The notes beneath the pieces are model-generated. The model had not been told where the DNA came from, did no database searches, and was given only the letters and a program-made list of their open reading frames with translations. From Methylococcales bacterium (GTDB lineage: Bacteria > Pseudomonadota > Gammaproteobacteria > Methylococcales > Methylomonadaceae), in contig SHZG01000004.1 in assembly GCA_009692395.1 (NCBI GenBank), positions 1-37,317 on the forward strand: a stretch of DNA of 37,317 nt, written 5' to 3'. Below, piece after piece: positions 1 through 37,317 of the stretch (positions are counted from its first letter, which is position 1; every line of letters begins with the position of its first letter). The translations under genes were made by a program, and so were the position numbers.

Positions 1-73
1 CCAGTTCATTGCTATCATCGGTTTGTTAGTTCAAATTATCTTACTGTACCGCATTGTGGGAAGTTGTGGGTAA

Positions 74-193
74 TCGTGTGACTTAAATCCTAGCGAACAA
101 TACTGGGCGATTATTAAATCTAAAATTAAGAAATCTATTTCTGGTTATTCTGATTTATATTCTTGTATTGAATTTGTTTTGCAAACTATCTGA
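74..193 (+). pseudogene. IS630-like transposase C-terminal remnant
   Basis: The frame ending at the TGA at 191-193 reads DLNPSEQYWAIIKSKIKK and continues about 20 residues. The D-L-N-P-x-E-x-x-W pattern is the signature around the last catalytic glutamate of IS630/Tc1-type DDE transposases. The frame is closed upstream by a TAA at 71-73, and no other frame at 1-73 reads as recognisable transposase, so this is a broken tail. The family call rests on this one motif. Confidence 0.6.
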
Positions 194-249
194 AAGCTAA
201 AATACTATATCAACAACGTCGAATTCGGGCGCGATATTTATTCATAATT

Positions 250-268
250 ACAGATTTAACCCACTACC
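250..268 (+). repeat. IS terminal inverted repeat (right end of the left element)
   Basis: ACAGATTTAACCCACTACC here is the exact reverse complement of the 19-mer at 37171-37189, and partial matching continues inward for several bases. A short frame just before it (197-247, ...NNVEFGRDIYS then TAA) could be the end of this element's transposase, since insertion sequence genes often stop just inside the terminal repeat. The element lies on the + strand and its body is mostly outside the window. Confidence 0.75.
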
Positions 269-383
269 CAAAATAGCTAATCAGTTCTTATCTGAATACA
301 ATATAAATCAATGAATTGGAAAGCACAATTCCTGAAATATGACACTCCCTCATCAATTTGTAAGGACTGCCTGCCATTGAGCG
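269..383. other. Spacer between IS end and speA
   Basis: No gene, strong hairpin or clear promoter is visible. It holds the region downstream of speA and the outer flank of the IS end. A target-site duplication cannot be tested because the other end of that IS is not in the window. Confidence 0.5.
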
Positions 384-2222
384 TTATTTTTCTAAATAAG
401 TATAAGCCGTTAATCCCGCTAGTAATTCTTGTTCATAAGCATGCTGGTCTTTGCGACTGAGTTGACTATTCACTAGCTTTTCACGGTAGGCAATTTTTAA
501 TTCTTCGGTGCTGATATGCACATAATCCAATAAATCAGCGACATTTTCACCTTTGTGCAAATCGTAAAAATGGTAGCCGTTATCATCAAGTTCGATATTA
601 ATCGAATGGGTATCGCCGAATAAATTGTGCATATCGCCTAAAATTTCTTGATACGCGCCCAGCATAAAAAAGCCAATAAGATACGGCTGTTCGCTGTCAA
701 TAGTATGAATCGGTAGCGTGTGTTCGATATTCGGCCCATCAATATATTGGTCGATACGCCCATCAGAATCACAGGTTAAATCCTGTAATACAGCGCGACG
801 CGTGGGCTGTTCATTCAAACGATGAATCGGCATAATTGGGAAAATTTGATCTATCCCCCAGACATCGGGCAAGGATTGAAACAGCGAGAAATTACAAAAT
901 ACTTTATCCGCTAATTTCTCATCAAGTTCTTGCAAAATAGTGGCTTCGCTTTGATTCGTTGGATTGAGTTGATTTTTAATCTGCTGACAGATTAGCGCGT
1001 AATTATTTTCCGCGTTCGCTAAGCCATCAATAGTTAATTTATCTTGAGTGAATTGAGTTCGCGCTTCAAACAATGAAAACTGGGCATTGTGATAATGCTC
1101 AGTTAAATTCGCGACACGGGGTAACGCTAATAACTCGGCTTCATTGCTATAAACCGATTCCACATCGGTAACGTTGGTGATGAGTACCGCGTGATGGGCG
1201 GTCAACGCGCGACCTGATTCGGTAATAATATTCGGTTGCGGTAGCTTTTTTTCTGCGCAAATATCAGCAAAACTGCGGACGATATTTTGCGCGTATTCAT
1301 CTAAACTGTAGTTAATAGACGATTCACGGCGTGAACGACTGCCGTCATAATCCACGCCCAAACCACCGCCTGCATCGACAATTTTTATGTCCGCACCCAA
1401 GCGATGTAATTCAACATAAAACTGCCCTGCTTCTTTGAGAGCGATTTTAATGTCATGAATATTGGCAATTTGTGAACCCATGTGAAAGTGCATGAGTTTG
1501 AGCGTGCCTAATAAATCCGCTTGTTTTAGACGGTCAATCAGTTGCAATACTTCATGCGCATGAAAACCAAATTTGGATTTTTCGCCGCCGCTGTTTTGCC
1601 ATTTACCCGCGCTGATGCTAGATAAACGAATCCGCACGCCTAATTGTGGCTTTACATTGAGCTTCGCCGCCTCTTCAATGATGAGTTCGAGTTCGAGCGG
1701 TTTTTCAATGACTAGATATAAATCTAAGCCCATTTTCAAACCAATCAACGCCAAGCGAATATAAGCACGGTCTTTATAACCATTACAAATAACCACGCCT
1801 TTTTTAGATAACGCCATAATGACAAGTAATTCTGGCTTACTGCCCGCTTCCAAACCAATGTTATCGGCCGCTAAAATACCTTCCACAACTTTACGTTGTT
1901 GATTGACTTTAATGGGATAAACAGGCGTGTAGCTACCTTGATAATTGTGCTGTACACAGGCTTTGGCAAAGGCGTTTTGTAGGCGTTTTACGCGGTCTTT
2001 TAAAATATCGGTAAAACGCACTAAGACAGGTAGTGATAATTGCTTGTCGTTGAGTGATAAGGCAATTTCATGTAAATCTAACTCAGTTGCTTGTTCTGAA
2101 CTGGGTTTAACGCAGACATGACCTTTATCATTAATGGAAAAATAACCATCGCCCCAGTTGTCGATGGCGTAAGTTTGCGCTGATTGCTGGGTTGTCCACG
2201 TTGGGTTGGTGCTTGAATTCAC
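384..2222 (-). CDS. speA: Biosynthetic arginine decarboxylase SpeA
   Basis: PLP-dependent enzyme converting arginine to agmatine and CO2, the first step of the arginine route to putrescine. At 612 residues it is close to the usual 630-660 of the family. The PLP lysine is in YPIKVNQ (K105). The barrel motifs HFHMGSQ and GGGLGVDYDGS and the C-terminal CDSDGRID, which supplies active-site residues across the dimer, are all present. The start is GTG, supported by GGAG seven bases upstream on the minus strand. It stands alone and is divergent from kdsD. No typical signal peptide is evident, so a cytosolic enzyme is expected. No ornithine/lysine decarboxylase (fold type I) features are seen. Confidence 0.95.
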   Translation of the reverse strand: MNSSTNPTWTTQQSAQTYAIDNWGDGYFSINDKGHVCVKPSSEQATELDLHEIALSLNDKQLSLPVLVRFTDILKDRVKRLQNAFAKACVQHNYQGSYTPVYPIKVNQQRKVVEGILAADNIGLEAGSKPELLVIMALSKKGVVICNGYKDRAYIRLALIGLKMGLDLYLVIEKPLELELIIEEAAKLNVKPQLGVRIRLSSISAGKWQNSGGEKSKFGFHAHEVLQLIDRLKQADLLGTLKLMHFHMGSQIANIHDIKIALKEAGQFYVELHRLGADIKIVDAGGGLGVDYDGSRSRRESSINYSLDEYAQNIVRSFADICAEKKLPQPNIITESGRALTAHHAVLITNVTDVESVYSNEAELLALPRVANLTEHYHNAQFSLFEARTQFTQDKLTIDGLANAENNYALICQQIKNQLNPTNQSEATILQELDEKLADKVFCNFSLFQSLPDVWGIDQIFPIMPIHRLNEQPTRRAVLQDLTCDSDGRIDQYIDGPNIEHTLPIHTIDSEQPYLIGFFMLGAYQEILGDMHNLFGDTHSINIELDDNGYHFYDLHKGENVADLLDYVHISTEELKIAYREKLVNSQLSRKDQHAYEQELLAGLTAYTYLEK

Positions 2223-2412
2223 TGTTTAACTCCGTTAAGTCCTGTTGACGATAGCAACATTATATTCTGTCTTCGTGACTTTATAGTGAAGAAAGGTTTT
2301 TAGGTTACGCCACGCTGTGTCATAAACCACAGTTAATTTTACATTCGGTTGCGCGATATAGGCGTAAATGCTTTATCATTAGCCGCTTAATTTTAGAGTC
2401 CTCTGGTTGTTA

Positions 2413-3390
2413 ATGAAACTACATGATGAAAAGCTCCGCGCCTTAGGTCTTGCGGTTATCCAAGTGGAAACCCAAGCGATTGCTGCCTTAGCTGAACAGA
2501 TTAATGAGCAGTTTGTCCTCGCCTGTAAGCTGATGTTTGCTTGTAAAGGGCGCGTGGTGGTCACAGGTATGGGTAAATCGGGGCATATTGCAGGTAAAAT
2601 AGCGGCAACTTTAGCCAGTACGGGAACGCCTGCGTTTTTTGTGCATTCGGGTGAAGCCAGTCATGGTGATTTAGGCATGATTACCGCGCAAGATGTGGTG
2701 TTGGCGTTGTCTAATTCGGGTGAAACTGAAGAAGTCATCACTATATTACCGATTATTAAACGCTTAGGTGTGCCGCTAATTGCCATGACGGGGAATCCTG
2801 TCTCCACGTTAGCAAAGTTTGCCACCGCGCATATTAATGTGTCGGTTGAGCAAGAAGCCTGTCCGTTGGGGCTTGCGCCTACGTCTAGCACTACAGCGGC
2901 GTTGGTGATGGGTGATGCGCTCGCTGTCTCTTTGTTAGAAGCGCGCGGTTTTACCCGTGATGACTTCGCGTTATCACACCCTGGTGGCAGTTTAGGTAAA
3001 CGGCTGTTATTGCGCGTCAGTGATATGATGCACATTGGCGAACAAATTCCCTCGGTGTTGGAATCAGCGTTTATCAGTGAAGCATTGCTAGAAATGACGG
3101 AGAAACAATTGGGCATGACGGCGATTATCAATGCGCAGGGTCAAGTCAGTGGCATTTTTACCGATGGTGATTTGCGCCGTATGCTATCTAAGAATTTGAA
3201 CATTCACACCATCTGCATTATGGAAGTCATGACGACTCAATGTACAGTGATTAAAGCCGATATTTTAGCCGCCGAAGCCATGCAAATTATGGAACGCAAA
3301 AAAATTAATGCACTAATCGTGGTAGATGAGCAGCAACGCGCGGTCGGCGCGTTGAATATGCACGATTTAATCCGCGCGGGGATTGTGTAA
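2413..3390 (+). CDS. kdsD: Arabinose-5-phosphate isomerase KdsD
   Basis: Interconverts ribulose-5-phosphate and arabinose-5-phosphate, the first step towards Kdo of the LPS inner core. An N-terminal SIS domain (about residues 35-180, with GMGKSGHIAGKIAAT, SNSGET and ACPLGLAPTSST) is followed by two CBS repeats (about 200-325, with GIFTDGDLRR and MHDLIRAG). At 325 residues it is nearly collinear with E. coli KdsD. The track ORF opens at a TTG at 2407; I prefer the ATG two codons later, which begins MKLHDEKL. The stop overlaps the kdsC start (TAATG), so it is the first visible gene of the kds-lpt-rpoN operon. Confidence 0.95.
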   Translation: MKLHDEKLRALGLAVIQVETQAIAALAEQINEQFVLACKLMFACKGRVVVTGMGKSGHIAGKIAATLASTGTPAFFVHSGEASHGDLGMITAQDVVLALSNSGETEEVITILPIIKRLGVPLIAMTGNPVSTLAKFATAHINVSVEQEACPLGLAPTSSTTAALVMGDALAVSLLEARGFTRDDFALSHPGGSLGKRLLLRVSDMMHIGEQIPSVLESAFISEALLEMTEKQLGMTAIINAQGQVSGIFTDGDLRRMLSKNLNIHTICIMEVMTTQCTVIKADILAAEAMQIMERKKINALIVVDEQQRAVGALNMHDLIRAGIV

Positions 3391-3920
3391 TGATGAATAA
3401 CGAGCTGGTCGAAAAAGCCAAAAAACTGAAATTATTGATTCTCGATGTCGATGGCGTACTCACTGATGGCAAGCTGTTTTTTGATAATGATGGCAATGAA
3501 TACAAGTCGTTTCATGCGCGGGATGGGCATGGCATTAAGCTGTTACGGCAAACGGGTGTAGAAGTCGCGGTTATTTCAGGACGAAAATCCAATTCCGTCG
3601 CGCTACGCATGAAAAGTTTAGGTGTTGAATATGTTTATCAGGGGCATGAAAATAAAATTGCCGCATTTAATGAAATTATTGAAAAACTAGGCATTAGCCC
3701 AGAACAAGCTGCTCATGTTGGGGATGATGTATTAGATTTGCCCGTGATGATGCGCGTCGGTTTAGCCATTGCGGTACAAGATGCTAATTTTGCTGTTAAA
3801 CAACGGGCGGATTGGTGTACAGAGTTATCAGGTGGTTGCGGCGCAGTGCGTGAAGTGTGTGATTTTATTATGCAGGCACAAGGCACATTTGATGATGCAT
3901 TAAGCCCCTATCTCCAATGA
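3390..3920 (+). CDS. kdsC: 3-deoxy-D-manno-octulosonate-8-phosphate phosphatase KdsC
   Basis: HAD-family phosphatase that dephosphorylates Kdo-8-phosphate to Kdo. HAD motif I is LDVDGVLTDG (nucleophile D19, acid/base D21), motif II is the VISGRKS region, and motif IV is GDDVLDLPVM. The 176-residue length suits the capless, tetrameric KdsC group. Its ATG overlaps the kdsD stop by one base and its own stop overlaps the lptC start (ATGA), so it is probably translationally coupled to both. With kdsD it supplies the sugar without which complete LPS, the cargo of the following lpt genes, cannot be made. Confidence 0.95.
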   Translation: MMNNELVEKAKKLKLLILDVDGVLTDGKLFFDNDGNEYKSFHARDGHGIKLLRQTGVEVAVISGRKSNSVALRMKSLGVEYVYQGHENKIAAFNEIIEKLGISPEQAAHVGDDVLDLPVMMRVGLAIAVQDANFAVKQRADWCTELSGGCGAVREVCDFIMQAQGTFDDALSPYLQ

Positions 3921-4486
3921 AGAATTTAAGAAACAAAAAATTCTATCTGACGCTAACCACTGCTGCTCTCGTGAGCTGGGGACTGGTTAGACTGATAGAT
4001 GGTGATGAGTGGCAGAAAAATATCGCTCCCGTACACAGTACCGATTATTTCAGTAACGGCTATACTAAATTTGAAATGAATGAACTGGGTCGATTAAATA
4101 AGAAATTGATTGCCGATAAAGTCTCGCATTACAGTGATGATGACACCACGCATTCAGTCAATCCTGTGATGATTTTTTATAAAGAACACAGCCCACCGTG
4201 GGTGATTAAATCCGAAACGGGTATTTTGTCTGCTGATGGTAATAATCTGTTATTAAACGGCAAAGCCATTGTTAGTCGCGCTCAAGCAGAAGGCGTGACC
4301 GAACTGACCATTAATACGTCTAAGCTACGCGTACAACTAGACACGAGTTATGCAGAAACCGATGAATGGGCTGAATTAATGAGTCCACCCAATATCACTA
4401 CAGGCATTGGTATGAAGTTAGTTTTTGTAAGCCCTATTCATCTGGAATTACTGGCAAATGTGAAAGGAAAATATGAAACAAATTAA
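3917..4486 (+). CDS. lptC: LPS export protein LptC
   Basis: Bitopic inner-membrane protein that takes LPS from the LptBFG transporter and passes it to LptA. The sequence shows a basic N-terminus (MKNLRNKKFYL), one membrane segment (about residues 9-25) and a periplasmic beta-jellyroll with the conserved core WVIKSETGILS...LLLNGKAIV. Its 189 residues match the family. It overlaps kdsC by 4 bases and lptA by 14, the usual kdsC-lptC-lptA-lptB order. LptC is weakly conserved in sequence, so position adds much to the call. Confidence 0.92.
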   Translation: MKNLRNKKFYLTLTTAALVSWGLVRLIDGDEWQKNIAPVHSTDYFSNGYTKFEMNELGRLNKKLIADKVSHYSDDDTTHSVNPVMIFYKEHSPPWVIKSETGILSADGNNLLLNGKAIVSRAQAEGVTELTINTSKLRVQLDTSYAETDEWAELMSPPNITTGIGMKLVFVSPIHLELLANVKGKYETN

Positions 4487-4982
4487 TAAATGTTGTTGTG
4501 TGCTGTTACTTGGATTGTACAGCGCGTGTGCGTTCGCCCTAGAAACCGACAAAGACCAGCCCATTACCATTGATTCCAATACCGCGACCTATGATGATGC
4601 CACGGGTACCAGTATTTATACGGGTGCTGTCATCTCCATTCAAGGTAGTTTGCGTGTAGAATCAGACAAATTGGTGGTCTATTTTAAAGATGGCGATGCC
4701 GAACAAATGGTATTTACAGGTAATAAAGCAAAGTTTAAACAAACCCCTAACGAAGGGAGTGAGGATATAACAGGCGAAGCCTTAATAGGTGAGTATTATC
4801 CTAAGAAAAACCTATTGGTACTGAAAGATGAAGCGACCGTGTGGCAAGGTAACGGTACTTATTCAAGCAAACTGATTGAGTATGATAGTAAAACCTCAGT
4901 GGTTAAAGCGGGTGAAGCCTCATCGGATGCTATGCGGGTGCGGGTGACTTTACAACCGAAATCTAAAGAAAAAAAGAAGTAA
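4473..4982 (+). CDS. lptA: LPS transport periplasmic protein LptA
   Basis: Periplasmic OstA/LptA-fold protein forming the bridge that carries LPS from LptC to LptD. A signal peptide with a hydrophobic core ([16 protein letters not shown]) has likely cleavage near ALETD. The mature part shows the family's repeats: [33 protein letters not shown] and [12 protein letters not shown]. The C-terminus is basic (KSKEKKK). Length is 169 residues against about 185 in E. coli. The start lies inside the end of lptC and the stop overlaps the lptB start (TAATG), so coupled expression is likely. An unusual CCC run sits in the signal peptide. Confidence 0.93.
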
Positions 4983-5707
4983 TGGCTATTCTCGCAGCAA
5001 CGCACATCATAAAATCCTACAACGGGCGTAATGTCGTCAATGGCGTTTCTTTACAGGTTCATACCAGTGAAGTGGTTGGTTTATTAGGGCCTAATGGTGC
5101 TGGAAAAACCACCAGTTTCTACATGATGGTGGGATTAGTTAAAGCCGATGAGGGCAAAATTACCCTCGATAATCATGATATTACTCATCATCCTATGCAC
5201 TTAAGAGCGCAGTTAGGTATCGGTTATTTACCCCAAGAACCCTCAATATTTCGTAAATTAAGTGTTGCCGATAATTTACGCGCGGTGTTACAAATTCGTT
5301 CTGATTTAACGCGTGGGCAAATGGAATTGGTCATTGAAGAGCTGTTAGAAGAGTTTCACATCACTCGATTACGCAATCAGCAAGCGTCCAGTTTGTCAGG
5401 CGGTGAACGGCGACGGTTAGAAATTGCGCGGGCATTGGCAACTAACCCACAGTTTATTTTATTGGATGAACCCTTTGCAGGTGTTGATCCTATCTCAGTA
5501 GACGATATTAAAAAAATTATCACCCAATTGAAAGATCGGGGTATTGGTGTCTTGATTACTGAACATAACGTCAGAGAAACCTTAGGTATTTGTGATCGTG
5601 CTTATATCCTAAACCAAGGTCAAGTGATTGCAGAAGGCGGCGCGGAAGCGATTGTTGCCAATGAACAAGTCCGCAACGTTTACCTTGGTAATAATTTTAG
5701 CCTTTAA
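4982..5707 (+). CDS. lptB: LPS export ABC transporter ATP-binding protein LptB
   Basis: ATPase that powers LptFG extraction of LPS from the inner membrane. All nucleotide-binding motifs are present: Walker [10 protein letters not shown] (about residue 35), Q-loop (YLPQEPSIF), signature LSGGERRR, Walker [13 protein letters not shown] and the H-loop histidine in ITEHNV. Length 241 is standard. It follows lptA with a one-base overlap and precedes rpoN by 18 bases, the conserved gammaproteobacterial order. lptF and lptG are not in this window; they are commonly elsewhere on the chromosome. Confidence 0.96.
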
Positions 5708-5725
5708 CTTATTGATAGCGGTCGC

Positions 5726-7174
5726 ATGAAGCAATCTTTAAATCTTCGCTTAGGGCAGCAACTTTCGCTGACTCCACAATTGCAGCAATCGCTCAAATTG
5801 TTACAGATGTCTACCTTAGATTTACAGCAAGAAATCCAGCAAGCACTTGAATCCAATATGATGCTGGAAATCGAGGAAGACAGCACCCCGCAACCTTTTG
5901 ATACGTCTTTCGATATTGACAAAAAAGCAACCAATACCGACTTACAAACCAGTGAAGGTTCACAAACCGATATTCCAGACGAATTACCCACCGATTTCTC
6001 GTGGGAAGACATTTACGAAAGCGCGTTAATACCGACGGGTAATTCCACTGATTTAATTGACTTTGAACCCCAAAATAGTAAAGCAAGCACTTTGCTAGAT
6101 TATTTATTGTGGCAATTAGCATTAACGCATTTTTCAGAGCGAGATCAAGCAATGGCTATTACCATCATAGATTCCATCAATGAAGATGGTTATCTTGGCT
6201 GTTCACTTGAAGATATTTTTCAAGGCTTGCAAAACCAATTGGATGACCTTGAATTTGATGAAGTTATCGCGGTACTGCACCGCATTCAAAGTTTTGAACC
6301 CGCAGGTGTCGGGGCGAAAGATTTGAGTGATTGTTTGCGCATACAATTACAACAACTACCCGATAGCACGCTTTACAAAACCGAAGCACTCACTATTGTG
6401 ACACAACATTTAGCTATTTTAGCAGCACACGACCAAGAAAAACTCATGCGTGAACTGCAACTAACAGAACAACATATACGTCAAGTAATTGCATTAATCC
6501 GAACCTTAGACCCTAAACCAGGTGCTAGAATACACGCATCGGATTATGAATATATAATCCCCGACGTGTATGTGGTAAAAATAAGCGGGCAATGGCAAGT
6601 GAGTCTTAATCGAGATGTCGCGCCTAAATTACGCGTTAATCCATTTTATTCATCGCTCATTAAACGCGCAGATAACAGTAACGATAACACCACGATGAAA
6701 AATCATTTGCAAGAAGCCAAATGGTTTATCAAAAGTCTGCATCACCGTAACGATACCCTATGGCGGGTTGCGCGGTGTATCGTGGAAAAACAAACGGCGT
6801 TTTTGGAACATGGCGCAGTTGCCATGCGCCCAATGATACTGAAAGATATTGCCGATGAATTGGAATTACACGAATCAACTATATCGCGTGTGACTACTCA
6901 AAAATATATGCACACGCCAAACGGCATCGTTGACTTTAAATACTTTTTTTCCAGTCATGTCGCAACAGAATCAGGCGGTGAATGCTCCTCAACCGCGATT
7001 CGCGCCTTTATTAAAGAATTAATTAGTACCGAAAATTTAGCAAAACCGCTAAGTGATGACAAAATAGCCACCCTTTTGAAAGAAAAAGGCATAATTGTTG
7101 CGAGAAGAACCGTTGCCAAGTACCGTGAAGCAATGTTTATTTCGCCATCGAATCAGAGAAAGCGCGTGTTATAA
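5726..7174 (+). CDS. rpoN: RNA polymerase sigma-54 factor RpoN
   Basis: Sigma factor for -24/-12 promoters that need AAA+ activators. The N-terminal region I is glutamine-rich (MKQSLNLRLGQQLSLTPQLQQSLKLLQ), followed by an acidic linker (about residues 45-110), the core-binding domain, a DNA-binding HTH region and the RpoN box ARRTVAKYRE at about 459-468 near the C-terminus. Length is 482 residues. It lies directly downstream of lptB, as in most gammaproteobacteria, and is followed by hpf. No sigma-54 promoter was identified in the window, though I could only scan by eye. Confidence 0.96.
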   Translation: MKQSLNLRLGQQLSLTPQLQQSLKLLQMSTLDLQQEIQQALESNMMLEIEEDSTPQPFDTSFDIDKKATNTDLQTSEGSQTDIPDELPTDFSWEDIYESALIPTGNSTDLIDFEPQNSKASTLLDYLLWQLALTHFSERDQAMAITIIDSINEDGYLGCSLEDIFQGLQNQLDDLEFDEVIAVLHRIQSFEPAGVGAKDLSDCLRIQLQQLPDSTLYKTEALTIVTQHLAILAAHDQEKLMRELQLTEQHIRQVIALIRTLDPKPGARIHASDYEYIIPDVYVVKISGQWQVSLNRDVAPKLRVNPFYSSLIKRADNSNDNTTMKNHLQEAKWFIKSLHHRNDTLWRVARCIVEKQTAFLEHGAVAMRPMILKDIADELELHESTISRVTTQKYMHTPNGIVDFKYFFSSHVATESGGECSSTAIRAFIKELISTENLAKPLSDDKIATLLKEKGIIVARRTVAKYREAMFISPSNQRKRVL

Positions 7175-7221
7175 ACGCGAACTGAAGTACCATTCATTAT
7201 TATTAAACAAGGAGTATTACC

Positions 7222-7509
7222 ATGCAAGTTATCGTAACAGGACATCATCTTGAAGTCACCGACGCATTAAAAGCGCATATCGACGACAAATTCGCTAAAT
7301 TGGCGCGTCATTTTGATAAAGTTACCGATGTACACGTTATTTTAAGCGTAGAGAAATTGGTTCAAAAAGCAGAAGCGACACTGCAACTGAGCGGTGCAAA
7401 ACTTTTCGCTGAAGACCATCAAGAAAATATGTACGCCGCTATTGATGCAATGGTTGACAAGTTAGATCGTCAAATCACTAAACACAAAGAAAAACATAGT
7501 CAGCATTAA
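7222..7509 (+). CDS. hpf: Ribosome hibernation promoting factor HPF (short form)
   Basis: Binds the decoding region of 30S subunits and promotes inactive 100S ribosome dimers when growth stops. The 95-residue sequence has the sigma-54 modulation/S30EA fold: MQVIVTGHHLEVTDALKAHI, then FDKVTDVHVIL, and MYAAIDAMVDKLDRQITKHKEKH. There is no C-terminal dimerisation domain, so it is the short type found with rpoN. A strong ribosome binding site (AAGGAG) sits six bases before the ATG, stronger than those of its neighbours and in keeping with a protein needed in high copy. Confidence 0.95.
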   Translation: MQVIVTGHHLEVTDALKAHIDDKFAKLARHFDKVTDVHVILSVEKLVQKAEATLQLSGAKLFAEDHQENMYAAIDAMVDKLDRQITKHKEKHSQH

Positions 7510-7523
7510 TAAAAAGCCAACAG

Positions 7524-7552
7524 GTTTAAGGTGCGTTTTTCGTGCCTTAAAC
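7524..7552 (+). promoter_or_regulatory. Hairpin in the hpf-rapZ spacer
   Basis: GTTTAAGGTGCG and CGTGCCTTAAAC form a 12-bp stem (two G-U wobbles in RNA) around a T5 loop. No T-run follows on either strand, so it is not a typical intrinsic terminator. It lies just before rapZ, where ptsN would normally be encoded, and could be an attenuating or processing structure or a scar. The structure is seen; any function is inference. Confidence 0.5.
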
Positions 7553-7577
7553 ATTGATGCTTATACCCCATAAACTT

Positions 7578-8438
7578 ATGAAATTACTGATTATTAGTGC
7601 TTTATCGGGTGCAGGTAAAAGTACCGCCTTAGATACACTGGAAGATTGTGGCTATTACTGTATTGATAATCTGCCTGTGACTTTACTGGAAGATTTCATT
7701 GATCACGTCATGCTGGCGGACAAAAAAACCTATCAAAAAACCGCTATTGGCATAGATGCCCGCAATAAAAATGAAAGTCTAAGCAATTTTTCTGACCTTT
7801 TAGAGCTGATTCACAGCAAAGGCATAAGTTGCGACATTATCTTTCTACACGCAGCTGAAGCCACTTTACTCAAGCGTTATAGCGAAACACGCAGAAAACA
7901 TCCGCTCACCGATGCCAATATTCCGCTGAAAGATGCGTTAAACATCGAAAAGGTACTGTTAGAACCCATCGCTAGACACGCCAATATCGTAATAGACACC
8001 AGCCGAACCCATTATCATCAATTACGCGAACTGATTAAAGAGCAGCTTGATGAAAGTGACTCCAGACATATTGCGTTGCAATTTCAATCATTTGGTTTTA
8101 AAAATGGTATTCCTTTGGATGCCAGTTTTGTGTTTGATGCCCGCACCTTACCCAATCCCTATTGGATTCCAGAATTGCGTGCCTTATCAGGAAAAGATAA
8201 ACCTGTTATAGATTATCTTAAAGAACAAGCATTAGTGAGCGAACTTTTTCAGGACATTACTGATTTTCTTGAGCGGTGGTTACCGCGTTTTGATGCCGAA
8301 GGACGGAGTTATTTGACCATCGCTATCGGTTGCACAGGTGGACAACACCGTTCAGTGTATCTCGCCGACTTATTATGCCAACACTTTGAAAAGCCCACGC
8401 TTAATGTCATCGTCCGTCATCGAGACTTGACACACTGA
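7578..8438 (+). CDS. rapZ: RNase adapter protein RapZ
   Basis: P-loop protein that in enterics binds GlmZ/GlmY small RNAs, guides RNase E cleavage and so tunes glucosamine-6-phosphate synthase. The sequence has Walker A SGAGKST near the N-terminus, the CIDNLPVTLL segment, and a conserved C-terminal domain (FQSFGFKNG, DARTLPNPYW, IAIGCTGGQHRSVYLA). The track ORF opens at a TTG at 7554, but homologues begin at MKLLIISALSGAGKS, so I take the ATG at 7578 (286 residues). It closes the rpoN operon. ptsN is absent upstream, and alr follows on the other strand with no intervening base. Confidence 0.94.
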   Translation: MKLLIISALSGAGKSTALDTLEDCGYYCIDNLPVTLLEDFIDHVMLADKKTYQKTAIGIDARNKNESLSNFSDLLELIHSKGISCDIIFLHAAEATLLKRYSETRRKHPLTDANIPLKDALNIEKVLLEPIARHANIVIDTSRTHYHQLRELIKEQLDESDSRHIALQFQSFGFKNGIPLDASFVFDARTLPNPYWIPELRALSGKDKPVIDYLKEQALVSELFQDITDFLERWLPRFDAEGRSYLTIAIGCTGGQHRSVYLADLLCQHFEKPTLNVIVRHRDLTH

Positions 8439-9533
8439 TTACTCTGCTTCAATCTGGCGCACACGCTGCGTCACACCACATACCAACGTATAAGGGATAG
8501 TATCGGCACATAACGCTATTTCTTCCACAGGCAAACCCTCACCCCATAACGTCACTGCATCACCTGCTTTAGCCGTGGATGCCACACCCAAATCAACGGT
8601 AATCATATCCATAGACACCCGCCCGATTAACGATACCCGTTGTCCATTCACTAGCACAGGCGTACCTGATTTAGCATAACGCGGATAACCATCCGCATAA
8701 CCAATCGCTACCACGCCTAAAATCGACTCTTGCTCACACAACCAACTGCCGCCATAACCCACCGTATCGCCTTTTTCGATAGGTTTAACAGCAATCAAGC
8801 GCGAATGTAAACTCATAATCGGTTTTAAACCCAGCTCTGCTCCCGTCACTTGGGCAAACGGTGAAATGCCATACAGCATAATGCCTGGCCGTACCCAATC
8901 GGTGCTTGCTTGCGACCATGCCAAAATACCCGCTGAATTAGCAATACTACGTTCATTGTTCGCATCTAACGGCAATGTAGCTAACGTCGCATTAAATAAA
9001 GCCAATTGCTTGCCCGTCATTGCATCGGCTTTATCATCGGCACTCGCTAAATGTGTCATGATGTTAATCGGCTGTTTAACAATTGAACACTGCATTAATC
9101 GCGCATAAACAGCCTGCAAATCCGCCGCTTTAAAACCTAAACGATTCATGCCCGTATCGAATTTTAACCATACCGCTATTTTTTGTTGCTCAGTTCGCGC
9201 ATCAAAAATAGCCAACTGCGACCATGAATGCACCACTGCATCCAAGCCATTCGCTAATAATTCATCCAATTCGTCGGTACAAGTAAAACCCTCTAACACT
9301 GCAATTCGTTTTTGTACGCCTGCTCGTCGCAAACGCACACCTTCATCAACACGCGCCACTGCAAAACCATCAACCTCGTTTGCTAAGGCATGAGCGAGGC
9401 GCAACGCACCATGCCCATACGCATTGGCTTTAATCACTGCCATAATCTTGGCATCGGGCGCACAATCGCGCACTTTTTGCAGATTATGACTTACTGCTGC
9501 CATATTCAACACTGCGTAAGCTGCTGGAATCAC
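8439..9533 (-). CDS. alr: Alanine racemase
   Basis: PLP enzyme converting L-alanine to D-alanine for peptidoglycan. The PLP lysine is K35 in MAVIKANAYGHG. Further signatures are MTHLAS, the VRPGIMLYG phosphate-binding segment, VGYGGSW with the catalytic tyrosine region, and the C-terminal GRVSMDMITVDL. Length 364 matches the Alr family. Its ATG overlaps the dnaB stop (ATGA), so it is probably co-transcribed with dnaB, a common gammaproteobacterial pairing. Its stop abuts that of rapZ with no spacer. A dadA neighbour, expected for a catabolic DadX, is lacking, which favours the biosynthetic role. Confidence 0.95.
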   Translation of the reverse strand: MIPAAYAVLNMAAVSHNLQKVRDCAPDAKIMAVIKANAYGHGALRLAHALANEVDGFAVARVDEGVRLRRAGVQKRIAVLEGFTCTDELDELLANGLDAVVHSWSQLAIFDARTEQQKIAVWLKFDTGMNRLGFKAADLQAVYARLMQCSIVKQPINIMTHLASADDKADAMTGKQLALFNATLATLPLDANNERSIANSAGILAWSQASTDWVRPGIMLYGISPFAQVTGAELGLKPIMSLHSRLIAVKPIEKGDTVGYGGSWLCEQESILGVVAIGYADGYPRYAKSGTPVLVNGQRVSLIGRVSMDMITVDLGVASTAKAGDAVTLWGEGLPVEEIALCADTIPYTLVCGVTQRVRQIEAE

Positions 9534-10924
9534 TCATACTCCTCATGACTGTAAGACGACCCTGAGAAATTTTCAAAGCGGGTGTACTGTCCCAGAAAAG
9601 TTAAACGCACCGTTCCCAAAGGGCCATTACGCTGTTTACCAATAATCATTTCCGCAATGCCTTTATCAGGACTTTCAGGGTTATAAACCTCATCGCGATA
9701 CACAAACACAATCAAATCCGCGTCTTGCTCAATTGCCCCCGAATCACGCAAATCGGACATCACAGGGCGTTTATTCGGGCGTTGCTCCAGATTACGATTT
9801 AACTGTGATAACGCCACCACAGGCACATTCATTTCTTTCGCCAAGGCTTTTAAACCTCTGGAAATATCAGAAATTTGCTGCACGCGATTATCACCGCTAC
9901 TGGGCGACTGCATGAGCTGCAAATAATCCACCACAATTAAACCCAGCTGTCCATGTTCACGCGCCACACGCCGCGCTCTTGCGCGTAATTCAGTTGGGCT
10001 TAACGCAGGCGTATCATCAATAAATAATTTGGTATTTGCCAATAAACTAATCGCTGACGTTAACCGTGGCCAATCATCATCATCCAGCTTGCCCGTTCTG
10101 ACTTTATGTTGATCAATACGCCCTAAAGACGACATCATCCGCATTGCTAAAGAATCCCCTGGCATTTCCATACTGAACACTAACACAGGCTTATCGCTTT
10201 TTAACGCCACGTTTTCTGCCATGTTCATGGCTATTGTGGTTTTACCCATTGAAGGCCGACCCGCAACAATAATTAGATCTGATTGTTGCAAACCTGAGGT
10301 GAGTTCATCAAAATCGGTAAAGCCTGTACTTGCGCCTGTAATAGAGCCTTCTTGCCCATACAAGCGTTCGATTTTTTCAACTGTTTGCGCTAATAAGGTT
10401 TTAATCGCGACAAAACCGCCCTGCCCTTTTTGCCGTTGTTCAGCAATTTTAAAGACTTGCCGTTCAGCATTTTCTAGCAACTCAGCGGTTTCGCGTCCTT
10501 CGGTATTAAATGCTGAATTAGAAATTTCAGTGCCAACATGAATTAATTGCCGCAATACGGAACGGTCTTTCACAATTTTGGTATAGGCGAGAATATTGGC
10601 AGCCGTGGGGGTATCTTCGACTAACATAATCAAATAAGGTAAGCCGCCGATACTGTCGAGTTCACCGATATTACGCAAGGCATCCGACAGCGTAATAATG
10701 TCAAATGGCATTTGTTTTTCAGCCAAATCTTCGATGACGCGAAAAATTAACTGGTGATTACGCCGATAAAAATCAATCTCGACAATCTGATCGGCAACAC
10801 TGTCCCACGTTTGATTATCCATCATCAAACTCCCCAAAACTGACTGTTCAGCCTGCATGGAATTAGGCGGAACTTTTAGCTTATCAACTGAATAATCACG
10901 ATCCATTGAATAATTTTCGTACAT
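9530..10924 (-). CDS. dnaB: Replicative DNA helicase DnaB
   Basis: Hexameric 5'-3' helicase of the replication fork, which recruits primase. The N-terminal domain (about residues 15-120, PPNSMQAEQSVLGSLMMDN) is followed by a linker and a RecA-like motor with Walker A GRPSMGKTT (about 222-230), Walker B LIVVDYLQLM, the LSQLNRNLEQRPNKRP segment and an arginine-finger region (DLRDSGAIEQDAD). Length 464 is typical, and no intein is inserted at the Walker A or motif 4 sites where DnaB inteins occur. alr overlaps its 3' end. The common upstream neighbour rplI is not present; mtaB lies divergently instead. Confidence 0.96.
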   Translation of the reverse strand: MYENYSMDRDYSVDKLKVPPNSMQAEQSVLGSLMMDNQTWDSVADQIVEIDFYRRNHQLIFRVIEDLAEKQMPFDIITLSDALRNIGELDSIGGLPYLIMLVEDTPTAANILAYTKIVKDRSVLRQLIHVGTEISNSAFNTEGRETAELLENAERQVFKIAEQRQKGQGGFVAIKTLLAQTVEKIERLYGQEGSITGASTGFTDFDELTSGLQQSDLIIVAGRPSMGKTTIAMNMAENVALKSDKPVLVFSMEMPGDSLAMRMMSSLGRIDQHKVRTGKLDDDDWPRLTSAISLLANTKLFIDDTPALSPTELRARARRVAREHGQLGLIVVDYLQLMQSPSSGDNRVQQISDISRGLKALAKEMNVPVVALSQLNRNLEQRPNKRPVMSDLRDSGAIEQDADLIVFVYRDEVYNPESPDKGIAEMIIGKQRNGPLGTVRLTFLGQYTRFENFSGSSYSHEEYE

Positions 10925-10970
10925 TATGAATTACAGAGTAAAAACGGCTTGCCATTTAACACAGAACAAC

Positions 10971-10997
10971 CCTGACAGGTTTTATAAACCCGTTAGG
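10971..10997. repeat. Degenerate palindromic repeat in the dnaB-mtaB spacer
   Basis: CCTGACAGGTTTTATAAACCCGTTAGG is an imperfect palindrome pairing 10 of 12 positions plus wobbles around TAT. It resembles the palindromes at 31695, 35287 and 37097 in overall plan (CCTG..AGGTTT..AAACC). A wider 8-bp outer pair (AATTACAG at 10929, CTGTAATT at 11001) encloses it. Confidence 0.5.
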
Positions 10998-11088
10998 TTT
11001 CTGTAATTGGTCGCCTTAAAAACAAGTCATGATAGCGTAAATTTAAGGTAATTGTTAAAAACAACTCATCGGTACACGCACAAAAAAA

Positions 11089-11104
11089 GCTATAATGAAC
11101 CCCT
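11089..11104 (+). promoter_or_regulatory. Candidate -10 element upstream of mtaB
   Basis: A perfect TATAAT (11091-11096) sits about 25 bases before the preferred mtaB start. The 16-mer GCTATAATGAACCCCT is identical to the one before the yajR-like gene at 24400. No good -35 hexamer is seen at 16-18 bp. If this is the promoter, the ATG at 11095 cannot be the start and the mRNA leader is very short. Confidence 0.4.
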
Positions 11105-11121
11105 TTTTTTGTCTTAACATC

Positions 11122-12411
11122 ATGCTAGTACACCTTAAAACCCTAGGCTGCCGCCTTAATGAAGCCGAATTAGAAACGTGGGCGCAAGCCTTTCAACAAG
11201 CAGGGCATTCCATCACTCAGCAAGCCGAAGCGGCTAACCTGATTGTGCTTAACTCTTGTGCGGTCACAGGCGATGCGGCGCGGAAATCTCGCCAGTTAAT
11301 TCGCCGTATCCACCGTGATAATCCCACTGCTAAATTAGTCGTCAGTGGCTGTTATGCGACCTTGCATCAACAAGAAGCGGAGTCATTATTAGGCGTAGAT
11401 TTGGTGGTGAGCAATAAAGACAAAGATCAGTTAGTCGAACAAGCCATCACCGAATTGAACATGAACACCATGCCTGCTATGTCCACCGAACCAGCGGAAA
11501 TTTCGTTGTTCACGCGGGGCAGACAACGCGCATTCGTTAAAGTCCAAGATGGCTGCCGTTATCGCTGCACCTTTTGCATCGTGACCGTGGCGCGGGGTGA
11601 AGAGAACAGCCGTCCGATACAAGTCGTGATTGATGAAATTAACGCGCTATACAACCAAGGTATTCATGAAGTTATTTTAACGGGCGTACACTTAGGCGGT
11701 TATGGCAGTGACTTGGGTAATAATCTATCCGAATTAATTAAAGCTATTCTCGCTGATACCAATATTCCGCGTTTACGCTTAGGTTCATTAGAACCGTGGG
11801 AATTACCCGCTGATTTTTTTCAATTATTTGATAATCCGCGCCTCATGCCGCATTTACATCTCCCGTTACAAAGCGGTTCTGATACCGTGTTACGGCGGAT
11901 GGCGCGGCGGTGTAAAACTGACGAATTCGCGGCTATTGTCAATCAACTCCGCACACAAATTCCGCATTTTAATATCACCACCGATATTATCGTCGGCTTT
12001 CCTGCGGAGAGTGAACAAGAATGGCAAGACAGTTTTGACACCGTGCAACGCATTGGTTTTGGTCATATTCATATTTTCACCTACTCACGACGTGAAGGTA
12101 CAAAAGCCGCGACCTTACCCGACCAACTCACCAACGACATTAAAAAACAACGTAGCCAACAACTGCACGAACTCGCAGACACCCTCAAACAACAGTTTTA
12201 TACTGCCAATATCGGCAATGAATTTCCTGTGTTATGGGAAGGTTATAGCGAACCCTTAGCCGATGGCAAACACCGTGTATTTGGTTATACGCCGAATTAT
12301 TTGCGTGTCGCTTGTGTGTTAGATGCCGCTATCAGCGTTGAAAATCAAACCATTAACACACGCTTAACCGCAGTGGCAGATGGCGTTATCATTGGTGAAT
12401 TAGTGCAGTAA
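11122..12411 (+). CDS. mtaB: tRNA t6A37 methylthiotransferase MtaB
   Basis: Radical SAM enzyme that adds a methylthio group to t6A37 in tRNAs reading ANN codons. The N-terminal UPF0004 domain has LKTLGCRLNEAE, LNSCAVT and SGCYA, the three cysteines of the auxiliary 4Fe-4S cluster. The radical SAM core has CRYRCTFC (CxxxCxxC) with VARGEENSRP, and a TRAM-like domain ends the protein. The track ORF begins at 11095 with MNPFFCLNI; I favour the internal ATG at 11122 (429 residues), because homologues start at the LKTLGC strand and the upstream ATG overlaps a TATAAT. MtaB is favoured over MiaB by the CRLNEAE and CRYRCTFC variants and overall plan. Confidence 0.85.
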   Translation: MLVHLKTLGCRLNEAELETWAQAFQQAGHSITQQAEAANLIVLNSCAVTGDAARKSRQLIRRIHRDNPTAKLVVSGCYATLHQQEAESLLGVDLVVSNKDKDQLVEQAITELNMNTMPAMSTEPAEISLFTRGRQRAFVKVQDGCRYRCTFCIVTVARGEENSRPIQVVIDEINALYNQGIHEVILTGVHLGGYGSDLGNNLSELIKAILADTNIPRLRLGSLEPWELPADFFQLFDNPRLMPHLHLPLQSGSDTVLRRMARRCKTDEFAAIVNQLRTQIPHFNITTDIIVGFPAESEQEWQDSFDTVQRIGFGHIHIFTYSRREGTKAATLPDQLTNDIKKQRSQQLHELADTLKQQFYTANIGNEFPVLWEGYSEPLADGKHRVFGYTPNYLRVACVLDAAISVENQTINTRLTAVADGVIIGELVQ

Positions 12412-12418
12412 TCGCAGG

Positions 12419-12449
12419 TAAAAAAGCCCATCATTGCAACTGATGGGCT
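12419..12449 (-). terminator. Intrinsic terminator of the 12468-12983 gene
   Basis: AGCCCATCA (12425-12433) pairs perfectly with TGATGGGCT (12441-12449) around a 7-base loop. On the minus strand the stem is followed by a T-run (the A-run at 12420-12425), a textbook terminator for the gene ending at 12468. On the + strand it lies just after mtaB but lacks a T-run, so it would work less well there. Confidence 0.85.
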
Positions 12450-12467
12450 GGGATTATCGTGACCGTT

Positions 12468-12983
12468 TTATTCTGCGGGTGTTAAATGATGCTGTTTGTG
12501 TTCATCTATCACTTGGTTGCCGTGTTCCTTCTCCTGAGCATCAAACCACTCATGCAGAGCTTGCGCAAACTGAGGATATTCAGTTGTGTAATGAATTTGC
12601 ACACCTTTGGGTAAGGCTTTATATTCAAATTTTATATCGAATGGCTTTGCTAGTTTTAACTGCGCAAGACCTGCCATATCCGCACCGTGTATACGTTCAG
12701 TTTCAGAAAAATCACCTTTACTGAAATCATTACTTAGTTTAAGTAGATGCGCCTGAATTAATTTTATTTGCTCGGTATTATCGGCTGATTTAACGACGAT
12801 ATGCTGCACACCGCCATGCACTGTTTTAGTAAACATCTGCACTGCTTGATCTACATTGTATGGTTCTACTTGTTTGCTACGTTGATACACCTCCTCAACG
12901 CGTGCAGGACTGACTTCTTCAACAGAAAATGCAGCGGTAGAAAACACCACCAACCCTGTCAATAATAAAGCGTAACGTTTCAT
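12468..12983 (-). CDS. Small secreted protein of unknown function
   Basis: I do not recognise a studied family. The protein (171 residues from the preferred start) begins MKRYALLLTGLVVFSTAAFS, a clear signal peptide cleaved near VEEVSP. The mature part is soluble, charged, and has the run FTKTVHGGVQHIVVK and an IHGADMAGLAQL segment. It ends in a His-rich tail (HKQHH), and the several histidines could bind metal (inference). From memory, similar short proteins in proteobacteria carry a doubtful 'aspartate carbamoyltransferase' label; no such catalytic domain is visible here. The track ORF starts nine codons earlier, but GAGGA lies nine bases before the ATG at 12983. It has its own terminator and seems monocistronic. 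Confidence 0.75.
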   Translation of the reverse strand: MKRYALLLTGLVVFSTAAFSVEEVSPARVEEVYQRSKQVEPYNVDQAVQMFTKTVHGGVQHIVVKSADNTEQIKLIQAHLLKLSNDFSKGDFSETERIHGADMAGLAQLKLAKPFDIKFEYKALPKGVQIHYTTEYPQFAQALHEWFDAQEKEHGNQVIDEHKQHHLTPAE

Positions 12984-13292
12984 AATCGTATTCCTCGTTT
13001 CTTCGTGCATGACAACAACAGATAATCCATTGAAAGACTACAACCCATGAAAACTAAGTAGCACACAAAAGACTATCCGACTACCATTAATATAGGCGTA
13101 TTAATTTCACTACTCAAGGTGAAATTTATAATGGTATAGATAACGCAGTATAAATTGATTATAAAACCGTTCGCCCTGAGCTTGTCGAAGGGCTATAGTG
13201 GTTCGACAGGCTCACCACGAACGACATCATTTTATTGTGCTTTGGCTATAGCATTGTCCGACAAACCACCAATATAACTATCAGAAAGTTTT
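12984..13292. other. Intergenic region with a REP-like element
   Basis: This 309-base stretch contains the upstream region of the secreted-protein gene (minus) and of the J-domain gene (plus). Apart from the REP-like element at 13168-13223 I see no gene or RNA. The spacing suggests divergent promoters, but I could not pick convincing hexamers. Confidence 0.4.
13168..13223. repeat. REP-like palindromic element (CCTGAGCTTGTCGAA type)
   Basis: Two hairpin units, CCCTGAGCTTGTCGAAGGG and GGTTCGACAGGCTCACC, are enclosed by an outer CGTTCG/CGAACG pair. The core GAGCTTGTCGA recurs inverted as TCGACAGGCTC inside the element. This is the layout of a bacterial REP/BIME unit. A related single unit lies at 22233. 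Confidence 0.75.
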
Positions 13293-13853
13293 ATGAATGA
13301 CGATAACCTAGATTTTTATGAAATCCTTGAGATAAGTTCAAATGCCAGTCAAGATACGATTGATAGAATGTTTCGTTTTTTAGCCCAGCGTTATTATCCT
13401 GATCGCCATGAAACGGGTGATGCTATCAAATTTGATCAAATTGTTAAGGCTCATGACACCTTGAGGGACCTTGAAAAGCGTACTGCTTATGACATCAAGC
13501 ATAAGAAAAATTCAGAATATCATTGGAATTTGGTTTAAGAGGCGGGTGATACGGACGGTTTTGAAAACGATGAGAGTATTCAAGCAAGGGTTCTGTCAGT
13601 TATGTATATCAAACGCAAACGTGATATGTCTCATCCAGGCATTGGTAATATGCTGCTTGAGCGTTTAATTGGTTGCCCAGAAGAAATACTGGAATTTCAT
13701 CTGTGGTATTTAAGGGAAAAAGGCTGGGTTACACGCATGGAAGACGGTTTACTGGCGATTACCGCAGCAGGCGTTGATAAAGCACTAGCCAATCATCATG
13801 CAGGTGGGGCAAACAAATCAATCACCGACCAGCATAATGTCATTCATTTGTGA
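13293..13853 (+). pseudogene. J-domain protein gene with an in-frame stop
   Basis: The two track ORFs at 13293-13538 and 13602-13853 are in one frame. Between them only the TAA at 13536-13538 interrupts, and the intervening codons read sensibly (EAGDTDGFENDESIQARVLSV). Residues 1-70 form a J-domain (LDFYEILEISSNASQDTID...). The C-terminal half looks like a small helical, possibly winged-helix, domain (LLERLIGCPEEILEFHLWYLREKGWV). The HPD tripeptide needed to stimulate DnaK ATPase is YPD here (QRYYPDRH), one base from CAT. Both changes suggest loss of function, although the reading frame is otherwise clean over 185 codons. Sequencing error or stop readthrough could also explain the TAA. Confidence 0.75.
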
Positions 13854-13905
13854 TGCTTAAGGCATTAACATCCGCTCCACTCAACACGCGTATCGAGAAA
13901 AAACC

Positions 13906-14220
13906 ATGATAAAGTCTTTAATCCTCGCACTATTAGCATTCAGTATTGCACCCATCGCAACTGCTAGCGATGCAGAAATATCCTGCCGTAAAGAACTGGG
14001 TAAAAAGGTAGCGGCTGTCTATGTACAGCAGTGCATTGAAATTTCTCCTGCATCCCATCCACCTTGCAATGACCAGAATGCTTGCTCACTCATCATGGAC
14101 GAAATCAAGCGTGGCTGTGAGTTTGCAAAGAATACTGAAGGCGGAAACCTTCCAGAGTTTTGTAATGAACACATTACGCGGTTTCACTTAAGCGTAACCT
14201 ATCCATGTATAATGCGGTGA
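13906..14220 (+). CDS. Small Cys-rich secreted protein of unknown function
   Basis: Not recognised. The 104-residue product has a good signal peptide (MIKSLILALLAFSIAPIATAS) and a short mature chain with seven cysteines (SCRK, QQC, PPC, NAC, GC, FC, PC), suggesting disulfides in the periplasm. Unpaired, one cysteine would be left over. GAGA stands about nine bases before the ATG. It lies between two broken genes, so it may itself be decaying or may be the intact survivor. No membrane segment follows the signal peptide, and there is no lipobox. Confidence 0.55.
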   Translation: MIKSLILALLAFSIAPIATASDAEISCRKELGKKVAAVYVQQCIEISPASHPPCNDQNACSLIMDEIKRGCEFAKNTEGGNLPEFCNEHITRFHLSVTYPCIMR

Positions 14221-14247
14221 TGTTAGTTACTATTAGGGTATTTGTTT

Positions 14248-15936
14248 ATGATAATTCTCGGTATTAATGATGTGGGTCATCATAATTCCGCCGCATCAAT
14301 TGTTGTTGATGGTCAATTGGTCGCCTCTATTGAAGAGGAGCGCATTTCACGCATTAAAATGGATAACGCTTATCCGCATCAAGCGATTGCTGAGGCGTTA
14401 GCGATTGCAGGTATTACCGCTGAACAGGTGGATGTGGTGGCGTTGGCAGGTTTATCGCGCTGGGATCAAAAGCCTTATGTGGATACTTTATTCAAATACA
14501 TGGCGAAAGTTGCTAAACAAGAGCCTGATATTAAAAAGTTTTATTGGAATCAACAACCTGCGCGACTTACCCGCTTATTTAAACAACGTCAAAAACCTGC
14601 GGGTATCTTGGCTGATAAACCCACGAAAACCGTTGAGCATCATTTAGCCCATGCTGCATCGGCTTATTATGCGTCACCATTTGCCGATGAACGCGTGGGC
14701 GTTATTTCTTTGGATGGTGTGGGTGATTTTTCGTAGGGTTCGGTGTGGTTAGGTGAACACGGACAATTACAACAAGTTGAGTATTTACCGTATCTCAATA
14801 GTATCGGTTTGCTGTATTCAGCGGTGACGATTTATCTGGGTTTGAAAGCCACGCGCCACGAAGGTAAAGTGTTAGGTTTGGCAGCGTTTGGTAATCCAGA
14901 GCCGTTATTATCATGGTTATTCGCCCATACTAATCAGTCGGATTGGGCAAATTTGTTTGATGCTAAATTGGCGCGGATTGCCTTACAGTTTGCTAAAGAA
15001 ATCGGGCAATCAGCTCTTCGAGCATTGTGTGATGGCTTGAGTCAAGAAGACGTTGCCGCAGGCATTCAAGCCTATACCGAACACTTGATTTGCAACTGGA
15101 TACAACACCAAGCCCAGCAATTAAAACTCAGCAAATTAGCCTTAGCAGGCGGCGTATTTGCCAACGTTAAGTTAAATCAACGACTGTTAGCTTTGCCTGA
15201 AATTGATAATATTTATGTGCATCCAAATATGGGTGATGGTGGTTTGGCAACGGGTGCGGCTTACTAAGTCTATTCGCGCTTACAAAATGGTTTGACCCCA
15301 AAGTTACAACCGCACGTTTATTTAGGCACAGACATTAATCGAGAAAACGCGTTAGCTGCGTTAGAAAAATCAGGATTGGCTTACAGTGAACCTGAAAATT
15401 TATCTTATGCGGTGGCGAAGTTATTAGCCGCAGGTAAAGTAGTCGCAAGAGCGGCGGGGAAAATGAAATACGGCCCGCGTGCGTTGGGCAATCGCACAGT
15501 GATGGCTTCTTGTCAGGATAAAAAAATTAATCAATGGCTGAATGAAACATTTGCCCGCACCGAGTTTATGCCGTTCGCGCCTGTGATTATCGAAGAACAG
15601 GCGCAGGCGTATTTTCCTGATTGGCAAGAAAACCACGTTACAGCGCGGTTGATGACGCTGACTTATGATGCCTCACCCGTCGCGCAACAAAATATTCCAG
15701 CAGCGGTTCATGTCGATAATACCGCCAGACCACAAGTGATACGCCGCGTCGATAATCCTGCCTATTACGATATTATTAACGACTATTATCACTTAACAGG
15801 CGTTGCTAGTGTGATTAACACCAGCTTCAATATGCACGAAGAGCCGATTGTTCGCACGGCTGAAGAAGCCATTCAAGCATTTAAAGCGGCTCAGTTGGAC
15901 GCGCTTATTTTGGATGGTTTTTTAATCGAGCAATAA
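14248..15936 (+). pseudogene. NodU/CmcH-family carbamoyltransferase with two in-frame stops
   Basis: Three track ORFs (14242-14736, 14743-15267, 15292-15936) share one frame and together encode an apparently full-length carbamoyltransferase of about 560 residues. They are separated only by TAG at 14734-14736 and TAA at 15265-15267. Family motifs run in order: GINDVGHHNSAA and EEERISR, VEHHLAHAASAYY, SLDGVGDFS, RHEGKVLGLAAFG, LAGGVFANVKLNQ, GDGGLATGAAY, GKMKYGPRALGNRT and INTSFNMHEEP. These comprise a Kae1-like N-terminal domain and a YrdC-like C-terminal domain, using carbamoyl phosphate and ATP on a hydroxyl acceptor. The acceptor is unknown. I prefer the ATG at 14248 over the TTG at 14242. 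As read, no full enzyme would be made. Confidence 0.85.
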
Positions 15937-15943
15937 AACTGCG

Positions 15944-15973
15944 GGAGTACAAACCTAGGTTTGTATTCCTTTT
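15944..15973. terminator. Hairpin between the carbamoyltransferase and pip
   Basis: GGAGTACAAACC pairs with GGTTTGTATTCC over 12 bp (one G-T) with a TA loop. TTTT follows on the + strand, making a plausible terminator for the + gene. It also sits directly after the pip stop on the minus strand, where the T-run is missing. The convergent layout fits a shared terminator. Confidence 0.7.
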
Positions 15974-16914
15974 CATTGGCTTTCTGCAAAGTTATCAGTT
16001 GCCGAAACCAACGCGTTTATCATGTCATCACCTTGCGCAATATGCCCTGCATTCGGCAGAATAATATACTCCGCATGAGGCATGGCTAGCTGCAAACACA
16101 TTCCTGCTTCGATAGGGCAGACTAAATCCATGCGCCCATGAATAATCACGGTGGAAATGCTTGCTAATAAGTGGCAATTATCCAGAATCTGATTTTCCGC
16201 AATAAAATAACGATGCTTGGCATAATGCAGTTCCATTCGTGCTAGCTTGAGCATTTTTTCACTAACGTGTTCATCGCTAGGCTGATAATCATTGCCTAAA
16301 GCCACTTGCGCTCCCCATGCCAACCATTCTTTGGCAACTCGCCGCTGTGTGACTTCATCTTTATCCCAGAGCGCGTTATAACATTCCTGTACAAAATTAT
16401 TATGATTGGCATTAGGAATGCTATCAATCAACCGCTTCCATTGTTCAGGATAAATACGCCCTGCCCCATCTTTGGCAAACCAATTCAAATCAGCTTGCCG
16501 TGCTAAAAATACCGCACGAATAATCAAGCCCATGACTTTATCAGGATGCTGTTGTGCATACAATAACGCCAACGCCGCACCCCACGAACCACCGAACACC
16601 AGCCATTGCTTGATATTGAGTTGTGTGCGGATGCGCTCTAAATCTTCACATAAATCTTGGGTGGTATTTTTATCCAGCTCACCAAATGGTAATGATAAAC
16701 CGCAAGCACGTTGGTCTAGCAGAATAATATGATAACGTTCAGAATTAAAAAACTGGCGGTGATGCGGTTTAGTCCCTGAGCAAGGCCCACCATGTAAAAA
16801 AACCACAGGAATCCCGTCTGGATTGCCGCTTTGTTCAACATAAACACGGTGCTGACTACTTGTGTCGAGAAAAAAACTGTTAAAATGCTGGATTTCAGGG
16901 TAAAGAGTTTTCAT
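15973..16914 (-). CDS. pip: Prolyl iminopeptidase (alpha/beta hydrolase)
   Basis: Serine peptidase that removes N-terminal proline from peptides. The alpha/beta-hydrolase fold is shown by the oxyanion motif HGGPCSG (41-47), nucleophile elbow GGSWG (Ser110), an acid near HGRMDLVCP and the catalytic histidine in NAGHIAQGD. DQRACGLS corresponds to the conserved DQRGxGxS of the family, with A in place of G. Length 313 is typical, and no typical signal peptide is evident, suggesting a cytosolic enzyme. It appears monocistronic and convergent with the broken carbamoyltransferase. Assignment to the S33 family is firm; the exact substrate range is not. Confidence 0.9.
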   Translation of the reverse strand: MKTLYPEIQHFNSFFLDTSSQHRVYVEQSGNPDGIPVVFLHGGPCSGTKPHHRQFFNSERYHIILLDQRACGLSLPFGELDKNTTQDLCEDLERIRTQLNIKQWLVFGGSWGAALALLYAQQHPDKVMGLIIRAVFLARQADLNWFAKDGAGRIYPEQWKRLIDSIPNANHNNFVQECYNALWDKDEVTQRRVAKEWLAWGAQVALGNDYQPSDEHVSEKMLKLARMELHYAKHRYFIAENQILDNCHLLASISTVIIHGRMDLVCPIEAGMCLQLAMPHAEYIILPNAGHIAQGDDMINALVSATDNFAESQ

Positions 16915-17203
16915 TTTTTGAGTTGATTAAAGTGGGGGTATAAAAAAGCAGGACAACAAGTTGACTAGTTTACAACAATTTGCGAGGCGTTCAGTAATTG
17001 ACAACGCCCAGCAGAATATCTGAAATCATAAAACCGTATCAAACACGTGCTGCACGGATTTTTTAGCCAGTTATCTGCCCATAATGGTGCAAAAATCATC
17101 TTTATTACAGCAATAATGACCCGCTTAGTAGATTTATGCTTGAATTACACTACTATTGGCATTATGTTAGTGTCATATAACATATTTTTGTGTAGCAGTG
17201 ACT
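16915..17203. other. Divergent pip-clpS intergenic region
   Basis: It should hold promoters for both genes. On the + strand TTGACA (16998-17003) is followed after 17 bases by TGAAAT, a weak -10, about 180 bases before clpS. TTGAAT (17134-17139) with a poor TATGTT -10 is nearer. Neither is convincing. No ORF or RNA gene is seen. Confidence 0.3.
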
Positions 17204-17527
17204 ATGTCTGATTTTGATCCACTTGATGATAACAGCGATGATTTAACCTTTAAAGATGCTAAGCCAACGCTACAAAGACCACCTTTATATAAAGTGATTT
17301 TGTTAAACGATGATTTTACGCCCATGGATTTTGTCATTGAAATTCTAATGGGTTTTTTTGCCATGCCTGAGGATAAAGCGACACAGGTTATGCTACAAAT
17401 ACATACACAAGGAGTCGGGGTATGCGGTACATATACTAAAGATGTAGCAGACACTAAAGTGGTTATAGTCAACGAATATTCGCACGAGCATCAGCATCCT
17501 CTGTTGTGCGCGATGGAAGAAGTATAG
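17204..17527 (+). CDS. clpS: ATP-dependent Clp protease adaptor ClpS
   Basis: Adaptor that binds N-degron substrates and hands them to ClpA of ClpAP. The conserved core is [16 protein letters not shown] (typically NDDYTPMEFV), and the bulky-residue pocket region and C-terminal EEV are present. An acidic, disordered N-terminus (about residues 1-35) is expected, as it inserts into the ClpA pore. The track begins at a GTG at 17198; I take the ATG two codons on, giving 107 residues. No strong ribosome binding site is visible. It stops with TAG 12 bases before clpA, the standard clpS-clpA operon. Confidence 0.95.
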
Positions 17528-17539
17528 AGTGGAGCATTT

Positions 17540-19801
17540 ATGTTAAGTAAAGAACTTGAAGTGACCTTAAACACCGCTTTTAAAAATGCGCGTGATAAAC
17601 GACACGAATTTATCACGGTAGAGCATTTGTTATTGGCATTGCTAGATAACGCGGCGGCTGAAACCATTATGAATGCGTGTGCGTGTAACATTAAAATGTT
17701 ACGCGGGCAGTTGACGCAATTTATTGACGAGACTATTTCCTATATTCCCGACGGTGTGCAACGGGAAACGCAGCCTACTTTAGGGTTTCAACGCGTATTA
17801 CAACGCGCTGTGTTTCATGTGCAGGCTTCTGATAAAAAGGAAGTGACAGGCGCGAGTTTATTTGTCGCCCTGTTCAGTGAGCAGGATTCTCATGCTGTTT
17901 ATTTGCTTAACAAACAAGATATAACACGCCTTGATGTGGTTAACTTTTTAGCGCATGGCACAACAAAAGCCGAGCAAGACCCTGATGCAGATGCGCGTGG
18001 CGCAGAGTCTGGGCACGCGGATGCAGAAAATTCAGGGAGTGACTTAGAAAAATACACCACTAATCTGAATGAAGAAGCACGGCAAGGTCGAATTGACCCG
18101 TTAATTGGTCGAGATTTAGAAGTTGAGCGCACCATTCAAACACTGTGCCGCCGCCGTAAAAATAACCCGTTATTAGTGGGTGAAGCGGGTGTGGGTAAAA
18201 CTGCTATTGCAGAAGGCCTAGCAAAAAGAATTGTCGAAGGCGATGTCCCTGAAATCCTGAAAAATAGTGTGATTTATTCGCTGGATTTAGGCGCGTTAGT
18301 CGCAGGCACTAAATACCGTGGCGACTTTGAAAAACGTCTAAAATCCTTAGTGACTAATCTAAAAAAAGAACCCGATTCGATTTTATTTATCGACGAAATT
18401 CATACCATTATTGGTGCAGGTTCAGCGTCAGGCGGTGTGATGGATGCATCCAATCTAATCAAACCCGTATTAGCCTCTGGGCAATTACGTTGTATCGGTT
18501 CAACCACTTATCAAGAATATCGTGGTATTTTTGAAAAAGACCACGCCTTAGCGCGTCGTTTTCAAAAAGTGGATGTGCTAGAGCCGTCTGTTGAAGATAC
18601 CATTTTGATTTTAAAAGGCTTAAAAACTCGTTTTGAACAACATCACGATGTTAAATACTCACCCGAAGCCTTACGCTTAGCCGCTGAATTATCTGATCGA
18701 TATATCACTGATAGGCATTTGCCTGACAAAGCCATTGATGTAATTGATGAGGCGGGCGCGAAACAACGCATGGCTTCCGAAGCCACCCGAAAACAGCTTA
18801 TTGAAGCCATTGATATAGAAGAAATCGTCTCTAAAATCGCTAGAGTTCCCGCTAAATCGGTATCCTCTAACGACATCGACAAATTAAGCAACTTAGAGAA
18901 AAATCTAAAAATGCTGGTGTTTGGTCAAGACGAAGCCATTTCTGCGTTAGCTTCAGCCATTAAATTATCCCGCGCTGGACTGCGAGATTCACAAAAAACC
19001 ATCGGTTCATTTATTTTTGCAGGCCCTACAGGCGTTGGCAAAACCGAAGTGACGCGTCAATTAGCAAAAGTGTTAGGCGTAGAATTAATTCGTTTTGATA
19101 TGTCCGAATACATGGAGCGGCATACCGTTTCACGACTCATCGGCGCACCCCCAGGTTATGTCGGTTTCGATCAGGGCGGTTTATTAACTGAACAAGTCAC
19201 TAAACATCCGCACGCCGTTTTATTATTAGACGAACTGGAAAAAGCCCATCCTGATATTTTTAACTTGCTACTGCAAGTCATGGATCATGGCTCTTTAACC
19301 GACAATAATGGACGCAAAGCTGATTTTCGTAACATTATTTTAGTGATGACGACCAACGCAGGCGCAGAAGAAGGCAGTCGCGCCTCCATTGGCTTTACCT
19401 CTCAAGACCACGCCACTGACAGCTTAAAAGTCATTGAAAAAGGCTTTTCTCCTGAATTCCGAAACCGTTTAGATGCCATTATTCAATTCAAACCATTGGA
19501 TCTTGCTATTGTGGGGTATGTAGTCGATAAATTCATTTTTGAATTAGAAGCACTGCTAAGCGATAAACAAGTCACCCTTTCTTTAGATACCGAAGCCCGT
19601 TTATGGTTAGCTGAACACGGCTGCGACCCAAAAATGGGTGCTAGACCGATGGCGCGATTAATCCAAGAGAAAATTAAAAAACCTCTGGCTAATGACTTGC
19701 TATTTGGCAAACTCGCGCACGGCGGTCATGTAAGAATTTATGTGGAAAATAAAGAATTGGCTTTTGCTATAGCAAGCAAAGAATTGATTGTTTCTGAATA
19801 A
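17540..19801 (+). CDS. clpA: ATP-dependent Clp protease ATP-binding subunit ClpA
   Basis: AAA+ unfoldase that partners ClpP. An N-domain of two repeats (about residues 1-145, which docks ClpS) is followed by an acidic linker, AAA-1 with Walker A GEAGVGKT (about 214-221) and Walker [10 protein letters not shown], and AAA-2 with Walker [10 protein letters not shown] (about 495) and Walker [15 protein letters not shown] ClpP-docking IGF loop is replaced by or contained in RASIGFTSQ. There is no ClpB-type coiled-coil middle domain. Length 753 is standard. It follows clpS, and infA lies convergently beyond, the usual clpS-clpA-infA neighbourhood. Confidence 0.96.
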
Positions 19802-19816
19802 ATACTAGAACGTTCA

Positions 19817-19848
19817 CGTTAATTCCATCCATTAAGGTGGAATTAACG
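19817..19848. terminator. Hairpin between clpA and infA
   Basis: CGTTAATTCCA (19817-19827) pairs perfectly with TGGAATTAACG (19838-19848), extended by T-G and C-G pairs. The right arm covers the infA stop codon. No T-run follows on either strand, so it may act as a weak convergent terminator or protect 3' ends. Confidence 0.5.
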
Positions 19849-20061
19849 CATACGGAAAGTGATACGACCTTTAGATAAATCGTAGGGTGTCATTTCAACT
19901 TTAACGCTGTCACCTGTCAAAATACGAATGTAATGTTTACGCATTTTTCCTGAGATATGTGCAGTAACAATATGCCCATTCTCCAGTTGTACGCGAAACA
20001 TAGTATTAGGAAGGGTATCAATTACCTTACCTTCCATTTCAATTTGGTCTTCTTTGGCCAT
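19843..20061 (-). CDS. infA: Translation initiation factor IF-1
   Basis: S1-like OB-fold protein that binds the 30S A-site during initiation. The preferred start gives [19 protein letters not shown], the classic IF-1 N-terminus, and a 72-residue product ending ITFRMR. The core [30 protein letters not shown] is nearly invariant. The track ORF opens five codons upstream at MDYTQ, which is not part of the family. The stop lies within a hairpin shared with the clpA 3' end. Confidence 0.97.
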
Positions 20062-20145
20062 TTGTGTGTAATCCAAGCAATTAAAAGTACCGATGATACC
20101 ACAAGCCTGATTTTAACAACAGAAGCGTATCATTTGAGTTTGACC

Positions 20146-21168
20146 TCAACGACTCAAAAACATAGCATCACCGTAACTAAAAAAGCGATAAGATTGTTCA
20201 ATCGCGTGCTGATACGCCGCCATAATGGGCTGATAACCCGCAAATGCAGACACCAACATTAATAAAGTTGACTCGGGTAAATGAAAGTTAGTTAGCAAAG
20301 CATCGACTGATTTAAATTCATAGCTAGGCGTGATAAATAAATCCGTATCGCCACAACCTGCTGTGAGCTGCCCGCTTTTAGAGGCAGATTCTAACGCTCT
20401 CACTGCGGTTGTACCGATGGCAATCACGCGTCCGCCACGCTCTCTTGTTTGCTGAACTGCATCAACAGTTGCCGCTGACACCGCAAAATATTCTTTGTGC
20501 ATTAAATGATCAGCCAAATTTTCTGCCCTTACAGGTTGAAAAGTGCCGCTACCAACGTGTAACGTCACAAACGCAGTGTGTATGCCTTTGGTGTTAATTT
20601 TTTCCAGTAATGCTTCATCAAAATGTAAACCAGCAGTCGGTGCAGCCACTGCTCCCGCTGTTTTAGCAAACACGGTTTGATAACGGGTTAAATCAGATTC
20701 ATCATCGGCTCGGGTAATATAAGGCGGCAAGGGAATATGCCCAATTTGCTCTAATAAACTCAGTAAACTACTTTCACCTTTAAATGCTAATTTAAATAAA
20801 TCATCTTCCCTGCCCTGTACTTCACAGCAATGCCCATTATCCAAGTCAATCAATGCGCCTTCTTTGGGTGATTTGCTGGCTCTAACGTGGGCTATCGCGT
20901 TATGCTCATCGAGTATGCGTTCAATTAAAATTTCAACTTTACCTCCGCTGAGTTTTTTACCAAATAACCGTGCAGGTATTACTTTAGTATCATTAAGAAC
21001 TAACAAATCATCCTTATTGATTAAATCAATAAAATTGGTAAATTGTCTGTCTACTATGTGCCCAGACTCTCGATTCATACACAATAAACGACTCGCATCG
21101 CGGTTTGGTAAGGGTTTTTGCGCAATTAACGCTTCGGGTAACACATAGTTAAAATCACTTTTTTTCAT
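20146..21168 (-). CDS. queA: S-adenosylmethionine:tRNA ribosyltransferase-isomerase QueA
   Basis: Transfers and isomerises the ribose of SAM onto 7-aminomethyl-7-deazaguanine in tRNA, giving epoxyqueuosine. Family motifs are [13 protein letters not shown] at the N-terminus, [54 protein letters not shown] and [19 protein letters not shown]. Length 340 is standard. tgt and yajC, frequent downstream partners, are not here; the neighbour on the 3' side is infA, and the start lies about 80 bases from the divergent tRNA-Leu gene. Confidence 0.95.
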
Positions 21169-21230
21169 AGTTTAGGTTCAAATTAAGCAGTTATTTTAAA
21201 AATAGACTAGCATTTTTAAGATGCTTTGCC

Positions 21231-21236
21231 TATAAT
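21231..21236 (+). promoter_or_regulatory. -10 element of the tRNA-Leu promoter
   Basis: A perfect TATAAT lies 11 bases before the mature 5' end of the tRNA, the right distance for a stable RNA promoter with a short leader. The -35 region is weak (TAGCAT at 17 bp). Confidence 0.6.
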
Positions 21237-21247
21237 GTCCGTTCTGT

Positions 21248-21334
21248 GCCGGGATGGCGGAACTGGTAGACGCGCCGGATTCAAAATCCGGTGATGGTGA
21301 CATCGTGCCGGTTCGATTCCGGCTCTCGGTACCA
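21248..21334 (+). tRNA. tRNA-Leu (anticodon CAA)
   Basis: The 87-base sequence folds as a class II tRNA. The acceptor arm GCCGGGA pairs with TCTCGGT (two G-U pairs). The anticodon stem CCGGA/TCCGG encloses TTCAAAA, so the anticodon is CAA, decoding UUG. A long variable arm (GGTGATGGTGACATC) marks it as Leu type. The T-arm carries GGTTCGATTCC, and CCA is encoded. It stands alone, with its own promoter and terminator. Confidence 0.96.
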
Positions 21335-21345
21335 AGAATAAAAAT

Positions 21346-21373
21346 AGGGATTACCATGTAATCCCTTTTTTTT
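21346..21373 (+). terminator. Intrinsic terminator of tRNA-Leu
   Basis: GGGATTAC pairs with GTAATCCC around a CAT loop, followed by eight T residues (21366-21373), 12 bases after the tRNA 3' end. A textbook rho-independent terminator. Confidence 0.95.
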
Positions 21374-21491
21374 GCTCAAAATTTGCCGTCATAACCCTAT
21401 ACATACAGCATTATTCATATCAGATTTCCCCTGCTGACTTTAAGCGGCTCGCATTCGCAACATTAACTGACGTACTCACCAACAAAAATTT

Positions 21492-22214
21492 ATGACTGAT
21501 TTATTTAATACATGGGGAAACTTTTTTTTCCATACCCGCAATTACCTATTTCCTGCCTTTATTTTAATACTGCTACTTATATGGCCGCCTGTCGCGTTAA
21601 CTGATGCTGCAAGTTGTTTTGTCATGACAGCGGGTTTATTAATAGTTACTTTAGGACAGATATTTCGTATTACTACTATTGGCTTAGATTACATCGTGCG
21701 CGGTGGACGCAATAGACGTATTTATGCCGAAGACTTAGTCACAGGTGGTCTGTTTTCCCATTGTAGAAATCCGTTATATGTTGGCAATCTTCTGATTGCG
21801 ATTGGTTATTTATTTGTTGCAGGTAACTGGGGCAGTATTATTGTCGGCTCATTGTCTTTTTTGGCGATTTATCGCTTAATCGTTCACAGTGAAGAAACGT
21901 TTTTAGGTGAAAAGTTTGGTCAAGCCTACGCTGATTTTTGTAACGATGTGCCGCGCTGGATACCTAACCTGACAGGTTTTTCAGACACGGTCAAAGGCTA
22001 CCAATTCGATTGGCCTGCGGTTGCGGTTAAAGATGGCGGTACTATCTTTATGTCCGTCATGGTGCCTGTGGGTTTAATCGCGTGGAAACTGAATTTAGCC
22101 AATCAATTGAGCAACTACCAAACTGTGTTAATCATCATCACTGTCATTATGGTGTGTGCTTTCTTAACCATGCGGTTTTTGAAAAAATCAGGTCGCTTAA
22201 AATCCATGCGCTAA
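21492..22214 (+). CDS. ICMT/PEMT-like membrane methyltransferase
   Basis: A membrane protein of 240 residues with about six hydrophobic segments. GLFSHCRNPLYVGN (about 84-97) corresponds to the RHPxYxG motif, and HSEETFLGEKFGQAYADFCNDVPRW to the E-E-x-x-L-x-x-x-F-G-x-x-Y motif, of isoprenylcysteine carboxyl methyltransferase and phospholipid methyltransferase relatives. Such enzymes use SAM on lipid or membrane substrates; the bacterial substrate here is unknown. The C-terminal half (about 165-240) adds a DWPAVAVKDGG segment and two further helices beyond the shorter ICMT core. Its gene is 94 bases before a propeller-type gene and then waaF on the same strand, so a role in envelope lipid or LPS modification is a guess. 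Confidence 0.75.
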   Translation: MTDLFNTWGNFFFHTRNYLFPAFILILLLIWPPVALTDAASCFVMTAGLLIVTLGQIFRITTIGLDYIVRGGRNRRIYAEDLVTGGLFSHCRNPLYVGNLLIAIGYLFVAGNWGSIIVGSLSFLAIYRLIVHSEETFLGEKFGQAYADFCNDVPRWIPNLTGFSDTVKGYQFDWPAVAVKDGGTIFMSVMVPVGLIAWKLNLANQLSNYQTVLIIITVIMVCAFLTMRFLKKSGRLKSMR

Positions 22215-22232
22215 ATCATCACCGTAGGTCTG

Positions 22233-22263
22233 GTTAGCTGTGAGCTTGTCGAACAGCGTAACC
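22233..22263. repeat. REP-like palindrome (single unit)
   Basis: GGTTAGCTGT and ACAGCGTAACC pair with one bulged base around GAGCTTGTCG. The core TGAGCTTGTCGAA is shared with the REP-like element at 13168. The track ORF start at 22240 falls within this repeat, which is one reason for preferring the later start at 22309. Confidence 0.6.
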
Positions 22264-22308
22264 CGACACTTCCTCCGATTTTACTTACAACACAACCGAG
22301 CAAACAGC

Positions 22309-23301
22309 ATGAAATTCGTCGTCTCCTACCCGCAAACCAACTGGGATTATGTCAAGTTTAGATTAAACCGCATCATTCGTGGCAAAGATAAATCCAACGA
22401 TGTATTCAGAGGTTTACCTGGTGGCAAACTGGAATTATTTGAACATAACGGCGAACTAGGTGGCATTACATCACTGGGTGAAATTTATCCTATTAAACCG
22501 TTTGGAATGCAGTATGTCGCAGGTGAAGGTTTATATTTCATTACAGGTTTACCGTGTAGTGAAGAAAGTGTTTCAGGTGATGAACACATTGCCCGCATGA
22601 ATGATAATGGCGAGATTGATTTAGAAATTCGCAGCCCATTACTCACCCAAGTGCGCTCACTGCGCCGCACTGAAAACGGTTTAATGGTCACTGCCAGCGG
22701 TGTCGATGCCATTTTAGAATTTGATTTATCTGGTGCATTAATCTGGTCATGGTGGGCAACTGAACACGGTTACGATCAAGCCTACGGTGGTAGCGGTACA
22801 CGCGTGATTGATAAAACTATAGATCATCGCCTAAAAAATTACCCCGGCCGTTTGCAAACCACACACATGAATTCGGCGATTGTTGACCCTTACGATTCAT
22901 CAAAAGTGCTGACGATTTTATTTTATCAAGGCAAAGTCGCGCGTATTGATAGAAACACCTTAGCGCATGAAATTGTTATCAGTGATTTAAACGGCGCACA
23001 TCATATCCACCCCCATTCAGGCGGTTATATGCTGTCCAACTCGCGCCAAGGGGAAGTATTATTATTCGATAAAGACTTCAATTTGACTGAGCGCATTGCA
23101 GGCACGAACCAATATTTCCCTGTGAAATGGGTACAAGATGCCATTGAAACCCCGTTCAGCACGCACCTTATCGCCGATTGCAATACCTTTAAATTGCGGG
23201 AACGCGACAGAACTGGCAACGAAAAAAGCCATAACACCAAAATGCCTAATCGCGTGTTCCAAATTGAACCTGTCGCAGACAGCTTCAACTTTAAAAAATA
23301 A
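22309..23301 (+). CDS. Probable beta-propeller protein, arylsulfotransferase/NHL-like
   Basis: Not firmly recognised. From the ATG at 22309 the protein has 330 residues, no signal peptide and no membrane segment. It shows repeated short beta-strand patterns typical of propeller blades: KPFGMQYVAGEGLYFITG, RSLRRTENGLMVTASGVDAILEFDL, HPHSGGYMLSNSRQGEVLLFD. The WSWWATEHGYDQ and TTHMNSAIVD segments recall bacterial arylsulfotransferase (ASST)-like propellers, in which histidines are catalytic, but I cannot confirm a catalytic set. It is followed after 14 bases by waaF, so probably co-transcribed. The track start at 22240 lies in a repeat. Alternatives are a sugar-sensing or lactonase-like propeller. 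Confidence 0.6.
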   Translation: MKFVVSYPQTNWDYVKFRLNRIIRGKDKSNDVFRGLPGGKLELFEHNGELGGITSLGEIYPIKPFGMQYVAGEGLYFITGLPCSEESVSGDEHIARMNDNGEIDLEIRSPLLTQVRSLRRTENGLMVTASGVDAILEFDLSGALIWSWWATEHGYDQAYGGSGTRVIDKTIDHRLKNYPGRLQTTHMNSAIVDPYDSSKVLTILFYQGKVARIDRNTLAHEIVISDLNGAHHIHPHSGGYMLSNSRQGEVLLFDKDFNLTERIAGTNQYFPVKWVQDAIETPFSTHLIADCNTFKLRERDRTGNEKSHNTKMPNRVFQIEPVADSFNFKK

Positions 23302-23315
23302 CACTCGGCTGTAAC

Positions 23316-24320
23316 GTGCGTATTTTAATTGTCGGAGCTTCTTGGGTGGGTGATATGGTTATGGCACAAAGCCTGTTTATCACCCTGAAGCAACAACACC
23401 CAGACTGCCAGATTGATGTCCTTGCTCCACCGTGGACACTGGCATTATTGGCACAGATGCCCGAAGTGTCTTTGGCAATTGAAATGCCATCGGTGCGTAA
23501 TAAACTGGGCTTAATGATGCGTATCAAGCTGGGTAGACAGTTACGCGACCATCATTATGACCAAGCAATTTTACTGCCCAACACTTGGAAATCGGCATTA
23601 ACGCCATTTTTTGCTAACATTCCCGTCAGAACAGGTTATGTGGGTGAATGTCGTTGGGGTTTGCTCAACGATGTGCGCCGTTTGGATAAAACCATCTTAA
23701 CCAAAACCGTACAACGTTTTGTCGCGCTTGCTTTGCCTGCAACGTTTCAAGGTGTACCCGACTGCCCTGCCCCTGTCTTTAATATCAATTCAGAACACCA
23801 GCAACAACTCATTACAAAATACGCGCTACCCACAGACCGAAAAATTTTAGCCCTGTGTGCAGGTGCAGAATACGGCGAAGCCAAACGCTGGCCTGTCACC
23901 CATTACGCCGCCGTAGCCCGACAAAAAATCAGCGAAGGTTGGCAAGTCTGGTTGTTAGGTTCGCCAAAAGATAAAGCGGCGGCGGCTGATATTAATCGCC
24001 TTGCTGGTAATGGCTGTGTCGATTTTAGCGGCAAAACCAGCATGACGGACGCAGTCGATTTATTATCGTTAGCTGATGTCGTTATCAGCAATGACTCAGG
24101 TTTAATGCACGTTGCCAGTGCCTTAAATAAAAATCTCATTGCCATTTATGGCTCTTCTGATCCCAACTTCACTCCACCTTTAAGCAACAAAGCCAACATC
24201 ATTTATTTAGGCTTACCTTGCTCTCCGTGTTTTAAACGTGACTGCCCATTAGGGCATACCCGCTGTTTAACAGAGATAAGTGCAGAGTATGTTTTATCTC
24301 ATATAGCCAAAGCACAATAA
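23316..24320 (+). CDS. waaF: ADP-heptose:LPS heptosyltransferase II
   Basis: GT9-family enzyme that adds the second heptose to the LPS inner core on the cytoplasmic face of the inner membrane. Start is GTG, with product MRILIVGASWVGDMVMAQSL, the family N-terminus. Further matches to WaaF are VLAPPWTLALLAQMPEV, LLPNTWKSALTPFFANIP, LLNDVR, CAGAEYGEAKRWP (donor site), and NDSGLMHVASAL...YGSSDPNFTPPLS. Length 334 is close to E. coli WaaF (348). A Cys-rich C-terminal segment (CSPCFKRDCPLGHTRC) is present, as in several non-enteric heptosyltransferases. It ends the cluster that starts at the ICMT-like gene. Confidence 0.93.
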   Translation: MRILIVGASWVGDMVMAQSLFITLKQQHPDCQIDVLAPPWTLALLAQMPEVSLAIEMPSVRNKLGLMMRIKLGRQLRDHHYDQAILLPNTWKSALTPFFANIPVRTGYVGECRWGLLNDVRRLDKTILTKTVQRFVALALPATFQGVPDCPAPVFNINSEHQQQLITKYALPTDRKILALCAGAEYGEAKRWPVTHYAAVARQKISEGWQVWLLGSPKDKAAAADINRLAGNGCVDFSGKTSMTDAVDLLSLADVVISNDSGLMHVASALNKNLIAIYGSSDPNFTPPLSNKANIIYLGLPCSPCFKRDCPLGHTRCLTEISAEYVLSHIAKAQ

Positions 24321-24326
24321 AATGAT

Positions 24327-24351
24327 GTAGGTGCGACAAATTCGCACCTAC
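24327..24351. repeat. Perfect palindrome after waaF
   Basis: GTAGGTGCGA and TCGCACCTAC form a 10-bp perfect stem with loop CAAAT, seven bases after the waaF stop. No T-run follows. It resembles the palindrome at 33140 (GGTGCAGAT..ATCTGCACC) in its GGTGC/GCACC arms. It could help end the waaF mRNA. Confidence 0.7.
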
Positions 24352-24354
24352 AAA

Positions 24355-24385
24355 ATTTTCGTGGACAATGCGTAACATCGGTTTT
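24355..24385. repeat. Partial copy of the CGTGGAC...GCGTAACATC repeat
   Basis: TTTCGTGGACAATGCGTAACATCGG matches the right end of the MITE-like element at 26072-26108 (TTTCGTGGAC...TGCGTAACATCAG) with an internal gap. It seems a truncated or solo end. Confidence 0.5.
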
Positions 24386-24398
24386 TAAAATCAAGGAT

Positions 24399-24407
24399 TG
24401 CTATAAT
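24399..24407 (+). promoter_or_regulatory. Extended -10 promoter of the yajR-like gene
   Basis: TGCTATAAT is a consensus extended -10. No good -35 hexamer is present, which an extended -10 can tolerate. The surrounding 16-mer GCTATAATGAACCCCT also occurs upstream of mtaB. Confidence 0.55.
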
Positions 24408-24468
24408 GAACCCCTCAGCGTTTATCGTTACACGCTCAATATAAAATCCTAGATAGGAGGAATCGGTT

Positions 24469-25857
24469 TTGACCAACGTGCAAGATATTACCAGCCCGAT
24501 GAGTACATCGGAAAAACGCGCAGTCGCTTCATTAGCCAGTATTTACGCTTTGCGAATGCTGGGGCTATTTATGATATTACCCGTGTTATCGTTATTTTCA
24601 GAACAGCTTGAAGGCTCAACTCCAGCGTTAATTGGCTTAGCAATGGGCATTTATGGTTTGCCTCAGGTGTTATTGCAAATGCCTTTTGGACTGCTATCGG
24701 ATCGCTTTGGTCGCAAAAAAATTATTCTTATCGGTTTATTGTTGTTTTTTATTGGTAGCGTGATTGCCGCTTTTTCGACCACAATTTATGGCGTGATAGC
24801 GGGGCGGGCTTTTCAAGGTGCGGGCGCGGTTTCTGCGGTAGTGATGGCGTTAGTCGCCGATTTAACCCAAGAAGTGCATCGGACTAAAGCAATGGCGACG
24901 ATTGGTATCAGTATTGGGATGTCGTTTGGTGCGGGTATTATTGCAGGGCCTATTATTGCAAGTTTTGGTGGTGTACAAGCGGTGTTTGCTGTCACAGCGG
25001 TATTAACGGTGCTGGCGATGTTAGCGGTTATTTATATCGTGCCTAATCCAGAACATTCTAAACTGCATCGAGATGCAGAGTTTGTGCCTGAACAAGCCAT
25101 GAACGCACTAAAAAATCCTGATTTGTTGCGTTTGGATTATGGAATTTTTGTGCTGCATTTGATTTTAATGGCTATTTTTGTGGTCGTACCGTCATTAATG
25201 CGGCAAGCAGGTTTAGAAGCGGGGCATGAGTGGCAAGTTTATTTACCCGTGTTTGCAGGTTCAATGGTGGTGATGATTCCGTTTATTATTCTGGCAGAAA
25301 AAAAACGCAAAATGAAAGCGGTGTTTCTGGGTGCTGTGGGTGTTTTAGTATTAGCAGAATTAGGCTTATCGCAGTTTCATGACACACTAATCAGCATTAT
25401 CGGCTTTTTGGCAGTGTTTTTTTGCGGCTTTAATTTATTAGAAGCTACCCTGCCCTCGTTAATTTCCAAAACTGCACCCGCTGATTTAAAAGGCACAGCA
25501 ATGGGTGCGTATTCAAGCTGTCAGTTTATGGGCTTATTTCTCGGTGGTGTGCTGGGTGGTTGGTTTAATGGTCACTATGGCGTGACAGCGGTATTTTTAT
25601 TTTGTGCGGTGGTGGCGTTGAGTTGGTTTGTGGTGTCGCTGAGTATGAAACCGCCGCGTTATTTAGCCAATATGCTGATTTCTTTGGAAAATTTAAATGA
25701 GCAAGTCACTAATACCTTTGTTAGTCAATTGCTGGAGATTGTCGGTGTCGTCGAAGTGACTGTACACAATGAAGAAGCAGTGGCGTATCTTAAAGTAGAC
25801 AGTCAGTTATTAGATAAAGACCAGTTGCAAACTTTGCTTGACCATTATGCGGACTGA
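24469..25857 (+). CDS. yajR: YajR-like major facilitator transporter with C-terminal soluble domain
   Basis: Twelve-helix MFS permease plus a small cytoplasmic domain, as in E. coli YajR. Motif A is GLLSDRFGRKKI in the 2-3 loop. RMLGLFMILPVL, GRAFQGAGAVSAVVMAL, AEKKRKMKAVF and LLEATLPSLISKTAPADLKGTAMGAYSS align with YajR. The last ~65 residues (NTFVSQLLEIVGVVEVTVHNEEAVAYLKVDS) form a ferredoxin-like domain corresponding to the YAM domain. The start is TTG, supported by TAGGAGG ending eight bases before it; the next ATG is at 24499. The substrate of the family is not settled. Orthology is likely but not certain. Confidence 0.88.
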   Translation: MTNVQDITSPMSTSEKRAVASLASIYALRMLGLFMILPVLSLFSEQLEGSTPALIGLAMGIYGLPQVLLQMPFGLLSDRFGRKKIILIGLLLFFIGSVIAAFSTTIYGVIAGRAFQGAGAVSAVVMALVADLTQEVHRTKAMATIGISIGMSFGAGIIAGPIIASFGGVQAVFAVTAVLTVLAMLAVIYIVPNPEHSKLHRDAEFVPEQAMNALKNPDLLRLDYGIFVLHLILMAIFVVVPSLMRQAGLEAGHEWQVYLPVFAGSMVVMIPFIILAEKKRKMKAVFLGAVGVLVLAELGLSQFHDTLISIIGFLAVFFCGFNLLEATLPSLISKTAPADLKGTAMGAYSSCQFMGLFLGGVLGGWFNGHYGVTAVFLFCAVVALSWFVVSLSMKPPRYLANMLISLENLNEQVTNTFVSQLLEIVGVVEVTVHNEEAVAYLKVDSQLLDKDQLQTLLDHYAD

Positions 25858-26112
25858 TTAACTGGCGTTACGCATGAAAAAGAAATAGTCCACGAAAAGC
25901 ACGAAAGACACAAAAAAATCAAAATCTGTCATGAGGAGTCCAAGTCATGCCCTTTGGACTCCGAACGATGAATAGTTTAGACACCTAGTAGATACAGGTA
26001 AGTCATTTTAAAAACACGGGTTTTACTCACCACGAACAGTTACACCATGATTTTTTCGTGCTTTTCGTGTCTTTCGTGGACAAAATTTTTCTTGTGCGTA
26101 ACATCAGTGATT
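25855..26112. repeat. MITE-like element with long imperfect terminal inverted repeats
   Basis: GTCCACGAAAAGCACGAAAGACACAAAAAAATCA (25888-25921) is the near reverse complement of 26048-26081. Matching continues outward through TTACGCATGAAAAAGAAATA and ATTTTTCTTGTGCGTAA to about 25855 and 26112. The arms are about 60 bases and the core holds no ORF. Inside is a second hairpin GGAGTCCAA/TTGGACTCC (25935-25962). This fills the yajR to PAS-GGDEF-EAL gap. It looks like a non-autonomous element; no target duplication was established. Confidence 0.6.
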
Positions 26113-26130
26113 AATGAGTCTTGCTAGTTG

Positions 26131-26157
26131 TTGGGTTACGGCTATCGCCTAACCCAA
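26131..26157. repeat. TTGGGTTA...TAACCCAA hairpin
   Basis: TTGGGTTA and TAACCCAA form an 8-bp perfect stem around CGGCTATCGCC. Dispersed repeats of this GGGTTACGGCTATCGCCTAACCC type occur in many bacteria (from memory). It ends one base before the stop codon of the gene on the minus strand, so it may act as its 3' structure, though no T-run follows. Confidence 0.6.
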
Positions 26158-26158
26158 T

Positions 26159-29100
26159 CTACAATGATTGCGTTACGCCTGTTGAAAGTAATGTTGCAAA
26201 ATCAGCCGCTGGAACAGGTTTACTACAAAAATAACCTTGATACATATCACACCCGTGTTCGCGTAAAAATGCTAATTGTTCCGCCGTCTCTACACCTTCA
26301 GCTAATACTTTAAAACCTAAATGATGCGCCATTGCAATAATGGTTGCGGTGATGGCCATATCGCCCGCTAAAAAGGGAATATCATCAATAAAGGTTTTAT
26401 CTATTTTCAATAAATCAACGGGGAAATATTTGAGATACGCCAACGATGAATAGCCTGTACCAAAATCATCAATAGCAAAGCGCACACCTTGTTCATGAAG
26501 ACCATTAAGAATAGACAGCGCGTGCTGTTGATTTTCCATTAAGCCACTTTCGGTGATTTCTAATTCCAGATACTCAACGGGAAAGCCTGACTCCAGCAAT
26601 ACTTGAGTAACCAGCGCGTTAATATCACTGCGGCTAAATTGATGCTCCGAAACATTAACTGCCAAGGTAATAGCAGGTAAACCTTGATCTAACCATTGCC
26701 GACCTAGCCTACAGGTTTCTCGTAGCACCCATTCACCCAGAGCAACAATTAAACCTGTGTCCTCAGCAAGTGGAATCAACTCACTGGGCATAATAAAACC
26801 ATGAATGGGATCATGCCAACGGACTAAGGCTTCGGCACCGATAATACAGCCACTATTAATGTCGATTTGGGGTTGAAAATAAACCTGTAGTTCTTGCTGT
26901 TCAATGGCGTGACGTAAACGAGCTTCCAATGCAATCCGTTCACGCGCTTTTTCGGTTAATTCATCAGAAAAATAAGCAAAGCAACCGCGTCCTGATGCTT
27001 TAGCATGATAGAGAGCCGTATCCGCATTATCCATGAGTGTTTCTACGGTGTGACCGTGCTGTGGATAAAGAGCAATACCAATACTAGCTCCGATAGTGAC
27101 ACTGTAATGTTCGACCAGTATAAAGGGTTGTTTTAAGCTAACAATAATATCATCAGCAACCCGCGCCACATTTTCATAATGGTTGATATTTTCCATTAGA
27201 ATGATAAATTCATCGCCCCCTAAACGTGCCACTGTATCCACTTCACGCACACAGGCTTTAATGCGTATTGCTACTTGTTGTAATAATTTATCCCCTGCCG
27301 CATGACCAAAATTATCATTAACGACTTTAAATTTATCTAAATCCATCATTAATACAGCCATCAGATTACCTGTGCGATGATTACTATCAATGCCGTGTTC
27401 GATGCGCATTTGTAGCAATCGGCGATTCGCTAACTGTGTTAAATGATCATAAAAAGCTAAGTTATTAATATGCTCCTCGGCAACTTTGCGTTCAGTAATG
27501 TCTTCCACCATTACCATAATATAATCGACTTCACTATTGGGCTTACGAACGCAACGCACGACTAACTTAGTGGGAATAATTTTGCCAGTGCGACTAACAA
27601 AACGTTTTTCTAACGAGTAACCATTAATCTCATTCGCTAACAAGCGTTCAAATTGTTCAACATTAGCAGCTAAATCATCTGGATAGGTCAGTTCAGCCCA
27701 CGTCATACGACGTAATTCTTGTTCTGAGTATTCCATCATGTCACATAAACATTGATTAATACGCATCCAGCCTTTTTCAGGTGATGTAATTGCCAAGCCG
27801 ACTAAATCCAATTCGTAAAATGCGCGTAATTGTTCTTCATCTTGTTTGCGGTCAGTAATATCAGTCGATATGCCACATAAGCCATAAATAGTGTCGTCAT
27901 CAAAGCGTAACGGTTGTTTGACAGTAAGATAGGCAGTACAACGAGAACCATCTTCGCTGACATTTACTTCTTCACGCGCGATACGCTCACCCTGTTCAAT
28001 GACACGACTATCATTAATATGTAAATTAGCGGCAGTGTCACTGTCAAAAAAATCGCTATCGGTTTTACCTATGATAGCGTCCAGTGGTTGCTTAAACAGT
28101 TCCCGCACTAAGCGATTCGCATACTGATAACGATAGTCTTTGTCTTTGATGTAAATATAGGCTTCAACATTGTCGAGAATAGTATTCAGTTTATTTTCAC
28201 TATCACGCAGTTGTTGTTCTACTTGTTTGCTCTCAGTAATGTCACGGGTAACAGACAATAATGCAGTGATATGACCATCACTATTACGCAAAGGCACGGC
28301 ACGAGTTTCCAGCCAGCGATATGTTCCCTTAAGCCCGCGTATTTCAAACTCAAGATTGCCAGACCCACCATTGAATACTTGTCTTGTTAATGCCATGAAC
28401 GCAGCCCTATATTTTGGCAGTACAATTTCTTGTATATTCTGACCGATGACTGACTGCTCAGAATCCGCTTCAATAATCGCCAAGCCAGCAGGATTCATCT
28501 GTAATAACGACCCGTTTGCCGCCAGTAACTTCAAACATTCAGGCTGTGTTTCAATAATAGTACGCATTTTTAGTTCACTTTCTTGCTGTGCCATCCGTGC
28601 TTGTTCGCGCTCAGCTTCAATCTGTGCAAGATTAACCTGCTTTTCTAATAACCAGCCCAATACACTGTTTTTTGAGGCAGTTGGGATTGAATTAGCCCAT
28701 AAAAAATCCTTGTTACCAAAATGAGAGATACAGAGTTGCAATTGATCCACAGAACAGCCCAACACGGCGTACAAAGCCCGATCGGCAAGCACCAGCGTCA
28801 ACAGCAATAGAAAACCAAAGACAATAAACAATATCCATAAGAGTGTTGAGGTACTTTCGGCGGAGCGAACAGTTTTTAGTGTGCGCTGCTCTATCATCAG
28901 ATTGAATTTACCGATGGGCTGCATCATGTTCGCCTTGGCTTGAAAATAAGTTGGGGAATATAACAACTCTATGGCTTTGCGGCGATTATCATCAGTGAGT
29001 GGTTGAGTGGCTTCGATTAACGCCATCGTGGCGAATTCATCGCGTATCAATTGATCGGAATTGTGCTTTACTTGCGCCAATTTAGCAAATTCTGCGGCGG

Positions 29101-29497
29101 TAAAATGAGCTTGCTGCATGAGTTCAAGCAAGGAAATTGACTCACCTTTAGCGCGTGGTCGGCGGTTGCCTGCCAACACAAAATCCCAATAAACATCTTC
29201 ATAGCTTAATGGACGTGGTCTTTTACCCTCACGAATGGCGATAATTTCCAGATAGTGCTGCTTGTAAATAGGATTACCCGTTGCCACATAACTGCGTACT
29301 GTGTTGGTGAGATCATCAGACGAATGGCGTAATTCATCTGCCAATAAAAATGCCTGCAAGCGCGACTCGTTAGCTAGACCTATCTCTTTTTCTGAGTGGA
29401 TATAAAAGCCAAGGCTAAGAGACAAGATGACAAACATCCCCAAGACTAGCCAAAGACTGCGTGTGAACCTCAATAAGTTTTTGTTGTACTTAGTCAT
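26159..29497 (-). CDS. Membrane PAS-GGDEF-EAL cyclic-di-GMP signalling protein
   Basis: Inner-membrane sensor of 1112 residues that may make and degrade c-di-GMP. TM1 (about 10-30) and TM2 (about 212-240) flank a mainly helical periplasmic domain. About three PAS/PAC modules follow (about 310-690; WMRINQCLCDMMEYSEQELRRMTW belongs to the last). The GGDEF domain keeps RLGGDEF (about 757) and an upstream RxxD (REVD), five residues before it, the product-inhibition I-site. The EAL domain keeps EALVRW (about 887), ELEITES, DDFGTGYSS (about 1008) and AEGVE, so both activities look possible. It is monocistronic by spacing. The signal is unknown. Confidence 0.93.
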   Translation of the reverse strand: MTKYNKNLLRFTRSLWLVLGMFVILSLSLGFYIHSEKEIGLANESRLQAFLLADELRHSSDDLTNTVRSYVATGNPIYKQHYLEIIAIREGKRPRPLSYEDVYWDFVLAGNRRPRAKGESISLLELMQQAHFTAAEFAKLAQVKHNSDQLIRDEFATMALIEATQPLTDDNRRKAIELLYSPTYFQAKANMMQPIGKFNLMIEQRTLKTVRSAESTSTLLWILFIVFGFLLLLTLVLADRALYAVLGCSVDQLQLCISHFGNKDFLWANSIPTASKNSVLGWLLEKQVNLAQIEAEREQARMAQQESELKMRTIIETQPECLKLLAANGSLLQMNPAGLAIIEADSEQSVIGQNIQEIVLPKYRAAFMALTRQVFNGGSGNLEFEIRGLKGTYRWLETRAVPLRNSDGHITALLSVTRDITESKQVEQQLRDSENKLNTILDNVEAYIYIKDKDYRYQYANRLVRELFKQPLDAIIGKTDSDFFDSDTAANLHINDSRVIEQGERIAREEVNVSEDGSRCTAYLTVKQPLRFDDDTIYGLCGISTDITDRKQDEEQLRAFYELDLVGLAITSPEKGWMRINQCLCDMMEYSEQELRRMTWAELTYPDDLAANVEQFERLLANEINGYSLEKRFVSRTGKIIPTKLVVRCVRKPNSEVDYIMVMVEDITERKVAEEHINNLAFYDHLTQLANRRLLQMRIEHGIDSNHRTGNLMAVLMMDLDKFKVVNDNFGHAAGDKLLQQVAIRIKACVREVDTVARLGGDEFIILMENINHYENVARVADDIIVSLKQPFILVEHYSVTIGASIGIALYPQHGHTVETLMDNADTALYHAKASGRGCFAYFSDELTEKARERIALEARLRHAIEQQELQVYFQPQIDINSGCIIGAEALVRWHDPIHGFIMPSELIPLAEDTGLIVALGEWVLRETCRLGRQWLDQGLPAITLAVNVSEHQFSRSDINALVTQVLLESGFPVEYLELEITESGLMENQQHALSILNGLHEQGVRFAIDDFGTGYSSLAYLKYFPVDLLKIDKTFIDDIPFLAGDMAITATIIAMAHHLGFKVLAEGVETAEQLAFLREHGCDMYQGYFCSKPVPAADFATLLSTGVTQSL

Positions 29498-29596
29498 TTA
29501 GTGTTTGATTAGTGAGTAATGGGTACAATGTAAAAGACGCTGCATTACAACGTCTCCACAATACCCATTGTTCATGGACAATATCAATATATTACT

Positions 29597-30922
29597 CTAA
29601 CGCCGATTACGTCTGCGCCAAACAAAAAAGCCTGTCACCAGTAATAACACAGGCACAATAATTAAAAAGCCAAAGCTCAGCACTGCAATCGCGGTTGGAC
29701 TTAATTGTAAATTCCCATCGGGTGTCGTTGTAGAGGGAATATCAATAAATTTATCATCATGAATCAGCCAGTTCACTAGCCTTAAACCCATGTCTAAATT
29801 GCCAACATTGCCGATATAAGTATTCGATAAAAAGTCGCCATCACCCACCACGACAATACGCTGTTCGGTATTTTTAATCGGTCGAGTTAACGCGTAAGCA
29901 AAATTTAACGGCCCTGATCGCTCAACACTGCCTGCATCAAAGCGGATTTTTCCTGATACCACCTCTGTTTCTGTCCACGACTGTTTAGCACTACTCAATA
30001 AGGCTTCTGCTTTAAATGGACTGGTTAAAGCTGAATCCAAGGCGGCAGTCACAGGATAGACAGTGATAGTCTGAAAACCTTTAGTAATCGGATGCTTAGT
30101 ATATTCGCTTGCCAATACAAAACTAGGGTCATCAATGCCATACAGCTTGGATTGTCCATCAACTAAAACACCCGCTAATACACGAATACCTAACCAATCC
30201 AACACAGGATTTAGATGGGTATTATTAGGATCAGTCAGTAATAACAGATTGCCACCGTTGTCGATATATTGCTTAATGAGCGTCAATTCACCTGCCATTA
30301 ACGGCACAGCAGGTGCGGAAATCACCAGTAACTTAGAATGATCAGGAATTGCCTGCACAGTCGCTAGATTAAGTGGTTGGGCTTTAATTTTATGCTGATC
30401 CAAGGCTTTACCAAACGAGCCAAAATCACAATTAGCGATACCCTTGGCAGCCCGTTCACCATGCCCAGTTAAAAACGATACCCAACGTTCATTGGCATTC
30501 GCCAGTTGCAATAAGGCGTTAGTTAATGACGCTTCATCCATAAAAATTAAGCGTTCAATACGGCCTTGATAATCGATAAGAATGCCGCCTTCTGAACCGA
30601 TACTCAACTCACGGGTTTTTTCAGGGATAGAGGCAGGATCAATAAACGTTAAACTCACATCGGCTTTGTACTCACTATAACGCGCCACGAGTTGTTCACT
30701 TTGCCGCCGAATGGCCGCATCTTTTTTCAGGTACGCAGTAATTTGTACTTTATCAGACAGATTGGCTAATACTTTTTGCGAGGCTTCAGAGAGCGTATTA
30801 CTGGCATTACTGGTAATGTCAATTTGTTCACTAACCCGCTGTGTTAATGCCGCTAAGCCAGCTATTAAGGCTATGAATGCCCAGGTAAGCAGCGTATTTT
30901 TTAAGCGTGCTGGTAATTTCAT
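29597..30922 (-). CDS. GldG-type auxiliary protein of an ABC exporter
   Basis: A 441-residue protein with one N-terminal membrane segment (LLTWAFIALIAGLAALTQRV), a large periplasmic part and a C-terminal membrane helix followed by RRRNRR. The central region (KVQITAYLKKD, VSLTFIDPA, EGGILIDYQGR, YIDNGGNLLLLTDPN) matches the GldG/ABC-type auxiliary family seen in Bacteroidetes gliding genes and in many proteobacteria. Its ATG overlaps the upstream permease stop. What the ATPase-permease-GldG complex exports in proteobacteria is unknown to me. An alternative name is DUF4350-like protein. Confidence 0.82.
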   Translation of the reverse strand: MKLPARLKNTLLTWAFIALIAGLAALTQRVSEQIDITSNASNTLSEASQKVLANLSDKVQITAYLKKDAAIRRQSEQLVARYSEYKADVSLTFIDPASIPEKTRELSIGSEGGILIDYQGRIERLIFMDEASLTNALLQLANANERWVSFLTGHGERAAKGIANCDFGSFGKALDQHKIKAQPLNLATVQAIPDHSKLLVISAPAVPLMAGELTLIKQYIDNGGNLLLLTDPNNTHLNPVLDWLGIRVLAGVLVDGQSKLYGIDDPSFVLASEYTKHPITKGFQTITVYPVTAALDSALTSPFKAEALLSSAKQSWTETEVVSGKIRFDAGSVERSGPLNFAYALTRPIKNTEQRIVVVGDGDFLSNTYIGNVGNLDMGLRLVNWLIHDDKFIDIPSTTTPDGNLQLSPTAIAVLSFGFLIIVPVLLLVTGFFVWRRRNRR

Positions 30923-31671
30923 AGCCGCTCCTTGTCCAAACGGCGAATGCTGAGCAGTAGAAACAGGCTAATAAACAGGAAAAAATAGCTAATGTCAGCG
31001 GTATTAATTAGCCCGCTTTGAATGTTCTGAAAATGCCTGAGTATCGACAAATACGCCAACAACTCACTGTGTTTATCGGCTAAACCTGCCGACCAATCCA
31101 AAATCCACAGCACAAATAAGCCACCAAACGCGCCCATTGCTGCCACTGTCGGATGACTCGCCACACAGGACATGAATAAGCCGATGGATGCAAACGCACT
31201 AACTAATAATAATAACGCCAGTAAATTGGCAAACAATTTACCAAAATCCAGCGAGCCACCAATCAGTAACGATAAGGGCATCAGCGTAATCAGCCCGACA
31301 ATCAGGGCTAATAAACCTACACTGCCTAAGTATTTTCCGATGATAATCTCTGCATTAGACAGTGGCGCGGACAGTAACAGTGTCAGAGTTTTATGACGAC
31401 GTTCTTCACAAATTAACCGCATCGTTAATAGCGGAGTAACCAATAACAAAATAATCCCTGCGTTACCAAACAAGGGCGTAACCGTTATATCGGTCAAGCT
31501 AGGCGCGTTGTCCATCGTCGCCAATTGCGGTTGTAGCATGGTGAAATTTTCTACCTGCGTTAAAAATAAAAACGCCAATATGAATTGCAAAATGGCTAAA
31601 ATTGTCCACGCTAAAGGGGATAAAAATAGGGTTTTAAATTCACGGGCAGCAATGATTAAAATTAGGTGCAT
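30919..31671 (-). CDS. ABC-2 type permease, GldF-like
   Basis: A 250-residue membrane protein with about six helices. The pattern EFKTLFLSPLAWTI at the N-terminus, VTPLLTMRLICEERRHKTLTLLLSAPLSNAEIIIGKYLG in the coupling-helix region and a last helix ending in SIRRLDKERL is that of ABC-2 permeases of the GldF/NosY group. It lies between the ATPase gene and the gldG-like gene, overlapping the latter by 4 bases. A 33-base palindrome separates it from the ATPase gene upstream. Confidence 0.88.
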   Translation of the reverse strand: MHLILIIAAREFKTLFLSPLAWTILAILQFILAFLFLTQVENFTMLQPQLATMDNAPSLTDITVTPLFGNAGIILLLVTPLLTMRLICEERRHKTLTLLLSAPLSNAEIIIGKYLGSVGLLALIVGLITLMPLSLLIGGSLDFGKLFANLLALLLLVSAFASIGLFMSCVASHPTVAAMGAFGGLFVLWILDWSAGLADKHSELLAYLSILRHFQNIQSGLINTADISYFFLFISLFLLLSIRRLDKERL

Positions 31672-31694
31672 AGGTCACCAAGAAATTAAGAACG

Positions 31695-31727
31695 AGACCT
31701 GCGAGGTTTTAAAAACCTCGCAGGTCT
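31695..31727. repeat. Perfect 33-base palindrome between ABC ATPase and permease
   Basis: AGACCTGCGAGGTTTT and AAAACCTCGCAGGTCT are exact inverted arms of 16 bases around one A. The same 33-base plan recurs at 37097-37129, and a related shorter palindrome lies at 35287. It sits inside an operon, so the mRNA would contain a very stable hairpin between the two genes. Confidence 0.85.
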
Positions 31728-31745
31728 TTGTGAACGGTTGAAGCC

Positions 31746-32477
31746 TCATAAATCCTCCGCTAACGGCGTTTGCATAAGCTCAATAAAAATAGCTTCCAGT
31801 GATTTTTCCGCAGGTAGCTCCTCAATCCGCGCACTCAACACACAAGCCCCTTGCCGAATAATCAGCACATCAGTACACAACTCTTCGACTTCTGACAAAA
31901 TATGCGTGGAAAAAATAACCCCGTGTTCTTGCCCTAACTCGCGTATCAAATGACGAATTTCTATGATTTGTAACGGATCAAGCCCCACAGTCGGCTCATC
32001 GAGAATAATCACATCGGGATTATGTACAATGGCTTGAGCAATACCAATGCGTTGCTGATAACCTTTAGATAGATTAGCAATCAGACGGTCGGCAACATCG
32101 GTTAAGCCACAACGGGTTTCAGCTAGTGTCACTGCGGTGGTGATGTCCGCTTTAGGTACACCATGCAGTTGAGCGCAATAACGTAAAAACTCATTAACAC
32201 TGAGTTCTTTATACAGTGGCGGCGTATCAGGCACATAACCTAAACTGCGTTTAGCTAATTTAGCTTGTGTTTGCATATCAAAACCGTTGATATGAATCGC
32301 GCCACTGCTGGGCGCGAGATTGCCGCATAGCATTTGCAAAGTGGTGGTTTTGCCCGCGCCATTAACGCCTAAAAAGCCGATTATCTGCCCTTTTTTCAAT
32401 TCAAAACTGACATTATTAACGGCACACTGTTTGCCGTAATAACGGGTGAGTTGCTTGGCATTGATTAAAGTTGTCAT
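31746..32477 (-). CDS. ABC transporter ATP-binding protein, GldA-like
   Basis: ATPase partner of the GldF/GldG-like proteins. Walker A is GVNGAGKTTT, the signature is the LSKGYQQRIGIAQA variant typical of ABC-2 exporters, Walker B is VIILDEPTVGLDP, and the H-loop is FSTHILSE. The track ORF runs to 32603, but that part overlaps hflD and does not resemble an ATPase. Family members begin at MTTLINAKQLTRYYG, so I take the ATG at 32477 (243 residues). It overlaps the hflD stop by one base (TAATG), which suggests coupling to hflD. Confidence 0.93.
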   Translation of the reverse strand: MTTLINAKQLTRYYGKQCAVNNVSFELKKGQIIGFLGVNGAGKTTTLQMLCGNLAPSSGAIHINGFDMQTQAKLAKRSLGYVPDTPPLYKELSVNEFLRYCAQLHGVPKADITTAVTLAETRCGLTDVADRLIANLSKGYQQRIGIAQAIVHNPDVIILDEPTVGLDPLQIIEIRHLIRELGQEHGVIFSTHILSEVEELCTDVLIIRQGACVLSARIEELPAEKSLEAIFIELMQTPLAEDL

Positions 32478-33103
32478 TACCGTATCTGTTTTAATAACTG
32501 CTCTAATTCGGCTTGCATTTTTTTCCGCGCAAACAAAAACTTCCAGCGTGTTCCGCCGCATTGTTTCCATAACAACGCTGAACGAATACCCGCTAACAAA
32601 CACGCACGGATTTTATTAGCAATATCGGCTCTCTCTAAATAATCAGAGTCGCCGTTTACCATAATACGCGGCTGCAAGGTACTCAATGTTTCCTGATAGA
32701 CATTCCCCAGATTGGCAAATACATTTTCATGCAATAAACCAAATTGATCGGCTTGGATTTGCACTTTAACAATACCTGCTTGAATGGTTTTCAGCATTTG
32801 CGGTTCTTGCGCTATGCGATTTTCTAAAAAAACCAAAGACGCACAATAACGCGCTTGCTGTGGCTCGGCGATTTTATAACCTGTCATCTGCTCGCTTAGT
32901 TGTTCTAAGCCCAGTTTTAAATTAGTCAGCCCGCCATAAATATCCAACACACTGTCAGAATCTATTTTTAAAATACTGGTCATACTGGATTCTAGTGCGA
33001 CAGGCTCAGCTTTTCCCGTGGAAGCGAGTTGCTGAACTAAAGCGGCGGCTTGGGCGATGCCTGCTAAGGCGATGGTTTGATTGGTTAGGGTTTTAAGTTG
33101 CAT
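32477..33103 (-). CDS. hflD: High frequency lysogenization protein HflD
   Basis: Membrane-peripheral all-helical protein; in E. coli it binds phage lambda CII and lowers lysogeny. Its cellular role is unclear. Matches to HflD are QTIALAGIAQAAALVQQLA at the N-terminus, YGGLTNLKLGLEQL, LENRIAQEPQML and the C-terminal KIRACLLAGIRSALLWKQCGG. Length 208 compares with 213 in E. coli. In enterics hflD lies between mnmA and purB; here it leads an ABC exporter operon, and mnmA is not in the window. No cause for doubt about identity. Confidence 0.93.
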   Translation of the reverse strand: MQLKTLTNQTIALAGIAQAAALVQQLASTGKAEPVALESSMTSILKIDSDSVLDIYGGLTNLKLGLEQLSEQMTGYKIAEPQQARYCASLVFLENRIAQEPQMLKTIQAGIVKVQIQADQFGLLHENVFANLGNVYQETLSTLQPRIMVNGDSDYLERADIANKIRACLLAGIRSALLWKQCGGTRWKFLFARKKMQAELEQLLKQIR

Positions 33104-33139
33104 AGAATCTCGATTAAAACTTGTTGATTGCTTAAACTC

Positions 33140-33159
33140 GGTGCAGATAAATCTGCACC
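33140..33159. repeat. Perfect palindrome upstream of hflD
   Basis: GGTGCAGAT and ATCTGCACC form a 9-bp stem with an AA loop, followed by TACATTTTA. Similar in arms to the palindrome at 24327. It lies about 37 bases before the hflD start on the minus strand, so it would fall in or near the leader. Confidence 0.65.
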
Positions 33160-33229
33160 TACATTTTATGCGTAATTAATACAATTAGGATGGCCTGAGG
33201 TACGAAGCCAATCAATCGCAACAGATGGG
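33160..33229. other. Spacer with a weak palindrome
   Basis: GGATGGCCTGAGGTACGAAGCCAATC contains GATGGC and GCCAATC arms that pair with one bulge. Such GAGGTACGAAGCC elements look like another dispersed repeat type. No gene is present. Confidence 0.35.
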
Positions 33230-34276
33230 CTATTTCCAATCTTCATGAGCCAGTTTGTGATAACCACGTTTTTCTATAAATTGCAGAAACTCTTTTTTAT
33301 CCGTTGTTGGAAATTCAACTTGTATTTCATCCGATAATTTTTTTAACATCATATCGCCAATTGAATCTGCAAATTTACCGCGTAGGGCTTTTTCATACCA
33401 TCGCAGTAAATCGCTTTCAGTGACTATGCTTTGGATTTTCGACTTCCAACCCAGTTGATTAAGCAAGGAAATGATGATTTTCTGCTCCGTATCTTTGCAT
33501 ACAATAACAATACGGTCGGCTGATACCGATGAAACGATGTTTTCTGCCAACTCTTCCGTTAAAGACAGATGTTTGATTTGTATCGCTAGACCAAAATTCG
33601 CCCCACGGTCAGCGGCATTGGTAACGCCAACACGGTTTATTCTGGCTTTAAGATTTATTGTCGTTTGCGCTGGAGTCAGTTGAATAACGCTTTTCGCAAA
33701 ATCGGAAAATTCGTTGAGAATATCAGTTTTATCAGGATTTATGCTAACGGCAACTGAAATTTCAAGTGCCTCAACTAGCGTGGCGAATAAAGCATAAACA
33801 ATAATTTCATACACCTTGTCGATACTTTGGCGTAATCCTGCTTCATGCCAAAATAGTGCCAAAAATTCGTCCAGTTTAAAGTTGCTTTTATCGTGTGTTA
33901 CACAATAATCCAAACCTGTAGTCATTTGATTAAAACGCTGTAGAAACTTGCGATAAATATAGGCTTCAACGATACCGTTTGTCGCTCTATTTTCTTTGCC
34001 AAGTATGTCTAAAACAGCGGGCGGAACGGCATTATCGTTAAAAACATCATCTTGATAACGTGCTGATGAGGTACTGGTTCTGCCTAAAAATTGAATACAA
34101 ATTACGTCGTGCCACTTTTTTGATTTTGTGCGATACGTTGTCAAATCTGAAAGTGTAATGTCTTGTTCTATTCGGTCACGATAAAGAATTTCAGCGATTT
34201 GTATGGATTTATCAAGATGCACCCGCGCTTTATCAATCACTTTATCTAATGCTTGTTTAGCTTCTACAGTATTCAT
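33230..34276 (-). CDS. Type II restriction endonuclease, HaeII family
   Basis: 348-residue protein whose ATG overlaps the stop of a C5 cytosine methyltransferase (ATGA), the classic restriction-modification layout. The runs ARVHLDKSIQIAEILYRDR, GRTSTSSARYQDDVF, DKVYEIIVYALFATLVE, AIQIKHLSL, SADRIVIVCK and RWYEKALRGKF fit my memory of the HaeII family, whose target is RGCGCY. The likely catalytic region is RVGVTNAADRGANFGLAIQIKH (D223, Q233, K235). My recollection is that relatives carry a few extra residues including an Asp between ADRG and ANFG, so this copy may be shortened there and possibly inactive. Cleavage target is inferred from family only. Confidence 0.78.
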   Translation of the reverse strand: MNTVEAKQALDKVIDKARVHLDKSIQIAEILYRDRIEQDITLSDLTTYRTKSKKWHDVICIQFLGRTSTSSARYQDDVFNDNAVPPAVLDILGKENRATNGIVEAYIYRKFLQRFNQMTTGLDYCVTHDKSNFKLDEFLALFWHEAGLRQSIDKVYEIIVYALFATLVEALEISVAVSINPDKTDILNEFSDFAKSVIQLTPAQTTINLKARINRVGVTNAADRGANFGLAIQIKHLSLTEELAENIVSSVSADRIVIVCKDTEQKIIISLLNQLGWKSKIQSIVTESDLLRWYEKALRGKFADSIGDMMLKKLSDEIQVEFPTTDKKEFLQFIEKRGYHKLAHEDWK

Positions 34277-35232
34277 ACTTCTAATTCAGGTAAGCGTAAT
34301 TGTGTTAGTTGTGCTTTAAAAGCCTTTTGTGCCTGTAACGCTTTTATCATTTCACCCGCTATCGCTTTAATCACAGGCACAGATACTGAATTACCTGCCA
34401 CTTTGCGTACACCTGAATAAGGCAACACAATTTTAAAATCATCAGGGAAACCTTGTAAGCGTAGCATTTCTCTAGCCGTTAAACGTCGCACACCATTAAC
34501 TACCAGATAGTTATAACTGCCGCCTGCTCTTAACGCGCACGAATAAGGCAATGCTGAAATATTACCGCCAATATTTTCATGCCATATTGACGGAAACGGT
34601 GGCGTTCCTTTTACGGCATTCAAGCGTTTTTGTTTGATAGTTTCAGACAGAAAATAACTAGGCTCAATAGCACCATCATTTTCTAATAGTTCGCTTAACG
34701 GTTGGTAATAACCTAACGGTGTTGGAAAATCAAAATGTACGGGTTGTAAAAAACCAACAATATAAATGCGCTCACGTTTTTGTGGTAAGCCAAAAGCTAA
34801 CGAATTAAATACACGGCTATAAACGGTATAGCCTAGATTTTTTAATTTTTCCAATATCACTGTAAATGTTTGACTATTATCGTGTGTCATTAGACGTTTG
34901 ACATTTTCTAATAAGAAAGCACGCGGTTTTTTAATTTCTAATATTTTTTCAATACTAAAAAATAATGTGCCGCGTGTATCGGCAAAACCTAAACCTTTGC
35001 CTGCAATACTAAACGGCTGACAAGGAAAACCCGCTAATAAAATATCGTGATTAGGAATATCACTAGGTGCAATTAAATTAATATCACCGTGTGGTATGTC
35101 ACCAAAATTGGCAGCATACATTTTTTGTGCATCGTTATCCCATTCAGAGGAAAACACATTTTCACAGCCGTGTGTTTCAAATCCTAAACGGATTCCGCCG
35201 ATGCCTGCAAATAAATCAATAGTTTTGTACAT
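34273..35232 (-). CDS. DNA (cytosine-5-)-methyltransferase of the HaeII-like system
   Basis: C5 methyltransferase of 319 residues with all main motifs in order: I DLFAGIGGIRLGF, IV GFPCQPFS (catalytic Cys71), VI LLENV, VIII QKRERIYIVGF, a target recognition region (about 200-265), IX RRLTAREMLRLQGFP and X GNSVSVPVIKAI. It precedes and overlaps the nuclease gene, so the methylase is made first. Single-gene size and motif order are typical of type II orphan or R-M enzymes; the neighbour supports R-M. Target is not readable from sequence; RGCGCY is inferred from the nuclease family. Confidence 0.93.
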   Translation of the reverse strand: MYKTIDLFAGIGGIRLGFETHGCENVFSSEWDNDAQKMYAANFGDIPHGDINLIAPSDIPNHDILLAGFPCQPFSIAGKGLGFADTRGTLFFSIEKILEIKKPRAFLLENVKRLMTHDNSQTFTVILEKLKNLGYTVYSRVFNSLAFGLPQKRERIYIVGFLQPVHFDFPTPLGYYQPLSELLENDGAIEPSYFLSETIKQKRLNAVKGTPPFPSIWHENIGGNISALPYSCALRAGGSYNYLVVNGVRRLTAREMLRLQGFPDDFKIVLPYSGVRKVAGNSVSVPVIKAIAGEMIKALQAQKAFKAQLTQLRLPELEV

Positions 35233-35286
35233 TATGTTTTTATCAGAAAAATACGAGCTTTATTAGTATTAAATCCAGAAATACAT

Positions 35287-35311
35287 CTGCGAGGTCTTTG
35301 AGACCTCGCAG
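35287..35311. repeat. Perfect palindrome between glnS and the methyltransferase
   Basis: CTGCGAGGTCT and AGACCTCGCAG form an 11-bp perfect stem around TTG. The arms share the GCGAGGTCT/AGACCTCGC elements of the 33-base palindromes at 31695 and 37097, but in rearranged order. It lies 14 bases beyond the glnS stop. Confidence 0.8.
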
Positions 35312-35325
35312 GTTTGAATGAAACA

Positions 35326-36990
35326 TTAATCCTTAACCCAACCGTCTCTCAATGTCACAGTGCGATTAAATACCAACTTACCATCGACACTATCAACCGC
35401 ATCTAAATAAAAATAACCCGTGCGTTCAAACTGATAACGGTTATCCACACTGGCAGCCGCTAAACTGGCTTCAACGCGGCAAGCACTCAACACTTCTAAA
35501 GAATCGTGATTAATAACATCCAAGAAGTTTTCTTCGCTATCAGGTTGCGGCACGGTGAATAAACGACTGTATAAACGGATTTCAGCAGGTTGAGAATGTG
35601 CTTCTGAGACCCAATGAATCACGCCTTTGACTTTGCGTCCTTCGGGGTTTTTGCCTAAGGTTTCCGTGTCATAAGAACAACGTAATTCAATAATCTTGCC
35701 GTCTGCGTCTTTGATAACTGCATCACAACGCATCACATAAGAACCGCGTAAGCGAACTTCGCCGCCTTCAATCAGTCGTTTGTATTTTGGTGGTGGGATT
35801 TCAGAAAAATCATCCTGTTCAATCAGAATGACTTTAGAAAACGGCACAATACGTTTGCCGAGTTCATGACGTTGCGGATGATTGCTGACCTCTAGCTCCT
35901 CAATACAATCATCGGGATAATTAGTAATCACCACGCGCAAAGGTTGCAACACCGCCATTGCCCGCAAGGCGTTTTCGTTTAAATCTTCGCGTATGCAGTA
36001 TTCCAACACGCCCATTTCTATCCACGAATTTTGTTTAGTCACGCCGATGCGTTCACAAAAATCACGGATAGCTTTAGGGGTAAAACCCGCACGGCGTAAC
36101 CCTGCAATCGTGGGCATACGCGGATCATCCCAACCGTTGACGTGTTTTTCCATCACGAGTTGGTTTAATTTACGTTTGCTGACAATGGTGTATTCCAATT
36201 GCAAACGGGCAAATTCAATTTGTTGTGGATGACAAGCAATGTCGATGTTATCCAATACCCAATCATACAATGGGCGGTGGTCTTCAAATTCTAAAGTACA
36301 TAAAGAATGGGTAATGCCTTCGAGTGCGTCAGAAATACAGTGCGTGTAATCGTACATCGGATAAATACACCACGCATCGCCTGTGCGGTGATGATGCACA
36401 CGGCGAATACGATACAGCGCGGGATCACGCATATTAATATTCGGTGATGCCATGTCGATTTTAGCGCGTAATACATACTGACCATCGGCGAATTCACCTG
36501 CTCGCATTCGTGTGAATAAATCCAGACTTTCTGCAATGGGGCGGTTACGGTTGGGGCTGTCTTGCCCTGCTTCGGTCAATGTGCCACGCAGAGTACGCAT
36601 TTGTTCAGCGGTTAAATTATCAATATAAGCCAAGTCCTTTTCAATCAACTGCACTGCATATTGATACAGCTGTTCAAAATAATCTGAGGCATGATACAAA
36701 CCTGACCATTGAAAACCTAGCCACTGCACATCACGCTCGATGGATTCCATGTATTCGATGCTTTCTTTTTCGGGATTAGTATCGTCAAAACGCAGATTAC
36801 AAGTGCCGTTGTTTTCGATAGCGGTGCCAAAATTTAAACAAATGGATTTTGCATGACCGATATGCAGATAACCATTGGGTTCAGGCGGAAAACGCGTGGC
36901 AACGTTGCCGTTATGTTTGTTGGTTTTTAAATCATTGGCGATGATTTGGCGAATAAAATTGGCAGGCAAGTTAGTTTCGTTGGTAGACAT
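35326..36990 (-). CDS. glnS: Glutaminyl-tRNA synthetase
   Basis: Class I synthetase charging tRNA-Gln. The HIGH motif is in [15 protein letters not shown] (about residues 36-50). [10 protein letters not shown] (nucleotide and tRNA contact) and the KMSKS-equivalent VSKRKLN, in place of the usual MSKRKLN, follow. The C-terminal two-barrel anticodon-binding domain carries [10 protein letters not shown] and [11 protein letters not shown]. Length 554 equals E. coli GlnRS. It is GlnRS rather than GluRS by the [15 protein letters not shown] signature. The gene appears monocistronic with palindromes on both sides. No strong ribosome binding site is visible before the ATG. Confidence 0.96.
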
Positions 36991-37096
36991 GAAATTTTTT
37001 TAAATGTAATGAAGGAGTCAGCGGCAAAAGCGCGATATTTGAACAACTGCGATTATACCCTGCACGGTCAAGGTTTTGAAAAAGTGATTTGAGTGT

Positions 37097-37129
37097 AGAC
37101 CTGCAAGGTTTTAAAAACCGCCGAGGTCT
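37097..37129. repeat. Degenerate copy of the 33-base palindrome
   Basis: AGACCTGCAAGGTTTT then AAAAACCGCCGAGGTCT has the same length as the perfect palindrome at 31695 and differs at a few arm positions. It lies between the glnS promoter region and the IS end. Confidence 0.75.
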
Positions 37130-37170
37130 GAGTCTAAAAGTGGTTTTATGCACAGAAAGAATCAATGACT

Positions 37171-37189
37171 GGTAGTGGGTTAAATCTGT
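37171..37189 (+). repeat. IS terminal inverted repeat (left end of the right element)
   Basis: GGTAGTGGGTTAAATCTGT is the exact reverse complement of 250-268 and stands 55 bases before a transposase-like start codon, as expected of an IS left end. Confidence 0.8.
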
Positions 37190-37243
37190 GATGATAGATT
37201 AAAATCACGGGCAGAATAAAATCACACTTACCTAAAAGACCTT

Positions 37244-37317
37244 ATGAGCTGCTACCAAGAAATCACCTGTCCATTCTGTAAAAGTAACCAGATTGGCAAG
37301 TCAGGACGCAATGCAAC
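37244..37317 (+). CDS. Transposase N-terminus, zinc-ribbon type (partial)
   Basis: The frame MSCYQEITCPFCKSNQIGKSGRNA runs off the window. CPFCxSxxIxKxGR is the first half of the zinc ribbon that opens IS1-type InsA proteins and related transposases. The catalytic part is outside the window, so the family stays open. It is too short to appear in the ORF track. Confidence 0.65.
   Translation, partial: MSCYQEITCPFCKSNQIGKSGRNA

Follow-up and report, generated by a model that had tools for sequence, protein, structure and literature searches.

An interrupted carbamoyltransferase gene in a methanotroph (methane-oxidizing bacterium) of the genus Crenothrix is most probably a genuine and very recent pseudogene, a product of ordinary gene decay. 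The gene lies within a 37,317-nucleotide stretch of DNA, here called the window, which is the whole of contig C106 in a 1.95-Mb assembly of 172 contigs that is 74.7% complete. We favor pseudogenization over scattered errors because missense changes have reached invariant sites of the protein and because nonsense changes are clustered in two adjacent accessory genes. The case would represent the ongoing loss, in one Crenothrix lineage, of an optional and probably lipopolysaccharide (LPS)-modifying enzyme: an ordinary event in a known enzyme family, with nothing unusual in the genetic code or in translation.

The frame is gap-free, corresponds to a single protein, and contains exactly two internal stops (Table 1). 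It aligns over its full length, without a gap and at 92% identity, with the orthologue in Crenothrix sp. D3 (G007), the closest of the congeners compared and our reference for comparisons of window genes and genomes, which confirms the initial annotation of a single frame of about 560 codons free of indels and cut by a TAG and a TAA. Read through with X at the stops, the frame matches Carbam_trans_N (193.7 bits; E value, 7.6e-57; gathering cutoff, 24 bits) followed by Carbam_trans_C (180 bits; E value, 3.7e-53; gathering cutoff, 27 bits). By these matches, which are far beyond chance, it is a member of the NodU/TobZ-type carbamoyltransferase family; the window copy is presumably a member by descent and inactive. 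Identity as NodU itself was ruled out, as the NodU profile NF041651 matches nearly the full length of the window protein at only 146 bits, far under its equivalog cutoff of 1000 bits.

Table 1. Positions of the interrupted carbamoyltransferase gene, its altered codons, and neighboring genes within the window
Feature	Coordinates	Strand	Remarks
Interrupted carbamoyltransferase frame	14248..15936	+	562 codons plus terminal stop; ATG at 14248
Internal TAG, codon 163	14734..14736	+	TGG (Trp) in 6/6 intact congeners
Codon 199, Leu replacing near-invariant Phe	14842..14844	+	Phe in 45/46 homologues, Tyr in 1/46
Internal TAA, codon 340	15265..15267	+	GAA (Glu) in 6/6 intact congeners
Codon 407, Lys replacing invariant Glu of GKMEYGPRALGNR motif	15466..15468	+	Glu in 46/46 homologues
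Broken J-domain (DnaJ-type) protein gene	13293..13853	+	TAA replaces codon 82 (13536-13538), which is GAA in Crenothrix sp. D3
Intact alpha/beta hydrolase (prolyl-aminopeptidase-like) gene	15973..16914	-	Lies next to the carbamoyltransferase gene, on its downstream side, in most congeners
Intact GT9 heptosyltransferase (LPS core) gene	23316..24320	+	Same contig as the carbamoyltransferase

Looking for the intact gene in sister genomes and aligning intact homologues at the stops were both proposed in the initial annotation. Six of the seven congeners carry an intact orthologue (88 to 93% protein identity), while in the seventh, G005, it was found in fragments only. The frame disrupted here is thus intact in close relatives, with Trp and Glu at the sites of the stops. 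Among 46 homologues these two columns are mostly, not invariantly, Trp (30) and Glu (29). The proposal that the stops had replaced TCG and TAC, each by a C-to-A change, proved wrong: the congeners have TGG and GAA, and the changes are therefore G>A at Trp163 and G>T at Glu340.

The view that all family motifs are kept does not hold either. The Glu of the motif G-x-M-E-x-G-P-R-A-L-G-x-R is replaced by Lys407 in the window copy; the same Glu of GKMEYGPRALGNR is present in the solved novobiocin carbamoyltransferase. At such near-invariant columns all six Crenothrix congeners keep the consensus, and the window copy departs from it at both E407 and F199. In total, it carries 14 private residue changes (stops included), compared with 2 to 7 in the congeners.

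The J-domain gene directly upstream of the carbamoyltransferase is also broken, which the initial annotation did not mention. Crenothrix sp. D3 carries an intact copy, and no other congener yielded a full-length match. The remaining window genes with a counterpart in Crenothrix sp. D3 are open, except for differences that start choice explains. Their private changes (18 nonsynonymous and 82 synonymous, compared with 12 and 76 in the G007 lineage) show no significant nonsynonymous excess (P = 0.43).

Codon-model fits to the carbamoyltransferase gave a dN/dS of 0.097 on the window branch and 0.074 on the background (2dlnL, 0.95; not significant). The substitutions E407K and F199L speak for relaxed constraint; because the ratio on the window branch is not significantly raised, we conclude that any relaxation began only very recently. 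The gene may have recombined within the genus: its tree is unlike those of clpA and rpoN, but the AU test did not reject G000+G007 (p = 0.058). Methylobacter (M. tundripaludum SV96 among them), Zetaproteobacteria, Gallionellales, and other groups have homologues at 60 to 73% identity; such close homologues are common to Methylococcales and the iron-oxidizing Zetaproteobacteria and Gallionellales. This patchy distribution suggests gene transfer.

Across the genome, interrupted genes were more frequent than in the sister. In our survey, 181 Crenothrix sp. D3 genes were found in ∼0.78 Mb of the window genome (65,297 orthologous codons), 8 of them interrupted, compared with 1 of 185 in the reciprocal lookup in Crenothrix sp. 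D3. The eight, with names judged from their sequences, are the carbamoyltransferase, the J-domain gene, a metallophosphoesterase, two YeeE/YedE-like genes, a PIN-domain gene, rbfA, and a Nuo-type gene with a stop near its end; most are accessory. Relative to Crenothrix sp. D3, the two adjacent YeeE/YedE-like transport genes (L138, 17000-17810) have a 45-bp deletion and several 1-bp indels, and rbfA (L256, 5529-5890), a conserved housekeeping gene, has a one-base deletion in an A-run that may be an assembly error or a real frameshift. Three of the five nonsense changes found in the surveyed codons sit in the carbamoyltransferase and J-domain genes, two adjacent accessory genes totaling 748 codons (P ≈ 1.5e-5 if random, a post hoc calculation).

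Point changes also set this lineage apart. Over 24 genes with outgroups, private changes numbered 121 nonsynonymous and 400 synonymous in the window lineage, compared with 59 and 387 in the sister (P = 7e-5), about twice as many nonsynonymous changes at equal synonymous numbers. The window lineage also has an excess of A>C/T>G changes (for example, 51 GAA>GCA versus 9 in the reverse direction). Loss of mutT was rejected as the source of this asymmetry, given that an intact MutT homologue is present, as was Illumina GG-context error, given that GG is not enriched before T>G. Together, the nonsynonymous excess and the asymmetry possibly reflect a mutational shift combined with weaker purifying selection. 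That this draft genome exceeds its sister in both interrupted genes and nonsynonymous changes matters mainly for annotation.

Pseudogene, sequencing or assembly error, and stop readthrough had all been offered in the initial annotation as explanations of the two stops. The recent pseudogene is the best supported, readthrough is unsupported, and error is possible and less likely. The chief rival holds that such error, or a minority-strain base entering the consensus, made the stops in an intact gene, and we consider it a real if rather unlikely alternative. The assembly is a metagenome-type draft, the rbfA homopolymer deletion shows that it may hold errors, and the private nonsynonymous changes and base asymmetry described above could be taken as signs of error; moreover, published work attributes many bacterial pseudogenes to assembly artifacts (PMC11017572). 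However, random error sufficient to produce the genome-wide nonsynonymous excess predicts ∼45 nonsense changes in the survey, and only 5 were seen. Random error was therefore rejected as the source of that excess, most of which must be tolerated missense. Scattered error does not predict nonsense changes concentrated in two adjacent genes, and the G>A and G>T changes that made the stops fall outside the overrepresented A>C/T>G class. Nor would a pair of errors at the stops explain E407K and F199L, and the other window genes lack a significant nonsynonymous excess.

Two further alternatives would preserve a functional product, and we regard both as highly improbable. If the stops were read through or recoded, a full-length enzyme would result, in keeping with a frame that runs on, open and without gaps, beyond the two stops and with the still-low dN/dS on the branch. 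Against this, two different stop codons replace differing ancestral residues (Trp and Glu), congeners have no stop at either site, and the product would still have Lys at the invariant Glu407. TAA, TGA, and TAG end 86, 30, and 17 intact orthologous genes, respectively, and neither the window nor a tRNA-scanned sample of ∼0.5 Mb, about a quarter of the 1.95-Mb genome, yielded a suppressor tRNA. A change of genetic code was rejected on the same grounds; the standard code is used, and the initial annotation was right that TAA and TAG serve as normal stops. In the other scheme, reinitiation at GTG 14743 and TTG 15292 would yield separate polypeptides that reassemble into a split enzyme. The GTG lies six bases after the TAG and has AGGG just before it, but the TAG interrupts the N-terminal domain itself and not a domain linker, the E407K motif substitution persists, and no congener with an adequate contig shows such a split.

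On the pseudogene reading, stops arose at Trp163 and Glu340, missense changes entered otherwise invariant sites, and the upstream J-domain neighbor was broken too. Translation would end after residue 162; the product would lack the entire C-terminal domain together with most of the N-terminal domain, and no active enzyme would form. No second functional copy of the carbamoyltransferase was found in the window genome (75% complete). Without the enzyme, the cell would lose a surface decoration that is optional and would remain viable, leaving the gene free to decay. Alternatively, inactivation may have been selected, with loss of the surface carbamoyl group favored, for example, under phage or tailocin pressure. 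This idea draws on the accumulation of two nonsense changes with few extra missense changes, slightly above the expectation of neutral drift (1 nonsense per 15 missense) in a gene that was chosen for its two stops, and we consider it improbable.

The substrates of the intact enzyme are probably carbamoyl phosphate and ATP, and its probable product is an O-carbamoylated inner-core sugar of LPS. We suggest this LPS-core role because the zetaproteobacterial homologues sit in heptosyltransferase clusters, as does WapO in Pseudomonas. Based on roles judged from sequence, the neighbors in the zetaproteobacterial cluster, which is conserved, are two GT9 heptosyltransferase-like genes, a lipid A acyltransferase-like gene, and GT2 and GT4 glycosyltransferase-like genes. 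WapO (PA5005/PSPTO_4992) is a putative LPS-core HepII 7-O-carbamoyltransferase encoded among LPS-core genes (PMC8005017). The likeness lies in the carbamoyltransferase family and in the LPS-core gene setting of the zetaproteobacterial homologues. Unlike these genes, the Crenothrix copies are located outside an LPS operon, and the window copy is broken, with the GT9 heptosyltransferase gene ∼8 kb away.

Among enzymes of known structure, TobZ (PDB 3VEN), GdmN (7VYJ), and the novobiocin carbamoyltransferase (9S2T) belong to the same two-domain family, and the intact orthologue matches them over its full length (best E value, 4e-71). They share with it the motif G-x-x-E-x-G-P-R-A-L-G-N-R, whereas the window copy has Lys in place of Glu. 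These enzymes act in antibiotic biosynthesis and are only distantly related, and the window contains no antibiotic cluster.

We also observed several differences from Crenothrix sp. D3 elsewhere in the window. DnaB (9530-10924) is 464 amino acids long, compared with 607 in Crenothrix sp. D3, where the protein has an in-frame 143-amino-acid insertion resembling an intein or similar insert. A PAS/GGDEF/EAL protein (26159-29497) has 1112 amino acids, compared with 857, which suggests that sensor domains were gained or lost. Finally, a HaeII-type restriction endonuclease (RE_HaeII; E value, 4e-146) and a C5-cytosine methylase form a pair at 33230-35232, adjoining glnS, that is absent from the corresponding place in Crenothrix sp. 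D3.
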